Below the pieces are notes generated by a model. It was given only the letters and a program-made list of their open reading frames with translations. It was not told the origin of the DNA and did not search any database. Shown piece after piece: positions 1 to 64,000 of a stretch of 64,000 nt of DNA. The stretch is from contig NZ_FRAU01000010.1 in NCBI RefSeq assembly GCF_900142415.1, positions 42,548 to 106,547 on the forward strand. Direction: 5' to 3'. Position numbers and translations under genes: made by a program. This stretch comes from Rhodothermus profundi. Lineage in GTDB: Bacteria; Bacteroidota; Rhodothermia; Rhodothermales; Rhodothermaceae. Positions within the stretch are counted from its first letter, which is position 1. Each line of letters opens with the position of its first letter.

Positions 1-833
1 TCGATTTCGTCCTGGGAGGCGGGTGTGCCGCCGCTATTGTTAAAGAGGGCATCGATTTCCTCCTGCGAGGCTGGGGTTGTTGCTGTTTCGTCAGAGGGAA
101 GCGGTGCATTGTTTTGCAGGGCTTCCACCAGCGCGTCGACGCGTTCCTGGCGGGCGCCGTCTCGGTCGTAGCGTGCGTGTGGGTCGAACGTCCCTTCTGC
201 GAAAAGCTGCTGGGACAGTTCCAGTCCATCCAGCACTTCGCCGCCCAGTCGCTGGATGAGCTGCGCCATGCGGTGCCGCACCGATTCGATCAGGTGGTTG
301 ACCGCGGCTAGCTGCTGAGCCGTAATATCCTGCACCTGCAGCGCCAGCATGATGCGGTTCATGCGATCCCGCAGCGAATCAATGAGTTGGTGCTGGCTTT
401 CCAGCATGTTCTGCAGGGCGGTGTAGTGTTGCCGACGTTCTTCCAGGAGCGATTGGAGCTGCTCGTGCCAGCTTTCGGGCAGATGCTGCCACAGTTGATC
501 TTCCTGGGTCTGGAGCGTCTGAAGTATTTCAGGAGCGGAGGCCCAGGATTTTTTGAACGCGTCCAGGTCGCTCAGCACCACGTCGATCAGGTCAAGGATC
601 TCCGTGGTGGCCATTTCAGTGGCCTGCGTGACGCTTTTGAGTTGCGAGCTGGCCCGCGGCATCTTGCGGGTGCTCTCGGTCAGCGAGTCGTTGACTTCCG
701 AAAGTAGCGGCGAGATTTCGCGCAGGAAATAGACAACTTCTTCAATGAAGGGAATGGCTCGCTGTCCGAGAATAAAGACCGCGCGCAGCTCGTTCAACTT
801 AGAGAGCAGGTCCTGGATGTGATGGGTCGTCAT
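1..833 (-). CDS. cheZ: CheZ-family chemotaxis phosphatase (3' end outside window)
   Basis: CheZ dephosphorylates CheY-P at the flagellar motor or receptor array. The 277 visible residues are almost entirely helical. The active-site pattern QDITAQ lies at about residues 168-173, giving D169 and Q173 with the same four-residue spacing as the catalytic Asp143/Gln147 of E. coli CheZ. An acidic linker follows, then SQEEIDALF (about 257-264) and a second copy, SQDEI, cut by the window edge; these resemble the CheY-binding tail of CheZ and the N-terminal peptide of FliM. The ATG at 833 follows an AGGAGG (839-844) that overlaps the cheY stop codon, so translation is probably coupled. It is the last visible gene of the cheW operon. 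Confidence 0.85.
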   Translation of the reverse strand, partial: MTTHHIQDLLSKLNELRAVFILGQRAIPFIEEVVYFLREISPLLSEVNDSLTESTRKMPRASSQLKSVTQATEMATTEILDLIDVVLSDLDAFKKSWASAPEILQTLQTQEDQLWQHLPESWHEQLQSLLEERRQHYTALQNMLESQHQLIDSLRDRMNRIMLALQVQDITAQQLAAVNHLIESVRHRMAQLIQRLGGEVLDGLELSQQLFAEGTFDPHARYDRDGARQERVDALVEALQNNAPLPSDETATTPASQEEIDALFNNSGGTPASQDEI

Positions 834-843
834 GACAACCTCC

Positions 844-1224
844 TCAAGAAGTTTTCAGAATCAGATTGATTTTTTCACGCAGCACTTCTGGCGTGAAGGG
901 CTTGACAATGTAGTTGTTAACGCGAGCCTGCATAGCGGCAATCACATCTTCTTTCATGCCGCGTGTGGTAACCATTAAAATGGGGAGATTCCCGAAGCGG
1001 GCATGGCTGCGGATGGCTTTGGTGAGCTCCAGCCCGTTCATATTAGGCATGTTCCAGTCGGTAATGACGAAGTCGATGGAGCCCTGTTCGAGCTTTTCCA
1101 GGGCGTCGGCACCATCACTGGCTTCAACCACGTCGGTATAGCCGATTTCACGCAGCGCATTGCAGACGATGCGCCGCATGGTGGGAGAATCATCAACAAC
1201 CAGGAACGTCATGGCCTCACTCAT
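844..1224 (-). CDS. cheY: CheY chemotaxis response regulator
   Basis: A 126-residue single-domain receiver. The acidic pair D11/D12, the phospho-acceptor D56 (in VITDWNMP), T86/T87 and K108 (in VKPF) are all in place, and the NMPNMNG loop is typical of motor-binding CheY. It has no output domain, so it should act by binding the FliM switch. It lies 14 bases downstream of a second receiver and 10 bases upstream of cheZ, its likely phosphatase. An internal ATG at 1212 is an alternative start. Confidence 0.93.
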   Translation of the reverse strand: MSEAMTFLVVDDSPTMRRIVCNALREIGYTDVVEASDGADALEKLEQGSIDFVITDWNMPNMNGLELTKAIRSHARFGNLPILMVTTRGMKEDVIAAMQARVNNYIVKPFTPEVLREKINLILKTS

Positions 1225-1238
1225 AATTTTTGTTTTTA

Positions 1239-1604
1239 TTAAGAGATAAATTTGGACACCTCATATTGCAGTCGTTGTGCGTCAAATGGTTTGGTAAGGT
1301 AGGCCTGCACGCCCAACTGCTGGCTCTGGCTGACCAGTTCGGCATCTTCCAGCGAAGACAGTACCAGGATCGGTATGTGGGCGTATTCTGGATCAGAGCG
1401 CAGCGCCTGCACCAGACCGATCCCGTCCAGCTTGGGCATGTTCAGGTCGGTGATGACCAGGTCGACGGGGACCTGGGCAATTTTTTCCAGTGCTTCCAGG
1501 CCGTCGCATGCGGTCAGCACCGTCAGACCTTGCGCCCGCAGAGCAAAAGCGACGAACTTGCGGGCGGTGCTGGAATCGTCGACGACCAGAACCGTTTTAG
1601 CCAT
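1239..1604 (-). CDS. Second CheY-like single-domain response regulator
   Basis: A 121-residue receiver with D9/D10, phospho-acceptor D53 (in VITDLNMP), S83/S84 and K105 (in TKPF). I chose the ATG at 1604 because the protein then begins directly at the receiver (MAKTVLVVDD); the longer reading runs far into cheR. It overlaps the cheR end by 8 bases, which suggests translational coupling. Its sequence differs clearly from the adjacent CheY. It could be a phosphate sink, an adaptation regulator or a second motor ligand; the sequence does not decide. Confidence 0.88.
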   Translation of the reverse strand: MAKTVLVVDDSSTARKFVAFALRAQGLTVLTACDGLEALEKIAQVPVDLVITDLNMPKLDGIGLVQALRSDPEYAHIPILVLSSLEDAELVSQSQQLGVQAYLTKPFDAQRLQYEVSKFIS

Positions 1605-2490
1605 GGCGACGCGTGTTGCTTTCAGAGGCTTCTGCTTCTTTGCGGTATACAATAGCCTTGCCAAAACGCACCGGCTGGAAGGCCTGGCTGATGCCGTAAA
1701 GGGTTTCGGAAAATCCGACAAAGAGGTAGCCGCCTGGTACCAGACTCCGATAGAAAGATTGGACCACGCGGCGTTTCATATTATCGTCGAAATAGATGAG
1801 AACATTAGCGCAAATGATTAAATCGAAATTGCGCATGGTGCTCATGGCGATCTCATCGGCCAGGTTGAGCACCTGAAATTTTACCATCTTCCGAATTTCG
1901 TCGCGGAGTTGATAGCGGTTGCCCTGTTGGATGAAATAGCGTTGCAGATATTCGGGCGGGACGTTGCGGACCGCATAGTCTCCGTAGAGGCCCTGCTGGG
2001 CCTGTTTGAGCACCTTTGTGTTGATGTCGGTGCCGATGATTTCGAAGCGGGCATTTGGATATCGAGGTTGGATGCGGTCGCGCAGGAAGATGGCCAGCGT
2101 GTAGGGTTCTTCGCCACTGGAGCATCCGGCGCTCCAGATGCGCACCTGGCGTTTGGTGCGTAGCCATTCGGGTAGGATGTGCCGCTCCAGCACTTCTAAA
2201 TGGGCTGGAGCCCGAAAGAAGTAGGTTTCGTTGATGGTAATTGCATTGATCAGATGGCGAAATTCGTCGCGTCCCTGACCGTTTTGCAGCAGCCGCAGAT
2301 AGGCCTGTCCGTTGGGCAGCCGGAGTTCATTCAGGCGGCGCCCTACGCGGCTTTCCAGCAGATAGCGCTTGTTATCCTGGAAGTAGAGACCGGTTTTTTC
2401 GTAGATCAGTTGGCGCAACTGCTGGAATTCGGCGTCCGAAAGTACGGTGTGATGTTGCGGGGTCAGGGGTAGGCGTGCCAGCAGGCTCAT
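1597..2490 (-). CDS. cheR: CheR protein-glutamate methyltransferase
   Basis: CheR methylates glutamates on chemoreceptors using S-adenosylmethionine, for sensory adaptation. The protein has 297 residues from the ATG at 2490, the start that avoids overlap with the upstream HEAT gene. The all-helical N-terminal domain occupies about residues 15-85, with the basic stretch SRVGRRLNEL. It is followed by the NAITINETYFFR motif and the SAM-binding motif AGCSSGEEPY at about 121-130. The IYFDD and GYLFVGFSE segments near the C-terminus are also typical. No CheB or receptor gene is visible here. Confidence 0.94.
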   Translation of the reverse strand: MSLLARLPLTPQHHTVLSDAEFQQLRQLIYEKTGLYFQDNKRYLLESRVGRRLNELRLPNGQAYLRLLQNGQGRDEFRHLINAITINETYFFRAPAHLEVLERHILPEWLRTKRQVRIWSAGCSSGEEPYTLAIFLRDRIQPRYPNARFEIIGTDINTKVLKQAQQGLYGDYAVRNVPPEYLQRYFIQQGNRYQLRDEIRKMVKFQVLNLADEIAMSTMRNFDLIICANVLIYFDDNMKRRVVQSFYRSLVPGGYLFVGFSETLYGISQAFQPVRFGKAIVYRKEAEASESNTRRHG

Positions 2491-2506
2491 GACAGCATGG
2501 GGTTTT

Positions 2507-3772
2507 TCAGGGCTGGTAAGCAGAACTACGGCGAGCAGTGCAGAGCGCATCATCGGCATAGTGGCGCACGGCGGGATCGGGGTCCTGAAGCCCCTGCTGA
2601 ACCAATCCGAGGAAAGCCGGATGTTGCAACTGGAGACTCAGTGTGATGGCTGCCATTTTGGTTTCGGCATCCAGGCTTTCGAAGTGAGCTTGCAGAAACT
2701 GGGCAGCCTGCGGGAGCTGCAGGTCGTCGAGGCATCCATGGGTCAGCAGTGCGATAGCGAACCCAGCAGCCGCATCGAGCGACATGCGTCCCGTTTCTGC
2801 GCAACGGGCCACGCAAGCAAACGCCTCGGGATGCGTGGAGATGGCTTCAAACAGCGCCAGGTCCAGCTCGTCGTGCTGACCGGCGTGTTCCAGCATTGCT
2901 TCGATTGTTTCAGCGTCGAGCATATGGCGCAATCCGCGCACGGCTGCCTTCTTGAAGCTCAGGTCGGGTTCCTGCAGCATCTCCAGGAGGTAAGGACGCA
3001 ATTTTTCGGGCAGGGGCGGGACGGGCCCGGTGGCTGACTCATAGGCTTCAATGAGGTCGTGGAGCACCAGGGGTCGAGCTTCTGGAGGTGCCTTTTCGAG
3101 CTGACGCAGCAGCAGGTGAAGCACTTCGGGGAGGGGATAGTTTGAGAGGGCTTCAGAGGCAGCGTACTGGACCACCGGGTCTGGGTCGTTGAGGGCAGCT
3201 TCGATCAGTTGCAGGCCGCGGGCGTCCCGAAAGGCACCCAATGCTGCCAGAATGTGCGGTCGTTCAGCCGGGTAAAGCTGATAGCGTTCGCGCAGCACCG
3301 GAGCATACTGGGTGGCGCCCAGCGCAGCCAGCGCGTCGATGGCGGCCAGGCGCACGTTGGTGTCGGGGTCGTCCAACCGAGCCGCTATGCGGTCGGCTAC
3401 GTCGGCGGCCGGAAGTTGCGCCAGTACGTCAATGGCGAACTTGCGCGTGTCCGCGTCGTCTGCGTCCACGTAAGGCAGGAGCACCTGCACCGATGGACGC
3501 CCGATGCGGACGAGCACTTCACCGGCCAGGTTACGTACTGGCAATTCGGAGTGCTGAATGAGGGGCACCACCGCCTGTGCTGCTTCCTCGGTGCCAATAG
3601 CAACCAGGTGTTCGGCGGCGGCTTCACGGATACCCGGGTCGGGGTCTTGCAGGCAATGGGCCGCCACCGGTATCGTTTCAGCGGGCGGATGTCCGGCCAG
3701 AAACTCGGTCAGTGCGTCCAGGCGAACGGCCGGATCCGGGTGCTGTAACCCTTCAGGCAGGACAATCGACAT
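2507..3772 (-). CDS. HEAT-repeat protein in the chemotaxis operon
   Basis: A 421-residue protein made almost wholly of HEAT/PBS-lyase-like helical repeats. Recurrent units of roughly 30 residues carry patterns such as DPDPGIREAAAEHL, DDPDTNVRLAAIDAL and DPDPVVQYAASEAL. It has no signal peptide or membrane segment, so it is cytoplasmic. It lies 26 bases after cheW and 16 bases before cheR, so it is cotranscribed with them. HEAT arrays are binding scaffolds; a role in receptor-array organisation or a CheR/CheY interaction is inference from position only. The first half is the most regular. Confidence 0.85.
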   Translation of the reverse strand: MSIVLPEGLQHPDPAVRLDALTEFLAGHPPAETIPVAAHCLQDPDPGIREAAAEHLVAIGTEEAAQAVVPLIQHSELPVRNLAGEVLVRIGRPSVQVLLPYVDADDADTRKFAIDVLAQLPAADVADRIAARLDDPDTNVRLAAIDALAALGATQYAPVLRERYQLYPAERPHILAALGAFRDARGLQLIEAALNDPDPVVQYAASEALSNYPLPEVLHLLLRQLEKAPPEARPLVLHDLIEAYESATGPVPPLPEKLRPYLLEMLQEPDLSFKKAAVRGLRHMLDAETIEAMLEHAGQHDELDLALFEAISTHPEAFACVARCAETGRMSLDAAAGFAIALLTHGCLDDLQLPQAAQFLQAHFESLDAETKMAAITLSLQLQHPAFLGLVQQGLQDPDPAVRHYADDALCTARRSSAYQP

Positions 3773-3798
3773 AGCGTTTGTCAGACGTTGGTGTGAGA

Positions 3799-4296
3799 TC
3801 AGGAGGCTTCTGCTTCCGTGGCTTCCTGGAGCGGCTGCAGATGGTGCTTTTCTTCTTCGGAAAGGATGCGCTCCAGGTCCAGCAGGATGAGCAAGCGATC
3901 TTCCAGCTTGGCTACTCCCGTGATGTAGTGTGCGTCGATACCAATGGCCAGCTCTGGTGGAGGCTCGATGACACTGGGGTCGACGCGCAGCACCTCGCGC
4001 ACGGCATCGACCATGAAGCCGACAATCTTGTCGCCTAGCTCTACCACAATGATGCGCGAGTTTTTGTCGCGCTCACGTTGGGGCAGGTTGAAACGCTTGC
4101 GCAGATCCACGACAGGAACAATGCGGCCGCGCAGGTTGATCACCCCTTCCACAAAGGCCGGGGCGTTTGGCACGCGCGTGATGTCGACCGGCCGAATGAT
4201 TTCCTGCACGTTCAGGATGTCGACGCCAAACTCCTCGTTTTCGATTAAGAAACTTACCAGTTGAAGGAGCTGCGTACGGGAGGTCTGCTGCTGCAT
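3799..4296 (-). CDS. cheW: CheW chemotaxis coupling protein
   Basis: CheW couples chemoreceptors to the kinase CheA. The 165-residue protein is a single CheW domain: LVSFLIENEEFGVDILNVQE at the N-terminus, then NLRGRIVPVVDLR and IVGFMVDAVREVL, ending with LLILLDLERIL. The acidic tail after about residue 150 is dispensable in the family. It is first in the chemotaxis operon, 45 bases downstream of a sigma-28-like promoter. Confidence 0.95.
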   Translation of the reverse strand: MQQQTSRTQLLQLVSFLIENEEFGVDILNVQEIIRPVDITRVPNAPAFVEGVINLRGRIVPVVDLRKRFNLPQRERDKNSRIIVVELGDKIVGFMVDAVREVLRVDPSVIEPPPELAIGIDAHYITGVAKLEDRLLILLDLERILSEEEKHHLQPLQEATEAEAS

Positions 4297-4340
4297 GACA
4301 GACAGTGGGTTAGATCCAACACAATTGCCTTTCGGCTACC

Positions 4341-4367
4341 ATATCGACCAAAGACACCGCTTCTTTA
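4341..4367 (-). promoter_or_regulatory. Sigma-28 (FliA) promoter of the cheW operon
   Basis: On the minus strand: TAAA, 15 bases, then GTCGATAT. The sigma-28 consensus is TAAA-N15-GCCGATAA, so the -35 matches fully and the -10 differs at two positions. It lies between the flgE terminator and the cheW start codon, where the chemotaxis operon promoter should be. Three further sites in this window have the same spacing. Confidence 0.75.
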
Positions 4368-4389
4368 GCAGGAAATGCAGGTGTTACGG

Positions 4390-4432
4390 GAAAAGAAAAA
4401 AGCGGTCTCCGGCCTGGTAAGACCGGAGACCG
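4390..4432 (-). terminator. Intrinsic terminator of the flgB-flgE operon
   Basis: A perfect 10-bp stem (arms 4423-4432 and 4403-4412, CGGTCTCCGG and its complement) with a 10-base loop. On the minus strand it is followed by CTTTTTTCTTTTC. It lies 22 bases after the flgE stop codon and separates the hook/basal-body operon from the chemotaxis operon. Confidence 0.93.
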
Positions 4433-4453
4433 TCGGGAGGTTCACCTAACTGT

Positions 4454-5734
4454 TTATCGTTTGAGCTGAACGAGCTCCTGGAGCATTTCGTCGGAAGTAG
4501 TGATAATGCGGGCCGAAGCCTGGTAGCCGCGCTGCGTGACAATCATGTCAGTGAATTCGGTGGCCAGATCCACGTTGCTCATTTCCAGCGTGCCGGCCAC
4601 GATGACTGTGCGGTTGAGTTCGGCTCCGGCTCGGCCCAGCGTCAGGTCACCGGAAGCGCTGGTCAGACTCCAGAGGTTGTCGCCTTCCTGTTGCAATCCG
4701 TTGGGGTTTTTGACAATGCCGAGGGCCAGTTGGAAGATTTTCTGCTGATGTCCATTGGAAAAGTTGAGTTCCACAATACCCTCCTGGTTAATGCTAAACC
4801 CAATCAGGGTACCGGGGGGGATGCCGTCTTGATCGCGCACTGAGACGGTGGTGGAGCCGGCAAATTGCGTAAGGGCATTTTCTTCGTCGGCAAAGTTCAA
4901 GGTGAACGTCTCAAAGGTGCCATCGCCATTGATGTCCCATTCAAATGTGGGAGCCAACGTACCGGTGTCAGGACTGGTAGTGGGGTCGCCGTCGAGATCA
5001 ATGGTACCGTCACTGTTAAAGGTAATGGTACCGGTTTGAGGATTGTTGCTGCTGTCCAGAATCGGGTTATTGTTGGCGTCAAAGACCTGCCACTGCCATT
5101 CGTTGTTGTTGGTTTTCGTGAATTGAATGATGATAGACTGGGTGCGTCCCTGCGAGTCGTATACAATGGATGAAATTGTATAGGTGTCTCCTACAAGTGC
5201 TTCGGCGCTCAGGTTGCCGCGCACGTAGATGTTTTCTGTTCGCTTGGGAGGGGACGTGGCGCTCAGTGGAATGCGCACGTCTTCCAGTGAAACGGAACGA
5301 AGCTGATTGCCCTGCTCATCGAACGCCCAGCCCTGCACCTGCAGGCCGGTATTGGTGACCAGTTCGCCGAAGCGGTTGATCGTGAAGTTGCCGGCGCGGG
5401 TCAGGTAGATGCGGTCGCCTCCGCGGACGACAAAGAACCCATCGCCGTTGATGCCCAGGTCGGTGGCCACGCCGGTGTTTTCAAGAGCACCCTGGGCAAA
5501 GTTGACGTCAATCGAGCCAACAGCTACGCCCAGGCCTACATAGGCCGGATTGATGCCGCGGCCGCCGGCAGTGCGGCCGACGCCCAGCAGCGTCTGGCCC
5601 AGTAGTTCATTAAAAGCAGCGCGGCCGCGTTTGAAGGCGGTTGTATTGACGTTAGCAATGTTGTTAGAGATGACGTCCATGCGAATCTGATGGCTCTTCA
5701 GTCCGGAGACGCCGGTGCGAAGCGAACGAATCAT
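4454..5734 (-). CDS. flgE: FlgE flagellar hook protein
   Basis: FlgE polymerises into the hook joining basal body and filament. The 426 residues show the conserved flagellar rod/hook N-terminus (SNNIANVNTTAFKRG at about 24-38), the FlgE/F/G segment GINGDGFFVV, and the C-terminal heptad region ending in TDMIVTQRGYQASARII. The middle insertion (about 150-330) is rich in Asn, Asp and Thr and forms the variable outer domains. Length is near the roughly 400 residues of enterobacterial FlgE, favouring FlgE over FlgF/FlgG. It is last in the operon, before a strong terminator. Confidence 0.93.
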   Translation of the reverse strand: MIRSLRTGVSGLKSHQIRMDVISNNIANVNTTAFKRGRAAFNELLGQTLLGVGRTAGGRGINPAYVGLGVAVGSIDVNFAQGALENTGVATDLGINGDGFFVVRGGDRIYLTRAGNFTINRFGELVTNTGLQVQGWAFDEQGNQLRSVSLEDVRIPLSATSPPKRTENIYVRGNLSAEALVGDTYTISSIVYDSQGRTQSIIIQFTKTNNNEWQWQVFDANNNPILDSSNNPQTGTITFNSDGTIDLDGDPTTSPDTGTLAPTFEWDINGDGTFETFTLNFADEENALTQFAGSTTVSVRDQDGIPPGTLIGFSINQEGIVELNFSNGHQQKIFQLALGIVKNPNGLQQEGDNLWSLTSASGDLTLGRAGAELNRTVIVAGTLEMSNVDLATEFTDMIVTQRGYQASARIITTSDEMLQELVQLKR

Positions 5735-5842
5735 GGCTGTTTCCTGGTTTGGTTGAACGTGGCAAGCTGCAGCGTCGGTCGATCGGCTGCAGCGACCGGC
5801 ATCCCGTGTCGCTAAGACGTGGGGCCTGCCGGTGATGCTTGC

Positions 5843-6238
5843 TCAGGAATTCAGGATATACGCACTGTCAATCTGGGTAAAAATCCGCTGGTGCATTTCC
5901 TGGCGGCTGAGGGCGGTCACCACAGTACGGTTCGTGACGCTGACAATGAAGGCGGCCTCGGAATGCAGCACCAGCGCTTCCCGGGCTCCTTTAGCGGACA
6001 GCTCCTGCACCGCTTCGGTGAGCTGCCGGGCCAACAGGGCATCGAAGGCGATGCCCCGTTGCGCCATGCGCTGGCGCGCATGAGCCGAAAGGCGCAGGCC
6101 TTCCTCAGCCGACTGCACCTGGCGCAACACCTCAGCAAAGGACGTTGCAGGCGGATCGTGCGTGCGTGGCGTCTGCGACGGAGGACCCGTCGCGCCCGGT
6201 ATGGGCTGCACGCGCGCTGCCAGATCTTGTACTTTCAT
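5843..6238 (-). CDS. Flagellar operon protein, TIGR02530 family
   Basis: A 131-residue protein. The N-terminal third is Pro/Thr-rich and probably disordered. The C-terminal part has the family pattern: LSAHARQRMAQRGI, KGAREALVLHSEAAFIVSV, then NRTVVTAL and FTQIDSAYIL. Members sit between flgD and flgE in many phyla, as here; the biochemical role is not settled. It follows flgD by 26 bases. The 108-base gap before flgE holds no promoter I recognise. Confidence 0.85.
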   Translation of the reverse strand: MKVQDLAARVQPIPGATGPPSQTPRTHDPPATSFAEVLRQVQSAEEGLRLSAHARQRMAQRGIAFDALLARQLTEAVQELSAKGAREALVLHSEAAFIVSVTNRTVVTALSRQEMHQRIFTQIDSAYILNS

Positions 6239-6264
6239 CGTACTACAGGTATTTATACTACTGG

Positions 6265-6957
6265 TTATTCAGATTCCACGCCACGGACGGCCTGCATAGG
6301 CACCGAACGATCTCCAATCCAGAGTAGAATGCCTTCTGGACCAAACGTGACGCGGGTAACGCGCCCGCGCACAAAGGAACGGGCGGTTACCGTATCCCCG
6401 TTGGCATCGGTAGCAAGCACTTCAATGGTGTACGTGCCGGCTGGAAGTAACTCGCCGGCATCATTGCGTCCGTCCCATTCCACCGCATGTTCACCGGCAG
6501 TGCGAGAACCCAGGTAGAGGGTGCGGACAACTTCACCCGCTTCGTTTCGAATTTGAATGCTAACCTGACGCGCTGCGTCGCCCAGTTCGATGCGGAAGGG
6601 GACGGTATCCTTGCCACTCCAGGTAAGCTGATTGCCTTCGGCCTCGATAACTTTACCGACCAGGCTGGCTGCTACACTGTTGTGAATACCCTGGGCCAGG
6701 GCATTGTAGGCATCGGTCTGAGCCGTCAGCGTTTCGTTGATTCCAATAAGCTGTTCGACGGTAGTAAACTGGGCAAGCTGGGCAGCAAATTCGCGGCTAT
6801 CGAGTGGGTTAATGGGATCCTGGTAGCGAAGCTGGGTAACCAGCAGGCGTAAGAAAGCCTCTCGGTCTAATTCCTGGGAGGGTGGAGACGGCGCACCGGG
6901 TGTGCCCTGCAGCGCCTGCTGGCGAATTTCGTCAATGGGAGCAATCAGCGAAGGCAT
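6265..6957 (-). CDS. flgD: FlgD hook-capping protein
   Basis: FlgD caps the growing hook so that FlgE subunits can assemble. From the ATG at 6957 the protein has 230 residues; a TTG three codons upstream is possible but less likely. The N-terminal signature FLRLLVTQLRYQDPINPLD followed by FAAQLAQFTTVEQL is diagnostic. Later segments match the FlgD Ig-like and Tudor-like domains (VEWDGRNDAGELLPAGTYTI). It starts 12 bases after the fliK stop. Confidence 0.94.
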   Translation of the reverse strand: MPSLIAPIDEIRQQALQGTPGAPSPPSQELDREAFLRLLVTQLRYQDPINPLDSREFAAQLAQFTTVEQLIGINETLTAQTDAYNALAQGIHNSVAASLVGKVIEAEGNQLTWSGKDTVPFRIELGDAARQVSIQIRNEAGEVVRTLYLGSRTAGEHAVEWDGRNDAGELLPAGTYTIEVLATDANGDTVTARSFVRGRVTRVTFGPEGILLWIGDRSVPMQAVRGVESE

Positions 6958-6969
6958 GGTTTCCAAAGT

Positions 6970-8955
6970 TTAGCCAATCCATTCATGACGACTTCCGGGA
7001 CGAACTACCCGGGGGCGGGGGGATTCGACCGGAGCAGAAGCGGACGCATCTGAACCCGAAGCAAGGGGCGTACCATGTGCAGATCTATGGGCAAAAGCTT
7101 GCTGCTGACCTCGCTGTTCGCCTCCGCCGGCAAGTGAGAACTGCACAGCGGTTTGATAATGGGCCTGCAGCGCTTCCTGGATGCGGTCGGCATGCGCCGC
7201 AACCAGGGCGCGAAGTTGGGGATCGCTGAGCTGGACCGACACAGCCACATGGTCGGGATGGCGTCGCGTTTCGACCCGCAAGACGCCTTCCCCATCGGCC
7301 AACTCGACCTCTAATATCTGGCCATCGAAATGCTGGCGGATGCGCTCGGCGTAGTTCAGGGCCATCTGGAACCAGGTAGCCGTGCGAATGGCCCGGGGCA
7401 GCGCTTCAGGCCGCGCAGGAGCATCTGGGGAGGGAGAAGTTAGCGGGCGGCCGGTTTCATCAGGAGCTGACAGGAAGTCGGCCGGCTCAACGGCTGTGTC
7501 TATATCGGCATCGGCTTTTTTATGGCCAGCCATCGGGATACGCTCCGAAGGCTTCTGGTCTATTCCGAAGGGGGAAGGTTGTGCCGATGCTTCGGTAGAT
7601 TTTGCCAGCGAAACATTTCGGGTAGCGTGGTCGGTGGAAGAACGGGAAGACAGGGAGGCCGGGGAAACTGCCTGGCTTGTGGCTGACTGAGACGTCTGTT
7701 CTGGCCTCATATCAAACGGTTGCGTGGTCTGAGAAGCAGGCGACCGAAGGCGCTGCGCGTCGATTGGCGTAGTGGGGCGCTCCGAGACATTGGTTGAGCT
7801 CGAAGGGTGGTCGGGCATCTCCTCGGAAGGGGGGGCCGATCGATGGAAGCCTCGGACATGGAAGAGGACGGTAGCCGCTAAGGGGGAGGGAGAAGCGTTG
7901 TTAGCCGAGCGATTGCCCGGATGCTGGACCTCCGGGGGGGCTGCTGAGGGGACAACAGATGGAGGAGAAGGGGGCTGAAGAGCCGATGTTGTCGAGGCTG
8001 CCGGCTGTTCGTTCAGAATAGGCTGCGGGGAGGTATGTTCTGGTTGAGCAGGAAGTGAGGAAAGGGGAGCAGGGCGCGTCCGGGGCGTTAGGGATTCAGC
8101 CCCTACGGGAGGAGTAGCAGGGGATTCGGCGAGGGGCGAGGGCTGGGTAAGGTTAGAAGATGCCGGAAGATGGGGAGCCGGTTCAGCAGACTGCGGCAGC
8201 GAATGAGCCGCTGTGCGATCTGGCATTGGGGGGGCGGAAGGTGTCGAAGGGGATGCCGAACGCTCAGGCGCGGAAGCGAGCGATTCGGCAATCTCGGGGC
8301 TTGTCCCATGAGGCTGCTGCGGAATGGAAGGACGCCGGCTGGTCGGGGCAGACTCATCAATAGAGGGCGGATGCGCCGCGTCTGGGTTGGACGAAAGGGC
8401 CAGCGCAGCGTCTTCTGGCTGGGCTGCTACGTCCGGGGCTATCTCGGACGCGTTAGCCGAGTCGGGGAGGATGGGGGATGCTGGCCGCGTAGCAGAGGCA
8501 GCAGTCGCGTCGGCTTCAGGGATGGGCAAGCCCGCGGTTGCTGCTGGCTTGCTCTGCTGGACATCGGCGGAAGGCGGCGAGGGAGCGCTGGTATTGGCTT
8601 CCAGGATTATCTGAGGACCAGTGAGGGCCACTGGTGGCGTCCATGCTGCCGCAGAGGCAGGCAACGCATCCGCCGGATCTTGATCGGAGGCAGGTGCCTC
8701 TCCGGAAGGGAGAACAGGGGAGGGACTTGCCTCTTCCGGCATAGAAGCGGGGGGTGTTGGCGGAGAGGGCGAACCCGGCTCCTGGTGGGAGGCAAAAGAG
8801 ACCGATTGACTTTTTTCGATTTCAGGGGTAAAGAACAAGCTGAGTGCTGCTTCCAGCAGGCGTGCAAAGCGGCGATGCAGGCTACCGGAAGCGGATTCGG
8901 CAGGATGCTGCTGCGGAGAGTCTGACGCAGAGGGTAATAGCGGCAGGAGGTTCAT
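6970..8955 (-). CDS. fliK: FliK flagellar hook-length control protein
   Basis: FliK measures hook length and triggers the export switch from hook to filament substrates. It has 661 residues from the ATG at 8955; a TTG two codons earlier is an alternative. Residues from about 40 to 510 are low-complexity, rich in Pro, Ser and Ala, as expected for the extended ruler. The globular C-terminal domain lies at about 535-620: a helix, FDGQILEVELADGEGVLRV, then VAVSVQLSDPQLRALVAAH, like the Flg_hook domain. At over 600 residues it is longer than enterobacterial FliK (about 400). It lies between motE and flgD. Confidence 0.87.
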   Translation of the reverse strand: MNLLPLLPSASDSPQQHPAESASGSLHRRFARLLEAALSLFFTPEIEKSQSVSFASHQEPGSPSPPTPPASMPEEASPSPVLPSGEAPASDQDPADALPASAAAWTPPVALTGPQIILEANTSAPSPPSADVQQSKPAATAGLPIPEADATAASATRPASPILPDSANASEIAPDVAAQPEDAALALSSNPDAAHPPSIDESAPTSRRPSIPQQPHGTSPEIAESLASAPERSASPSTPSAPPMPDRTAAHSLPQSAEPAPHLPASSNLTQPSPLAESPATPPVGAESLTPRTRPAPLSSLPAQPEHTSPQPILNEQPAASTTSALQPPSPPSVVPSAAPPEVQHPGNRSANNASPSPLAATVLFHVRGFHRSAPPSEEMPDHPSSSTNVSERPTTPIDAQRLRSPASQTTQPFDMRPEQTSQSATSQAVSPASLSSRSSTDHATRNVSLAKSTEASAQPSPFGIDQKPSERIPMAGHKKADADIDTAVEPADFLSAPDETGRPLTSPSPDAPARPEALPRAIRTATWFQMALNYAERIRQHFDGQILEVELADGEGVLRVETRRHPDHVAVSVQLSDPQLRALVAAHADRIQEALQAHYQTAVQFSLAGGGEQRGQQQAFAHRSAHGTPLASGSDASASAPVESPRPRVVRPGSRHEWIG

Positions 8956-8968
8956 GGCCAACTGCGGG

Positions 8969-9568
8969 TTAAGGTGACTGGCTTCCAGCCGACGTTAGCG
9001 CGGGCTCCTGAGAGCCGCCGGGTTTTTGCATGAGTCGTCTGACCAGGCGGGCAGCTTGGTCGGGGGGCAGCGATTGCAACAGGAGGGTGCGGCCTCGTCC
9101 CTGGGTTTCCAGATACAACAGATCCAGGATTTCGGGTGGGAGCTGGCTGAGCAGGGCACGTCGCTGGTCGTCCTCAAGGCGGGTAATGGTGGCAGCCAGC
9201 TCTTTTGCTTTGGCGCGTTGTGTTTCGAGCGAACTCAACCGCTGCTGCACCTGCTGCAGTTGCTGCTGGAGTTGCTGCAGCGTCTGGTGAACATGGGTGA
9301 GCTGCTGGTGCAAGATCCGGATTGAGTCGCGCAGTTGATGGAGGGTATCCCGCGTAGCTGTCAGGGAATCAATGAACAGGGCTACGGGGTCAAAAACCAG
9401 CGAGTCGGCCTGGATGGAGTCGCCTTCGGCGACTGCGCGCAGGCTGTCAAGCTGCTGTTGCACCTGCTGAACGCGCTGGGGGGCTATGTAGGGCATGGCG
9501 AAGTACATCCCTACCAGCCCGATCAGGAAGGATACCAGCGCCAGCAATAAGCGAAGCACGAGTTTCAT
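8969..9568 (-). CDS. motE: MotE-like flagellar membrane protein (YlxF position)
   Basis: A 199-residue protein with one N-terminal membrane segment (about residues 4-30), a long Gln/Leu-rich coiled coil (about 65-130) and a C-terminal MgtE-N-like helical domain with LEDDQRRALLSQLPPEIL and LPPDQAARLVRRLM. This matches the MotE/YlxF family, reported as a chaperone for the stator protein MotC in some bacteria and found beside fliJ and fliK. Its start overlaps the fliJ stop by four bases (ATGA), so they are coupled. A stator role here is inferred from the family. Confidence 0.8.
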   Translation of the reverse strand: MKLVLRLLLALVSFLIGLVGMYFAMPYIAPQRVQQVQQQLDSLRAVAEGDSIQADSLVFDPVALFIDSLTATRDTLHQLRDSIRILHQQLTHVHQTLQQLQQQLQQVQQRLSSLETQRAKAKELAATITRLEDDQRRALLSQLPPEILDLLYLETQGRGRTLLLQSLPPDQAARLVRRLMQKPGGSQEPALTSAGSQSP

Positions 9569-10026
9569 GGCGCACGTTGCTGCAGCTTACGAACGTAGGC
9601 TCCTGTAGCCTGCTCGTCGATCCAGGCACGTTCGGCCGCGGCTTCGGCTTCCAGGTGGCGGGCGTATTGCCGCTCGCGCAGGCGTTCGAGTGATTCTTCC
9701 GCCTGGCGTCGTTCCAACACCAGCGCTCGGGCTTCGGCCTCCTGCTGCTGGAGCTGCGCAAGCTGCTGCTCCAGAAGACGGAGTTGTTGCTGCGCTTTCA
9801 TCCAGTAGGCTTCCTGGCGACGCAGCCAGACCGGATCAACGGAAGATTGCTGGGCAGCCAGTTGCTGCTGCAGTTGTTCTAGTTTCTGGCGCGCTGCGTG
9901 GATGTGCTTTTCCAGTTTTTGCCGCTCTTGCTGCAATCGAATCAGGGCCTCTACAGCTTGTTCGGTTTGATGCTGCCGAAGACGCAGCACGCTTTGCAGG
10001 GAAAAGCGGAATTTCTTGCCGGGCAT
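9565..10026 (-). CDS. fliJ: FliJ flagellar export chaperone
   Basis: A 153-residue protein, almost all one antiparallel coiled coil, starting with the family-typical FRFSLQSVLRLRQHQTEQA. FliJ is the central stalk of the FliH-FliI-FliJ ATPase complex and recycles export chaperones. Composition is extreme in Gln, Arg and Glu. It lies 68 bases after fliI and overlaps motE by four bases. Confidence 0.88.
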   Translation of the reverse strand: MPGKKFRFSLQSVLRLRQHQTEQAVEALIRLQQERQKLEKHIHAARQKLEQLQQQLAAQQSSVDPVWLRRQEAYWMKAQQQLRLLEQQLAQLQQQEAEARALVLERRQAEESLERLRERQYARHLEAEAAAERAWIDEQATGAYVRKLQQRAP

Positions 10027-10094
10027 AGGACGCTATGGGGTACTACACAAAGGTTGCAGCGGGTATTGATGGTAGATGCAAAAGGTCGGCCAAT

Positions 10095-11468
10095 TCATGA
10101 AGAGCGGTCAGGGGAAGGCAGGTTGCGTAGGATAGTGGCCAGTTGCTCCACAGGGTTTTCGGCCACTTCATCGACGCCCTGCCTCAGGAAGGCCATGAGC
10201 GCTTCGTGGGCCAGGATAGCGCGGTCGATTTCGGGACGCGTACCCGTCTCGTAAGCGCCTACGCGGATCAGGTCTTCGGCTTCTTGATAGGTAGCCAGCA
10301 GGCGGCGGGCTTCTTCGACCAGGGCGCGGTGTTCGGGCGTCGTAACGCGTGGCATAACGCGGCTGACGCTCTGCAACACGTCGATTGCCGGAAAGTGGTT
10401 GGCATGGGCAAGACGCCGGGAAAGCACAATATGGCCGTCAAGGATGCCGCGGACGGCATCGCCAATTGGATCGTTCATGTCGTCGGCATCAACCAGCACG
10501 GTAAAGATTCCTGTGATGGTGCCGCGCTCACCAGGACCGGCTCGCTCCAGCAGCCGGGGTAGCATGGCAAAGACGCTGGGCGTATAGCCCCGGGTGGTGG
10601 GAGGTTCGCCGACGGCCAGCCCAATTTCGCGCTGTGCCATCGCAACCCGTGTGATAGAGTCCATCATGAGGAGGACATCAAGGCCGCGGTCGCGGAAGTA
10701 CTCGGCGATCGCCATGGCTACGCTGGCGCCTTTGACCCGGCTCATGGCTGCCTGGTCGCCGGTGACAGCTACCACGACGGAGCGTTTGAGTCCTTCAGGG
10801 CCCAGGTTGTCGGCAATGAATTCCTGCACTTCGCGGCCGCGCTCTCCGATAAGGGCAATAACGTTGACGTCGGCCCGGGCGCGCCGGGCGATCATGCCCA
10901 GCAGCGTACTTTTGCCAACCCCTGAGCCGGCAAAAATGCCGATGCGTTGCCCGCGTCCCAGCGTTAGAAAGGCGTCGATGGCACGGATACCGGTAAACAG
11001 CGGCGTATCGATCATGCGCCGCGTCAGCGGAGGGGGAGGATCGTTGCGAACGGGTTGTTCGTCGGTAACCGTAAGTGGGCCTTTCCCATCGATAGGACGA
11101 CCGTTGGCATCTACCACGCGGCCCAGCATGGCTTCGCCGACACGGATGGTCAGGGGCAGGGCGGAGGGTTCTACCAGATAGCCAGCGCGCAGTCCCCGCG
11201 TCTCTTCAAGCGGCATCAGAATGGTTGTATGGCCGCGCAGTCCTACAACTTCGGCCTTAAAGCGTCGCGCGTCGGGTTGCTGCCCTTCATGAATGTAACA
11301 GAGTTCCCCGACGGCCGCCGGCAGCTCAGAGGCTTCGATCAGCAGCCCCACTACGCTCTGCACCTTGCCGAAGTGGAGCGGACGAGGCGGGTGCTGACGC
11401 ACCTGTTGCAGACAGTGGGCGACGAACGAGTCGGCAGGGGATGCCGGCATGGCTGGCGGTTTAGGCAT
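10095..11468 (-). CDS. fliI: FliI flagellar export ATPase
   Basis: FliI hydrolyses ATP to help feed substrates into the type III flagellar export gate. The Walker A motif GIFAGSGVGKSTLL lies at about residues 177-190, Walker B is LDVLLMMDSITR, and the GEPPTTRGYTPSVF segment is typical of FliI/YscN proteins. I chose the ATG at 11468 (457 residues), which overlaps the fliH stop by 8 bases; an ATG at 11489 adds seven residues and is equally possible, as neither has a strong ribosome-binding site. Confidence 0.95.
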   Translation of the reverse strand: MPKPPAMPASPADSFVAHCLQQVRQHPPRPLHFGKVQSVVGLLIEASELPAAVGELCYIHEGQQPDARRFKAEVVGLRGHTTILMPLEETRGLRAGYLVEPSALPLTIRVGEAMLGRVVDANGRPIDGKGPLTVTDEQPVRNDPPPPLTRRMIDTPLFTGIRAIDAFLTLGRGQRIGIFAGSGVGKSTLLGMIARRARADVNVIALIGERGREVQEFIADNLGPEGLKRSVVVAVTGDQAAMSRVKGASVAMAIAEYFRDRGLDVLLMMDSITRVAMAQREIGLAVGEPPTTRGYTPSVFAMLPRLLERAGPGERGTITGIFTVLVDADDMNDPIGDAVRGILDGHIVLSRRLAHANHFPAIDVLQSVSRVMPRVTTPEHRALVEEARRLLATYQEAEDLIRVGAYETGTRPEIDRAILAHEALMAFLRQGVDEVAENPVEQLATILRNLPSPDRSS

Positions 11469-12387
11469 GGTCCGAAGGCGGTGCGGCATCGGTGGTATGG
11501 GACGCCTCAGGATTGGACGTCTCGGGCGATGGCGTAATCCCGAGCCGTTGCCGTAACCGTTGCAGCATTTCCTGGCGGATCCGGCGTTGCATGGCAGTGG
11601 GAGTCTGAACGATCCAGTCGCCTTCGTGCAGGCCGGGGTTAAGGTCCCAGTGCAGGTCGGGATGGCGGTTTTCTAACTGGGCGACGATCCCTTGCTCTTG
11701 CAGGCGCAAGAAATCGACCGGATGCAGGGAAATTTCCAGCGGAGCGGACCGGGCCAGTTGTTCAACGGCTTCTGTCAGCATGCGCGCGGAAACACCTTTG
11801 AGACTTTCCGGTAGGGGTGCGTCCAGAAGGGCTTCGGCTACTTCGATGGCCAGTTCAACGAGCATAGGTTCTAGCTGGCGGGTGTAGTCGGCCCAGGCCT
11901 GGCGGAGTCGTTCTAGCTCGCGCGCAAGCTGTTCCTGGAGGGCCTGCAGGCGGGGCGCCCATTCTGCTTCGGCAGCAGCGCGGCCGGCTGCTTCGCCTTC
12001 GGCGCGGGCCTGGCGGATGGCTTCGGCGAGGCGCTCCTGCCATTCCGCTTCGATGGCAGCCCGCAGGGCCGCCTCATCCACAGAAGGAGTCTCGGGCTCG
12101 TCAGAAGAATCTGAAGGCTCGGGATCCAGGCGCCACACGTCATCCGCTTGCGTCCAGATTTCCTGAGAGAGTTCAATAGGCTGCGCCTGAAGCGCCTGGG
12201 CTCGCCGCAGTAATCCGCGATAGCGAAATGCTGCTGCTTCGGTTTCGTCGGACGTCGAAGGTTGCACCTGGCTTCGTTGGAGGCGGGGAGGAGGTCGCCG
12301 TTCTGGTTCCTCCGGCATAGCTGGTGCCGGGGGAGGGCCGGATTGCTGCGTTAAGAAATCAGCCAGGGATAGAATGCGGCGTCTCAT
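11461..12387 (-). CDS. fliH: FliH flagellar export ATPase regulator
   Basis: FliH binds and regulates FliI and docks it to the C ring. The 308-residue protein has a disordered Pro/Arg-rich N-terminus, a long Ala/Glu/Arg coiled coil (about 105-165, with GRAAAEAEW as in the A/GxxxA/G repeats of the family) and the C-terminal domain: LAIEVAEALLDAPL, LEISLHPVDFLRL, and GDWIVQTPTAMQRRIRQEML. It lies between fliG and fliI. It is longer than E. coli FliH, mostly through the N-terminal extension. Confidence 0.9.
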   Translation of the reverse strand: MRRRILSLADFLTQQSGPPPAPAMPEEPERRPPPRLQRSQVQPSTSDETEAAAFRYRGLLRRAQALQAQPIELSQEIWTQADDVWRLDPEPSDSSDEPETPSVDEAALRAAIEAEWQERLAEAIRQARAEGEAAGRAAAEAEWAPRLQALQEQLARELERLRQAWADYTRQLEPMLVELAIEVAEALLDAPLPESLKGVSARMLTEAVEQLARSAPLEISLHPVDFLRLQEQGIVAQLENRHPDLHWDLNPGLHEGDWIVQTPTAMQRRIRQEMLQRLRQRLGITPSPETSNPEASHTTDAAPPSDHA

Positions 12388-12399
12388 GACGCTTCAGGG

Positions 12400-13437
12400 T
12401 TAGATAACCAGTTCTTGACTGTTGCGCGAGAGCGTAATTTCCTCTTGCTCTTCCAGGCGCTGGGCGGTTTCGAGAATTCGCCGCTGCGCTTCGTCGACGT
12501 CGCGCACGCGCACCGGTCCCATCAGTTCGAGCTCTTCTTGAATCATCTGAGCAGCGCGTTCGCTGACGTTGCGCAGAATCTTTTCTTTGAGTTCGCCCGA
12601 GGCGGCTTTGAGCGCCAGGGCAATATCTTTTTGATCGACTTCGGTCAGCAGTCGCTGCATGTCCCGGTCGCTGATGTGGACCAGATCGTCGAAGGTGAAC
12701 ATAAGCGCCTTGACCGAGGTGGCCAGCTCGGGATCGCGTTCGCGCAGCGACTCCAGCACAGCGCGTTCCACGGTGCGGCTGCAACTGTTGAGGATTTCGG
12801 CCACTTTTTCGATGCCGCCCGAGGCGCTCAGCTCGGCTCCAAAGACAGAACTGATATGTTGCCGGATGACGTCTTCGATGTCGCGCAGCAGTTCGGGAGA
12901 GGTTTTGCCCATGGTAGCCAGCCGATACATGATCTCGGTGCGTAGCTCCTCAGGCAGGTTGGCAATGATATCGGCGGCTTTGCGGGCGTTCAGGTGGGCC
13001 AGGATAAGTGCGGCCGTCTGCGGATGCTCGTTCTGGATGAAGTTGACCAACTGGGTTGTTTCGACAGTTTGCAGCAGGTGGAAGGCTGAGACTTCCATGG
13101 CCGCTTCGACGCGCATGAGGATTTCTTCGGCCCGCCGGGGGCCCAGCGCCGCTTCGAGGGCCTCACGCGCAAACTGAAGGCCGCCCTGCGCGATATAGTC
13201 GTGGGCCATGGCAGAGTCGCGGTAGTCGAGCAGGACCGCTTCGACGACGTCGCCGCTGACGTTACGCATGCGCGCGATTTCAATAGAGATTCGTTCGACC
13301 TCATCGTCGCGCAGGTGCTTGAGCACTTTGCTGGCAGCTTGCGTGCCCATGGCGATAAGGAGTACGGCAGCCTTCTGGGCGCCGGTCATGTTGTGCTGCG
13401 TCAGCTCCGGGACGTCCTGCTTCTGGGCATCGGCCAT
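12400..13437 (-). CDS. fliG: FliG flagellar motor switch protein
   Basis: FliG is the rotor protein that contacts the stator and transmits switching. The 345 residues start with a short acidic leader, then the FliG N domain (KAAVLLIAMGTQAASKVLKHL), the middle domain with EHPQTAALILAHL (the EHPQ motif, about 138-150), and the C domain with MFTFDDLVHISDRDMQRLL carrying the torque-helix charged residues. All expected domains are present and the length is normal. Confidence 0.97.
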   Translation of the reverse strand: MADAQKQDVPELTQHNMTGAQKAAVLLIAMGTQAASKVLKHLRDDEVERISIEIARMRNVSGDVVEAVLLDYRDSAMAHDYIAQGGLQFAREALEAALGPRRAEEILMRVEAAMEVSAFHLLQTVETTQLVNFIQNEHPQTAALILAHLNARKAADIIANLPEELRTEIMYRLATMGKTSPELLRDIEDVIRQHISSVFGAELSASGGIEKVAEILNSCSRTVERAVLESLRERDPELATSVKALMFTFDDLVHISDRDMQRLLTEVDQKDIALALKAASGELKEKILRNVSERAAQMIQEELELMGPVRVRDVDEAQRRILETAQRLEEQEEITLSRNSQELVI

Positions 13438-13454
13438 GGCTCTTCATCTGTTTG

Positions 13455-15053
13455 TTAGTCCTGCATATCGGCTACCAGCCAGCTTCGGATAATTTCGGCC
13501 GCTTCTTCGGGTTTTTCGTTGACCTGCTTCTGGACCTCTTCGAAGAGGATGTGTTTGGCCTTCAAGCGCGCTTTGGCTTCGGCCGAGAGACGGCTGGTGT
13601 AGATGTCGTCGATCAGGACCAGCTCGTCGCCGGATTCGCCGGCCTGCAATCCTGGCACCGATTGGCCAGGCAACTGCCCGGACGCTCCCTCGGGGGTTCC
13701 GAGCATCCCATGGTCACGGTCTACCCGACCAATGAGCACCTGCGTGTCGCCCGCCAGTTCGCTCATGCGGCGGACCACGGCGCGTAGCAGCCATGCCGCC
13801 AGGCCCAGTGCCAGCACCATGAGGCCGTAGCGGAGATACAGGTTGATCTGTTCCTGGCGGCGTTGTTCGCGGAGCTCCTGCGCAATCTGATCATCGATTT
13901 GCGTGTCGAAGCGCGTCTGATGGATGGCAAAACGGTCGCCGCGTTCTGGCCGAAACCCGACAGCGTTTTTCACCAGCTCTTCAATCTGCTGCAACTCCTC
14001 CGGTGTGTATGGGCGTGGTTGCGGGGTACCGTCTTCGCCGGGCTCAAAACGCTGGTTAAGGATAACGGAGACGGTCAGGTATTCGATGTCGCCGCCGCTT
14101 TGCTGGATGCGCTCAACGGTTCGGCTTAGTTCATAATTGCGCACCATGGAGCTGGCCGAAGAGCCTTCGCCACCGGTGCCGGCTTCTTCCAATCGTTCTT
14201 CGCTGATGACGGTGGCACTTTCTGGATCAATGAGCTGACGTTCGGTGAAGGTCTGGTCGAAGTTGAGCGTCGCCGAGACGCGCACAATGGCATTGCCGGG
14301 GCCCAGCACGCGATCCAGCATGGACTGGCCTTTTTCGGTGAGGTGGGCTTCGAGCGCCTGGCGTAGCTTGAGCTGGGTGCTACTGAGCGTTAGCTCAGGA
14401 TTGCCAGCGTCTGGATTAGAGAGCAGGTTGCCGCGGGCGTCCAGGACCGTTACGTTAGCCGGGTCCAGCCCCTCCACCGCACCGGCTACCAGGGCCGTAA
14501 TGCCGTCGATTTGCTCTTCGGTCAGCCGTGCGCCGCTTTTCAGGGAAAGGAGCACCGAAGCACTGGGGGCCACCTGCGTTTCGCGGAAGGGGCTTCGCTC
14601 GGGCAGGACCAGATGTACTTTGGCCAGCTCGACCTGCTGGAGGCTCATGATCGTGCGGGCCAGCTCGCCTTCCAGCGCGCGCTTGTAATTCAGCCGCTGC
14701 ATAAAGTCGGTCATGCCCAGTGTATTGCGATCAAACAGCTCATAGCCGACGGGGCCATCGCTGACCAGCCCTTCACCGGCAAAGCGCAATCGCAGCTCAT
14801 AGACGCGGTCGCGCGGTACCCAGATGGCGGTACCTCCTTCTTTAAGCTGGTAGGGGATGTTTTCTTCTTGAAGCGTTTCGACGATCCGACTGGCATCGGA
14901 TGGGGCAAGACCACCGAACAGCAGGGCATACTCTGGACGACCGGCCCAGTAGGCAATGCCCAGCAGCAGTACAATACTGCCAAGGGTGACAGCACCCAGT
15001 GCCAGCCGCTGGCCGGGGGTGAGCTGGCTCAGGAACTGCTTGAGTTGGTCCAT
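13455..15053 (-). CDS. fliF: FliF flagellar MS-ring protein
   Basis: FliF forms the MS ring in the inner membrane, the base of the flagellum. The 532 residues have two membrane segments (about 17-36 and about 425-445), ring-building motifs between them (ARTIMSLQQVELAKVHLVLPE, GITALVAGAVEGLDPANVTVLD), and a cytoplasmic C-terminal tail ending in EEAAEIIRSWLVADM, the FliG-binding segment. It lies 17 bases before fliG. Confidence 0.96.
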   Translation of the reverse strand: MDQLKQFLSQLTPGQRLALGAVTLGSIVLLLGIAYWAGRPEYALLFGGLAPSDASRIVETLQEENIPYQLKEGGTAIWVPRDRVYELRLRFAGEGLVSDGPVGYELFDRNTLGMTDFMQRLNYKRALEGELARTIMSLQQVELAKVHLVLPERSPFRETQVAPSASVLLSLKSGARLTEEQIDGITALVAGAVEGLDPANVTVLDARGNLLSNPDAGNPELTLSSTQLKLRQALEAHLTEKGQSMLDRVLGPGNAIVRVSATLNFDQTFTERQLIDPESATVISEERLEEAGTGGEGSSASSMVRNYELSRTVERIQQSGGDIEYLTVSVILNQRFEPGEDGTPQPRPYTPEELQQIEELVKNAVGFRPERGDRFAIHQTRFDTQIDDQIAQELREQRRQEQINLYLRYGLMVLALGLAAWLLRAVVRRMSELAGDTQVLIGRVDRDHGMLGTPEGASGQLPGQSVPGLQAGESGDELVLIDDIYTSRLSAEAKARLKAKHILFEEVQKQVNEKPEEAAEIIRSWLVADMQD

Positions 15054-15136
15054 GCTTTTGTACTACTCCCTGAAGACTAACTACTTCACACTATGGGGCA
15101 GCGTTGTTGGGGGGGCCAGCGTGTGGCCGGGCGCGA

Positions 15137-15445
15137 TTAAATCTGCGTGCGCATGAGTTCCTGGTAGGTTTCCAGCAAGCGGTTTCGCACTTCCGTCATG
15201 AGCTGAAAGTAGAGGCGCGCCTGATTCATCGAGATCATTACTTCATGCAGGTTTTCCTGCTCGCCGGCGATAAAGGCTTCGACCTGTTCGTCGGCAATTT
15301 TCTGGGCACGGTCTACTTCCTGAATGGCCTGGGCCAAGGTATCGGCGAAGCCGCCGTCAACGGTTTCGCGGGTACGTGGCGTAGGTAACCGTCGCTCGTC
15401 ACCACCGGTCAGTTGCTGCAGGCGCTGTAATTCAGCCACGTTCAT
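15137..15445 (-). CDS. fliE: FliE basal-body adaptor
   Basis: FliE joins the MS ring to the rod. The 102-residue protein has the C-terminal family pattern: VEAFIAGEQENLHEVMISMNQARLYF followed by MTEVRNRLLETYQELMRTQI. Length is normal for FliE. It lies between the unknown 94-residue gene (18 bases) and fliF (83-base gap). Confidence 0.92.
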   Translation of the reverse strand: MNVAELQRLQQLTGGDERRLPTPRTRETVDGGFADTLAQAIQEVDRAQKIADEQVEAFIAGEQENLHEVMISMNQARLYFQLMTEVRNRLLETYQELMRTQI

Positions 15446-15463
15446 GGCGGAAGCTGCAGGTTG

Positions 15464-15748
15464 TTAGCCTTTGACGTCCAGTTGCATCCCGAGCCCTCCG
15501 GGTTGCAGCGTCTGCAGAGAGCGGTTGGGGCCGTACAGGCGCAGCGTCATTTTTTCGGAAGGGGGAAAGTGGCGTTGAATCCAGGCCCACTCGTCCCGCG
15601 TCACGCCTTCAGGCCGAGTTTCCTGAGGCGCGGAGGGCGCGGGCTGCGCCTTGGAACGCGGCGGCGATGGCGAAGCATCCGGGCGTTGGGCCGCGTTCGG
15701 CTCTGGCGTTTTCAAAAAGGAAGGCCAGCTGGGAATGCGCAGGTTCAT
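15464..15748 (-). CDS. Unknown small protein in flagellar operon (94 aa)
   Basis: I do not recognise this protein. The N-terminal half is Pro/Ser/Ala-rich and probably disordered. The C-terminal half looks folded: TRDEWAWIQRHFPPSEKMTL, RLYGPNRS, then PGGLGMQLDVKG. No signal peptide or membrane segment is present. It starts 4 bases after the upstream 128-residue gene and ends 18 bases before fliE, inside an otherwise conserved flagellar operon. A flagellar role is inference from this position. Confidence 0.75.
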   Translation of the reverse strand: MNLRIPSWPSFLKTPEPNAAQRPDASPSPPRSKAQPAPSAPQETRPEGVTRDEWAWIQRHFPPSEKMTLRLYGPNRSLQTLQPGGLGMQLDVKG

Positions 15749-15752
15749 AGTG

Positions 15753-16139
15753 CTACGTGGTAATCAGCGGGACATTTGGAACAAGGTGAGGGAAAGCAAA
15801 CAGGTCGTAATCCTGCACAAAACGAGCGAGTGCAGGAGGGAAGAAAACAAGGTAGCGTCCGGCGCGGCGTTCGTAGCGGGTGCCCCAGACTCGGGCGACC
15901 CGACGGGCGGCGTCCCGTGATTTGTAGGCAACGCCGCACCGTCCTACAAGGCCTCCCAGCGCCTGTGCCAGAGGACAGCGCTGCGCGTGGCGGGGTTGTC
16001 CAACAGGTAGCTGCGTGAGCGGCGTTTTGCCCAGTGCCCGTCGGGCCAGGTTTACCTGGCGGAGCACGGTGGTCTCACGCGGACGCAGCCACCGAAGTAG
16101 CCAGTAGGCAAGGCGGCTGGGAGTCTGGTGCGCCATCAT
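15753..16139 (-). CDS. Unknown basic protein in flagellar operon (128 aa)
   Basis: I do not recognise this protein. It is strongly basic, with many Arg residues through about 105, and ends in a more hydrophobic segment (FVQDYDLFAFPHLVP). Two cysteines occur, C70 in RCPLAQALGG and C83 or so in GRCGVAYKS. There is no clear membrane helix. It begins 4 bases after the flgC stop and runs into the next unknown gene with a 4-base gap, so the two are probably cotranscribed and translated with flgBC and fliE. The adjacent ATG at 16136 is an equivalent start. Confidence 0.72.
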   Translation of the reverse strand: MMAHQTPSRLAYWLLRWLRPRETTVLRQVNLARRALGKTPLTQLPVGQPRHAQRCPLAQALGGLVGRCGVAYKSRDAARRVARVWGTRYERRAGRYLVFFPPALARFVQDYDLFAFPHLVPNVPLITT

Positions 16140-16143
16140 TTAG

Positions 16144-16644
16144 TTAGATTTCCAGGGTTCGCCTGATAATTTCTTTGGCGGCCTGAATGGTGGAGAGGTT
16201 GGCTTCATAGATCCGGTTGGCCGAGATCAGGTGCGCCATTTCCTCCACCACATTCACGTCGGGGTAGGCCACATATCCGTTGGCATCGGCATGGGGGTGG
16301 GTGGGGTCATATTCGTAGCGCAGGCGCAGCGTCTCGGTGATGGTTGTTTCAGGACCCAGTTCAGCTTCTGGCAGGCGGGTAAGGAGCGAAGGTGAGGCGC
16401 TGTGGCGAGGGTCCAGCGTGCGTGGTGCGGTGCGTAGCTGGCTGAGCAATTCGTAAAAACGTCGGGTGCGGGCCTGTGGGCTGGTATGGACCGCCCGCTT
16501 GATGGCGTACGGAGTTCCCTCCTCGGTTCGGGTAGTGGCCGCATTGGCAATGTTTTCGGTGGCCGCGCTCATGGCCATGCGTTGGGCTTCCAGGCCCCGA
16601 GCGGCTGTTCGGAAAAACGAGAAGATGCGCGTAGGCAGTGGCAT
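16144..16644 (-). CDS. flgC: FlgC proximal rod protein
   Basis: FlgC is part of the proximal rod. The 166 residues show the rod N-terminus (AMSAATENIANAATTRT) and the C-terminal signature YPDVNVVEEMAHLISANRIYEANLSTIQAAKEI. The usual 'GYV..PNV' rod motif reads GYVAYPDVNV. The protein is slightly longer than the roughly 135 residues of enterobacterial FlgC through its middle loop. It follows flgB by 18 bases. Confidence 0.93.
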   Translation of the reverse strand: MPLPTRIFSFFRTAARGLEAQRMAMSAATENIANAATTRTEEGTPYAIKRAVHTSPQARTRRFYELLSQLRTAPRTLDPRHSASPSLLTRLPEAELGPETTITETLRLRYEYDPTHPHADANGYVAYPDVNVVEEMAHLISANRIYEANLSTIQAAKEIIRRTLEI

Positions 16645-16662
16645 GGCAGGTAGCGCGGTTTA

Positions 16663-17001
16663 TTAACCGGTGCGGCCAGTGATAGCGGTACGCATCAGAT
16701 CAAAGTGTTCCCGCAGGGCACGCGTGGCAAGCTGCGTGCGCATCTGTGTGTCGGCTAGCTCCATGAGTTCATCTTCCAGGATCGGAGGACCGTTTTCGAC
16801 TTTCATGCGCGGTTCGACTTCTTCCGGGTGGCGCAGTCCGGGCACGCGATGACGCGCCGCTTGCAGCGCTTCTTCAAAGGAAACGCTCAGCCGCTGATAC
16901 CCCGGGGTGTCTAGGTTGGCAATGTTGGCCGCCAACGCCTTCAGGCGCCAGGTATAGGCCTGCATGGCGTGGCGCAACAACTGAAGCTTGGCCGGTTCCA
17001 T
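16663..17001 (-). CDS. flgB: FlgB proximal rod protein
   Basis: FlgB is a proximal rod subunit and the first gene of the long flagellar operon. From the ATG at 17001 it has 112 residues, normal for FlgB; the longer reading upstream crosses the promoter. The N-terminus has LAANIANLDTPGYQRLSVSFEEAL, the typical FlgB rod motif. An AAAGGA lies 12-17 bases upstream of the start. The sigma-54-like promoter is 44-59 bases upstream. Confidence 0.92.
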   Translation of the reverse strand: MEPAKLQLLRHAMQAYTWRLKALAANIANLDTPGYQRLSVSFEEALQAARHRVPGLRHPEEVEPRMKVENGPPILEDELMELADTQMRTQLATRALREHFDLMRTAITGRTG

Positions 17002-17044
17002 AATTACATCGATCCTTTCCCAAACGGGACGCGGCCTGTATAAA

Positions 17045-17060
17045 ATCAACCACTGTGCCA
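17045..17060 (-). promoter_or_regulatory. Sigma-54 (RpoN) promoter of the flgB operon
   Basis: On the minus strand: TGGCAC, five bases, then TTGAT. The consensus is TGGCAC-N5-TTGCW, so the -24 box is perfect, the spacing is exact, and one base of the -12 box deviates (A for C). The predicted start site is near 17034, in the flgB leader. The divergent gene pair next door encodes a regulator with the sigma-54-contacting GAFTGA motif, which supports this call. Confidence 0.75.
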
Positions 17061-17329
17061 GCACAGGCGCGGGCTTAAGAAAGCGGGCAGGGGGTCGATA
17101 TGCCCAGATTAGGCCTGCATGCTGCCGGTATAAATTTTAAAGACATGGTAAAGGGAGGGGAAAAACTTGCCGCCCGTGTTCTGGAAAAGAGCGCAGGTGG
17201 CAGAAAGGCGCGCCGGCATATGATTTGTCCTGTGCTCGGGGCGACTGACGTTGCTGGAAAAATGAGGGCAGAGGTGACCGGTCGGTGCACGGCCGGGAAG
17301 GTAACAACCTGAAGTTGCCCGCATTGCTT
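17061..17329. other. Intergenic region between flgB promoter and fleS-like gene
   Basis: No gene that I can support. The left edge is the flgB sigma-54 promoter. A TATAAA (17129-17134, plus strand) could be a -10 box for the two-component genes, but no good -35 lies 17 bases upstream. Enhancer sites for the FleR-like activator would be expected somewhere near here; I cannot identify a repeated motif. Confidence 0.4.
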
Positions 17330-18040
17330 ATGGCTTCTCTGACGGAAAGGACGGCGAAGGCGCAGGATGGCCACGATGCGCTTTTGGCAAACCTGGCCCA
17401 GGTGTTGGCTCATCGGCTGCGCGGTTTGATAACCAGCATTGAGGGGTTTACGGACCTGCTGGCCGATACCCTGGTGACGCCTGAACAGCGCGAGCTGGTT
17501 TTGCGCGTCTTTGAGAGCACGGCATCCATTGAGCGCATTCTGTCCGAGCTGCAATGGTACAGTCGGCCGTTGCAGCCAATGCCCGGGCGGCGTCCACTGC
17601 GCACGCTTTTGCAGGAATTGCTGGTTATGCTGGAAGAGAGTGAAGCGGCCCGTGTGGCGCTTGATCTGCGTCTATCGGGACGGTATCAGGTGCGAGCAGA
17701 TGCCATGTTGCTCCGGCAGGCTCTCTTTATGCTGTTGAAGAATGCCCTGGAGGCCACCGGACCGGCAGGCGTCGTGCAGTTGCGGGTGTTGGATGAGCCG
17801 CGTTCGATTCGCTTTGAGGTCTGGAATGAGGGGTGGATGTCGCCCGAGGTGGCGGAACAAATCTTTGTGCCCTTTTTCACCACCAAAGCGCAGAATCTGG
17901 GAATCGGGCTGCCTATTGCCCGGCGCATTGCGGAGGCGCATGGCGGTACGGTCTATCTGGCCGCCAACGATCCAGACAGTGGCATCTGCATGGCACTCAT
18001 TCTCCCCCAGGATGATGAGCAGATGCGCTCCTTGGCTTAG
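17330..18040 (+). CDS. FleS/FlrB-type sensor histidine kinase (soluble)
   Basis: A cytoplasmic histidine kinase of 236 residues from the ATG at 17330; a GTG at 17285 would add 15 residues. The phospho-accepting His lies at about residue 28 (LAHRLRGLITSIEGF). The ATPase domain has the N-box LLKNALEA, a variant G1 box (WNEGWMSPEV rather than DxGxG), PFFTTK and the G2 region GIGLPIARRIAEAHGG. There is no PAS or membrane segment. Followed after 69 bases by a sigma-54 activator, it is the expected kinase of that regulator. By family, FleS/FlrB kinases switch on middle flagellar genes. Confidence 0.85.
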   Translation: MASLTERTAKAQDGHDALLANLAQVLAHRLRGLITSIEGFTDLLADTLVTPEQRELVLRVFESTASIERILSELQWYSRPLQPMPGRRPLRTLLQELLVMLEESEAARVALDLRLSGRYQVRADAMLLRQALFMLLKNALEATGPAGVVQLRVLDEPRSIRFEVWNEGWMSPEVAEQIFVPFFTTKAQNLGIGLPIARRIAEAHGGTVYLAANDPDSGICMALILPQDDEQMRSLA

Positions 18041-18109
18041 AATCTTGGGAGCCTTATCTTTCGTTAACCGACGACAAAAAAGCTCACCCACCTAACGGTT
18101 GTGCCCACC

Positions 18110-19525
18110 ATGGCGGCGCCACAGCGCGAAGTTCCCCACATTCTGCTGGTTGACGACGAACATCTACTGCATACGCTCTTTGAGCGGCTGTTTACGCGGC
18201 ATGGCCTGCGCTTGACCAGTTGCTACAATGCCCTGCAGGCCCTGGAGGTATTGAAAAAAGAGGCCAGTTCGTTCGATCTGGTGATCACTGATTTTAAAAT
18301 GCCGGATATGGACGGGCTGGAACTGCTTGCCTATATCCGGCAGGAGCATCCCGACCTGCAGGTAATCATGATTACGGCGCATGCCAATGTGCAGCATGCC
18401 GTGCGGGCCATGCAGAACGGAGCTATTGATTACATCCCCAAGCCCTTCTCTACCGAAGAGCTGGTCGAACGCGTGCAGGCGGCACTGGCCCGCCGTCGCG
18501 AGCAGCAAGAAGTAACGGCGCGGCGATCAGCGCGCTCGTCGCGGCGCCGCACGAAGCCGACTATCGAATACGTGGGAGCGCATCCTACGATTCAGCGGCT
18601 AAAGGCAATGCTACCGCGCGTAGCTGCCAACAGAGCGCCTGTCTTCATCCAGGGAGAAAGCGGTACCGGCAAAGAGATTCTGGCCCGTCTGATTCATCAG
18701 ATGAGCGACCGGGCAAGCGGCCCTTTTGTGGCGATCAACTGTGCCAATCTGCCGCGCGAGCTGGTGGAGAGCCACCTGTTTGGCCATCGCAAGGGGGCGT
18801 TTACCGGCGCTATCGAAGATATGACCGGTGCTTTTGAACGGGCCGATGGGGGGACGCTTTTGCTGGACGAGATCACCGAGGTTGACCTGGCTATTCAGGC
18901 CAAGTTGCTACGCGTGCTTCAGGAGCAGGAAATTCAGAAGGTGGGATCGACGGAGGCGCGAAAAATTGACGTGCGTGTCATTGCCACCAGCAACCGGAAC
19001 TTGAGTGAGGCCATTGCGAAGGGACAGTTTCGGGAGGATCTGTATCACCGGTTGAGCGTGTTCCCATTGAGCGTTCCGCCGCTTCGGGAGCGCATGTCGG
19101 ACGTCCCCCTGCTGGTGGATCATTTCATTAAGAAGTACTGCGAGCTGTACGGCTTGCCGCTCAAGCAGGTAGCGCCGGCGCTGATGGATCGCTTCATGCA
19201 GTACCACTGGCCGGGTAACGTGCGCCAGTTGGAAAACTACGTGCAGCGCGGCGTCCTGCTGTCGGCCGACCGAACGGTGATTGAGGTGGAGGATGTCTTT
19301 AATGATTTCTTTGCCGACGCCGAGCCGGCGCGACAGGATGCGCAAGAAAAAGAAGATCTCCTTTCGCGCGTGCAGACCATTGAGGAAATGGAACGGGAAA
19401 TGATTCTGCGCGCGCTCAAGGAGACCAATAATAACCAGCAGTTGGCAGCTCAGAAGCTGGGCATTAGCGCCCGCACCATCCGAAATAAGCTCAAGCGCTA
19501 TCGGGAGCAGGGCTTGATTTCGTAA
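18110..19525 (+). CDS. FleR/FlrC-type sigma-54-dependent response regulator
   Basis: An NtrC-family activator of 471 residues from the ATG at 18110 (a GTG at 18101 is the alternative). The receiver domain has D15/D16, phospho-acceptor D61 and K111. The AAA+ domain has Walker A GESGTGKE (182-189), the sigma-54-contacting GAFTGA (229-234), and Walker B TLLLDEI. The C-terminal Fis-type helix-turn-helix is NNQQLAAQKLGISARTIRNK. Its position divergent from a sigma-54-like flgB promoter indicates that it controls the hook and basal-body operon; that target is inference. Confidence 0.92.
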   Translation: MAAPQREVPHILLVDDEHLLHTLFERLFTRHGLRLTSCYNALQALEVLKKEASSFDLVITDFKMPDMDGLELLAYIRQEHPDLQVIMITAHANVQHAVRAMQNGAIDYIPKPFSTEELVERVQAALARRREQQEVTARRSARSSRRRTKPTIEYVGAHPTIQRLKAMLPRVAANRAPVFIQGESGTGKEILARLIHQMSDRASGPFVAINCANLPRELVESHLFGHRKGAFTGAIEDMTGAFERADGGTLLLDEITEVDLAIQAKLLRVLQEQEIQKVGSTEARKIDVRVIATSNRNLSEAIAKGQFREDLYHRLSVFPLSVPPLRERMSDVPLLVDHFIKKYCELYGLPLKQVAPALMDRFMQYHWPGNVRQLENYVQRGVLLSADRTVIEVEDVFNDFFADAEPARQDAQEKEDLLSRVQTIEEMEREMILRALKETNNNQQLAAQKLGISARTIRNKLKRYREQGLIS

Positions 19526-19530
19526 GCCCT
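19509..19530. other. Stem-loop between convergent gene ends
   Basis: A perfect 7-bp stem (AGGGCTT and AAGCCCT, 8-base loop) spans the fleR-like stop codon and lies 1 base before the flgM stop codon. It sits where a bidirectional terminator is expected, but there is no T tract on either strand. Confidence 0.35.
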
Positions 19531-19531
19531 G

Positions 19532-19894
19532 TTACTGCTGCGGCAGGCTTTCTGCCAGCATTTCTTCCACGATGCGCTCCGCAATTTCTTTAATGATGGC
19601 CGGCTGCTGGTAGTAGCCCGACTGTAAGTGGCGGAGGATAGCGGCGACGCGCTCCGGACTGATGGAGGGGACGCTACGGAGTGCCTGGCGGGCAAACTCA
19701 AGCTCCGGTGTTTCTTCTGCCTGTTGGGCTGCAGTGCGGGCTGCCTCCGAGAGGTCAACGCGATCTTCCGCAGGCGCCTTCTCGGATGGCGTGGCTTCTG
19801 CCCGCTTGCCTACCTCGCGCGCGCCGCTCAGCGCATCGCGCTGCAGAGGATCAAGTCGTTGAGCTCCGCCCCCCTGAATATCCCGAACATCCAT
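19532..19894 (-). CDS. flgM: FlgM anti-sigma-28 factor
   Basis: FlgM holds sigma-28 inactive until the hook is finished and FlgM is exported. The 120 residues from the ATG at 19894 (AAGGG upstream) have a disordered N-terminus with the family segment DRVDLSEAAR and a C-terminal sigma-binding part: SPERVAAILRHLQSGYY then IIKEIAERIVEEML. A GTG at 19930 would extend it into the promoter. Last of the fliS-fliD-fliT-like series, it also has its own sigma-28-like promoter. Confidence 0.9.
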   Translation of the reverse strand: MDVRDIQGGGAQRLDPLQRDALSGAREVGKRAEATPSEKAPAEDRVDLSEAARTAAQQAEETPELEFARQALRSVPSISPERVAAILRHLQSGYYQQPAIIKEIAERIVEEMLAESLPQQ

Positions 19895-19936
19895 GGTTTC
19901 CCTTATCCATTTACCATCAAACCCCTCCACTCTAAA

Positions 19937-19963
19937 ATATCGGCGAGTCGCCTGAAAAGTTAA
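19937..19963 (-). promoter_or_regulatory. Sigma-28 (FliA) promoter of flgM
   Basis: On the minus strand: TTAA, 15 bases, then GCCGATAT; the extended -35 is TTAACTTT against consensus TAAAGTTT. The -10 matches at seven of eight positions. It fills the gap between the fliT/flgN-like gene and flgM, so flgM can be transcribed apart from fliS-fliD. Confidence 0.7.
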
Positions 19964-19973
19964 GTGTTATACG

Positions 19974-20330
19974 CTACCCTTGCAAACCTGCCCGTAAGAC
20001 GCTGCGTCTGGGCGGGGTTTCGTCCTGATAGGACTGGCGCGCTTGCTTGTATTGTTCCAGCGCTACCAGGGAGCGCGTTAACTGTCGTTCCGTTTCGGCC
20101 ATCAGCTCCTGAAGCCGGCGATGCTGGGCGGTTAGCGCTACGCGAAGCACTTCCCATTCTGGATCGAAGTCGCTAGGTGGTTCATGCTGGCGCAACTGAT
20201 CAATGAGCGTGCCGCGTTGCTTGACCAGCTCATGGAGTTGCTCAAATGCCTGGTTGATCAGGGTTCTTTCAATGGCTTCGCCCAGATCTAAGATCTCGCG
20301 AAGCAACGACAGGGTGTCTGGTGCAGACAT
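19974..20330 (-). CDS. FliT/FlgN-type flagellar export chaperone
   Basis: A 118-residue all-helical, heptad-rich protein: SLLREILDLGEAIERTL, then ELVKQRGTLIDQLRQ, a central helix, and ALEQYKQARQSYQ near the end. Position directly after fliS-fliD favours a FliT-like chaperone of the cap protein; the sequence alone also allows FlgN. It starts 55 bases after fliD and ends before the flgM promoter. Confidence 0.65.
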   Translation of the reverse strand: MSAPDTLSLLREILDLGEAIERTLINQAFEQLHELVKQRGTLIDQLRQHEPPSDFDPEWEVLRVALTAQHRRLQELMAETERQLTRSLVALEQYKQARQSYQDETPPRRSVLRAGLQG

Positions 20331-20385
20331 GGCGCTCCTCGTTGAGTTGGTTTAGGCATTTGCGTTTAGTACGGCTCAGATTCGC

Positions 20386-21888
20386 CTAAAAAAACGTGCC
20401 ACCTCCGAAAAGAAAGCCGCTGAGGAATTGCTGCTGGCCCTGGAAGAGGGCAATCGTTTCCTGCACGCGGGCAAACTGTGCCCGAAGTTGCTCCTCGCGC
20501 CGGGCCAACTGTTCCTCAAAGGCAGCAATGCGATCGTTGAGACGACGGATGCGCGTTTCGATGGAGTCCTGCCGCTGATCAATAATGCCGCCGGTCGCTA
20601 CAAAAGCTTCCAGGCGCGTGAGCAAACGGGTTGCAATGCCGTCATTGCCGGAGAACAGGCTTTCTACGGCCTGGGGATTGCGCCGAACGGCCTGCAGCAG
20701 CGCATCTTCGTCGGTCAGGGAGAGGGTCCCGTCGTCGTTAATGGTAATGCCCAGATCAGTAATGTAATGAGGGCCTTCGGTCGGTTGGCCGCTTACTTTT
20801 CGGACCACTTCGTTACGGAGCGTAAACCGAAGGCCGGAGAATACCGGATCACCTGCAAAATCTCCCCGCGTTTCCGTTACTCCGTCGATGTTGCTTTTGC
20901 CTGTGATGTAGGTAAGCACATCGTTGTACTTCTGAATAAAATCCTCGATCTGGGCTTTGATATGCTCAATGTCAGGAGCGACAGTAAACTCGGCGGGTGC
21001 TGTGCTAACCTGTTTGAATTCCAGGGTAATCCCGGTCAGCGCGTCTGTTACTCGGTTGGCATCGCGGTAGAGCGTGAGGCCGTCGAGCACAAACTGGCTG
21101 TTAAGAGCCGAGTCGGTTTCGCTGGTGCCTACGAACGTTACCTGGCCGCCGCCGGTGCCGGTGGCCAGCGCATTGTTGTTAAGTTCCAGGGCGGCCAGCA
21201 GACCGGCTGCCGAGTCTACGAACTCCAGCCGGTAGGTGAACCCTGTTTTGCCACTGCGGAGCGAAAGACGGGCTGTGCTGCTGGTTTCGTTGATAACCGA
21301 CGCATAGGCCCGCTCGTCCGATTTGATCGTGCCGGCGTCGACGGCTGCCTGAAAGGCGTTATTGATAGCTGTGGCAATTTCCTTCAGGATGGCCTCGTCC
21401 GTTGTTCCTGTCGGATTGACCGTAACCTGAATATCGACCCGGTTGTTGGGATTCGTGTCGGTGGGACTGGCAACGCGAATGGTGAACGTCTGGGCGCCAT
21501 TGGTATCAAAGAAACTGCGCAGGGTTGATCCGCTGCTGGTGTACTGCTTGGAAATGCGGGTGTCGGCCGAGGCCAGGCGCTTGACTTCCAGCGTATGTGT
21601 GCCGAGTGCGGCCTGATCGCTGGCTGTCACCGTAAACTCGGTGGCCGACGTGGTGGCACTTTTGCCCTGAAACGGACGCGCCAGCGGATCGGTCAGGGTT
21701 TTCAGCAGGCTGTGCAATGCCGAAAGCTTGCTGTCGAAGTCGTTCATGACCCCTTTGAGCCGTTCCTGCTCGGCTTTTTTCGCCTGCAGGTCCAGCTTGG
21801 GCTGGCTTTCAATGGCCAGGATCGCACTGATCAGTTGCTCGTAGGGGTCGTTGGCGCGGTAGACAGACAGCAGCGGATTGACAGCCAT
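20386..21888 (-). CDS. fliD: FliD filament cap protein
   Basis: FliD caps the filament tip and directs flagellin insertion. The 500 residues show a FliD N-terminal domain (ILAIESQPKLDLQAKKAEQERL followed by the LTDPLARPFQGKSA segment) and a C-terminal domain with YNDVLTYITGKSNIDG, ITINDDGTLSLTDEDAL and a final coiled coil (RIRRLNDRIAAFEEQLARREEQLRAQFA). No signal peptide, as expected for an export substrate of the flagellar system. It follows fliS by 33 bases. Confidence 0.93.
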   Translation of the reverse strand: MAVNPLLSVYRANDPYEQLISAILAIESQPKLDLQAKKAEQERLKGVMNDFDSKLSALHSLLKTLTDPLARPFQGKSATTSATEFTVTASDQAALGTHTLEVKRLASADTRISKQYTSSGSTLRSFFDTNGAQTFTIRVASPTDTNPNNRVDIQVTVNPTGTTDEAILKEIATAINNAFQAAVDAGTIKSDERAYASVINETSSTARLSLRSGKTGFTYRLEFVDSAAGLLAALELNNNALATGTGGGQVTFVGTSETDSALNSQFVLDGLTLYRDANRVTDALTGITLEFKQVSTAPAEFTVAPDIEHIKAQIEDFIQKYNDVLTYITGKSNIDGVTETRGDFAGDPVFSGLRFTLRNEVVRKVSGQPTEGPHYITDLGITINDDGTLSLTDEDALLQAVRRNPQAVESLFSGNDGIATRLLTRLEAFVATGGIIDQRQDSIETRIRRLNDRIAAFEEQLARREEQLRAQFARVQETIALFQGQQQFLSGFLFGGGTFF

Positions 21889-21921
21889 GGCGCTTTATGT
21901 GGGTTAACCCTCAGGGAATGT

Positions 21922-22242
21922 TCAGGCAGCGCGGGCCATGACGACGCCCTCGTACCAGGCTTCTCGCAGTCCTTCTAGGATGCGTTGCACGACGCTCAAG
22001 TCGCCGATGGCGCTTTCGCGCAGGCAGAACTCGTAGAGGGCATAGAGCCGCTCGGCCAGTTCGCCGCCGGCTTCAAAGTTGAGGGCTGAAATCAGTTCGA
22101 CGAGGACAGCCCGCACTTTGGCGCGGTCGCCGCGTTTGCAGGCGGCAATGCCCAGGTCGTACAGCTTGAGAATCAACTGAGCCGGGGAGGCGCTAAGGAC
22201 GGCCTGCTCCTGATACTGACGCATGTAATGCAGCGTGCTCAT
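21922..22242 (-). CDS. fliS: FliS flagellin export chaperone
   Basis: FliS binds flagellin and keeps it unfolded before export. The 106-residue helical protein has the family opening YMRQYQEQAVLSASPAQLILKLYDLGI and the ALNFEAGGELAERLYALYEF segment, with the C-terminal helix VQRILEGLREAW. It is first in its operon, 114 bases downstream of the sigma-28-like promoter. Confidence 0.93.
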   Translation of the reverse strand: MSTLHYMRQYQEQAVLSASPAQLILKLYDLGIAACKRGDRAKVRAVLVELISALNFEAGGELAERLYALYEFCLRESAIGDLSVVQRILEGLREAWYEGVVMARAA

Positions 22243-22356
22243 GGCTGATTGTGGATTATGTGGTTCGACAAACTGCCGCAGGGTCGAGGAAGGTTTTTCC
22301 CCTTTCCGGGCAGGTTTTCCGGTGCAGAAGCAGCGGCCGCCTTGCTTCTGCTGAAA

Positions 22357-22383
22357 GTATCGGCGGAAAAGCGGACAGCTTTA
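22357..22383 (-). promoter_or_regulatory. Sigma-28 (FliA) promoter of fliS-fliD
   Basis: On the minus strand: TAAA, 15 bases, then GCCGATAC, matching the consensus TAAA-N15-GCCGATAA in all but the last base. It is the best sigma-28 site in the window. It lies between fliS and the divergent glycosyltransferase gene. Confidence 0.85.
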
Positions 22384-22454
22384 GGGAAAGAAGGTTATGG
22401 CATGCTTTCTTCTAGCGTTATGCGCAGTTGGCTGTAGACGTTGAAGTGCCCACC

Positions 22455-23633
22455 ATGAAGCATTCCACCAGTGCGCAGCCGCTGCTGTCGCTTTGCATGA
22501 TCGTCAAAAACGAGGCCGAGTACCTGGAGACTTGCCTGAAGCTAGCGCGCCCGCATGTGGACGAAATCGTCGTTATCGATACAGGCTCAACCGACGGATC
22601 GCAGGACATCGCCCGGCGATATGCGGACGTGTTTGAGGAGATTGAATGGCCTAACTCATTTGCCGCAGCGCGTAATTACAGTCTGGACCGTGCCTCCGGC
22701 AAGTACATTTTAATCCTGGACGGCGACGAATACATTGCAGATCCTCAGGGGTGGCAGCTCATCCGCTCGGTGCTGACCCAGCGACATGTCGCCACGCTAC
22801 GGTTGAAACTACGCAACCTGCTGCCGCCGGGTCTTTTGGAGGCAGATGTTATTTACCAGGAACGAGTTTTTCCTAATGATCCATTGTTGAGATATGAGCG
22901 GAAGATACATAATCAGATTGTTGACCGAATTAAAGAGTATCGTCAATTGAAGGGGGGAGATGTCATTGATCTTCCTGTAGAAATTATTCACTTTGGCTAT
23001 GCACATAGCGAAGAAAAGACAAGAAAGAAATATATTCCAAGAATACCTCTGCTTGAAGCAGAATACAGGGAGGCAGACAATGAAGCAATGAAGTATTACT
23101 ATGCTTTTCAGTTGGGTGTAACGTTCTATGTGCTCAAAGAATATGAAAAAGCTCTAGATTATTTTTCTTGTATCGATTATGAAGTGATGAATCAGATGAA
23201 TGAGTGGAATGCTTTCTATGCCCAATTGCTTGCGGCACAGACTGCTTTAAAACTCAGAAAAATAGATACAGCTTTACAGTTCTGTGATCGTCTGGTGGGT
23301 TATAAGTTTCGCGAAGCTATCGTCTATTATGTAACAGGAATGGCATTACTGTTAAAGGGACAGATAAGAGAGGGCCTATGTTTTCTTGTGGAGGCTTTCG
23401 AAATGGGAAGAAATGAGAAAGAACAGATGAGATTTGTTATAAATGAGCGAAAAGTTGTGGAGCGAATTATAAGTATATTTAAAACGATAGGATGGAATAG
23501 GATGGCGGAAAAGATTGAACAATTGGGATATACTTCCTTTGAAAAGATGGGAGAATTACTTAAATACATTCAGCAACGGATGCTTCTAGCAATGGCGTCT
23601 TCAAAAAGTGAAGCGGCAACTCCTTCGGACTGA
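22455..23633 (+). CDS. Family 2 glycosyltransferase next to flagellin
   Basis: A cytoplasmic GT-A glycosyltransferase of 392 residues from the ATG at 22455 (a TTG nine codons earlier is weaker). The catalytic domain shows LSLCMIVKNEAEYLETCL, VVIDTGSTDGSQDIA and the metal-binding DGD at 89-91. The second half is helical, with TPR-like repeats. The first 380 bases have normal composition (36 G+C in the 60-base line at 22501), while 22840-23600 is AT-rich (25, 25 and 20 G+C of 60 in the lines at 22921, 23041 and 23461). Its place between fliS and flagellin suggests flagellin glycosylation; this is inference. Its stop codon lies inside the flagellin terminator. Confidence 0.85.
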   Translation: MKHSTSAQPLLSLCMIVKNEAEYLETCLKLARPHVDEIVVIDTGSTDGSQDIARRYADVFEEIEWPNSFAAARNYSLDRASGKYILILDGDEYIADPQGWQLIRSVLTQRHVATLRLKLRNLLPPGLLEADVIYQERVFPNDPLLRYERKIHNQIVDRIKEYRQLKGGDVIDLPVEIIHFGYAHSEEKTRKKYIPRIPLLEAEYREADNEAMKYYYAFQLGVTFYVLKEYEKALDYFSCIDYEVMNQMNEWNAFYAQLLAAQTALKLRKIDTALQFCDRLVGYKFREAIVYYVTGMALLLKGQIREGLCFLVEAFEMGRNEKEQMRFVINERKVVERIISIFKTIGWNRMAEKIEQLGYTSFEKMGELLKYIQQRMLLAMASSKSEAATPSD

Positions 23634-23650
23634 AAGAGCTGCCGCTTCAC
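23603..23650 (-). terminator. Intrinsic terminator of flagellin
   Basis: An 11-bp perfect stem (23640-23650 with 23608-23618, TGCCGCTTCAC and its complement), 21-base loop, followed on the minus strand by TTTTT (23603-23607). It lies 122 bases after the flagellin stop and overlaps the last codons and stop of the convergent glycosyltransferase gene. Confidence 0.85.
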
Positions 23651-23772
23651 GTTGCATTCGGGCACCGGGCGTCTGCCTGAACCGTCCTGCCCGGAGACCG
23701 AAGTCAAAACATCGCATGTGGTGGCCAGCCAAGTGGCTGGCGGGAGAACGGTCAGGCGCTATGCGGAGTGAA

Positions 23773-24600
23773 TTAGAACAGTTGGAGCACCGCCTGGGGA
23801 GCGGCGTTGGCCTGGGCGAGCGCGGCGATGCCGGTCTGCTGCAGGATCTGCAGCTTGGCCAGTTGCATCTGCTCGTAGGCAAAGTCGGCGTCCGCAATCC
23901 GGCTCCGCGCCGCCTCGTAGTTGTCCTTCGCCACCGCCAGATTGTCCAGCTTGAACGACAAACGACGCTGATAAGCACCAACGTCGGCGAGTTTGTTGGC
24001 GATGGTCTGGATGGCGTTGTCGATTTTCGCAATCGACGCACTGGCACTTGCCGCCGAGGAAACCACCAGGTCGGCATCGGCCACGCTCAACTGAGCGGCC
24101 GAGAGCGTGCCGATGGTGGCCGTGAAGGTGTCGCCCGCCTCGGCGTTGACCTGGAAGGTGAACGTGGTGCTGGTAAAGAGGGCCGTGCCGTTAAACTCGG
24201 TGTCGGCCACAATGTCATCGATTTCAGCGGCCAGCGCGTCGAGCTGGTCTTCGATGGCGTTGCGCTCTTCGGTGCCCATGGTGTCGTTGGCAGCCTGAAC
24301 GGCCTTTTCTTTCATGGTCTGCAGAATCTCCATGATAGAGTTCAGGCTGCTTTCGGCGACGGTCAGCATGGACTTGGCGTCGCCGATGTTGGCCAGGGCC
24401 TGTTCCTGGGCGCGGATTTTGGCTTTGAGCTTGGCGGCGATGGAGTAGCCGGCCGAGTCGTCTTCGGCGCGGTTGATGCGGCTGCCGGTGGCCAGGCGCA
24501 ACTGGCGCACACCAAGCTCACTGTTGGTGCGCTGCAGGTAGGTGTAGGCTTGCAGCGCCTGCAGGTTGGTGCTGATCCGGGTCAGGTCTCCCAACGACAT
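23773..24600 (-). CDS. fliC: Flagellin
   Basis: The filament subunit, exported by the flagellar type III system; no signal peptide. At 275 residues it is a compact flagellin: the conserved N-terminal D0/D1 (NLQALQAYTYLQRTNSELG, RLATGSRINRAEDDSAGYSI) and C-terminal D1/D0 (DNAIQTIANKLADVGAYQRRL, ending ANAAPQAVLQLF) are complete, while the middle is only about 100 residues. The ATG at 24600 is 57 bases downstream of a sigma-28-like promoter. Confidence 0.95.
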   Translation of the reverse strand: MSLGDLTRISTNLQALQAYTYLQRTNSELGVRQLRLATGSRINRAEDDSAGYSIAAKLKAKIRAQEQALANIGDAKSMLTVAESSLNSIMEILQTMKEKAVQAANDTMGTEERNAIEDQLDALAAEIDDIVADTEFNGTALFTSTTFTFQVNAEAGDTFTATIGTLSAAQLSVADADLVVSSAASASASIAKIDNAIQTIANKLADVGAYQRRLSFKLDNLAVAKDNYEAARSRIADADFAYEQMQLAKLQILQQTGIAALAQANAAPQAVLQLF

Positions 24601-24657
24601 AGCTCAGCAAGGTTTGGTTGGACGGTTCAGGCAAGCGATTTTCAAAATCTACCGCCT

Positions 24658-24684
24658 GTATCGGCGCGCAGCGGCGCAGACTTA
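24658..24684 (-). promoter_or_regulatory. Sigma-28 (FliA) promoter of flagellin
   Basis: On the minus strand: TAAG, 15 bases, then GCCGATAC. This differs from the consensus TAAA-N15-GCCGATAA by one base in each box. The distance to the flagellin start codon is usual for a class III flagellar promoter. Confidence 0.85.
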
Positions 24685-24750
24685 AATCCAACCTCCTGAT
24701 TCAATCACGAGCGGCGAAAAAGGCCAGCGCAGAGCTGTCTGGAAAGGGGC

Positions 24751-24787
24751 AAAAAAGTGTGGCAAATGTCCTCACCCGTTCAGGACA
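24751..24787 (-). terminator. Weak terminator after HhH-GPD gene
   Basis: A 6-bp stem (TGTCCT at 24782-24787, partner at 24767-24772) overlaps the stop codon, and a T6 run follows only after about 10 bases on the minus strand. A terminator is expected here because the flagellin promoter lies just downstream, but the stem is short and the T run distant. Confidence 0.35.
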
Positions 24788-25308
24788 CCTAAGGTCTGAC
24801 TGAAGTCGCGGTGCCCAAAGTAATGCAGCACGTATGGCAACTTGCGCAGTTTGTCGGCACCAAAGCCCGGCAATCTGGCTACGCGCGCCTGCACCTCGGG
24901 CAGCGGTGCCCCATCGGCCCATAGCTGAGCGGCCTGCCCATTGTAATGCCGGCAGAGGGAGTGCGCCACAGCTTGCGTTAGCGCAGCCATCCGATTGGTA
25001 AAGCGATGGACGGCCGGTTTTTCGGCGAACAGCCGTTGCAGCGTCTCCAGCGGCATCGCTGCAATGCGGCTTAGATCGAGATGGCCCAGACGGTTGCGCA
25101 GTCGAATGGGCCCGGTAAAAGCAAACTCAGCGCGCACGCGCTGATCGTAAAGAAGCCCCAGCAGCACCGCGTTTGCGTCCTGGCGCAGATAGGCGTCGGC
25201 TTCCGGGTCGCCGGTGAGCGTTCCCGCCAGGTGGAAGCGGTGCATCATGCGCACAAAGCCCCCCTCTAAATCGCCGGGGTCCAGCGGGGGGATAGGGGAT
25301 AGGTTCAT
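24772..25308 (-). CDS. HhH-GPD family protein of unknown function (TIGR03252-like)
   Basis: A 178-residue protein related to helix-hairpin-helix DNA glycosylases but lacking the full glycosylase architecture. It has LLYDQRVRAEFAFTGPIRLRNRLG near the N-terminus and the hairpin-like VARLPGFGADKLRKLPYVL near the C-terminus, which resembles the uncharacterised TIGR03252 group. The ATG at 25308 overlaps the hemB stop as ATGA, fixing the start. I see no clear catalytic Lys/Asp pair, so enzymatic activity is uncertain. Confidence 0.75.
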   Translation of the reverse strand: MNLSPIPPLDPGDLEGGFVRMMHRFHLAGTLTGDPEADAYLRQDANAVLLGLLYDQRVRAEFAFTGPIRLRNRLGHLDLSRIAAMPLETLQRLFAEKPAVHRFTNRMAALTQAVAHSLCRHYNGQAAQLWADGAPLPEVQARVARLPGFGADKLRKLPYVLHYFGHRDFSQTLGVLNG

Positions 25309-26333
25309 TCCTGAAGCCATTGGGCTACCTGGCGAGCAAAGTAGGTGAGAATCACATCAGCCCCGGCGCGGCGAATCGCCGTGAGCGCTTCAAGTACCGT
25401 GGCTTTCTCGTCGAGCCAGCCGTTCCGGGCGGCCGCTTTCAGCATGGCATATTCGCCACTGACCTGATAGGCGGCGACTGGAACCTCAGAGGCCTGGCGC
25501 ACGCGAAAGATGACGTCCAGATAGGGCAGTGCCGGCTTAACCATGACCATATCGGCGCCTTCGTCAAGGTCCAGCCGCAGCTCACGCAGGGCCTCCCGAG
25601 CGTTGGCCGGGTCCATCTGGTAGGTTTTTTTGTCCGGGGGCACCCCTGGACGGTGGCGGGGGGCTGAGTCAAGCGCGTCTCGGAAAGGACCGTAGAAGGC
25701 AGAGGCGTATTTGGCCGTATAGGACAGGATAGCTACTTCCGTAAAACCGGCTTCGTCCAGGGCGCGACGGATCGCTCCAACCCGGCCGTCCATCATGTCT
25801 GACGGGGCTACAATATCAGCGCCGGCCTGCGCCTGCACAACGGCCATGCGGGCCAGGATGGCTACAGTTTCGTCGTTGAGAATGCGGCCGTCGCGCACGA
25901 TTCCATCGTGCCCGTCTGACGAGTACGGGTCCAGGGCAACGTCCGTGATCACCAGCAACTCCGGCACAGCGTCCTTAACGGCTCGAATAGCACGCAGGTA
26001 AAGGCCATCCGGGTTGAGCGCCTCGCGGCCATCGGGCGTTTTCAGCGATTCATCCAACGCCGGAAACAACGCCACAGCCGGAATTCCCAGCGCATGCAGG
26101 GCTCGGGCTTCGCAGACCAGCTCATCAATGCTGAGCCGGTACTGACCGGGCATAGATGGCACTTCCTGCCGCACGCCCGTGCCCTCGACCACAAACAAGG
26201 GGGCCACCAGGTGATCTACGGATAGATGCGTTTCGCGCACCATGCGCCGAATGCCTTCGGTGCGGCGTAGCCGGCGTGGGCGCTCAACCAGGGAAAGCAA
26301 CGCGCGTTGCGTGTCCACCGTCTGGATACCCAT
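25305..26333 (-). CDS. hemB: Delta-aminolevulinic acid dehydratase (porphobilinogen synthase)
   Basis: HemB condenses two 5-aminolevulinate molecules to porphobilinogen in haem synthesis. The protein has 342 residues from the ATG at 26333, with GAGGA upstream. The Schiff-base lysine lies in MVMVKPALPYLDV and the second active-site lysine in SYTAKYASAFYGPF. The metal loop reads DVALDPYSSDGHDGI, the Asp-rich variant that lacks the zinc cysteines, so this should be a Mg-type enzyme. cysS lies 19 bases upstream in the same orientation. Confidence 0.97.
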   Translation of the reverse strand: MGIQTVDTQRALLSLVERPRRLRRTEGIRRMVRETHLSVDHLVAPLFVVEGTGVRQEVPSMPGQYRLSIDELVCEARALHALGIPAVALFPALDESLKTPDGREALNPDGLYLRAIRAVKDAVPELLVITDVALDPYSSDGHDGIVRDGRILNDETVAILARMAVVQAQAGADIVAPSDMMDGRVGAIRRALDEAGFTEVAILSYTAKYASAFYGPFRDALDSAPRHRPGVPPDKKTYQMDPANAREALRELRLDLDEGADMVMVKPALPYLDVIFRVRQASEVPVAAYQVSGEYAMLKAAARNGWLDEKATVLEALTAIRRAGADVILTYFARQVAQWLQE

Positions 26334-26352
26334 AAGCCATCCTCGGATCGGG

Positions 26353-27867
26353 TTACACAAGCACTTTGCGGCGCCAGCGAGTACCTTCGGGGGTGTCCAT
26401 CACTTCGATGCCCATCTGCTGCAACTGTTCGCGGATGGCATCGGCGCGGGCGAAGTCCCGAGCCCGCCGCGCGGCGTCACGCTCGGCCAGCAGGCGCTCA
26501 ACTTTTTCTACAAACGGATCCTTTTCGCGGCGCGCATGACTGCAGGGACGCTCCGGTGCATAAACAAAGCCCAGCAGCGCATCAATGCGTTCCAGCCAGT
26601 GGCGGGCGCTCTGGGCCGACGCCCGATTGAGCTGATCGCCAAAGCCCAGAATGAGCTTGACGCCTTCCAACGCAGCCGCCAGCGCAACCGGCGTGTTCAG
26701 GTCATCGCAGAGCGCTTCCAGCGTTTTATCGTAAATCGCAGAAAGACGATCGCCGATGCGATCCGGTCCGGGACGACTATGCTGCAACGCAGCTTCGACG
26801 CGCCGGGCAGCTTCCTGGTAGCGCTGGACAATACGGACGCTGTCGCGCAGGTGTTTGCGGGTGAAGTTGAGCGGCTCACGGTACTTGCCGGAAATGAGCG
26901 CATAGCGCAGTGCCATTGGATCAATGCCCTGGCCGCCCGCTTCGGGAGGAAGGATGAGCTCACGTACGGTAAAGAAATTGCCCTTCGACTTGGACATTTT
27001 CTCCCCTTCGACAAGCAGGAAACGCGTATGAACCCAGTAGCGGGCCAGGGGCTTTCCAGTGAGACTTTCGGCCTGGGCGATTTCACATTCATGGTGCGGA
27101 AAAATCAGGTCTTCACCACCCAGATGCAGGTCGAACGTTGTGCCCAGGTATTCCATGGACATGACCGAGCACTCGATATGCCAGCCCGGGAAGCCCCAGC
27201 CCCAGGGGCTGTACCACTGCATCAGGTGTTTTTCGTCCTTTTTCCACAGGGCAAAGTCGCGTGGGTCGCGTTTCTCAGGGTCTTTCACGACGTCGCGTAC
27301 GGCCTGGGCGAGCTGTTCCGGGTCGCGGTTACCCGACAGTTTGCCATAGTCGGGGAAGCTGGGCACATGAAAGTACACGCCCTGGCGCGTTTCGTAGGCG
27401 TGCCCCGTTTCGACCAGTTGTTCGATGGCAAGAATTTGCTGGCGGATGTGTTCGGTAGCTCGGGGACGGACGTCCGGTTCAAGCAGCTTGAGCGCGCGCC
27501 AGTCGTCCAGGAAAGCTTGCGTGTAGTATCGGGCCAGATCCCAGATATTGGGAAAGCGGCGTCCTTCTTCGGCGCGCAAGGCGCGCTCCAGTTTGTCTTC
27601 GCCGGTAGCGTCGGCGTAGTCGTCCACGGTCAGGTGCCCCACATCGGTGATATTGCAGACGTAGATTGTCTGCCAGCCCAGCGCCTGGGCTACGCGGACA
27701 ATCAGGTCGGCTGTCAGGAAGCTTCGGAAGTTGCCAATATGCGCGTAAGTGTAGACGGTAGGCCCACAGGCGTACAGCCGAAGTCGGTTACGCTCCAGGG
27801 GATAGACAGGCTCGATCGTGCGGGTTAGCGTGTTGTACAAACGCAGCGTTCTGGAAGAACCCTCCAT
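26353..27867 (-). CDS. cysS: Cysteinyl-tRNA synthetase
   Basis: A class I aminoacyl-tRNA synthetase charging tRNA-Cys; 504 residues. The HIGH motif is HIGN (in [15 protein letters not shown]), the KMSKS motif is KMSKSKGN, and zinc ligands are seen in [15 protein letters not shown] and HHECEIAQ. I took the ATG at 27867 ([13 protein letters not shown]), where similarity to the family begins; the frame stays open further upstream but that part lies over moaB sequence. Confidence 0.96.
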
Positions 27868-27934
27868 GGGATGCTGTAGCGGTTGCTGGCTTCCGGCGCA
27901 CTCTAACGGTCCGGCGCGCGTCGGGTTGCAGGCA

Positions 27935-28450
27935 TCAGGAGGTGGGTTGGTGGCGTCGAATTTCCCAGACCAGATGGCGCAGTTCGGGCAGAATGAGTCG
28001 GTCAAGGGCCAGCTTGACTGCGTTGAGCGACCCGGGCATGGAAAAAATGAGCGTGTTGCGATAGACGCCGCCAATCGCCCGCGAGAGCATGGCGCCGCTT
28101 CCGATTTCCTGGAAGGAGAGCATGCGGAAGAGCTCTCCAAAACCGGGCATCGTTTTTTCGAGGCGGGCGGCTACGACTTCGTAGGTGGTGTCGCGGTCGC
28201 TGATGCCTGTGCCGCCGTTGGTCAGAATCACGTCCACCTGTCCGGCCAGCTCGTCGAGCAACGCCCCGATTTTGTCGGGCTCGTCAGGAACGATAGTGTA
28301 ATGGGCAACCTGGTGGCCGTGTGCCTCAAGGCGCTTGCGAATAAGCGTGCCGCTTCGGTCGGTTTCCTCGGTGCGGGTGTCGCTGATGGTAACGACAGCG
28401 CAACGGGCCGTCAGGCTACGCGCTGCTTCCTGGTGCTGTTCGTAGCTCAT
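27935..28450 (-). CDS. moaB: MoaB/MogA-type molybdenum cofactor protein
   Basis: This family adenylylates molybdopterin before molybdate insertion. The 170-residue protein has the MPT-binding signature TNGGTGISDRDTT and the preceding CAVVTISDTRTEETDRSG segment. The ATG at 28450 was chosen because the longer reading overlaps yidD. It lies 4 bases after yidD. The molybdoenzyme MsrP encoded 10 kb away is a possible client. Confidence 0.9.
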   Translation of the reverse strand: MSYEQHQEAARSLTARCAVVTISDTRTEETDRSGTLIRKRLEAHGHQVAHYTIVPDEPDKIGALLDELAGQVDVILTNGGTGISDRDTTYEVVAARLEKTMPGFGELFRMLSFQEIGSGAMLSRAIGGVYRNTLIFSMPGSLNAVKLALDRLILPELRHLVWEIRRHQPTS

Positions 28451-28454
28451 GGGT

Positions 28455-28742
28455 TTACGGGTCGGAAGGTTTGGGACGCGACTCGCCAAACCAGCGGGGC
28501 GGATCATAGCCATAGCCGCCCCAGGGATGGCACCGGGCCAGCCGCCAGAGCGTCAGGATCAGGCCTCGGATAGCTCCGTATTTCCGAAACGCTTCAATGG
28601 CATAGTTGGAGCAGGTCGGCGTGTAGCGGCAGGATGCAGGCAGGTGGGGACTCAGGAGTACCTGATAGGCCCGCACCAGCCCGATCAGTAGCTGCCGGGG
28701 CACGTGCCACAGAAAGCGGCCGATGGCTTGGAGTACTTGCAT
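28455..28742 (-). CDS. yidD: YidD membrane protein insertion efficiency factor
   Basis: A 95-residue peripheral membrane protein that assists YidC-dependent insertion. The signature cysteine segment [19 protein letters not shown] and the later [15 protein letters not shown] are nearly canonical. The amphipathic N-terminal helix is present. I used the ATG at 28742 rather than a TTG five codons upstream. The rpmH-rnpA-yidC neighbours usual for yidD are absent here. Confidence 0.93.
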
Positions 28743-28778
28743 AGCAAGAATTTCCAAACGCCCAGGCAGGCTGGTGGT

Positions 28779-29489
28779 TCACTCCTGGCCGGGACGACGG
28801 GGCGGGATAGGACGCACCGGGCGCGGAATGCGTCCGGAAGGACGCAGCCAATCCCAGCGACGTGACAGGCGAGCCGGACGGGCCGGGACCGAAGTGCGTG
28901 GAGCGGGCTCCGGGTCCAGCCGGGCGTCGATGCCGTCAAAAAACTGAAAACGCTCCGGATCGATATGGGCCACGGCGGGTCCCTGAAAAGGCCGGGCCGC
29001 TCGGGCCCAGGGGGGTGGCTCGTTGGTAGGCATAGAGAGGGGGCTGTAGAAATGGCGCACCGTAATCGGGAATGGCCGGGCCGAAGGGGGCGCCTGAAAG
29101 ACTTCCAGCGCGATACGCAGGGCTTGTTGCCAACCTGGCGCCGTGGAGCGGGGCGTTAGATTCAAGATGAGATCACGGCGTGGAGTGGGGCGGTTGAAGG
29201 CGCTGAACTGGCGAGGTTCCAGCACGACCTCGCGATAGGTATCGCCCCGGTAGCGGGTCTCCACACGGTTGCGCACAACCCACGCAATCAGGCGCTGTTC
29301 TTCAGGCCGATTGCTTTCGGAGTAGATGCACCGGGCCAGCCAGAGCACCTCATCCTGTTCCAGCAGCGAAAGGCGTCGAAAAGCGGCCATCAGGTCGATG
29401 TGGCTCAGTGAATCGGGGGAAGCGGCCGCTTTTACCTCTCCCAGAAATAGCAGCAACCACAACCAGAGAATGATACGGCGTCGTATCAT
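28779..29489 (-). CDS. Secreted cell-wall hydrolase, SleB-like
   Basis: A 236-residue exported protein. The signal peptide covers about residues 1-23 (basic start, hydrophobic core, AAA before the likely cleavage site). The catalytic part matches the SleB/CwlJ hydrolase fold: WLARCIYSESNRPEEQRLIAWVVRNRV (Glu as probable catalytic residue), FSAFNRP, and HFYSPLSM. The C-terminal 50 residues are Pro/Arg-rich and likely disordered. The ATG at 29489 is preferred to a TTG at 29510. It probably cleaves peptidoglycan; this is inference from the family. Confidence 0.78.
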   Translation of the reverse strand: MIRRRIILWLWLLLFLGEVKAAASPDSLSHIDLMAAFRRLSLLEQDEVLWLARCIYSESNRPEEQRLIAWVVRNRVETRYRGDTYREVVLEPRQFSAFNRPTPRRDLILNLTPRSTAPGWQQALRIALEVFQAPPSARPFPITVRHFYSPLSMPTNEPPPWARAARPFQGPAVAHIDPERFQFFDGIDARLDPEPAPRTSVPARPARLSRRWDWLRPSGRIPRPVRPIPPRRPGQE

Positions 29490-29653
29490 AGCACGTGCTG
29501 GTGCGCTCAAAAGAGTCCGTTGACATCAGGTCAAAAGATGTGCCTGGTGGAAAGCCCCGCTTCGCGTTAAAAGTTCATGAGCGGACAGGCGCGCGGCCTG
29601 AAAAACTGGTATTTTCCGGAAAGAAAAGTTTTCCGTAAACAGGGCAGAAGGCT

Positions 29654-30049
29654 ATGGATATGCAGGCGCTGCTGGACGTGGTCCGGTTCAACGAGCAGGG
29701 GCTGGTGCCGGCAATTGCGCAGGATGTCGAAACAGGCGAAATCCTGATGGTGGCCTACATGAATGAAGCAACTTTGCGGCAGACGCTGGAGACCGGTCTG
29801 ATGACGTACTGGAGTCGGTCGCGCCAGGAGGTCTGGGTGAAAGGGGCTACCAGCGGTCATACGCAGGAGGTGCGTGAAGTGCGCGTTGATTGCGACGGGG
29901 ATGTGCTGCTGTTCAAGGTGAAGCAAAACGGTGGGGCGGCGTGCCACACAGGACACCGGTCCTGCTTTTACCGGAAGCTGGAAAACGGAAAGCTGGTAGA
30001 AACTGACGCACCCGTTTTCGATCCGGCACAGGTGTATCGGAAGGAGTAG
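29654..30049 (+). CDS. hisI: Phosphoribosyl-AMP cyclohydrolase
   Basis: HisI opens the purine ring of phosphoribosyl-AMP, the third step of histidine synthesis. The 131-residue monofunctional enzyme has the metal-binding cysteines in RVDCDGDVLLF and GAACHTGHRSCFYR, and the start NEQGLVPAIAQDVETGEILMVAYMN. There is no HisE domain. AGAAGG lies just before the ATG. It stands alone, divergent from the SleB-like gene. Confidence 0.95.
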   Translation: MDMQALLDVVRFNEQGLVPAIAQDVETGEILMVAYMNEATLRQTLETGLMTYWSRSRQEVWVKGATSGHTQEVREVRVDCDGDVLLFKVKQNGGAACHTGHRSCFYRKLENGKLVETDAPVFDPAQVYRKE

Positions 30050-30358
30050 CCGCCTCAAAGCGCGCGCTGTTCGCTGCGACGCAGAAAGCCCGGGTGCAGA
30101 AGGCTAAGATGCGGGCAGAAAGAGGCGTGCGGCTGTATGCAAGATTAGGAGATCTGGAGGGGCTATGGCATCGAAGAGGGACGATGCATGGATAACCTCA
30201 AAAAGGGCGCAGGCCTGCCGGTTTGACCCAGCATGCAGACCCGACTGGAGGCCTATGGCAGGTGGGGTCAATCATCATGCGCAGGCCTCCAGATCAGATA
30301 ATCGAAACGCTACCGGCGCCGGATCGTTTGTCTGGGGCAGCATGTGCAGCGTAGCAAC
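30050..30358. other. Intergenic region with inverted repeats
   Basis: No gene that I can support. It contains a 9-base inverted repeat (TGGAGGCCT at 30246-30254, AGGCCTCCA at 30283-30291) and a shorter hairpin around 30167-30187 (GCATCG...CGATGC). No T tract follows either, so terminator function for hisI is unproven; a leader or operator for the following genes is equally possible. Confidence 0.4.
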
Positions 30359-31492
30359 ATGAGCGAGACCGTTACCCAACTGGAAGCAGCGAAAAGTCAG
30401 TTGCTTCTGCAGCGGGCGCGAGCAGCGCACGCGAGCAGTCAATTTGCCGAGGCAGCGCGGCTATATCTGGCAGCAGCCCGGCTATTGCAGAAACGTCCGG
30501 AGCAGCAGGCAGCGGCTTTGCTCGAAGCAGCGCATGCGCTGCGCCTGGTCGGGTACTTTCGCCGGGCGCTTCAACTGTACGCCCGGGTGCAGGCCCTCGC
30601 CCATAAAGTGGGGGACGAAGCGCTCTGGATGGACGCCCGGGTTGGTGAGGGGATGGCCCGTCGCGCTATGGGCGATCTGGAAGCGGCGATCACCTGCTTC
30701 CGGGAAGCCCTGGCATACTACGAGGCGCAACACGATACGGAAGGCATTGGCTACACGCTCTGGTGCCTGGGAGGGGCGCTTCGGCTGACCGGAGCGTTTG
30801 ATGAAGCGCTTGATTGCCTGCTGGAAGCGCTGGCAATCTTTGAAGACGAAGCGCCTTCAACGGCCGAGGGGTACGTGCGCTGTGCGCTTGGTGGATTAAG
30901 CCGAATGCGCGGGGCATACGATGCTTCGCTGGCCTACTATCAGGCAGCCGAGCGTATACTCACCGCTTGCGACGATCTGTTTGGCCGCGCCTATGCTGCC
31001 TGTGGCATGGCCAACGCCTATCGGATGCTCGGGGAAGTCGAAGCAGCCCACCACTACTTTACCCAGGCTCAGCAGCGCTACCATCAGATAGGGGATCGGG
31101 TCAGCTACGCGTACACGCTCTGGGGAGAAGGAACGCTCTTTAAAATAACCCACCGGCTGACGCAGGCCCGTGAACGGTTTCGGCAGGCGCTGCAGCTCTT
31201 CCGAGCTACCGGTGATGATCGGGGCATTGCGTATGCTTACACCGGTCTGGCCGAACTGCTACTGCTTGAAGATCGTGCGCCGAAGCAGGCGCTGCGCTAT
31301 CTGGAAGCTGCTCGGGAGCGAGCAACGCGGCACGGCTATACGTTCGAGCGGTTGCATGCCGAGTTGCTGTTGCACCTTTCTGGTCTCAAGCCGGTCAAAG
31401 GAGGGATAGAGGCGCTTCAAGAAGCCTACCGCCGCTGCGGTTCGCAATGGCTTGAAGGACTCCCTCTCGCTCTTCCGTTGAACATTCCGTAG
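30359..31492 (+). CDS. TPR-repeat protein
   Basis: A 377-residue cytoplasmic protein built of tandem tetratricopeptide repeats spaced about 36-40 residues, for example ALLEAAHALRLVGYFRRALQLY, DLEAAITCFREALAYYEAQ and FDEALDCLLEALAIFEDEA. Such arrays bind other proteins. No catalytic or DNA-binding domain is visible. The ATG at 30359 is favoured over a GTG five codons earlier. It ends 2 bases before the GH32 gene, so the two are likely cotranscribed; the functional link is unknown. Confidence 0.8.
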   Translation: MSETVTQLEAAKSQLLLQRARAAHASSQFAEAARLYLAAARLLQKRPEQQAAALLEAAHALRLVGYFRRALQLYARVQALAHKVGDEALWMDARVGEGMARRAMGDLEAAITCFREALAYYEAQHDTEGIGYTLWCLGGALRLTGAFDEALDCLLEALAIFEDEAPSTAEGYVRCALGGLSRMRGAYDASLAYYQAAERILTACDDLFGRAYAACGMANAYRMLGEVEAAHHYFTQAQQRYHQIGDRVSYAYTLWGEGTLFKITHRLTQARERFRQALQLFRATGDDRGIAYAYTGLAELLLLEDRAPKQALRYLEAARERATRHGYTFERLHAELLLHLSGLKPVKGGIEALQEAYRRCGSQWLEGLPLALPLNIP

Positions 31493-31494
31493 TC

Positions 31495-32901
31495 ATGCCC
31501 CGCGAAGACTGGCCCCGCCCGTTGTTGCATGGAACGCCGCCTCGGGGGTTCATGAACGATCCGAACGGACTGGTTTATCACCAGGGCCGCTATCACTTCT
31601 TTTATCAACATAATCCCCAGGCTCCTGTCTGGGGACATATGAGCTGGGGGCACGCTGTCGGACGCTCCCTGTTGGACTGGGAAGACCAGCCCGTTGCGCT
31701 GCCGGAGCAACCCGACCACATGGTGTTTTCGGGGTCAGCCGTGGTCGATAAAGCAAATGCCGCAGGCTTTGGAGCCGGGGCCTTGGTAGCGATCTACACA
31801 GCGCACTACCGGGATGATCGGGAAGCGCAATGCCTGGCCTACAGCCTGGATGGTGGGCAGCAATGGGCATTTTACGAAGAAAATCCGGTGCTGGTGGATC
31901 CAGAGCGACCGCACGTTCGCGACCCACAGGTGTTCTGGTATGCCCCCGGAAACTACTGGGTGATGGCGGTAGCCCGAGCCGACGAGCGGCAGGTAGCTTT
32001 TTACGCCTCAGACAATCTGAGGCGCTGGGCGCTGCTGAGCACGTTTGGTCCGGCCGGATGCTGGCAGGCGTCGCCCCACTGGGAGTGTCCGGCGCTGCTC
32101 GAACTACCGGTGGAAGGAACCGACCGCACGCACTGGCTGCTGAAAGTTGATGTGGACAGGGGAGCACCGATGGGCGGCTCAGGGGCTCAGTATTTCACCG
32201 GCCATTTTGACGGAACGCACTTCGTGCCCGACGACCCTCCTGAGACGGTGCGCTGGGCAGAGGCCGGTCCTGACTTTTATGCAGCGCAGGCTTTCAATCA
32301 CATGCCTGATAGACGTTGCGTGTGGCTCGGCTGGATGAACAACTGGCGCTACGCGAACGTGCTTCCCACCGCTCCATGGCGTGGCATGCTAACGATCCCT
32401 CGGGAGCTATCACTGAAGGAAACTAGCGGACGCTACGATCTGGTGCAGCGCCCCTGCCGGGAATGCTATGAGCAAATGCTGCCGGCGGAGCGTTTGCCGA
32501 TCAGGCGGCCGTTTCCGTTGCCTGCAGCAGGTCTGATGCGGCTCCGGATTGCTGCTGGGGGCCGCGGCGCGTTTCGCTGCCACTTCTTCACCGGCACAAC
32601 ATCTGGCGTTGTGCTGGGCTATGATGCCGAGCACCGGCGGCTTTTTTTAGATCGTCGCGCGGCTGGTCAGACCGACTTCTCGCCTGCCTTTCCAGGCCTT
32701 TTTCAAGCATCGCTTCCTCATGATGTGCCGAGCGAGCTCGAACTGGAAATCCTTTTCGACCGCTACAGTCTCGAAGTGTTTGTCCCGGAGGCTCGGCTCG
32801 TGCTGAGCGCGTTGGTTTTTCCGAAGCCGGGAGATTGCGCAGGGCAAATCATAGCAGACCGCCTGCTCATTTCGACGGAGCTGTACCGATTAGAAGCGTA
32901 A
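31495..32901 (+). CDS. Intracellular GH32 beta-fructosidase
   Basis: A 468-residue glycoside hydrolase family 32 enzyme (sucrose, fructo-oligosaccharides, inulin or levan fragments). The three family motifs are present: nucleophile D22 in FMNDPNG, transition-state stabiliser D143 in RDP, and acid/base E197 in WECP. The five-bladed propeller is followed by the C-terminal beta-sandwich (about 340-468). No signal peptide is visible, so it acts in the cytoplasm on imported sugar. No sugar transporter is adjacent. Which substrate it uses cannot be read from the sequence. Confidence 0.92.
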   Translation: MPREDWPRPLLHGTPPRGFMNDPNGLVYHQGRYHFFYQHNPQAPVWGHMSWGHAVGRSLLDWEDQPVALPEQPDHMVFSGSAVVDKANAAGFGAGALVAIYTAHYRDDREAQCLAYSLDGGQQWAFYEENPVLVDPERPHVRDPQVFWYAPGNYWVMAVARADERQVAFYASDNLRRWALLSTFGPAGCWQASPHWECPALLELPVEGTDRTHWLLKVDVDRGAPMGGSGAQYFTGHFDGTHFVPDDPPETVRWAEAGPDFYAAQAFNHMPDRRCVWLGWMNNWRYANVLPTAPWRGMLTIPRELSLKETSGRYDLVQRPCRECYEQMLPAERLPIRRPFPLPAAGLMRLRIAAGGRGAFRCHFFTGTTSGVVLGYDAEHRRLFLDRRAAGQTDFSPAFPGLFQASLPHDVPSELELEILFDRYSLEVFVPEARLVLSALVFPKPGDCAGQIIADRLLISTELYRLEA

Positions 32902-32930
32902 TTTTCATCAGCAAGCGGCAGAGACGCGAT

Positions 32931-33668
32931 ATGACGGTCGCGCTTTTTGTACCCTGCTATGTGGACCTGTTTTATCCGCACGTTGCGCGCGCAACGTGGA
33001 CGCTATTAGAGCGGCTGGGCTGTCGCGTTGAGGTTCCGCTTTCCCAGACCTGCTGCGGACAGCCGCTGGCCAATGCCGGTTTCGCTGAGCAGGCGCGGCC
33101 GGTGATGGCGCATTTTGTACAGGTTTTTGCAGCGTACGACTATATTGTAGCTCCTTCCGGAAGCTGCGTCTACCACGTGCGGCGACATCTGGAGGCAGCC
33201 GATGCGGATGCCGTCCGTCGCGTGCAGACGCGCACCTATGAGCTATGCCAGTTTTTGCGCGACGTGCTGCGGGTTGAGAAAATTTCGGCGTACTTTCCAT
33301 ACCGGGTGGTGGTTCATGATAGCTGCCATGGTTTGCGAGGTCTGGGGTTAGGGTGTCCGTCTGAGCGCATGCAGGCGTCCTACAGCGTAGTGCGCGATCT
33401 GCTGCGGCAGGTTGAGGGACTGGAGCTGGTCGAACCGTCTCGCCCTGACGAATGCTGCGGCTTTGGCGGTACATTTGCGATAGAGGAAGCAGCCGTATCC
33501 GTGCGTATGGGACAGGACCGTCTTGAGGATTTTTTGCAGGCCGGTGCTGAAGTGGTGACCGGCACCGACATGTCCTGCCTGATGCACCTGGAAGGGTTGG
33601 CGCGACGGCAGAGGTTGCCCCTGCGCTTTGTACATATCGCCGAAATTCTGACCGGGAACGTCCCATGA
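32931..33668 (+). CDS. lutA: LutA-type Fe-S oxidoreductase (L-lactate utilisation)
   Basis: One subunit of the LutABC L-lactate oxidation complex. The 245 residues contain two cysteine-rich CCG motifs: TCCGQPLANAGF (about 38-49) and ECCGFGGTFAIEE (about 177-189). The ATG at 32931 was chosen because MTVALFVPCYVDLFYP is the usual start of the family. It overlaps lutB by four bases (ATGA). It follows the GH32 gene by 29 bases. Confidence 0.93.
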   Translation: MTVALFVPCYVDLFYPHVARATWTLLERLGCRVEVPLSQTCCGQPLANAGFAEQARPVMAHFVQVFAAYDYIVAPSGSCVYHVRRHLEAADADAVRRVQTRTYELCQFLRDVLRVEKISAYFPYRVVVHDSCHGLRGLGLGCPSERMQASYSVVRDLLRQVEGLELVEPSRPDECCGFGGTFAIEEAAVSVRMGQDRLEDFLQAGAEVVTGTDMSCLMHLEGLARRQRLPLRFVHIAEILTGNVP

Positions 33669-35053
33669 AAGGGTTTGTGGAGCTGCCTGTGGTGGATCAT
33701 TCGCAGCTCGCCGAACACTTTGCATCCGATGACAGGCGGGTGCAGTGGCACGACCGTTTGCTCTGGCGGGTGCGATTGAAACGGGATCGTGCTGCTTCCG
33801 AAGTTCCAGAATGGGAAACCTTGCGACGGGTGGCTTCAGAGATCAAGGCGCACGTTCTGGCTCATCTGGATCATTATCTGGAGCAGTTTGAAGCGCAGGC
33901 GCGCGCACAGGGCATGCAGGTGCACTGGGCACGGGATGCCGCGGCGCACAACCGGATTGTTTACACGCTGCTGGCTGATCGGGGCGTACGCCTTGTCGTC
34001 AAAAGCAAGTCGATGCTCGCAGAAGAATGCGGCTTAAATCCTTATCTGGAAGCGCGGGGCATTGAAGTGGTCGAGACCGATCTCGGCGAACGCATCGTGC
34101 AACTGCTCCGGCAACCCCCCAGTCATATAGTGACACCTGCCATCCATCTGCAATGGAAAGAAGTGGCGCAGCTCTTCCATGAACAATTGGGCGTGCCTGC
34201 AAACCTGCCTCCCGACGAACTGGTGACTGTTGCCCGGCAGGCACTTCGTCAGCAGTTTCTGGAAGCCAGAGCAGCCATTACGGGGGTTAACTTTGCCGTA
34301 GCGGAGACCGGTACACTGGTTATTTGCACGAATGAAGGGAATGCCGATCTGGGCATGCACCTGGCTCCGCTGCACATTGCGGTGATGGGTATTGAAAAAG
34401 TGATTCCCCGCCTGATTGATCTGGGGGTGTTTTTGCGGCTACTGGCCCGCAGTGCGACGGGACAGCCCATTACCGTGTACACAACGCATCTCAGCCAGCC
34501 GCATCCCGGACAGGAAGTGCATGTCGTGTTGGTGGACAACGGTAGGAGCCAGCGGCTGGGCATGCCGCGTTTCTGGACCGTGCTCAAGTGCATTCGATGC
34601 GGCGCCTGCATGAATACGTGTCCGGTCTACCGCCGCAGTGGTGGCTACAGTTACGGAGCTCCGGTGCCCGGGCCTATCGGGTCTGTCTTAATGCCCGCCT
34701 GCGATGCATCGCGCTATCGGACGTTGCCCTACGCGTCGACGCTGTGCGGCTCGTGTCGTGACGTGTGCCCTGTGCAGATTCCACTAGACGAACAACTCTA
34801 TGCCTGGCGCCAGCAGCTTGGTCCGCGCTATGCCTCCTGGCTGAAGCGACGCGTGATAGCTATGGTTGCCTGGGTGTTGCGTTCGCCCGTGCGGTACCGC
34901 TGGTCAGGACGACTGTTGCGCTGGGGGCTCCGCTATCTACCCCGTTGTTTGCTTTACGCTTCCTGGAACATCTGGGGACGGGCCCGGGAGTTGCCATCGA
35001 CGCCACCGCAGAGTTTTCTGGAGTGGTACAGGAAACGCGTGCAACGCACGTAG
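33665..35053 (+). CDS. lutB: LutB-type iron-sulfur protein (L-lactate utilisation)
   Basis: The 462-residue LutB has an N-terminal LUD domain (ITGVNFAVAETGTLVICTNEGNADL) and two 4Fe-4S clusters: CIRCGACMNTCPVYRR and LCGSCRDVCPVQIPL. It channels electrons from lactate oxidation. The C-terminal segment is basic with a probable membrane-associated helix (SWLKRRVIAMVAWVL). All cluster cysteines are present. Confidence 0.95.
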   Translation: MKGFVELPVVDHSQLAEHFASDDRRVQWHDRLLWRVRLKRDRAASEVPEWETLRRVASEIKAHVLAHLDHYLEQFEAQARAQGMQVHWARDAAAHNRIVYTLLADRGVRLVVKSKSMLAEECGLNPYLEARGIEVVETDLGERIVQLLRQPPSHIVTPAIHLQWKEVAQLFHEQLGVPANLPPDELVTVARQALRQQFLEARAAITGVNFAVAETGTLVICTNEGNADLGMHLAPLHIAVMGIEKVIPRLIDLGVFLRLLARSATGQPITVYTTHLSQPHPGQEVHVVLVDNGRSQRLGMPRFWTVLKCIRCGACMNTCPVYRRSGGYSYGAPVPGPIGSVLMPACDASRYRTLPYASTLCGSCRDVCPVQIPLDEQLYAWRQQLGPRYASWLKRRVIAMVAWVLRSPVRYRWSGRLLRWGLRYLPRCLLYASWNIWGRARELPSTPPQSFLEWYRKRVQRT

Positions 35054-35196
35054 CCACGCACGAGGCTGGCCTTTCAGAGCCGCCTGTCGATTGCTCGACA
35101 AGCCGATTTTTTCAGCTGTTACCAGGGAGTCCCAAGCAAGCAACGCATCAACCCTTTGTTTGCGTATTTTGGGGTATAGACCAAGCAAGCGCCCTT

Positions 35197-35775
35197 ATGA
35201 ATCAGCCAGACCGTGCGCATATTCTGGAATCTGTTCGGCGGAACCGACCGCCAGACACTCCTTTGCCTGAGCCATTCCGTTCGACCCTGACTACCGAAGC
35301 CCTTCAGGATCGATTTGTACAGCAGGTTCTCCAGGCGGGTGGAGAGGTGGTTGAAGCAACTGAGACAACCCTGTTTGATTCGTTGCGGTCGTTGCTGCCG
35401 GGGCGATGGGCTTCGACAGTGGGTGGGTTAGAGGGACCGGTTCGGCTGCAGGAGGTATCCGATCCGCATGCTCTGGCAAACCTGGAAGCGCTGGTGTGCC
35501 CGGCGCACCTGGGCGTAGCCGAAAATGGAGCGGTTTGGCTCGACGACGAATCGCTGGGGCACCGGGCTGCCGCGTTTCTGGCAGAACACCTCATTGTGGT
35601 CCTCCGCGCTGATCGCATTGTGGCTGACCTGCACGAAGCGTATGCATGGCTGGCTTCTTGGTGGCAGGGCTTTGGGCTCTGGGTGGCTGGACCCTCAAAG
35701 ACGGCTGACATTGAGCAGACCCTGGTGTGCGGCGTTCACGGTCCCCGGCAGTTTACGGTAGTTTTGCGGACGTAA
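35197..35775 (+). CDS. lutC: LutC-type LUD domain protein
   Basis: The third Lut subunit, 192 residues, a single LUD domain: AHLGVAENGAVWLDDESLGHRAAAFLAEHLIVVL and GFGLWVAGPSKTADIEQTLVCGVHGPRQF. I start it at the ATG at 35197 (MNQPDRAHILESV). The frame is open much further upstream, but that part has the codons of the lutB reading frame shifted and no family similarity I can see. The 143-base gap after lutB is unusually wide for a lut operon. Confidence 0.88.
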   Translation: MNQPDRAHILESVRRNRPPDTPLPEPFRSTLTTEALQDRFVQQVLQAGGEVVEATETTLFDSLRSLLPGRWASTVGGLEGPVRLQEVSDPHALANLEALVCPAHLGVAENGAVWLDDESLGHRAAAFLAEHLIVVLRADRIVADLHEAYAWLASWWQGFGLWVAGPSKTADIEQTLVCGVHGPRQFTVVLRT

Positions 35776-35911
35776 TAGGGAGCCTGCCGCGAGCGGTTCC
35801 ACGGTGCTGAGAAGCGAGAACGCAACGTAGCTCAACCGTACATCCCGGCGCGCGCAGAGTTACCTCGCTTGCGCTGGGGAGCGGATGCACGATTAGGACT
35901 TGAGCTCTGAA
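35776..35911. other. Intergenic gap between convergent genes
   Basis: Convergent ends of lutC and the small membrane protein gene. I see no strong hairpin with a T tract and no gene. Confidence 0.5.
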
Positions 35912-36199
35912 CTACGCCGATTGCATCGAGTCTCTGTCCCGGTTTCCCCAGCGCCAGCGGGGCGGCTCCCCTTTCCACAGGCAGATCAAGAACAGCAGTA
36001 CGCTCAGGAGACCTATATAGGCCAGGAAGGCGGCCAGATACAGCAGCGGATCGGTTGTGAGCAGGGGAAGCAGTCCCAGTGCGCCGCCAATGCTTAGCAG
36101 CACGTACAGTCCCAGCACAAGCCAGCCCTGCCAGGAGGTCGGCAGGCTCCAGCCCCAGCCATACCGTTTGGCTCGAAACCAGTATGAAGGTTCCGCCAT
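35912..36199 (-). CDS. Small membrane protein of unknown function
   Basis: A 95-residue protein with an N-terminal WFRAKRYGWGWSLPTSWQGW segment followed by two or three membrane helices (about 27-46, 51-75) and a basic C-terminus. The YWF-AKRYGWGW opening occurs in short bacterial membrane proteins of unknown function, as far as I recall. The purine-rich GGAAAGGAG sits immediately before the ATG. It is monocistronic between convergent and divergent neighbours. Confidence 0.75.
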   Translation of the reverse strand: MAEPSYWFRAKRYGWGWSLPTSWQGWLVLGLYVLLSIGGALGLLPLLTTDPLLYLAAFLAYIGLLSVLLFLICLWKGEPPRWRWGNRDRDSMQSA

Positions 36200-36339
36200 G
36201 GCTCCTTTCCGTTGGGGGTGACCGGCACCATTTATTTCTTTCCATACGAAAGAATTTATGCAGGGTTACGCGCAAGACTTTTGAGGCTAATTGTTAGTTT
36301 TGTATTCTGCGATGTGCCTCTAACCAAGCAACTGGTCCT

Positions 36340-38031
36340 ATGAAACGGCTTCTTTTTGGCGGATTGTTGCTGGTAAGCCTGGCTTCCTGCCGCTCGGAGA
36401 ACCGGCCCGTTTTTACGTGGACGCCCTACGATGAAGCTGAAGAACTGGCAGAGAATGCAGCGCACCCCTCGCGACGCATGCGCTTTAAGCTCATTCAGTC
36501 GCAGCTGTTAGATAAGAATGCGCTGTTGCAGACCATCTCCCGGCAACTGGAGGGGTTCACGGAGGAGGATTATCGGCGGCTCTACCCGCTGATCTATGAG
36601 CAGGACATCCTGACGTTGCAGGAACATGTGCAGGCGGGGCGTCTCAGCTATGAACTTATCACGAAGTGGTACCTCTACCGCATTGCCCGGTATGAGAGCG
36701 ATCGGGAACGGTATCTGAATGCCGTGGTGGCGATCAATCCAAACGCGGTGGCCGAGGCGCGTGAAAAAGATCGCCAGCGCCCGGAGCGGCCACATCCACT
36801 CTATGGCATGCCCGTTCTGGTTAAAGACAATATCAACACAGCCGGTATGCCGACAACGGCCGGTGCCCATCTGCTTCGTGAAAATTGGACCGACGATGCT
36901 TTCATCATACGCCAGATTCGAGCGCACGGGGGCATCATCCTGGGCAAAACCAACCTGAGCGAATGGGCAAACTTTCTGTTTTTCGGGGGGCCGAATGGGT
37001 TTAGCGCTGTAGGTGGACAGACGCTGAACCCTTACGGACGCCGCCGTTTTGATTCGGGGGGCTCCAGCTCGGGCAGTGGAGCCGCCATTGCGGCCAACTA
37101 TGCGGTGGTGTCGGTGGGGACCGAGACGTCCGGTTCGATTCTTTCGCCTTCCAGTCAGCACAGTCTGGTGGGCTTAAAACCGACCGTAGGACTGCTCAGC
37201 CGGGCCGGCATCGTGCCCATTTCGAGCACGTACGATACGCCCGGTCCCATGGCCCGAACAGTGCGGGATGCTGCCATCTTGCTATCGGCCATGATCGGCA
37301 GGGATCCGGACGACCCGGCTACGGCTCAGAGTCCGGAGTCTGCAGCGTACTGGGAGGCGCTGGCAGAGGTTCAGGATCTAAAGGGATATCGCCTGGGGGC
37401 ATTTCAGGCATTCCTGGAAAACCCATACTATCAGGAAGCTCTTGATGTGCTGCGATCGCTGGGGGCTGAAGTTGTGGTATTCGAGCCGCCGAAGGTCGAT
37501 CTGGATGGCTTTGGTGAGGTGCTGGCGGCTGATATGAAAACAGACCTACCCCGGTATCTTGCTCGCTATGCGGCTGCGCCATACCGGTCGTTGACCGTTG
37601 CGGAGATTGTTGCGTACAACCGGGCCGATTCGGCGCGGCGCATTCCGTACGGGCAGGGACGCTTTGCACAGATGTTGACCGTCTCCTTGAGCCCGGAGGA
37701 ACTGGCTGCGCGCAAGCAGCGCCTCCATGATGAAGCCGTGCGCTTCTTTGAGGAACCGATGCAGCAGCATCGGCTGGATGCTGTGCTGTCAATCAACAAC
37801 TGGCATGCGCGGCCGGCTGCCCTGGCGCACTATCCTGCGCTGACCGTTCCTATAGGCCTGCAGGAAAGTGGCGAACCGATCGGGTTGACGTTTATTGCAC
37901 GTTCGTTCGAGGAGGCGCTGCTATTGCGGATGGGCTATGCATTTGAGCAGGCCATGCAGGGGCGGGTCCCGCCTTCTGCTTATGCGCTGGATGCGGAGGG
38001 ACAGGAGCGCAACAGAGCGCCTGCTTCATGA
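36340..38031 (+). CDS. Amidase-signature family lipoprotein
   Basis: A 563-residue amidase of the AS family, which hydrolyses amide bonds. The Ser-Ser-Lys triad is visible: K162 (VLVKDNINT), S242/S243 (DSGGSSSGSG) and S266 (GTETSGSIL). The signal peptide ends in the lipobox LASC with C17, so it is a lipoprotein of the envelope. The substrate is unknown; related exported amidases act on small amides or peptides. Its end overlaps the convergent msrQ by six bases. Confidence 0.9.
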   Translation: MKRLLFGGLLLVSLASCRSENRPVFTWTPYDEAEELAENAAHPSRRMRFKLIQSQLLDKNALLQTISRQLEGFTEEDYRRLYPLIYEQDILTLQEHVQAGRLSYELITKWYLYRIARYESDRERYLNAVVAINPNAVAEAREKDRQRPERPHPLYGMPVLVKDNINTAGMPTTAGAHLLRENWTDDAFIIRQIRAHGGIILGKTNLSEWANFLFFGGPNGFSAVGGQTLNPYGRRRFDSGGSSSGSGAAIAANYAVVSVGTETSGSILSPSSQHSLVGLKPTVGLLSRAGIVPISSTYDTPGPMARTVRDAAILLSAMIGRDPDDPATAQSPESAAYWEALAEVQDLKGYRLGAFQAFLENPYYQEALDVLRSLGAEVVVFEPPKVDLDGFGEVLAADMKTDLPRYLARYAAAPYRSLTVAEIVAYNRADSARRIPYGQGRFAQMLTVSLSPEELAARKQRLHDEAVRFFEEPMQQHRLDAVLSINNWHARPAALAHYPALTVPIGLQESGEPIGLTFIARSFEEALLLRMGYAFEQAMQGRVPPSAYALDAEGQERNRAPAS

Positions 38032-38679
38032 GCGCCTGTCTGGCGGTCTCTCTGAGGCTATGCGGGCCAGGGGGCGTGAAGTCCGGGAGGACGTCTGGGG
38101 GGCAAAAGGCCATCGCAGGCGGAGCAACAGGAGAATCACCAGCACGACTCCATACGCCAGGGGCGGACGCCAGTCGAATTTGACGGCCCACCAGTAATGC
38201 AGCACGCCCAGCGCAGCAATGAGATAGACGAGCCGATGCAGGCGACGCCAGCGGCGGCCTCCCAGCCGTCGGATCCAACCCGCTGTTGAGGTGACCGCCA
38301 GGGGAAGCATGAGCGCGTAGGCCAGAAGGCCCACCGTGAGAAATCGGCGCTGGAGCACGTCTCGGCCGATTTCACTCCAGTCGAAGAACTGGTCCAGCCA
38401 CAGATAGAGCAGAAGGTGCAGGGAAGCATAAAAGAAAGCGGCCAGGCCCAGCCGTCGCCTCCAGCGTATCCAGCCATTCCAGCCGGTAAGGCGGCGCAGC
38501 GGAGTGAGAGCCAGGGTGACCAGAAGGAAGCGTAAGGTCCAGCGGCCGGTCTGGTGGGTGATCTCCTGGATAGGATTGGCTCCAAGCCGGTCCATCCACA
38601 GCCCCCAGCTCAGGTAAAGCAGGGGAGCGGCTATGCCAAGCCAGACCAGTGCATCGAGCCAGGGCCACAACTTGCGCAT
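38026..38679 (-). CDS. msrQ: MsrQ haem membrane subunit
   Basis: MsrQ passes electrons from the quinone pool to MsrP, which repairs oxidised methionines outside the cytoplasm. The 217 residues have about six membrane helices; conserved histidines are seen in FYASLHLLLYLW and RRLHRLVYLIAALGVLHYWW, candidate haem ligands. It overlaps msrP by one base (TGATG), so they are translationally coupled. Confidence 0.92.
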   Translation of the reverse strand: MRKLWPWLDALVWLGIAAPLLYLSWGLWMDRLGANPIQEITHQTGRWTLRFLLVTLALTPLRRLTGWNGWIRWRRRLGLAAFFYASLHLLLYLWLDQFFDWSEIGRDVLQRRFLTVGLLAYALMLPLAVTSTAGWIRRLGGRRWRRLHRLVYLIAALGVLHYWWAVKFDWRPPLAYGVVLVILLLLRLRWPFAPQTSSRTSRPLARIASERPPDRRS

Positions 38680-39626
38680 CAGAAGTACTTCCTGAGATCC
38701 ATGCCTTCGTACAGGTGGGCTACCTGGTCGGCATAGCCGTTGAACAGCAGCGTTTTGCGCTTGCGAAATTCGCCAATGCGTCGCTCCGTCTTCTGACTCC
38801 AGCGGGGGTGATCTACGTTGGGGTTAACGTTCGAATAAAAGCCATACTCATGCGGTGCTGCCTTCATCCAGGTGGTTATCGGCTGCTTTTCCACAAAACG
38901 GATGCGCACGATGGACTTGATCGACTTAAACCCGTACTTCCAGGGAACCACCAGTCGGATGGGGGCGCCGTTCTGGTTGGGCAGCATCTTACCGTAGAGG
39001 CCGACGGCCAGGATGGTCAGTGGGTGCATCGCCTCATCCAGACGCAGGCCTTCGACGTAAGGCCAATCAAGGATAGGCACCTTCTGACCGGGCATCTGCT
39101 CTGGATCATACAGCGTAGTGAATTCTACAAACTTTGCCTGTGAGGTGGGTTCGGCCCGGCGAATCACTTCCGCCAGTGGAAAGCCCAGCCAGGGAATGAC
39201 CATAGACCAGCCCTCAACGCAACGGAACCGATACACACGTTCTTCGAGCGTATAGGGCTTGATGAAGTCTTCCAATTCGTAGGTGCCGGGGCGATGGCAG
39301 AGGCCTTCGACGCGGATGGTCCAGGGACGCGTGCGAAGCCGGTGGGCGTTCCGGGAAGGGTCTCGTTTGCCGGTGCCAAATTCATAGAAATTGTTGTAAG
39401 TTGTGATGTCCTCGTACGAAGTCCAGGGCTCATCGGTGTCGTAAGGGCCCGGGTTCGCCTTGCGGCGCGCCTGCTGTCCTTCGGCGCGGCATCCTGTGCT
39501 CAGCAGTCCGGTAGCGGCTGCTCCGGCCAACAGACCGGCTTTCCGGAGCCATTCCCGCCGGTTCCAGTACAGGCGTTCATCCGTAATTTCAGATGATGGA
39601 ATGGGCTTTTCGGTGCGAATCAGCAT
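38679..39626 (-). CDS. msrP: MsrP molybdopterin methionine-sulfoxide reductase
   Basis: The catalytic, periplasmic partner of MsrQ. The 315 residues start with a Tat-type leader (twin R23-R24 in [19 protein letters not shown]), which exports the folded molybdoprotein. The Mo-ligand cysteine is C136 in YRFRCVEGW. The remaining fold is sulfite-oxidase-like ([21 protein letters not shown]). The cofactor would come from the Moco pathway, of which moaB lies at 27.9-28.5 kb. Confidence 0.95.
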
Positions 39627-39705
39627 GGCAGGTCTGTCGTTCAGCCGGTGCGTAGTTCAGGGATAACGTTCCGTGCAACCCTTAGTGTCCGGTGCAGGCG
39701 ATTTG

Positions 39706-40689
39706 TTACGGATGATCGGTGCGGAACGTTACCGATACCTGTGGGCGGGTATCTACCTCTAAGTGAAAGATGTCGGGGCGGGCATAGTGGCCATCTACAT
39801 CGAGGGTAAGCAGGCCTTCGGCAATGCGTTCAGGTTCGAGCGTGGCGGTGACAAAGGCCGGCTCATTCCAGAGAGGTTCGGCCAGGTAGGCGCCATCCGG
39901 TCCGATAATGGCACTGCCGCCGGTCTGGAGGAGACGCTCGGGCGGGCCCGGGATGGCATCCAGCAGTTCGCGGGCTTCGGAGGGCACGTGGGGAAGCGTC
40001 TCCAGTCCACCCAGCAGATCCTGCTTTCGCAACACGGTGCCGGCAGCCAGTACAAAGCAGCGTCCTTCAAACGCGTAATGGCGGCTGGCAATCTGATGGC
40101 GTTCGTGGACCGAGGGCCACTGGGCTACATGAATCTGTTCAAAACGGGCGTGCAGCGCCGCGCGGGCCAGCGGCATCCAGTGTTCCCAGCAGATCAGGCC
40201 GCCCAGTCGGCCAAAGGGCGTGTCGATAACGGCCAGCGTGCTGCCGTCGCCCCGTCCCCATATCAGGCGCTCGGTGTAGGTGGGTATCAGTTTGCGGTGC
40301 AGCGCCCAGCTTCCGTCCGGTCGCAGAAAGAGCTGGGTGTTGTACAGCGTGCCTTGCAGCCGTTCGTGCACGCCCAGCACAACGTAGCGTTCGCTTTCGC
40401 GCACAAGCGCTTGCAGCTTTGAAAAAAGCGGGCCAGGGATTTCCAACGCATTTTCCCAGAGGAGGCGATAGACGGCCTTCGGGCCCGGCGCATCCCACAG
40501 CGCAGCTCCCGGAGCCTCATCGAGCCAGATCGGATAGCCAGGGAGCCACGTCTCAGGGAAGACAATCAGGTCGGCGCCTGCTTCGGCTGCTTCCAGCAGC
40601 AACTGGCCGGCCCGCTCTATTGAAGCTTCCAGGTTCAGGTAAACAGGCGGGTGCTGCGCGATGGCTACCCGGCAGGGTTTCCAGGGCAT
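39706..40689 (-). CDS. Nitrilase
   Basis: A carbon-nitrogen hydrolase of 327 residues with the Glu-Lys-Cys triad: E46 (VFPETWLPGYP), K133 (HRKLIPTYTE) and C167 (GGLICWEHWMP). The CWEHWMPLAR stretch is characteristic of true nitrilases converting nitriles to carboxylic acids and ammonia, rather than amidases of the superfamily. The ATG at 40689 gives the normal N-terminus; an ATG at 40740 would add 17 unrelated residues and overlap the divergent promoter region. Confidence 0.9.
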   Translation of the reverse strand: MPWKPCRVAIAQHPPVYLNLEASIERAGQLLLEAAEAGADLIVFPETWLPGYPIWLDEAPGAALWDAPGPKAVYRLLWENALEIPGPLFSKLQALVRESERYVVLGVHERLQGTLYNTQLFLRPDGSWALHRKLIPTYTERLIWGRGDGSTLAVIDTPFGRLGGLICWEHWMPLARAALHARFEQIHVAQWPSVHERHQIASRHYAFEGRCFVLAAGTVLRKQDLLGGLETLPHVPSEARELLDAIPGPPERLLQTGGSAIIGPDGAYLAEPLWNEPAFVTATLEPERIAEGLLTLDVDGHYARPDIFHLEVDTRPQVSVTFRTDHP

Positions 40690-40788
40690 GGTGACCGATC
40701 GGTTGGTTGTAGATAACGGTTGAAACTTAGAAAATTGCATAGATTAAAAGAAACCAGCATAGCATCACAACAACTGGCTTATCGGGCC

Positions 40789-41958
40789 ATGTCCCGCGCG
40801 CGATGGCTTCTGCCGATCTTGCTGCTCTGGGGGATCGGATGCGACACCGCAAGCATAGAGGAAGACGACACGATACAGACTGTTCGCTATCGCACCGATC
40901 GGTCAGACTGGGCGCGAACGGTCGTGCAGCTCCCTGATGGATGGTTACTTGTAGGCGGCTACACGGATGGCGTTGGGGCTCCGACCGACGGCACACTGGC
41001 CGTCCCCCTGTTGTTGTGGATCGACATAAACGGAACGATACGCGGCACGGCCGTTTATCGGGATCTCCGACACGGAGAAGTGGTCGGCATTGCTCCACTC
41101 GGCGAAGACCTGGCCGTGCTGGTTTACTACAATCCTTATGAACACGGAGGAGGACCGACGCGAACGCTCCTTTATAGAGCCCGCTCGGACGGTTCACGGA
41201 AGGAGGTGTTGTACGAGGCAGAAGGCGGTGCCGCGAGCCGTCACGCGTTGCTGACCCTTCCGAACGGAGGACTGGTAATGGCTGTGGAACGTTCGCTGGT
41301 TCGGCTGGAATTGAACGGAGCACCTTCCTGGAAGCGAACGTTCGATGCGCTGGCCTTCATAGCCGATCTGGCAATCGATGACAGGGGACGCATCTACGGG
41401 ATGGGGCCGCTCAAGGAAGGCGAGGGGATCGGGCTTTTCTGTGTAACATCCGGAGGAGCGCTGGAATGGGAGCGTACCTACGTGCCGGATGAATTGATGC
41501 GCTTTTATCTGCTGACATTAACTCCCGACAGCCTTGTGGTGGGCGGTCGCCGCTTCCAGGATCCTCGTATTGTATTGCTATTCTTCGATCGAGAGGGCAA
41601 CAAAGCGCGCGTGCAGTTTATCGGGGAAGGAAGCATCCGTCTGAATGCATTGCGCACGTTGCCGGAACGCAACGAGATAGTGGTAGGCCTGATCGAACAA
41701 TATCGGCCACCGGCAGAAGGACCTGGATTTTACAGCTCATATCTGGTCCTGATAGATTCTACGGGCACGGAGCGAGCCCGCTGGCTTTTTGGACCGGAAC
41801 GTGGATCTACCTTTGTTGAAGACCTGCTGGTTGCGGGGAATCGTCTGATCGCCGTTGGCGCTACCGGCCCAGAGCGACTTTCCGGGCATGGGGGCGATGA
41901 TTTCGACGTGCTGGTGCAGATCCGCCCGCTTTACGATGCTCAGAAAACGCGAGCGTAG
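40789..41958 (+). CDS. Predicted lipoprotein with propeller-like repeats
   Basis: I do not recognise a named family. The 389-residue protein starts at the ATG at 40789 with a hydrophobic signal ending at GIGCD (Cys at about 18), probably lipidated although the box is not ideal. The rest has weak repeats such as VVQLPDGWLLVGGYTD, LLTLPNGGLVMAVE and IDDRGRIYGMG, as in beta-propeller proteins. No catalytic motif is visible. Its last 19 bases overlap the convergent DUF5686 gene. Confidence 0.7.
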   Translation: MSRARWLLPILLLWGIGCDTASIEEDDTIQTVRYRTDRSDWARTVVQLPDGWLLVGGYTDGVGAPTDGTLAVPLLLWIDINGTIRGTAVYRDLRHGEVVGIAPLGEDLAVLVYYNPYEHGGGPTRTLLYRARSDGSRKEVLYEAEGGAASRHALLTLPNGGLVMAVERSLVRLELNGAPSWKRTFDALAFIADLAIDDRGRIYGMGPLKEGEGIGLFCVTSGGALEWERTYVPDELMRFYLLTLTPDSLVVGGRRFQDPRIVLLFFDREGNKARVQFIGEGSIRLNALRTLPERNEIVVGLIEQYRPPAEGPGFYSSYLVLIDSTGTERARWLFGPERGSTFVEDLLVAGNRLIAVGATGPERLSGHGGDDFDVLVQIRPLYDAQKTRA

Positions 41959-44225
41959 CTGATGCCCCAGCCCCAGCCGGGACGATCCAGGCGAACGCCC
42001 AGGTCGAGCCGGAACATACCCAGCAGTCGGTTCAGCGCTATGGTCAGTTCGTGATAATTCCGGGAGGTACCGGCGGCATGCCAGATGCGACCGTGCGTGC
42101 CACCGATCATCCACTCGATGCCGTGCTGGGCCAGTGAGCGCAGGCCGAGCAACTCGAACGGCAGCGATCGAAAATTGTGCTCCCAGGCAAGAAGCAGCAG
42201 ATGGTCGCCTTCAAGAAAGGCATTTTGCAGGGTACGTAGCGTCCCGAACGGCCCAAAGCGCCCGAGCGCGCCGTCGAGTACCCGACGCGCCTGGGGTGGC
42301 AATGCGCCGCTGGCTGTGGACACCTGCAATCGCACGTACAGCGTGGGCGGCATCATGCGGCGACGCAGAAACGTGGACCAGTAGGCGTCCAGCAGAAGAC
42401 CGAGACGAAGGTAGCGGGCATCTGTCTGCCAGCCGTGCTCAAGCGCCAGTTCTAGCGCTCGACGTCCGAGCAGACCGGCCGGCAGTGACTCGTCACCTAT
42501 CCGGACGGTTACCGTGAGGCGCTGCCAGCGCCCTTCTACAACAGGCAGGTTGGGGCGCTGAGACCGGGGGCCGAAAAGCGTCCGGGTGGTCCGAAGCGTG
42601 TCGGAACGATGCCGTTCCAGGAAATAGCCGGCCCGCATGTGCAGGTGTTCGGTACCGTAGACAGCTTCCAGACCGAAACCCTGCCGCCGATAGTAATCCA
42701 GATAATCGCGTCCGCCCATCAGCATGTGCATCCCGACCATCAGGCGACCGTAGATCGAAGGCCAGCGCGGGATGGTCTCGTCGAAAAGGCCAGGCGTCAG
42801 CGTAATGCGTGGGTGGAGCCGGGCATGCAGTTGCAGTCGGTAGGTAGGGCGCTCCGAGGCAAAGGCGTAGCCCAGGGCGACGTCGGGCTTTAGCCGACCT
42901 TTTGGCCACAGGTACAGGCGGGCACCCACATGCAACCCTTCCACCCGATTGAACCAGAGGCGCGGCGTAAATCGAAAGGGCCGAGAACCTGACGACGCGC
43001 GTCTGCTGTCGGCGCGCACAAAGCGCGCCAGCAGGCCCCGGGGCGCCAGCACGCTGGAAAGTGTCTGGGTGCTGTCGATCCATGCGTAGGCCTGCTGCTC
43101 CGGCGGCGTCAATGGAACACGGGCCAGTTCCGTCAGCGTATCGGCCCGGGCTACTGAGGCTTCGAGGATTTCTTCGGCCGTCTGCTGAAACAGGGTGTCG
43201 GGTAGCGGGACGTTCACTTCATAGGTGATGAACCGGGTAAGCTGGCGTACCTGGAAAGGAGGAAACTGAAGGCCCGGAAAGCCTATCTTGAAAGCACCTT
43301 GCACGCGCACATCGACGGGCAGCCAGACGCTGTCTTTGAACAGGCTGAACTGCTGCCGGTAGTGCAGGCGTACTTCCTGAAAAGGCGGAGGGAACAGCAC
43401 CATCTCGCCCGGCTCAAGATCCACTTCCAGCAGCGCATACGCGCTGTCAAGCACAGCCAGCTTGCCCCGGAATAGCGGCTGGAAGCGTGCGGCTGGCTCC
43501 ACGGCAATGTCATAGACAAGCCGATCGTCCAGGTAGCGGTAACCGGTCAGGCGAAAGCGATAGTAGCGAAGCGCTTTGGGGTGGGTGGGGCCGATCATTC
43601 GATAGCCCGCAATGTCCAGATCATCGTCGTAGAAGTTGGGCAGATAGCGGGCGCCTACCAGATTCTGCGCTCCCGAAAGGTTGGCGGTCTGGCGACGGGC
43701 CTGCACCACTTCGCGGACGCCTTTGTCCCGTTTCCAGAAGACAAGGGAGTGCGTTTCAGCGATCTGTACAATGCCGGTATCGGTGGCGACGGTCTGGCGC
43801 GAGTAAGTCTCGGCACGATAGGTGTGCAGACGGCTGCGCCAGGTCTGCTTGCGAGCGATGACCCGACGCATAATTTCTTCGGCCGGATCGCTGCCTGTAC
43901 CTACAACTACAGGCGGCAGCGAGTAGGTAACCGGAGTCAGACGAACATCCAACGTCGTGTCGGGTGGAGCATTCAGCCGAATTGTCCGGGAGCGATAGCC
44001 GATGTGCCGTAGGCGCAGCATGGCCGGAAAGTGTTGAATTTCCAGCGTAAAGCGCCCTTCCATGTTCGTGATGGTGCCCCGATAGGTACCGAGTAGCTGA
44101 ATGTGAACGGCTTCAAGCGGCTGGTTCGTTTCGGCGTTCCGGACGGTGCCACGGATCAGGTGCTGGCCGCGCGTTGTCGAGAGGCCGCTCCAGAAAAGCA
44201 GCAGAATCAGAAAAATCCGGGACAT
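41940..44225 (-). CDS. DUF5686-type outer-membrane protein
   Basis: A 761-residue exported protein. After the signal peptide (about 1-20) comes a carboxypeptidase-like regulatory domain (IRGTVRNAETNQPLEAVHI, RGTITNMEGRFTLEI), the same domain that opens many TonB-dependent receptors. The remainder, with many alternating aromatic and charged strands (for example YLWPKGRLKPDVALGYAF) and ending in GWGISYARVF, looks like an outer-membrane beta-barrel of the DUF5686 group common in Bacteroidota and relatives. There is no TonB plug domain, so I do not call it a SusC. Confidence 0.8.
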   Translation of the reverse strand: MSRIFLILLLFWSGLSTTRGQHLIRGTVRNAETNQPLEAVHIQLLGTYRGTITNMEGRFTLEIQHFPAMLRLRHIGYRSRTIRLNAPPDTTLDVRLTPVTYSLPPVVVGTGSDPAEEIMRRVIARKQTWRSRLHTYRAETYSRQTVATDTGIVQIAETHSLVFWKRDKGVREVVQARRQTANLSGAQNLVGARYLPNFYDDDLDIAGYRMIGPTHPKALRYYRFRLTGYRYLDDRLVYDIAVEPAARFQPLFRGKLAVLDSAYALLEVDLEPGEMVLFPPPFQEVRLHYRQQFSLFKDSVWLPVDVRVQGAFKIGFPGLQFPPFQVRQLTRFITYEVNVPLPDTLFQQTAEEILEASVARADTLTELARVPLTPPEQQAYAWIDSTQTLSSVLAPRGLLARFVRADSRRASSGSRPFRFTPRLWFNRVEGLHVGARLYLWPKGRLKPDVALGYAFASERPTYRLQLHARLHPRITLTPGLFDETIPRWPSIYGRLMVGMHMLMGGRDYLDYYRRQGFGLEAVYGTEHLHMRAGYFLERHRSDTLRTTRTLFGPRSQRPNLPVVEGRWQRLTVTVRIGDESLPAGLLGRRALELALEHGWQTDARYLRLGLLLDAYWSTFLRRRMMPPTLYVRLQVSTASGALPPQARRVLDGALGRFGPFGTLRTLQNAFLEGDHLLLLAWEHNFRSLPFELLGLRSLAQHGIEWMIGGTHGRIWHAAGTSRNYHELTIALNRLLGMFRLDLGVRLDRPGWGWGISYARVF

Positions 44226-44288
44226 GGGGCACCGAAGGCTTTAGATGGCTCGGCCGGCTATACGAAAGGGGACGGTTTCGGTTGCAGC

Positions 44289-45038
44289 TTATGCCAGCCC
44301 CAGACGTCGTTCCAGCACGGGCCGCAGCACGCGCCAGACGTTCTCGGCTACGATACGCTGGCCTTCGGCGGTGGGATGAATGCCGTCTGCCTGGTTCAGT
44401 TCGGGTACCCCACCGACGCCTTCGAGCAGGAAAGGGATTAAATAAGCATTGTTGGCACGGGCTAGCTCAGGATACAGGGCGCGGAAAGCGGCGGTGTAGG
44501 CGGGGCCCAGGTTAGGAGGCAGTTGCATGCCAGCCAGGATGATGTCGGCTTCTGGATAGCGGGCACGCACTTTGTCAATGATACCCTGGAGATTCTGGCG
44601 GGTTACTTCTGGGTCGATACCGCGCAGCCCGTCATTGGCGCCCAGCTCTAAGATGAGCACATCAATTCGTTCCCGAAGTAACCAGTCGATGCGGCGCAGC
44701 CCACCGGCCGAGGTTTCTCCACTGAGGCCTGCGTTCAGGATGCGTACAGGCCAGCCCAGCGAATCAACCTTGCGCTGCAGGATGGCCGGAAAGGCTTCGT
44801 CCGGCGACAGGCCATAGCCGGCTGCCAGGCTATTGCCCAGCACAAGCACGGTGATTGGTTGCGCTGCGCGTGCGGCATGAGTCGGTGTCTTGGCAGTAGT
44901 GTCCGGGGAGCCTTCGGATGAGGAGGCAGAAGACTTCGACGTGTCCTGGCAGGAAGCCAGCAGGATAAGGAGAAGAGGAAACAGCACCCTAAGAACCGAA
45001 TCAGCCCAGCCGGTTATAAGGAAGTCGATTTTGAGCAT
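44289..45038 (-). CDS. TesA-like GDSL arylesterase lipoprotein
   Basis: A 249-residue SGNH hydrolase with block I GNSLAAGYGLS (catalytic Ser), block III GANDGLRG and block V DGIHPTAEG (catalytic Asp-His). The signal peptide ends in LLASC, a lipobox, so unlike E. coli TesA it is probably anchored. By family it cleaves esters or thioesters. It is divergent from an ABC ATPase/permease pair, the same arrangement as tesA-ybbA-ybbP in E. coli. Confidence 0.9.
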   Translation of the reverse strand: MLKIDFLITGWADSVLRVLFPLLLILLASCQDTSKSSASSSEGSPDTTAKTPTHAARAAQPITVLVLGNSLAAGYGLSPDEAFPAILQRKVDSLGWPVRILNAGLSGETSAGGLRRIDWLLRERIDVLILELGANDGLRGIDPEVTRQNLQGIIDKVRARYPEADIILAGMQLPPNLGPAYTAAFRALYPELARANNAYLIPFLLEGVGGVPELNQADGIHPTAEGQRIVAENVWRVLRPVLERRLGLA

Positions 45039-45052
45039 TCGCGTATGGGAGT

Positions 45053-45754
45053 ATGCTACGGGTTGCGCATCTGTCGAAGACCTACCGAAGCGGATCACGG
45101 ACGCTCACCGTGCTCCAGGATATTTCGTTTTCGATAGCGCCGGGAGAAGCCTGCGCCATTGTGGGCCCCTCAGGCAGCGGTAAAACGACGCTGTTAGGAT
45201 TGTGTGCCGGCCTGGACCAACCTACGTCGGGTAAAGTCTGGCTGGACGGTCAAGAGCTGACCAGACTGGATGAAGAAGCACGGGCAGCACTCCGCAATCA
45301 ACTGGTAGGTTTTGTTTTTCAGACGTTTCAGCTATTGCCTACGCTGACGGCGCTGGAAAATGTCATGGTGCCTGCCGAATTACGCGGCGATCGTATGGCA
45401 CGCCGGCAGGCTATAGCGCTGTTGGAACGGGTAGGGCTCGGGGATCGGCTGCACCACTACCCGCGCCAGCTTTCGGGAGGAGAGCAGCAACGGGTGGCGC
45501 TGGCCCGGGCGTTCATCAATCAACCCCGCATCCTGTTTGCCGACGAACCCACCGGTAACCTGGATGCGGAGACCGGCGCGCTTGTCGAAGATCTGCTTTT
45601 TGAGTTGAACGCGACCGCGGGTACAACCCTTATCATTGTCACGCACAATCTGGAGCTGGCTCGGCGCACCGGACGCCTGCTGCATTTGCGTGCTGGACGC
45701 ATTGTGGCTGACGAACCGGTGCATCCGGCCATCCAGCCGACGCGCCATGGCTGA
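45053..45754 (+). CDS. YbbA/LolD-type ABC transporter ATPase
   Basis: A 233-residue ATPase of the MacB/LolD class with Walker A GPSGSGKTTLLG, signature LSGGEQQRVALARAF, and Walker B ILFADEPTGNLD. It starts 14 bases after the divergent esterase start. Its end overlaps the permease start by 8 bases. The synteny points to YbbA; the substrate in E. coli is not established. Confidence 0.93.
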   Translation: MLRVAHLSKTYRSGSRTLTVLQDISFSIAPGEACAIVGPSGSGKTTLLGLCAGLDQPTSGKVWLDGQELTRLDEEARAALRNQLVGFVFQTFQLLPTLTALENVMVPAELRGDRMARRQAIALLERVGLGDRLHHYPRQLSGGEQQRVALARAFINQPRILFADEPTGNLDAETGALVEDLLFELNATAGTTLIIVTHNLELARRTGRLLHLRAGRIVADEPVHPAIQPTRHG

Positions 45755-48278
45755 ACATCATGCCAGAGCGCTACGCTGGGCCCTCCGCATGGCCTGGCGC
45801 GACAGCCGGGGAAGCCGACGACGCCTGGGACTCTTTCTGTCGGCCATGATCCTGGGGCTGGCAGCGCTGGTAGCCATCAACGGGGTGGGGGGAAATCTAC
45901 GACGCGCTGTAGACGAACAAGCGCGGCGGTTGCTGGGTGCTGATCTGCGTCTGGAACGTGCGGCGCCGTTCGATACGCTGGACGCGCTTCTCAATACAAT
46001 CGGTGGACGACAGGCCCGGGTGATCGCTTTTGCTTCCATGGTTTATTTCCCGCGCACAGGCCACGTGCGTCTGGCATCGATCCGAGCAGTCGAAGGATCC
46101 TGGCCGCTGTACGGACAGCTCCAGACCGATCCTCCAGAAGCAGCCGAGCAGTACCTGCGCGCAGATGGTGCCCTGGTTGAGCGTACGCTGATGGAGGCCT
46201 ACGGCGTGCGCATAGGTGACTCGGTGCGGGTGGGACGCCGAAGCTATCGCATTGTCGGGCGTCTGCTGGCAACACCCTCTGAGTCGGCACTTATGGCACT
46301 GGCTGCTCCGCGCGTGTATATCCCCCGAGCTGGAATGGATACCCTGTTGCTCGGCTTTGGCAGCCGCGCCACGTATGCGGTGTATTTCCGCTTCGACGAT
46401 AGGCGGGATGCTGAAGCGCTAGGCCGCCGGCTCCGCCAGCAACTGCAACCGTTGCAGGTCGATGTCGATACCCTGGAAGAAGTGCGGGCAGACTGGGATG
46501 AAGCGCTGGCAAACCTGTATCGCTTTCTGGGCCTGATCGGATTCATTGCGCTTGTCCTTGGAGGGATCGGCGTAGCCAGTGCGGTGCATGTGTACGTCCA
46601 GCAGCGCGTAGATGCGGTGGCGGTGCTACGCTGCCTGGGGGCTACGCCTGCCCATACCATGGCCGTCTATCTGTGGCAGGCCGGAATGATGGGGATAGGG
46701 GCTGGCGTGGCGGGAACGCTGCTGGGCCTGGGACTTCAGGCGCTTTTGCCTCGACTGCTGGCAGCGTTTCTACCCGTTGCGGTGCCGTTGCAGGTTGAAC
46801 CTGCTGCAATAGGCCTGGGGCTACTGAGTGGGCCGCTCATTACGCTGCTATTTGCCTTGCTGCCGTTACTCCCGGTACGTCGGGTTACGCCGCTGCGTGC
46901 GCTGCGCGCGTCGGTCGATCCCGTCCCGAACGGACGGGATCTCTGGCGCTGGGGCGCCTGGCTCCTGTTAACCGGCGGGCTCAGTGCCCTGGCCATGCTG
47001 CAGGCCCCGACGCCGGTGATAGGCGCCGGGTATGCCTTCGGGCTGATGCTTGTTCTGGGAACGCTGACGCTGCTGGCCCGGGGACTGATGCACCTGCTAC
47101 GCCGCGCGACCCCGAGCCGATGGCCGTACGTCTTTCGGCAAGGGCTGGCTAATCTCTACCGCCCTCATAACCAGACGCTCGTGTTGATGGTAGTGCTTGG
47201 ACTGGGGACATTTCTGGTAGTGCTGGTGCTGCTCCTGGAACGATCGCTTATAGCCCAGGTGCGGCAGGCCGATGGCGGCACGCGTCCGGATCTGGTCTTT
47301 TTTGACGTGCAGCCTGATCAGCGAGATAGCCTGATCGCGCTCATCGAAGCCAGCGGAGCACCTGTGCTTGAAGCGGTTCCGATTGTCACGATGCGGCTGG
47401 CGGCGGTTAACGGGCGTCGCATTGAAATGCTCCAGGCTGACACAACCGCTCGGTTAAACTGGGCCTTCCGGCGAGCGTACCGCTCGTCCTATCGAGACCA
47501 CCTGACCGATACCGAAACGCTTCTGGCCGGTACGTTTACGCCTGCGGTGCCACCTGGCACGGCGGTGCCGCCTGTCTCGCTCGAAGAGGAGATTGCCGCC
47601 GAGCTGGGTGTAACGCTGGGCGATACGCTGGTGTGGAACGTGCAGGGCATTGAGATTCCTACTGTGGTGGGAAGCATCCGACGCGTGGACTGGCGGCGGT
47701 TCCAGACGAATTTCTTTGTACTTTTTCCCCGGGGAGTGCTGGAAGAAGCGCCGCAGATGTTCGTGCTACTGGTGCGGGCTGGCGAAGCCTCGCCTCATAT
47801 TCAGCGGGCTGTTGTCGAGGCGTTTCCGAACGTTTCAGCCATTGATCTTCAGCTTATCCTGAACGTAGCTGATGAGATCTTCGGTCAGGTCGGGCTGGTG
47901 CTGCAGTTTATGGCGCTCTTTAGCGTACTGACTGGCGTGATTGTGTTGCTGGGAGCTATTGCCGTTACGCGTGTAGCCCGCGAAGAAGAGACGGTGCTGC
48001 TCAAGACGCTGGGTGCTTCGCGACACCAGGTGCTTCAGATCACGGCGGTAGAGTACGGATTGCTGGGAGGGTTGGCCGCAATCGTGGGACTGCTATTGGC
48101 TGTGGGAGCAGCCGAACTACTGGCCCGACAGGTATTCGAGGTGCCGCCCGTGTATCCTCTGGATGTGCTCGGCGCTGCGGTACTGAGCGCCCTTGTGCTG
48201 ACGCTAAGTATCGGGCTGCTAGGCAACCGTCAGGTCTATGGGCGTCCTCCGCTTGATATCCTGCGGGCAGCTGGATAG
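45747..48278 (+). CDS. YbbP-type ABC transporter permease
   Basis: An 843-residue FtsX-family permease with ten or so membrane helices in two FtsX-like halves (helices near 28-48, 260-290, 310-340, 355-380, then 425-500 and 715-825). Large extracytoplasmic loops lie at about 50-250 and 535-710. The ATG at 45747 was chosen because it gives the usual overlap with the ATPase gene; the frame upstream lies inside that gene. It forms one transporter with YbbA. Confidence 0.9.
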   Translation: MAEHHARALRWALRMAWRDSRGSRRRLGLFLSAMILGLAALVAINGVGGNLRRAVDEQARRLLGADLRLERAAPFDTLDALLNTIGGRQARVIAFASMVYFPRTGHVRLASIRAVEGSWPLYGQLQTDPPEAAEQYLRADGALVERTLMEAYGVRIGDSVRVGRRSYRIVGRLLATPSESALMALAAPRVYIPRAGMDTLLLGFGSRATYAVYFRFDDRRDAEALGRRLRQQLQPLQVDVDTLEEVRADWDEALANLYRFLGLIGFIALVLGGIGVASAVHVYVQQRVDAVAVLRCLGATPAHTMAVYLWQAGMMGIGAGVAGTLLGLGLQALLPRLLAAFLPVAVPLQVEPAAIGLGLLSGPLITLLFALLPLLPVRRVTPLRALRASVDPVPNGRDLWRWGAWLLLTGGLSALAMLQAPTPVIGAGYAFGLMLVLGTLTLLARGLMHLLRRATPSRWPYVFRQGLANLYRPHNQTLVLMVVLGLGTFLVVLVLLLERSLIAQVRQADGGTRPDLVFFDVQPDQRDSLIALIEASGAPVLEAVPIVTMRLAAVNGRRIEMLQADTTARLNWAFRRAYRSSYRDHLTDTETLLAGTFTPAVPPGTAVPPVSLEEEIAAELGVTLGDTLVWNVQGIEIPTVVGSIRRVDWRRFQTNFFVLFPRGVLEEAPQMFVLLVRAGEASPHIQRAVVEAFPNVSAIDLQLILNVADEIFGQVGLVLQFMALFSVLTGVIVLLGAIAVTRVAREEETVLLKTLGASRHQVLQITAVEYGLLGGLAAIVGLLLAVGAAELLARQVFEVPPVYPLDVLGAAVLSALVLTLSIGLLGNRQVYGRPPLDILRAAG

Positions 48279-48469
48279 ACCGTAGCATAAAGTCCTGCAG
48301 TGGTGGCCTCTAAAAGGACTTTCCAGAGCAGCCGGTTGTCCTGGAGCGGCTGCGGGCTCCTGCAGGCACGATGAGATATGGACAGGCTGCTGCCAGCATA
48401 AAGAAAAACGGTAAACCGAGCCGACATCCGCGGAAACAGATGCCTGTTCGCTGCTGACGGCGCGTTGCT
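48279..48469. other. Intergenic region with inverted repeats
   Basis: Between convergent gene ends. It holds an inverted repeat (AAAGTCCT at 48289-48296, AGGACTTT at 48315-48322) and a second, 7-bp stem (48328-48334 with 48347-48353). One or both may act as terminators of the ybbP-like gene; neither has a clean T tract. Confidence 0.4.
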
Positions 48470-49183
48470 CTACGAAGCCTTCGATAGGCCAGCAAAATAG
48501 GCTTCCAGCTCCTGCTGCGCGGAGGCGCCTTCGGTTACGTCGCGCACAATGCGGCCATCCTGCATGACGAGAATGCGTTGCGCCAGTCCGACCACTTCGT
48601 TCAGGTGATGGCTTGTAAACAGAATCGTCGCATGCCGTTGCTGCTGATGGAGCTGTAGGAGTCGGGTTAGTTGCTGGCAGGCGGTCGGGTCCAGATGCGC
48701 GAAGGGTTCATCCAGCACCAGCAGGCGCGGTTGTACCAGGAGGGCTGCTGCCAGCCCGACCCGTTGCCGGTTCCCGGCTGAAAGGTCGCGTACGTACGTG
48801 CGCGTTGCCAGCAACGCCGGGTCCAGAAAGGACGCCAGTGCTTCCAGCCGTGCCCGGTACGTATTTTCATCCAGCCCATACACCTGTCCCACCAACGTCA
48901 GGTATTCATCTGGCGTCAGAAAGGGAATCAGAAAACTATCGTCGAGGTAAGCGCTCGTTTGCTGTTTCCAGGCAGCGGTTTGCCGCACGTCCTGTCCGTC
49001 GAGCAATACCTGTCCTTCTGTGGGGGCTACCAGGTCCAGGATCAGGCGCAGCAGAGTTGTTTTACCAGCGCCGTTGCGTCCGACCACTCCAACCAGCTCG
49101 CCCGAGCGGATGGTCAGCTCGGGAATATCCACGGCCATGGTTTCGCCGTAGCGTTTTTTTAGCCGAATGAGTCGAATCTCCAT
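48470..49183 (-). CDS. ABC transporter ATPase of a two-gene cassette
   Basis: A 237-residue ATPase of the CcmA/drug-export type, with Walker [15 protein letters not shown], a signature region LSAGNRQRVGLAAALL (LSAGN rather than LSGGQ) and Walker B LLVLDEPFAHLD. The C-terminal helix is followed by ASAQQELEAYFAGL. It begins 4 bases after the membrane protein gene. The asymmetric cassette plus a small secreted peptide upstream suggests export or self-protection. Confidence 0.92.
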   Translation of the reverse strand: MEIRLIRLKKRYGETMAVDIPELTIRSGELVGVVGRNGAGKTTLLRLILDLVAPTEGQVLLDGQDVRQTAAWKQQTSAYLDDSFLIPFLTPDEYLTLVGQVYGLDENTYRARLEALASFLDPALLATRTYVRDLSAGNRQRVGLAAALLVQPRLLVLDEPFAHLDPTACQQLTRLLQLHQQQRHATILFTSHHLNEVVGLAQRILVMQDGRIVRDVTEGASAQQELEAYFAGLSKAS

Positions 49184-49187
49184 GACG

Positions 49188-50684
49188 TCAGGAGGGCCGC
49201 AGGTGTGCCAGCAGTTCGTGTTTGTGACGGATCAGTTGCCGTTCTAGCAGATCCAACCAGTGGGGATAGAGGAGCAGGCTGGCGCTTCCCAGCAATCCCA
49301 GTAGCAGCATGCCATAACGCCCGGTCATCATGCCAACCAGTGCCAGTGCCTGCAGCGTGAGCACCAGGCCCAGCAGGCGCAGGGGCTGTCGGTAAAGCAT
49401 TTGTTTGGAGGAAAAAAGCGATTGGGGATGGAGTTCGATCCGAACGGCATGCAGGGGCATCTGCCAGAGCAGCACCGGATGCACAAAACCCACCAGATAA
49501 AGGTAAAGTAGGGCCAGGCGTTGCATGTGGGAGGCTTCGATGCGGAGCGTTGGGAGCAACGAAAGTAACCCCCAGATGCTCAGAGCGGCGATAAAGGCGC
49601 ATAGCGCTAGAGTGGCCGTACCAAGCAGCGTGGCCCGCCCCAGCGCCCGATAGGGAAGGGGCCAGGTAAACAGGCCCTCGCCAAACGCGCTCTGCAGAGG
49701 TAGCATGTCGATTACGGCACGGAGCGTACCGGCCAGCAGGAAGGCCGTACCCATCAGAAGAAGCAGCGGGCTTTCTTGCTCAAGTCCCATGAAGAGTTGC
49801 CCTCCTCCAAGCATTCCGTAGAGCAATGGCAGGAAAATGAGCAACCGAGTAAAGCGATGCCGCCAGAGCAGACGAAACTGTAGCAGAGTCAGGTGCCAGG
49901 TAGCCGATAGGTTCCAGCGCGGCCTTCGGATGGCGGCAGCCGGCACCCGTCCCATGAAGGAATGGTCCACGTAGAGCGTGCGTCGGATAAGCACCAGGCC
50001 TGTTGCGTAAAGCGCAGCGTTCAGGCCCAGCAATACCCCCATACTGCCGGGCTGTCCGTAAAGGGGTGCTTCCAGCGCACGCGCGGCGAGCCACGCCAGC
50101 CCGCCCTGCTGGTTCAGCATGCCCAGTCCGACCAGGCTGCCCAGCCATACGCATACGTAGACTCCGGGCCATGTATAGCGGAGCAGGCGCAGGAGGTTGG
50201 CCGCCCATTGCGTGCCGGTGACCAGCAGCGTGGCGGTCAGGAGCCAGCTCAGCGCCGGAAGCAACGTGAAGCGGGGGACAATGCTGCCGAGCCAGATCCC
50301 CAGCAAGAAGAGGCCCAGCGCCCCGTTGGCTCCGTGCAGGAGGCTGAGCATCTGCAATGCATGGGCTATCCTGGTGCGTGAGACCGGCCACAGTAACCAT
50401 GGACGAACCGGTACGTCTGGTCCTGCTCCCCAGAGCGATTGCAGCAGCGGCCAGAGCAAAATCAGGCTGAGCGTTGCAGCATGGACCCCATGCAGGCGCT
50501 CTGCTGGCGGTACCCTCCAGAGCATCCACTCCAGCGAAAGCCCCCAGCCAAAGACTGCCACGCCAAGCAGTCCATAGAGCGCTCGGAGCACCCAGCGTTC
50601 GCCCTCTCCCTGGCCGGTTGCCCGGTGCCGCGAAACATACAGGCGCCAGAACTGTCCCGGTAAATGGAGTGGTGCGCCGTCCAT
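49188..50684 (-). CDS. Polytopic ABC permease (DUF5687-like)
   Basis: A 498-residue membrane protein with about twelve predicted helices and few charged residues outside loops. The pattern resembles the DUF5687 membrane proteins paired with an ATPase in Bacteroidota. The ATG at 50684 is one base after the stop codon of the small peptide gene, so translation is probably coupled; a TTG at 50702 overlaps it. Together with the ATPase it should form one exporter. The substrate is unknown. Confidence 0.82.
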   Translation of the reverse strand: MDGAPLHLPGQFWRLYVSRHRATGQGEGERWVLRALYGLLGVAVFGWGLSLEWMLWRVPPAERLHGVHAATLSLILLWPLLQSLWGAGPDVPVRPWLLWPVSRTRIAHALQMLSLLHGANGALGLFLLGIWLGSIVPRFTLLPALSWLLTATLLVTGTQWAANLLRLLRYTWPGVYVCVWLGSLVGLGMLNQQGGLAWLAARALEAPLYGQPGSMGVLLGLNAALYATGLVLIRRTLYVDHSFMGRVPAAAIRRPRWNLSATWHLTLLQFRLLWRHRFTRLLIFLPLLYGMLGGGQLFMGLEQESPLLLLMGTAFLLAGTLRAVIDMLPLQSAFGEGLFTWPLPYRALGRATLLGTATLALCAFIAALSIWGLLSLLPTLRIEASHMQRLALLYLYLVGFVHPVLLWQMPLHAVRIELHPQSLFSSKQMLYRQPLRLLGLVLTLQALALVGMMTGRYGMLLLGLLGSASLLLYPHWLDLLERQLIRHKHELLAHLRPS

Positions 50685-50685
50685 T

Positions 50686-50985
50686 TCAGTTTGTGCAGCC
50701 AATCGCCGTTCCTATGGAGATGCCGGTAGCCGGTATGCCAAAGATAAGAGAAGCCGCCGTCCATCCTAACCACGCTGCAGTCCCTACCGGTGTTGCCAGT
50801 GCCCCAAGGGCAAGGGTTCCCAGAACGGCTCCTATGCCACTGGCTGCCCGGCAGGAGCTGGCCCCACTGCCTCCGCCGCCATCTTCGCCTTCCCGTTCAG
50901 GTCGGGCCCACAAAGCATGGACCGTGGCCGCCTGGATAAGCAGCAACAGACCGGTCGTGTACAGCTTCGACAGGATCCGCTCCAT
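50686..50985 (-). CDS. Small secreted Gly/Ala-rich peptide, bacteriocin-like
   Basis: A 99-residue product with a signal-like leader (about 1-27, LYTTGLLLLIQAATVHALWA), an acidic-Gly linker (GEDGGGGSG), and a hydrophobic C-terminal part between two cysteines: C at about 44 (ASSCRAASG) and C at 97 (AIGCTN). The C-terminal part has GxxxG motifs (GAVLG, GISIG, GTAIG) like pore-forming class II bacteriocins. An ATG at 51066 would add 27 basic residues; no good ribosome-binding site decides. It is directly followed by permease and ATPase genes. A toxin function is a hypothesis; it could be a small membrane or lipoprotein-like factor. Confidence 0.6.
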   Translation of the reverse strand: MERILSKLYTTGLLLLIQAATVHALWARPEREGEDGGGGSGASSCRAASGIGAVLGTLALGALATPVGTAAWLGWTAASLIFGIPATGISIGTAIGCTN

Positions 50986-51361
50986 GGCTGTACGATTTTG
51001 ACTGACGAGTTCACGTCGGATAAGCCAGCCGGGTCGCCGTTCACGCCGGCCTTCGCGACCCGACATGCACGTAGCTAAGTAACACACACCCACCTTGTCA
51101 AGCCCCCGGGTCGGCTCTCTATCCAGAGGACCATGGGGGCAAAAACGCTTTTTGGGTTGAGCGGAATGGATGAAGCCGCGTTCGGTGCCGCGGAAAGGTG
51201 CGGGGACAGGGCGGCCTTGATAGTGCAATGCCGTCCGAGCTATGCCGAGCTCGACCCCGCACGCTTCCAATCATAGGGAGGCAGTCCCGCCTTTTTAAAG
51301 AATCGAAGCCCGAGCAGACAGATGGCTGCGGCCAGGTTTGGATAACTCTGGAAGCTATTAC

Positions 51362-51390
51362 TTGACAGATTTTCATAGATGAGATAAATT
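51362..51390 (+). promoter_or_regulatory. Sigma-70-type promoter of the sugar ABC operon
   Basis: TTGACA (51362-51367), 17 bases, then TAAATT (51385-51390). The -35 is perfect and the -10 matches at four of six positions. It lies 34 bases before the LacI start codon, in the right place to transcribe the whole operon. Confidence 0.6.
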
Positions 51391-51396
51391 TTCATT

Positions 51397-51405
51397 AAAC
51401 CGTTT
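51397..51405. promoter_or_regulatory. Candidate LacI-type operator
   Basis: AAACCGTTT: arms AAAC and GTTT around a central C, between the -10 box and the start codon of the regulator. LacI-family operators are CG-centred palindromes of this sort, so it may be the autoregulatory site. Short length keeps this tentative. Confidence 0.35.
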
Positions 51406-51424
51406 CGATCTTCAGAGAGACCCC

Positions 51425-52483
51425 ATGAGCACTTCACGAAGCACCATTCGGGATGTCGCCCGAGCTGCCGGAGTGTCGATTTCAACCGTTTCGTTGGTCC
51501 TCAATAATAAAGGCCATGTGAGCGAGGCAACGCGCCGGCGCGTACTGAAAGCTGCCAGAGAGCTGGGCTACGTTCCCTCCCGAGCTGCACGCGACCTGTC
51601 GTTGAAACGGACTGGCAACATCGGGTTTGTGCTGCGCGACGATCATTTTACCCGAAGTGAACCGTTTTACACCTACATTTTCCTGGGAACGGAATTCGAA
51701 GCGCGGCTGCACAATCTGTACGTCCTGCTAACCACCATCCCGCGAGACTATCAACCTCGGGTGCATACGCCGCGTTTTCTGCGGGAGCGTAACGTGGATG
51801 GCCTTCTGGTGGCCGGCAAGGTGAGCGACACCTTTCTACAGGAGGTGCGAGCAATGAAGTTGCCGACCGTGCTGATCGATTATGAAGCCGAGGGATTTCC
51901 CGCTGTGGTTATCGACAATCAGGGAGGGGCTCGCGTGGCCGTAGAGCACCTGTTGCAGCAGGGTCACCGGCGCATTGCGTTTGTGGGGGCAGACCTGCAG
52001 CATCCAAGCATTGCCAACCGGCTGGAAGGCTACCGGGGAGCACTGGTGCGGACCGGACAGACTCCGGATCCTGCGCTGGTGCTGGTAGATGAGGAGGCGG
52101 AGCCCACGCGGGCAACTGGCCAGCGCCTGGGACAGCGACTGTTGGAGTTGAAGACACGTCCCACAGCTGCCTTTTGCGCCAATGATGCGCTGGCGCTGGG
52201 CGTGATGGAGACGCTGCTGCAGGCAGGCCTTCGGATACCCGAGGACGTGGCGCTGGTGGGGTTCGACGACGTGCAGGGGGCTACCCAGGCACCGGTGCCC
52301 CTCACCAGCGTGCGGGTTTTCAAAGAGCAACTGGGCGAGCTGGCCATGCGCCACCTGGTCGAACGCATGACTCCAGACGAAACGCGCCGCCCATATGCCC
52401 GGGGGCAGCATATCATTGTGGTGCCCTGCGAACTGGTGGTGCGCGCTTCGTCCGCGCACCGAAAAGCCTACCCTCCAGCCTGA
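51425..52483 (+). CDS. LacI-family transcriptional regulator
   Basis: A 352-residue repressor. The N-terminal helix-turn-helix and hinge are clear: STIRDVARAAGVSISTVSLVLNNKGHVSEATRRRVLKAA. The periplasmic-binding-like effector domain includes GLLVAGKV, DYEAEGFPAVVIDNQGGARVAVEHLLQQG and AALGVMETL-like stretches ending in PEDVALVGFDDV. It is first in the sugar operon, 13 bases before the binding-protein gene, so it likely senses the transported sugar or its phosphate. Confidence 0.95.
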   Translation: MSTSRSTIRDVARAAGVSISTVSLVLNNKGHVSEATRRRVLKAARELGYVPSRAARDLSLKRTGNIGFVLRDDHFTRSEPFYTYIFLGTEFEARLHNLYVLLTTIPRDYQPRVHTPRFLRERNVDGLLVAGKVSDTFLQEVRAMKLPTVLIDYEAEGFPAVVIDNQGGARVAVEHLLQQGHRRIAFVGADLQHPSIANRLEGYRGALVRTGQTPDPALVLVDEEAEPTRATGQRLGQRLLELKTRPTAAFCANDALALGVMETLLQAGLRIPEDVALVGFDDVQGATQAPVPLTSVRVFKEQLGELAMRHLVERMTPDETRRPYARGQHIIVVPCELVVRASSAHRKAYPPA

Positions 52484-52496
52484 CAGCCGATGCACT

Positions 52497-53828
52497 ATGG
52501 CAGGGAATCGGACGCCTGCGCATTATGTGGGGGGCTGCGTGCTGATAAGCGCGTTGCTGCTGATGGGATGCCACCGCCCCACTCCCCCCTCTACAGCGGC
52601 GGGTGGCGGCATTCGGCTTGTCTACTGGACCGCACCGAATCCGGACGAGCTGGCTCTGGCTCGCGAGCTGGTAGCCGAATGGCAGGCTGCCCACCCAGAG
52701 GTGGAAGTCGTGGTGCAACCCATTCCGGCCGGCCAGTCCAGCGAAGAGGTCCTGCTGGCGGCCGTGGCCGCGGGGACAACCCCGGACCTGTGCTCCAATA
52801 TATGGCCGGGTATCGTCGAGGATTTTGTGGAAGCCGGGGCGCTGGTGCCCCTTGATCGCTTTTCGGACTTCGACTCGCTGTGGCAGAGCCGCATTCCCGA
52901 AACCGTACGGATGCAGTTTCGCTCCCGAGACGGCCACTTCTATCAGTTTCCCTGGAAGACCAATCCGGTCATGATGTTCTATAACGTGCAACTCCTGCAA
53001 GAAGCAGGGTTTGAGCAGCCGCCGCGCACCTACCGCGAGTATCTGGAGGCGGCCCGTCGCATCACGGCCGACACCGACGGCGACGGGACGATCGACCGAT
53101 GGATGGGCTACCGCGACATCCGACCGATCTGGTGGCAACGCTACTTCGATTACTATGCCTTCTATGTGGCCGCCTCGGGAGGGCGCACGCTGTTTGATGG
53201 GCAGGGGCAACTGGCGCTCGACACGGCTGCTTCCAATCGCGTGTTCGCTTTTTTTGCCCGTCTCTACGCAATGGGAGCGTTTCCGAAAGCGGTCTGGACC
53301 AGCAGTGGCAGCCGGTTTCTCAACGGCCAGCTTGCGACCGACTTTACCGGCTCCTGGCATCTCGTCTGGCTGGAAAAGCACGCGCCAGCCGAGCTGGTCT
53401 ATGAAGTGGCGCCCCTTCCGGTGCCGGACGACCACGAAGGGCCGGTTTACACTTACGGAGACTATAAAAACATGGTGATTTTTTCCACCACGCAGCATCC
53501 GGAAATTGCCTGGAGTCTCCTGCGCTTTCTGGTGTCGCGCCAGGCGGATCGGCGACTGTTGGAGCGCACGCGTCAGATTCCCGTGCGCCGGGGACTCCTC
53601 GACGATCCCTACTTTGCGCCGGTTTTTGAGCAGCAACCACTGCTGCGACGCTTTGCCGAACAGGCCGCCTACACGCGCAGCGTCGATAGCGTCCCAGACT
53701 TAAAAGAGATTCTGGACGCACTGGCCCAGGAGTTCGAGGCAGCGGCTGTGTATGGCATACGTTCACCGGCCGAAGCGACCCGCCGTGCCCTGCGGCGCAT
53801 TCGGATGATTCTGAACTGGAATGCCTGA
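52497..53828 (+). CDS. Sugar ABC transporter substrate-binding lipoprotein
   Basis: A 443-residue solute-binding protein of the maltose/oligosaccharide class. The signal ends in the lipobox LMGC with C25. The body shows IRLVYWTAPNPDELALARELVAEWQAAHPEVEV at the start, GTTPDLCSNIWPGIVEDFVEAGALVPLD, and GSWNFTG-like DFTGSWHLVWL. The ATG at 52497 was chosen as the first start giving a proper signal peptide. Its end overlaps the permease start by 8 bases. Confidence 0.93.
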   Translation: MAGNRTPAHYVGGCVLISALLLMGCHRPTPPSTAAGGGIRLVYWTAPNPDELALARELVAEWQAAHPEVEVVVQPIPAGQSSEEVLLAAVAAGTTPDLCSNIWPGIVEDFVEAGALVPLDRFSDFDSLWQSRIPETVRMQFRSRDGHFYQFPWKTNPVMMFYNVQLLQEAGFEQPPRTYREYLEAARRITADTDGDGTIDRWMGYRDIRPIWWQRYFDYYAFYVAASGGRTLFDGQGQLALDTAASNRVFAFFARLYAMGAFPKAVWTSSGSRFLNGQLATDFTGSWHLVWLEKHAPAELVYEVAPLPVPDDHEGPVYTYGDYKNMVIFSTTQHPEIAWSLLRFLVSRQADRRLLERTRQIPVRRGLLDDPYFAPVFEQQPLLRRFAEQAAYTRSVDSVPDLKEILDALAQEFEAAAVYGIRSPAEATRRALRRIRMILNWNA

Positions 53829-54723
53829 GCGTGCGGCAAAAAAACGACGGTGGCGCGTCCGGCTGCGTGAAGCGCAGCAGGGGTATGTACTGGTAGCGCC
53901 CTACCTGCTGCACCTGAGCGTGTTTTTTGGCTACCCGCTGCTGTTTGCCTTCGTGCTGATGTTCCATCGTTGGGACATCGTTACGCCCATGGAATTTGTG
54001 GGCCTGAAAAACTTCTGGCGCTTGGTGCGCGATGACCTGTTTTTCCGGGCGCTGCTCAACACAGGCCTGTTTCTGACGATTCACATTCCCTTGCAGATCG
54101 TTGTGGCCCTGTTCTTTGCGGAGCTGCTAAACCGACCGCTGAAAGGACGGGGCTTTTTCCGAGCAGCTTACTTTATGCCGGTCGTGGTCTCGGGCGTGGT
54201 GATTACGATTCTGTTTCAGCAACTGTTTGCCTTCGATACCGGGCTTATCAATCGAATGCTCCAGGCGCTGGGTGGAGAACCGGTGCCCTGGCTGGTGTCG
54301 CCAGCCCTGGCAATGCCTTCCATTGCTATCATGGCCACCTGGAAAAACGTGGGCCTGTACATTGTGCTGTTCCTGGCCGGATTGCAGCACATCCCGAAGC
54401 ATCTGTACGAAGCTGCCGAACTGGATGGGGCCACGCCCTGGCAACGCTGGTGGCACGTAACGCTCCCTCTTTTGAATCCGACAATGGTAACCGTGGTGGT
54501 GCTTTCAACCATCGGAGGATTTTCGCTTTTTATCGAACCCTACATTCTGACCGGCGGCGGTCCGCTCAATGCCACGCTGTCGGCCGTGCTTTACATCTAC
54601 AACCAGGCCTTTTACTTCAACCACATGGGCTATGCGGCCGCGCTGGGCTTCTGCTTTGCCCTCGTGATCTTCCTTGTGGTCCTGCTGCAGCGACGTTTTG
54701 TAGAAACCGACACCTGGAGTTAA
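53821..54723 (+). CDS. Sugar ABC transporter permease (MalF-type)
   Basis: A 300-residue inner-membrane permease with six helices. The EAA motif, which docks the ATPase, reads YEAAELDGATPWQRWWHVTLPLLNP at about 198-222. The first helix follows a basic N-terminus. It is the first of two permeases of the importer; the partner starts 3 bases after its stop. Confidence 0.95.
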   Translation: MPERAAKKRRWRVRLREAQQGYVLVAPYLLHLSVFFGYPLLFAFVLMFHRWDIVTPMEFVGLKNFWRLVRDDLFFRALLNTGLFLTIHIPLQIVVALFFAELLNRPLKGRGFFRAAYFMPVVVSGVVITILFQQLFAFDTGLINRMLQALGGEPVPWLVSPALAMPSIAIMATWKNVGLYIVLFLAGLQHIPKHLYEAAELDGATPWQRWWHVTLPLLNPTMVTVVVLSTIGGFSLFIEPYILTGGGPLNATLSAVLYIYNQAFYFNHMGYAAALGFCFALVIFLVVLLQRRFVETDTWS

Positions 54724-54726
54724 GCC

Positions 54727-55536
54727 ATGCGCCGCGTGGGAGTGTATCTGCTTCTGCTGATCGGGCTGGTAGTGTTCGCCTACCCGTTCGTCTGGATGGG
54801 CGTGGCCACCTTTACCCCGGAGGCAGAGATTTCAGAGCTGACGCTGCTGCCGTCTCAATGGACGTTCGCCCACTACCGGCTGGTCTTCGAGCGTATTCCC
54901 GTCTGGCGCGGGCTGCTGAATAGCCTGGTAGTGGCGCTGGCTGTGACGCTTTCGGTACTGGTCTTTACCTCAATGGCGGCCTATGCGCTTGCCAAGTTAC
55001 ACTGGCGGGGACGCGAGACCGTCTTTTCGCTCATTCTGTTTACCATGATGATTCCCTTTTTGCTGCTGCTCATTCCGCTCTACACGCTGATCGTTCGGCT
55101 GGGCTGGACCGATTCCCTGTTCGGGCTGATTGTCCCGTTCATGATGAATGCGACGGGCGTCCTCATCCTGCGCCAGAGCTTTCTGACGATCCCACGTGAC
55201 CTGATCGATGCGGCGCGGATGGATGGCTGTGGCGAGCTGCGCATCCTGTTTACGATCGTCTGGCCGCTGTCAGTGCCAGCCCTGGTGACCGTGGGGCTGC
55301 TGACCTTTATCGGAAGTTGGAATGAGGTGCTGTGGCCAATCATCGTGGTGCGTGAGGTGCAGTGGATGACGCTGCCGCAACTGGTGGCACTTTTTGCGGT
55401 GGGAGGTGGAGCCGAAGGGCAACTGGGGCCGCAACTGGCCGCAGCCTTTCTGCTGGCCCTGCCGATTGTACTGGCCTACCTGTTCTTCCAACGCTACTTC
55501 ATCCAGAGCTTTGCGACCGGTGGACTGAAAGGCTGA
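54727..55536 (+). CDS. Sugar ABC transporter permease (MalG-type)
   Basis: A 269-residue partner permease with six helices and the EAA motif IDAARMDGCGELRILFTIVWPL at about 160-181. The end matches MalG-type proteins (FLFFQRYFIQSFATGGLKG). It ends 4 bases before the helical-barrel lipoprotein gene. Confidence 0.95.
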   Translation: MRRVGVYLLLLIGLVVFAYPFVWMGVATFTPEAEISELTLLPSQWTFAHYRLVFERIPVWRGLLNSLVVALAVTLSVLVFTSMAAYALAKLHWRGRETVFSLILFTMMIPFLLLLIPLYTLIVRLGWTDSLFGLIVPFMMNATGVLILRQSFLTIPRDLIDAARMDGCGELRILFTIVWPLSVPALVTVGLLTFIGSWNEVLWPIIVVREVQWMTLPQLVALFAVGGGAEGQLGPQLAAAFLLALPIVLAYLFFQRYFIQSFATGGLKG

Positions 55537-55540
55537 GCAC

Positions 55541-57013
55541 ATGGCTCGATCGCGCCTTTTCGTTTTATGGCTGAGTTACTGGGTGCTGAGCGTCGGCTGC
55601 CGCACCGACCCGCAGCATCCGGCCACGCTTTTCGAGCTGCCGATCAACCTGGCCCATCTGGAACACCTGAGCGAGGATGTGGTGCGCGGCGACTCGGTGC
55701 TGCGCCTGGTGCACATTTATGCCGAGGCACCCGACTATCGCTGGGTGGATGACCCTGATGAAGGCGCCGCCTGCGTGGATGATGCTGCCCGGGCCGCCGT
55801 GCTGTATCTGCGGCTTTATGAGCTGACCGGCAACGATACATTCCGGCATACCGCAGAGAAGCTCCTGCGTTTTGTGCTCTACATGCAACGAGCAGACGGG
55901 CTCTTTTACAACTTTGTGTACTCCAACCAGCTGGACATCAACACGACGCATCCGAACAGCCGGGCCGAACCGTTTGGCTGGTGGGCCAGCCGGGCGGTCT
56001 GGGCACTGGGAATGGCCGCAGATGTGCTGCAGGAGGCCAACCCGGCTCTGGCCTCGCAGGCTGCCAGAGCTGCGCGCCGGGCCCTGGTGCACCTCGACCG
56101 CACCTGGCTGGTCCGCTACCCGCGCACCCGACGCGTACAGGGACGCCTGCTGCCGGAGTGGCTCGTGTATCGCTACGGAGCAGACGCTTCCAGCGAATTA
56201 CTGCTGGGATTGATCCGGCTGCAAAACGCCACGCCTGACACAATGCTGGCCCGCATGATTCGACAACTGGCCGAAGGGATGCAGATGATGCAGTACGGGT
56301 CGATGGCCCGGCACCCGTACGGAGCTCATGCTTCCTGGATTGACACCTGGCATGGCTGGGGCAATGCGCAGACGCAGGCGCTGGCGGCGGCCGGCTATCT
56401 ACAATCGGCCCGCTACGAAGCCGAGCATTTTTATCCACGGCTGCTTGTTTACGGCTGGATGTACGCCATGTCGCTGGACGATTCGACCCGGGTGCAGCGC
56501 TACGAGCAGATTGCGTATGCGGTGCGTTGCGTGGCAGTTGGCCTGATCCGGCTCTACGAACAGACCGGGGAGGTGCGCTACGCTATTCTGGCCGGACTAG
56601 CAGCGAGCTGGTTAACCGGTAACAACGAGGCCGGCGTGCCTATGTATGATCCGGCCACAGGACGCGGCTATGACGGCATTCGGGGACCGGGCGAGGTCAA
56701 TTACAATGCCGGGGCAGAGTCAACCATTGAAGCGCTTTACACGCTGCTGGAGGTGTACCGGCATGAGCCGGCCCGGCGCTGGCTGTATGCCCGAGGAACA
56801 TCGCCTGTCGAAGTAACCCGTGACGGCGTGCGCTATGCCTATCGGGTCTTCCGCGTGCAGGAAAAACAGCGCGTCCGCTCTGTGGCCGTGGTACTTAACC
56901 TGAGCGCCGAGCGGCTGGAACTGTTAGAGGGTAAAGCGTTGCAACAATTTCTTCTGGAAGTAGGCAGGACATCCGGGCAATATGAAGCACAGGCTTATGC
57001 AACAGGCTTCTGA
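55541..57013 (+). CDS. Exported helical-barrel glycosidase-like protein
   Basis: A 490-residue protein whose leader ends at VGC (C20), probably a lipoprotein though the box is imperfect. The rest is made of helical hairpins with aromatic and acidic residues, for example CVDDAARAAVLYLRLYELTGN, RAEPFGWWASRAVWALG and GPGEVNYNAGAESTIEALYTLL, as in (alpha/alpha)6-barrel glycoside hydrolases and lyases. I cannot assign a family or catalytic residues. Position between sugar permeases and a GH130 gene suggests it acts on the same polysaccharide or oligosaccharide at the cell surface. Confidence 0.75.
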   Translation: MARSRLFVLWLSYWVLSVGCRTDPQHPATLFELPINLAHLEHLSEDVVRGDSVLRLVHIYAEAPDYRWVDDPDEGAACVDDAARAAVLYLRLYELTGNDTFRHTAEKLLRFVLYMQRADGLFYNFVYSNQLDINTTHPNSRAEPFGWWASRAVWALGMAADVLQEANPALASQAARAARRALVHLDRTWLVRYPRTRRVQGRLLPEWLVYRYGADASSELLLGLIRLQNATPDTMLARMIRQLAEGMQMMQYGSMARHPYGAHASWIDTWHGWGNAQTQALAAAGYLQSARYEAEHFYPRLLVYGWMYAMSLDDSTRVQRYEQIAYAVRCVAVGLIRLYEQTGEVRYAILAGLAASWLTGNNEAGVPMYDPATGRGYDGIRGPGEVNYNAGAESTIEALYTLLEVYRHEPARRWLYARGTSPVEVTRDGVRYAYRVFRVQEKQRVRSVAVVLNLSAERLELLEGKALQQFLLEVGRTSGQYEAQAYATGF

Positions 57014-58028
57014 AGCTGTAACGTTGTTCCGACGGCATCCGCAGCCGCTACTGACCCCTGTACCGGAGCTGCCGTGGGCTTCCGGGGCTGTGTTCAATCC
57101 GGGCGCCTGGTACGATGGCACGCGCGTACACCTGCTCATTCGAGGCGTGCCGGCCGGCTATCGGCGCATTCGGCTGCAGGATGTGCCCCCGGGCGAGCCA
57201 GAATGGGGGTTTGAACCGTACGTGTCGTACATTGGCTATGCCGACAGTACCGACGGCGTTCACTTTGTGATCCGGCGCCAGCCTCTGATTCAGCCTGACG
57301 CGCCCTACGACCGTTTCGGAGTTGAAGATCCGCGCATTAGTCGGATCGACGACCTGTATCTGATCACCTATACTGCTCTGGGCGCGCCGGCGTTTGCCCG
57401 ACCAGGTTGCGTGCGCATCGGCCTGGCTGTGACCCGTGATTTTCAAACAATCACCAAATGCGGCCTTATCGGGCCAGACACAACTGACAAGGATGCGGTC
57501 ATTTTTCCCCGCCGCATTCGCGGGCGCATTGCCATGCTGCATCGCATTGTGCCCTCTATTCAGCTTATCTATTTTGAAGATCTGGAGCAACTCTTTAAGC
57601 CGCCGGCTTCCCTGTGGGAACGTCATCTGGCAACTCTGGACGAACATGTCGTGCTGCGTCCGGAATTCCCCTGGGAGGCTAAAAAAATCGGGGCCGGTCC
57701 TACGCCGATTGAGACGCCGGAGGGCTGGCTGCTCCTCTATCATGGCGTGGATGCACACCATGTGTACCGTATGGGAATGGCCCTCCTGGATCTGGATGAC
57801 CCGCGTCGGGTGATCGCACGCACCCCGGAGCCTGTGCTGGCGCCTGAGCTTCCTTTCGAGCAGGAAGGAGATGTGCCCCATGTGGTTTTTCCTGAGGGTG
57901 CTGTTGTCATAAATGGCGAGCTATATGTTTACTACGGAGCAGCAGACCGAACCATCGGGCTGGCGCGCGCTTCGCTCTCAGACGTGCTGGCGTACCTGCG
58001 CCGTTGTGTGGTAAGACAGACTTCCTGA
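56982..58028 (+). CDS. GH130 mannoside phosphorylase
   Basis: A 348-residue intracellular five-bladed-propeller enzyme of glycoside hydrolase family 130, which breaks beta-mannosides with phosphate to give mannose 1-phosphate. Family marks: FNPGAWYDGTRVHLLIRG, GVEDPRISRIDDLYLITYTA (Asp of the active site in the VEDPR motif), KDAVIFPRRI, IGAGPTPIETPEGWLLLYHGV and VPHVVFPEGAVV. It overlaps the preceding gene by 32 bases; an ATG five codons later overlaps by 17. GH130 enzymes are known from Rhodothermus. Acceptor preference (glucose, mannooligosaccharide or GlcNAc) cannot be read here. Confidence 0.92.
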   Translation: MKHRLMQQASEAVTLFRRHPQPLLTPVPELPWASGAVFNPGAWYDGTRVHLLIRGVPAGYRRIRLQDVPPGEPEWGFEPYVSYIGYADSTDGVHFVIRRQPLIQPDAPYDRFGVEDPRISRIDDLYLITYTALGAPAFARPGCVRIGLAVTRDFQTITKCGLIGPDTTDKDAVIFPRRIRGRIAMLHRIVPSIQLIYFEDLEQLFKPPASLWERHLATLDEHVVLRPEFPWEAKKIGAGPTPIETPEGWLLLYHGVDAHHVYRMGMALLDLDDPRRVIARTPEPVLAPELPFEQEGDVPHVVFPEGAVVINGELYVYYGAADRTIGLARASLSDVLAYLRRCVVRQTS

Positions 58029-58049
58029 AGCACCAGAAACGCGAACGCA

Positions 58050-59153
58050 ATGCAGCAACCAGCGGGGGTTTCACTGGAGCAGGTCTGGAAGATCTACGAC
58101 AATGGCCAGGTAGCTGTGGCAGACGTGACGTTCGAAGCAGCCGAAGGGGAATTTCTGGTGTTGCTGGGCCCTTCGGGCTGTGGGAAAACCACGTTGCTGC
58201 GGCTGGTGGCCGGCCTGGAGCGCGTCTCGCGCGGGCTCATTCGCATTGGCGGTCAGGTGGTCAACGAGGTGCCGCCTCGCGACCGGGACATTGCCATGGT
58301 CTTTCAGAACTATGCGCTTTACCCTCACATGACAGTTTATGAAAACATGGCATTCGGGCTAAAGCTGCGTCGCGTGCCAAAAGCTGAGATCGACCGACGC
58401 GTGCGAGCGGCAGCCCGGGTGCTGGAATTGGAACACCTCCTGGATCGACGTCCGCACCAGCTCTCCGGGGGACAGCGGCAACGGGTGGCCGTAGGGCGTG
58501 CCATTGTACGAGAGCCCCGCGTGTTTTTGTTTGATGAACCGCTTTCGAACCTGGATGCGCGTCTGCGGGTGGAAATGCGGGCTGAGCTGGCCCGGCTGCA
58601 TCGAGAGCTGGGGCGCACCATGCTTTATGTAACGCACGATCAGGTAGAGGCCATGACGCTGGGCCAGCGCATTGTAGTGCTCAACCAGGGACGCATTCAG
58701 CAGATTGGCACGCCCCTGGAAGTCTACCATCGGCCGGCTAACCGATTTGTGGCGGGCTTTATTGGCAGTCCGCCCATGAACTTTATTGAAGGACGGCTGG
58801 AGCACCGAGATGGATTATGGTTTGTAGGGGAAGGTGGGCTGGTGCAGGTGGCGCTGCCGGCGGCCGGCTGGCCTTACGTACGGGTAGGGCAGGCCGTGAC
58901 GCTGGGCGTGCGCCCGGAAGCTGTTACGATAGCCACGCCTGAACAGGCCATGATGCAGGGAACGGTCGCGACAGTTGAAGTGCTGGGAGCGGTGGCAAAC
59001 CTGCATGTGCGGGTCGGATCGCTCACGGTGGTGGCGCAGGTGGAGGCAACAGTGCGGCCTGAACCCGAGCAGCTGGTTTCCCTGCGTATTGATCCGGCCC
59101 GCGTGCATCTATTCGATGCCGAGACGGGTCAGGCGTTGCCGCGCGCTGCCTGA
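58050..59153 (+). CDS. MalK/UgpC-type sugar ABC transporter ATPase
   Basis: A 367-residue ATPase with Walker [17 protein letters not shown], signature [17 protein letters not shown], Walker [17 protein letters not shown] and the C-terminal TOBE-type regulatory domain (about 235-360). It completes the importer whose binding protein and permeases lie 1-5 kb upstream. It is last in the operon, after GH130 by 21 bases, and convergent with the next gene. Confidence 0.95.
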
Positions 59154-59154
59154 T

Positions 59155-61281
59155 CTATTCCTCTTCCGAAACTACAACGGTCACTTCCTTGCTGATAGGG
59201 GAAACCGCTCCGTTTTCAAAGTACACCTGAACGGCGTACCGGTAGGTGCCGGGACCAATCAGATCCAGGTCTTCAAATCGTAACGCGCGGCCCGCCGATC
59301 GGTAACGGCGCAGCGGCTGCTCGTTGAACCCGCGGTAGATGACGAACCAGTGGGGCGTACTGTCCTGGTATGTCCAGGTCAATACGACGCGCCGGTTGCG
59401 GGCATCATAGCGGGCGCGCAGGTTGGTGACCGAAGCGCGACGCGCGCTGACGTAGGGGCGCGCCTGCACTGGTGGAGAGGGGGCAGATAGGTTACCTGCG
59501 TCATCTTCAGCCCGCAGGGTGTAGTAATAGCGGCGTTCTGGCTTGACGCTGGTGTCTTCATATTGCTGGACCGCAGGGTCCAGCACAGCAATCTCCGTCC
59601 AGAAAATCTCCCGGGGGCGTTTCCGGTAGAGGTGCACCCGCACAACATCTGAACTGCTGCTGGGAATCCAGTGCAGGATGATGCTGGAGTCGGTAGGTGT
59701 CACGCGGGTAAAAAGCGGAGAGACGGGCGGGACGCGATCGGGCAGGATTACCCGAACGGGTTCGGAGGGATCCGACGGGTTGTAGTTGCGGTCGAGCGCC
59801 ACTACGCGGTAGTAGATGGCCTCGGTCAGGGTATTCAGATTGAGCGTATCGACAAAGACCGTATCGGTCAGGGGGAAGCCGGTCGCCAACGTAAAGGTAT
59901 GGTCGAGCTGGTTGGCCCGATAGACGCGGTAGCCCAGCAGGTCGGACTCCTGGTTGGATTGCCAGCGGAGCGTTAGAATACCTGTGGTATCTACATGGGC
60001 CACCAGCCCTGTAGGAGGGGCGGGAGGGATGGAATCGATCAGATGAACGTACTGGGGCATGGAAGAGGACAGGTTGCCGGCTGTGTCAACAGCCAGCACG
60101 ATGTAGTAGTTGTTAATACCGGAGATTGCGCGGCTGTCGGTGGCTTCCCGGGTGGAAGGCGGAAGTTCCTCGCCGATCTCAAAGGGACCGTCCGGACTAT
60201 TGGAAATACCAATAAAGAATCCGGCCAGATCGGGCGAAGGATTGTCGAGGCGCCAGCGCAGGCGGACGGTGCTTTCCCGGACGTGCTCGGCGGTTTCGAG
60301 GACCGGAGGAGGAGGAGGGGTCAGGTCGCGTGACATGCCCGTTACTTCGACCGGGCGCGAGCGGCGCGCGAAGGCGTCGATACCATAGATGCGGTAGTAG
60401 TAGCGGCGGTAATTGACCGTGGTGGAATCGGTAAAACAGAGCATGCGGTTTTCAGCGAGCGTTGCATTTGTTTCGATCTGCACCAGCGGCGTTTCGGTCA
60501 TCAACTGATACTGCTGTCCATCCTCTGAGCGTTCGACTACGTACGCGGTAAAGGCATAGGCGGCCAGTCGTGGGTCCCAGCAGAGGCGCAGTTGACCATC
60601 ACCGGGTTCCACTTCGACCGAAACGTCAAGCGTGGCCGGTGGGGTGGGGGCTACCGTTACCACCACATAGGCCGTATCCAGGCGCAGTGAGGAATGGGGA
60701 GCCGCTGCAAAAACGCGATAGATGTACGTGGCGCCTGGTTCGACCGCGGCATCTTCGTAACGTAGGCCCAGGCCCTCGGCTGCCAGCGAGTCAAGGTCGG
60801 CAGCAAACAACGCAAAGCTGAAACGGTTTTCCTGTTCGGCAGCCCGCAATTGCGCTGCCTCGAAGGGATTGCGCGCCTGGATAGGAGCAGGAGCCCCATA
60901 GAGCATCTGAGCAGCGATGGCTGCCTGGGGACGGGCTTCGGGGTTCGGGATGCGCTGGCGCCAGAGTTCCAGGGACCAGGGGCGGAGGGGCTGAGAAGTG
61001 AGTCGCTCATAAGCGAGTGGTTCAGAAGGTGGTTGCTGCGGGTTGATGCGGACGCGCTCCACGTGGTAGCCGACCGCGTTGCCGTGGTCCCAGGCCAGGT
61101 AGGAGGTGGGGGCCCACCGAAGTACCACGCGCGCTCCATCAGACCAGGCCTGCACGGCCAGCGAGGGAACGCGGAGCGAGTCGGCTGCCAGCGTGTCAGG
61201 TTGCTGAGCCTGCAGTGGTAATGCGCCGATTCCCCAGAGGCTCAGCAGCAAGTACCCGAGGCAGAGAAACCGTAAATGCAT
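59155..61281 (-). CDS. Secreted fibronectin type III repeat protein
   Basis: A 708-residue exported protein with a signal peptide (about 1-25, ending ALPLQAQ). After a first domain of about 180 residues, at least four fibronectin type III modules follow, seen in repeated W, Y-x-V and 'PP.P' spacing, for example PPPPPVLETAEHVRESTVRLRWRL, PPAPPTGLVAHVDTTGILTLRW and PPVSPLFTRVTPTDSSIILHW. No catalytic domain or lipobox is visible. It lies 11 bases after the large upstream gene in the same direction, so the two are probably one operon. Confidence 0.85.
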   Translation of the reverse strand: MHLRFLCLGYLLLSLWGIGALPLQAQQPDTLAADSLRVPSLAVQAWSDGARVVLRWAPTSYLAWDHGNAVGYHVERVRINPQQPPSEPLAYERLTSQPLRPWSLELWRQRIPNPEARPQAAIAAQMLYGAPAPIQARNPFEAAQLRAAEQENRFSFALFAADLDSLAAEGLGLRYEDAAVEPGATYIYRVFAAAPHSSLRLDTAYVVVTVAPTPPATLDVSVEVEPGDGQLRLCWDPRLAAYAFTAYVVERSEDGQQYQLMTETPLVQIETNATLAENRMLCFTDSTTVNYRRYYYRIYGIDAFARRSRPVEVTGMSRDLTPPPPPVLETAEHVRESTVRLRWRLDNPSPDLAGFFIGISNSPDGPFEIGEELPPSTREATDSRAISGINNYYIVLAVDTAGNLSSSMPQYVHLIDSIPPAPPTGLVAHVDTTGILTLRWQSNQESDLLGYRVYRANQLDHTFTLATGFPLTDTVFVDTLNLNTLTEAIYYRVVALDRNYNPSDPSEPVRVILPDRVPPVSPLFTRVTPTDSSIILHWIPSSSSDVVRVHLYRKRPREIFWTEIAVLDPAVQQYEDTSVKPERRYYYTLRAEDDAGNLSAPSPPVQARPYVSARRASVTNLRARYDARNRRVVLTWTYQDSTPHWFVIYRGFNEQPLRRYRSAGRALRFEDLDLIGPGTYRYAVQVYFENGAVSPISKEVTVVVSEEE

Positions 61282-61292
61282 AGCCGGTACGG

Positions 61293-64000
61293 TTAACGGA
61301 AGTTTCGGGGAGGCCGGTTACCGGTCTCAAAAGACAGATCTACGCCGGGCATCTCCAGGTCGGGAGCGGCGCAGGTCGGATAGCCGAACCAGATAGACAG
61401 CCGGCTGTAGGGCCGTACAAAGGAAGAGAACCCGGCCAGCCAGAGACGACGGCGGTCTTCGTCAGAGAGTGACCACCAGCGGTCCGTACTGGCCAGTGCG
61501 GCCACCTGATTCTGAACGATCCGGTGGTCCAGATAGGCCAGCGTGGGGAATCGATACTGGAAGACCAGTTGAGGAGGGGGTGGGGGCGGAATGCGCATCT
61601 GCATCTGTCCGGAGTACCAGGCCAGGCTGCCTTTCTTTGTGCCTGCGCGGGCTACGCGTTCCTCTACCGGGGGAGGCGGCATGAGCTCGCTATCCTGGAG
61701 GGGGCTTTCCAGGAGGCTCTGCCGGCGGATCAACTCAAGGGCCATGCGGGGGGCCATGTTATAAAACGAGACAGCCGAAATGCCCAGGCGACGCAGGATG
61801 TTCAACGGCTCATAGATATAAGGCCGCGCAAAACGACGCATCCAGTCGTCCTGCCAGTTGATGCTATAGGTCAGCAAGGCCTCGCGCCAGAGCCTGCCCT
61901 GCAGGCGCCGCCGCTCGAAATCGTAGCGTTCGAAGCCTTCGTCCGCCCACGTTACCGTCACCTGGAAGTCATGTATTTCCACAGGCGATCCAAAGAGACG
62001 TCCGCGCTCAAACTGGTAGGTGCTGGTCGTGGAGAGCTGCGCGAACTTTTCCTGTAGCGTCCGATAGCGGCTGGTGCGGAAATAGTACAGATACAGTTGC
62101 TGCTCACCCGGACGCACCCGCGGACGCGGCAACGTGCGGATGCGCTGCTGAGCTAAAGCGCCCCGCAACTGCTGCCAGGCTATGGCCAGTTGCAACGCTT
62201 GTTCGGTGGTGCGCTGAAGTTGCGTGCGCTGGAATTGCCCCGCTACTTCCGGATTTAGCTGCACGCTGAGTTCAGTAGAGGTCCCTCCCGCTCCAGGCGA
62301 TTCGGCCGGGCCCGATTGGGCAGTATAGGTTGCGACAAAGCCTCCTGGAGAGGGCCGCAGATGCTCACGACGAATGACCTGGAGCACATAGGACGTAGCC
62401 GGTAGCAACTCCGGAATGGGGAACGTGATGGCATTCCGGGTGAGCTGCCCTTCAACGGTGATGGGAGCACCGCCACCTTCTACGGGCGTGAATCGGACCA
62501 GAATGTCGGCGTTTTCAGCCAGATACTGGTAGTTTTCCGCAAGGTAAATGCGGCCAGGGTCGCACATGTCCTGCAGGAAATAGCGCTGGCGGTTGCGCGG
62601 ATAGCTGTAGAGGACATGTTCCGGGCGAATCTGCTCGGGACGAGCGCCTGCCTGGAACCGCACGGTGCGGGTTTCCTGAATCAGCTCGCCCTGTGCGTTG
62701 CGCACCGGTTCCCAGCGCCCTCCCGCCACCTCATAGATGATTTCGTCGCCGACCCAGCGCCGGTCAACAACGCGCCCACCAATGAGCTCCTCCGCATAGA
62801 CGTTCACCTGAGCCCAGTACCAGGCAAAGGACTCCAGCGGTTCGTCGGGCTGGAAGTAGACTCCATCCCCCTCGGGCGTCACTTCGTTGCGGCCCCGGAC
62901 CATCGGCCCCCGCTCGTTGTCTTTGCGCAGCACGATGCCGCTGGTGCGCAGCCGGTAAATATGTTCGCGTCCTTCCGCGTCTTTCATCACGAAGGGACGA
63001 TCCAGATCGGCGCTGAAGGCCGCCATAGGTTCGGTAAAGACATCGACGTCCCGCTCCCCGTCGCGCGGCCGCAGGTCGGTGATCAGCTCAATGCCTTCCA
63101 GCGGAGAGGGCGGTAGTGGTTTACAGACATCCCCGACGTTGAAATCATAGCGGAAGGTGCCTTTGATCGCGCCGCCCAGAATGCTATAGCGTCCGGATAT
63201 CGCTCCGGTGGCATAGGTCGGGTTGGGAAGGCCACCACCGAGCGTAGCACCCACGGCAGCGTTGAAAATGTCGAAGCGTCCGCTGACCAGGAAAAGATCC
63301 ACCTCAATGCTCAGGCGGGCCGTAATGCCGGCATACAGCTGCCCCTGGGCATACCAGCCATTGATGCCGATGCCGGTCATGGTGCGCCCATCTTCCAGCG
63401 TGCAGAGCGCATCGGGGCCGTAGTCGATCAGGGCCAGATCAAACCCGATGAAGGCGTTGAGCTCACCGTAGAAGATGAGGAACTGGCCGGAGAACTCAAA
63501 ACCGGTCGAAGCACCGAAGAGGAAGGCGCGTCCTGTCAGCTCTCCGGTAAAGTCGGTCCGTTCGATGGGAGGCGCGGGCGGCCGAGGATCCGGCATGCTG
63601 GGCACCTCGGGCCAGTTTCCGATCCACAGATAACCATCGACCCGGTTGAGCGCGATGACCTGTAGCCGCATGCGATCGGCCTCCGGTGTGGGGCGTCCCA
63701 CGCGCAGGAACCACCCACGGGGGGCAAAATGCAACTGAACCTCACCGCTTCCATCGACTGCGGTTACGCCTCCGGCACGCAACAGCACCCGGGCCTGGAA
63801 GGTGGCATCGAAGGTGCGCTGGGCAAAATTCATGTCGATGGATACATTGCCCGTGATGGGCGGATTGGACGGGCGGTCTGTTGCAGAAACCAGCATATAG
63901 GCATCGCCCCGGAGGGTAATCCGGTTGAGGCCACCCCGCCGGTTAAAGGCGACCTCCAGCGTTACATCCGCATTAAAGGGTTCAGGTCGGCCAGATGTCC
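61293..64000 (-). CDS. Very large beta-rich protein, unknown function (5' end outside window)
   Basis: The frame is open from 61293 to the window edge, so at least 902 residues are visible and the start lies outside. The visible part begins with repeats of beta type (FNADVTLEVAFNRRGG, SIDMNFAQRTFDATFQARVLL), continues through a Gly-rich region and Ig-like stretches (LRPRDGERDVDVFTEPMAAFSAD), and has a basic, aromatic C-terminal part ending in LSFETGNRPPRN. I do not recognise a family. An export signal, if any, is outside the window. The fibronectin-type gene follows at once. Confidence 0.8.
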   Translation of the reverse strand, partial: TSGRPEPFNADVTLEVAFNRRGGLNRITLRGDAYMLVSATDRPSNPPITGNVSIDMNFAQRTFDATFQARVLLRAGGVTAVDGSGEVQLHFAPRGWFLRVGRPTPEADRMRLQVIALNRVDGYLWIGNWPEVPSMPDPRPPAPPIERTDFTGELTGRAFLFGASTGFEFSGQFLIFYGELNAFIGFDLALIDYGPDALCTLEDGRTMTGIGINGWYAQGQLYAGITARLSIEVDLFLVSGRFDIFNAAVGATLGGGLPNPTYATGAISGRYSILGGAIKGTFRYDFNVGDVCKPLPPSPLEGIELITDLRPRDGERDVDVFTEPMAAFSADLDRPFVMKDAEGREHIYRLRTSGIVLRKDNERGPMVRGRNEVTPEGDGVYFQPDEPLESFAWYWAQVNVYAEELIGGRVVDRRWVGDEIIYEVAGGRWEPVRNAQGELIQETRTVRFQAGARPEQIRPEHVLYSYPRNRQRYFLQDMCDPGRIYLAENYQYLAENADILVRFTPVEGGGAPITVEGQLTRNAITFPIPELLPATSYVLQVIRREHLRPSPGGFVATYTAQSGPAESPGAGGTSTELSVQLNPEVAGQFQRTQLQRTTEQALQLAIAWQQLRGALAQQRIRTLPRPRVRPGEQQLYLYYFRTSRYRTLQEKFAQLSTTSTYQFERGRLFGSPVEIHDFQVTVTWADEGFERYDFERRRLQGRLWREALLTYSINWQDDWMRRFARPYIYEPLNILRRLGISAVSFYNMAPRMALELIRRQSLLESPLQDSELMPPPPVEERVARAGTKKGSLAWYSGQMQMRIPPPPPPQLVFQYRFPTLAYLDHRIVQNQVAALASTDRWWSLSDEDRRRLWLAGFSSFVRPYSRLSIWFGYPTCAAPDLEMPGVDLSFETGNRPPRNFR

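Follow-up and report, generated by a model that had tools for sequence, protein, structure and literature searches.

Why should a single glycosyltransferase (GT) gene, lying beside flagellin in Rhodothermus profundi, change sharply in base composition within its reading frame, and what does the change record? The gene lies in the window, the 64,000-nucleotide stretch of DNA analysed here; it is internal to its contig, which measures 123,848 bases and belongs to a Rhodothermus genome of 3.14 Mb. A preliminary description had read the change as the edge of a recombined or transferred C-terminal module. The genes and gene parts of the locus are given below; the names fliS, fliD, ntrC and hemB are presumptive and were assigned from position.

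20386 to 21888, minus strand: fliD, used as a flank yardstick (homology across the order; tree)
21922 to 22242, minus strand: fliS, used as a flank yardstick (homology across the order; tree)
22455 to 23633, plus strand: GT2 glycosyltransferase with a C-terminal helical TPR-like domain, 392 aa (open frame from the ATG at 22455 to the stop at 23633)
23773 to 24600, minus strand: flagellin of the short type, 275 aa, the proposed target (checked against NCBIfam)
23980 to 24276, minus strand: central region of flagellin that differs between the short and long types (alignment, distances)

The order fliS-GT-flagellin was conserved across the Rhodothermus loci and the other Rhodothermales loci laid out with them. 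In Rhodothermus a single gene separates fliS from flagellin, and no multi-gene glycosylation island lies beside flagellin. No report naming this locus in Rhodothermus was found in the available parts of the open-access literature searched. The genus was sampled by the seven species genomes of the GTDB genus, with seven full-length GT alleles (window, G001, G002, G003, G004, G005a, and G005b). In G006 the contig stops inside the GT, leaving 162 residues. Six loci contain both a full flagellin and a full GT, the flagellin of G003 being cut by the end of its contig. Flagellin copy number varies, with two tandem copies in G001, G002 and G004 (L057, L058 and L060) and one copy in the window and in G005b (L062); the tandem copies within a genome share 95-97% identity, as would be expected after homogenisation.

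The composition of the GT gene changed abruptly and in frame, as the preliminary description had stated. The maximum-likelihood change point fell at bp 391 of the gene, where G+C dropped from 57.0% to 37.6% (2-unit support interval, bp 373-413), and its log-likelihood gain of 20.0 compared with a maximum of 8.1 in 300 codon shuffles; the change is not gradual. The border had been placed near 22840 and the first 380 bases had been given as 60% G+C. The best position is about 22845, and the 5' part is indeed the richer in G+C, at 57% over the first ~390 bases.

22827 to 22867, plus strand: composition border, best position 22845 (maximum-likelihood change point)
22845 to 23590, plus strand: stretch of low G+C, 37.0% (base counts, change point)

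Third codon positions carried the drop, and amino-acid make-up therefore does not explain it: their G+C, computed without Met and Trp codons, was 64.9% in codons 1-97, 75.0% in codons 98-130 and 30.8% from codon 131 to the end. The low stretch finishes near the stop codon, with 48.8% G+C at 23591-23633 and 62.6% in the intergenic DNA that follows. It is the sole run of 740-base windows below 45% G+C in the 64 kb, and one further such run was detected in 400 kb of the same genome. This second run (L053 18101-19600; C4:138101-139600 of the window genome) contains a 365-aa minus-strand ORF that by eye resembles a lipoprotein with propeller repeats.

The drop is not peculiar to the window. In the genus, each of the seven full-length alleles falls to 30-41% G+C past its change point, with a gain exceeding its own 300 shuffles. 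Their change points (bp 242, 246, 350, 391, 403, 429, and 451) vary, so the composition border marks no single ancestral joint. Elsewhere in Rhodothermales the composition of the orthologues was even in seven of seven usable loci; an eighth examined locus, L069 (G013), is broken by an in-frame stop and was also excluded from protein alignment A1. In G099, G054, G055 and G013 the G+C of the GT, taken as a whole-gene figure only, is near the locus value. The flagellin core in the window has 62% G+C, and low G+C is limited to the C-terminal part of the transferase (GT-C). The G+C drop is an old trait of the genus and not a recent import into the window genome.

These observations bear on the idea that a low-G+C C-terminal module was transferred recently from an unrelated organism, with the composition border as its junction. 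The sharp intragenic drop would fit such a transfer, and the low G+C of the flagellin glycosylation islands of Geobacillus was read as a sign of horizontal acquisition in the available part of that report (PMC5109656). Against it stand the genus-wide drop and the phylogeny, in which the GT-C sequences of the genus form one clade (99/99) adjoining the Rhodothermales orthologues. The best match of the window C-terminus outside the genus was the Rhodothermales orthologue (161 bits); outside the order, matches reached 51 bits at best, and 60 of the 394 phylum genomes matched at all. The C-terminus of G002 matched in 20 of 114 genomes of the order. No nearer match and no foreign low-G+C source for GT-C were found in the 114 order genomes (G002 query) or the 394 phylum genomes (window query). 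In addition, over most of the gene the window, G005a and G003 alleles are about as divergent as their flanks, all three having low G+C and saturated synonymous sites, and comparison of the window allele with the other two reveals no break around codon 97 or codon 130. Judged from homology, the module is orthologous, its nearest relatives being the C-termini of the syntenic genes in Rhodothermus and then in other Rhodothermales, and the part of the preliminary description that spoke of a transferred module is not supported. We regard recent transfer from an unrelated organism as very improbable. A recent foreign import into the window genome itself is ruled out by the genus-wide drop, orthology and flank-like divergence.

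A sharper signal than composition lies ~100 bp upstream of the composition border. Similarity among diverged alleles breaks at bp 279-301, at codon ~97, just past the catalytic DGDE. Mismatch change points were computed for ten allele pairs, and this break was present in all seven pairs of diverged alleles, four between classes and three within. None of the three pairs among the window, G005a and G003 broke there; two of them break weakly toward the 3' end (window vs. G005a at codon 378 and window vs. G003 at codon 270), and the third has no break beyond those in shuffles. In the predicted structure the junction falls midway through the GT-A domain, behind DGDEYIADP, and residues L88-E92 (LDGDE) did not vary among the 14 proteins aligned.

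22455 to 22745, plus strand: 5' module, codons 1-97, the predicted nucleotide-sugar half of GT-A (common to the allele classes; follows the chromosome)
22719 to 22745, plus strand: junction motif DGDEYIADP, residues 89-97, which includes the DxD metal/nucleotide-sugar motif (breakpoint data)
22746 to 23633, plus strand: class-specific module, the predicted acceptor-side half of GT-A plus the TPR-like domain (two classes, 100/100; G002 vs. G004 mismatch)

The junction was clearest between G002 and G004, which are sisters by the fliS+fliD tree (97/100). At bp 291 (range 278-291) the mismatch between them went up from 0.031 to 0.496, and the two remained ~50% identical from the junction into the flagellin core before ~97% identity was regained within flagellin. 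Over ~19.5 kb, identity outside this block was mostly 92-100%. Nineteen of 195 100-bp bins had less than 85% identity, and all 19 lay between about GT bp 250 and the first flagellin core or in the second flagellin core. Synonymous divergence (dS) followed the same pattern, with 0.12 in codons 1-91, 0.16 in fliD and 2.17 in codons 139-375; codons 92-138 were saturated. In a 200-kb comparison, seven stretches of G002 of at least 200 bases lacked a match of at least 88%, and the GT-flagellin block (1,441 b) was among them, so divergent blocks per se are not unique to GT-flagellin; the last of the seven (13,964 b) reaches the stretch end and may reflect the limit of the G004 stretch.

A C-terminal half that evolves very fast in place, through relaxed constraint or a local mutation pressure towards A+T, would need no exchange at all. 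GT-C was indeed less conserved than the N-terminal part (GT-N) in every group tested, including other groups of the order (64-70% vs. 76-88%), and its low G+C persists although synonymous sites are saturated. Such evolution does not account for a mismatch that climbs at a single point from 3.1% to 49.6%, for the return to high identity within flagellin, or for a split that GT-C and flagellin have in common and the flanks reject; in the window's class, moreover, dN is well under dS, which indicates constraint. We consider evolution in place highly improbable.

The GT-C tree divided the alleles into {window, G005a, G003, G004} and {G001, G002, G005b} with 100/100 support, and the six-member flagellin tree reproduced this split. 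Flagellins of the short type (273-275 aa) were found in the window, G005a and G004 and those of the long type (292-293 aa) in G001, G002 and G005b; the types differ in the core. Flank data rejected the GT-C group {window, G005a, G003, G004} (p-AU 5e-31), and the G002+G004 pairing was rejected by GT-C (2.8e-5) and by flagellin (4e-60), all of these p-values being optimistic because the choice of breakpoints and clades followed inspection of the data and the alleles are few. Distances told the same story over the six loci. GT-N distance correlated with that of fliD+fliS (Mantel r 0.94) and not with that of the flagellin core (0.008), and GT-C correlated with the flagellin core (r 0.78; partial Mantel 0.81 with fliD+fliS taken out, 6 of 720 permutations). 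The clean two-type flagellin split holds for the six-row tree only, from which it was drawn: in a 29-row tree with outgroups the G004 flagellins are grouped with the long type (97/95) and not with that of the window. Outgroup flagellins were short in 20 of 20 cases.

The gene thus has a two-part structure with a repeated junction, and the class of its C-terminal part is linked to flagellin type in conflict with the flanks; the type of a glycosylation gene goes with the type of flagellin, against the strain tree. The comparison of alleles that the preliminary description called for bore out its recombined module in part. The N part follows the chromosome, and the C part recombines as a unit within the genus, beside flagellin, with a class that follows the flagellin core. 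The composition border is not the junction of this exchange, which lies ~100 bp upstream, and the window allele gives no sign of recent acquisition.

The G005 MAG has the opposite classes at the same place on two contigs (L061 and L062). The two contigs start with 151 identical bases, and the 3' end of one falls inside the other; they are alternative haplotypes of the flagellin locus, as two cohabiting strains leave. A mosaic produced by chimeric assemblies or contigs might be suspected from a MAG with both alleles and from the contigs of G006 and G003, which end in or just past the gene. Chimeras are extremely improbable, since the mosaic is also present in G002 (on one contig) and G004 (on two contigs), the window gene is internal to its contig, and all seven frames are open.

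The same haplotypes bear on an ancient balanced polymorphism, in which old classes would be kept by selection (flagellotropic phage, grazers) as the flanks recombine or sweep, with little or no import. It is favored by the opposite classes on the two contigs of one MAG and in sister genomes, by the presence of the second class also in the most divergent species (G001), and by the deep divergence of most alleles. Seven alleles cannot separate it from cassette import, and the long flagellin was found in none of 20 outgroups, which makes the dimorphism, in this sampling, no older than the genus. We hold the balanced polymorphism to be possible but doubtful. No sampled allele is close to the cassette of G002 or G004, the nearest GT-C identities being ~45-56%, and the donor of either cassette is for that reason unseen.

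The protein itself gives a basis for reading the two parts. It matched Pfam PF00535 (8e-17), and its top sequence match among solved structures was GmaR (PDB 22ao; phmmer 7.7e-26, residues 7-199); a profile search gave 2.2e-33, and the GT2/GT-A domain is thus homologous to GmaR. An AlphaFold2 model (pLDDT 90.4) placed helices at residues 186-387, and the protein stops at 392 aa, directly behind them.

23010 to 23615, plus strand: helical TPR-like domain, residues 186-387, the proposed flagellin-recognition part (secondary structure of the model; weak TPR matches; fold matches)

A TPR domain after the GT domain was found by fold, in the model, and not by family score, the Pfam TPR_1 match being weak (23.1 bits, below the cutoff of 27.8). 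The TPR proteins MamA and Pex5 were among the fold matches. The nearest whole folds were SunS/ThuS (7msp, Z 24.2, rmsd 3.5 over 279 residues), and the protein missed the cutoff of NCBIfam TIGR04195 (SunS peptide S-glycosyltransferase), with 44.1 vs. 350 bits. From these matches and the conserved neighbourhood with flagellin, the window gene most likely encodes a GmaR/SunS-like flagellin glycosyltransferase, a cytoplasmic GT-A (GT2) enzyme. In one family of the order, a second short ORF beside the transferase matches only residues ~205-353 and is a stand-alone relative of the TPR-like part (G013:C145:3603-4058, G034:C114:10180-10620, and G025:C167:33655-33945).

Several known systems resemble this one in part, as described in the available portions of the articles cited. 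In GmaR an N-terminal domain moves GlcNAc onto flagellin and a TPR domain follows (PMC9638930), so that the order of domains and the proposed substrate agree; GmaR is longer, at 637 residues, the Rhodothermus GT lacks its linker and antirepressor domains, and the available text does not mention a mosaic structure. The SunS/ThuS glycocin S-glycosyltransferases have the same overall fold, whereas the Rhodothermus GT lies beside flagellin. In FlmG of Caulobacter the TPR part binds flagellins and the GT part does not (PMC7591256), but FlmG is a GT-B enzyme with its TPR at the N-terminus, and the likeness is one of working principle only. The A and B flagellin types of P. aeruginosa each have linked glycosylation genes (PMC3958885); there, whole gene islands differ, whereas in Rhodothermus the change is within one transferase gene, past the DxD. 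The types of the Geobacillus flagellin glycosylation islands conflict with the strain tree and have ~10% lower G+C (PMC5109656), but these are multi-gene islands of 13-30 kb and not part of one gene. In Salinibacter ruber, to which Rhodothermus marinus is called phylogenetically related, recombination adds to glycosyltransferase diversity (PMC6060240). Linked flagellin types and glycosylation loci, and exchanged islands of low G+C, were already known; less usual is an exchange unit that starts inside one transferase gene, right past the DxD.

We consider it probable that the locus encodes a two-part flagellin glycosyltransferase whose C-terminal module is exchanged together with the flagellin core by homologous recombination. 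Like GmaR of Listeria, the enzyme would O-glycosylate the neighbouring flagellin prior to its export. Codons 1-97, the presumed nucleotide-sugar half ending in the DxD, are common to all Rhodothermus lineages and evolve with the chromosome, and the sequence from codon ~98 to the end falls into at least two classes of deeply diverged alleles. Recombination ends may be anchored in the conserved 5' part of the GT and in conserved flagellin sequence, exchange through conserved DNA at both ends being the simplest route, and joint exchange of GT-C and the flagellin core would keep enzyme and substrate matched. By analogy with GmaR and FlmG, from whose literature the reading of GT-C as the acceptor-choosing part is drawn, codons 1-97 probably bind the nucleotide sugar and the remainder chooses the flagellin. 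A change of acceptor specificity via GT-C, as the preliminary description had proposed, is plausible. Flagellin as the substrate, the TPR-like part as its recogniser and selection for diversity as the driver are what we infer from this arrangement.

The low G+C of GT-C calls for an explanation of its own. At four-fold sites of the window's class in codons 139-392, which are few and saturated, there were nine changes from G/C to A/T and seven from A/T to G/C, compared with 56 and 18 in fliD (Fisher p 0.13), and this test gave no sign of G+C recovery in GT-C of that class. Possible causes of the low G+C include missing G+C-biased gene conversion, expression selection or a shared allele pool of low G+C. 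One tentative proposal, which we think rather unlikely, is that the acceptor half of the GT and the flagellin core form a genus-wide, multi-allelic unit with a fixed junction past the DxD. Its alleles would be too diverged to recombine internally and would therefore, without G+C-biased gene conversion, reach an A+T-rich equilibrium of their own in a 60% G+C genome, flagellin, as a highly expressed gene, being kept G+C-rich by codon selection.

The locus is a caution that low G+C by itself is no proof of recent foreign DNA. Its persistent A+T-rich half in a G+C-rich gene tests what sets composition where allelic recombination is blocked. With matched alleles for both a transferase half and its likely substrate, the locus amounts to a natural domain-swap series, and this series offers a direct route to the residues by which a GT2-TPR enzyme picks its flagellin.
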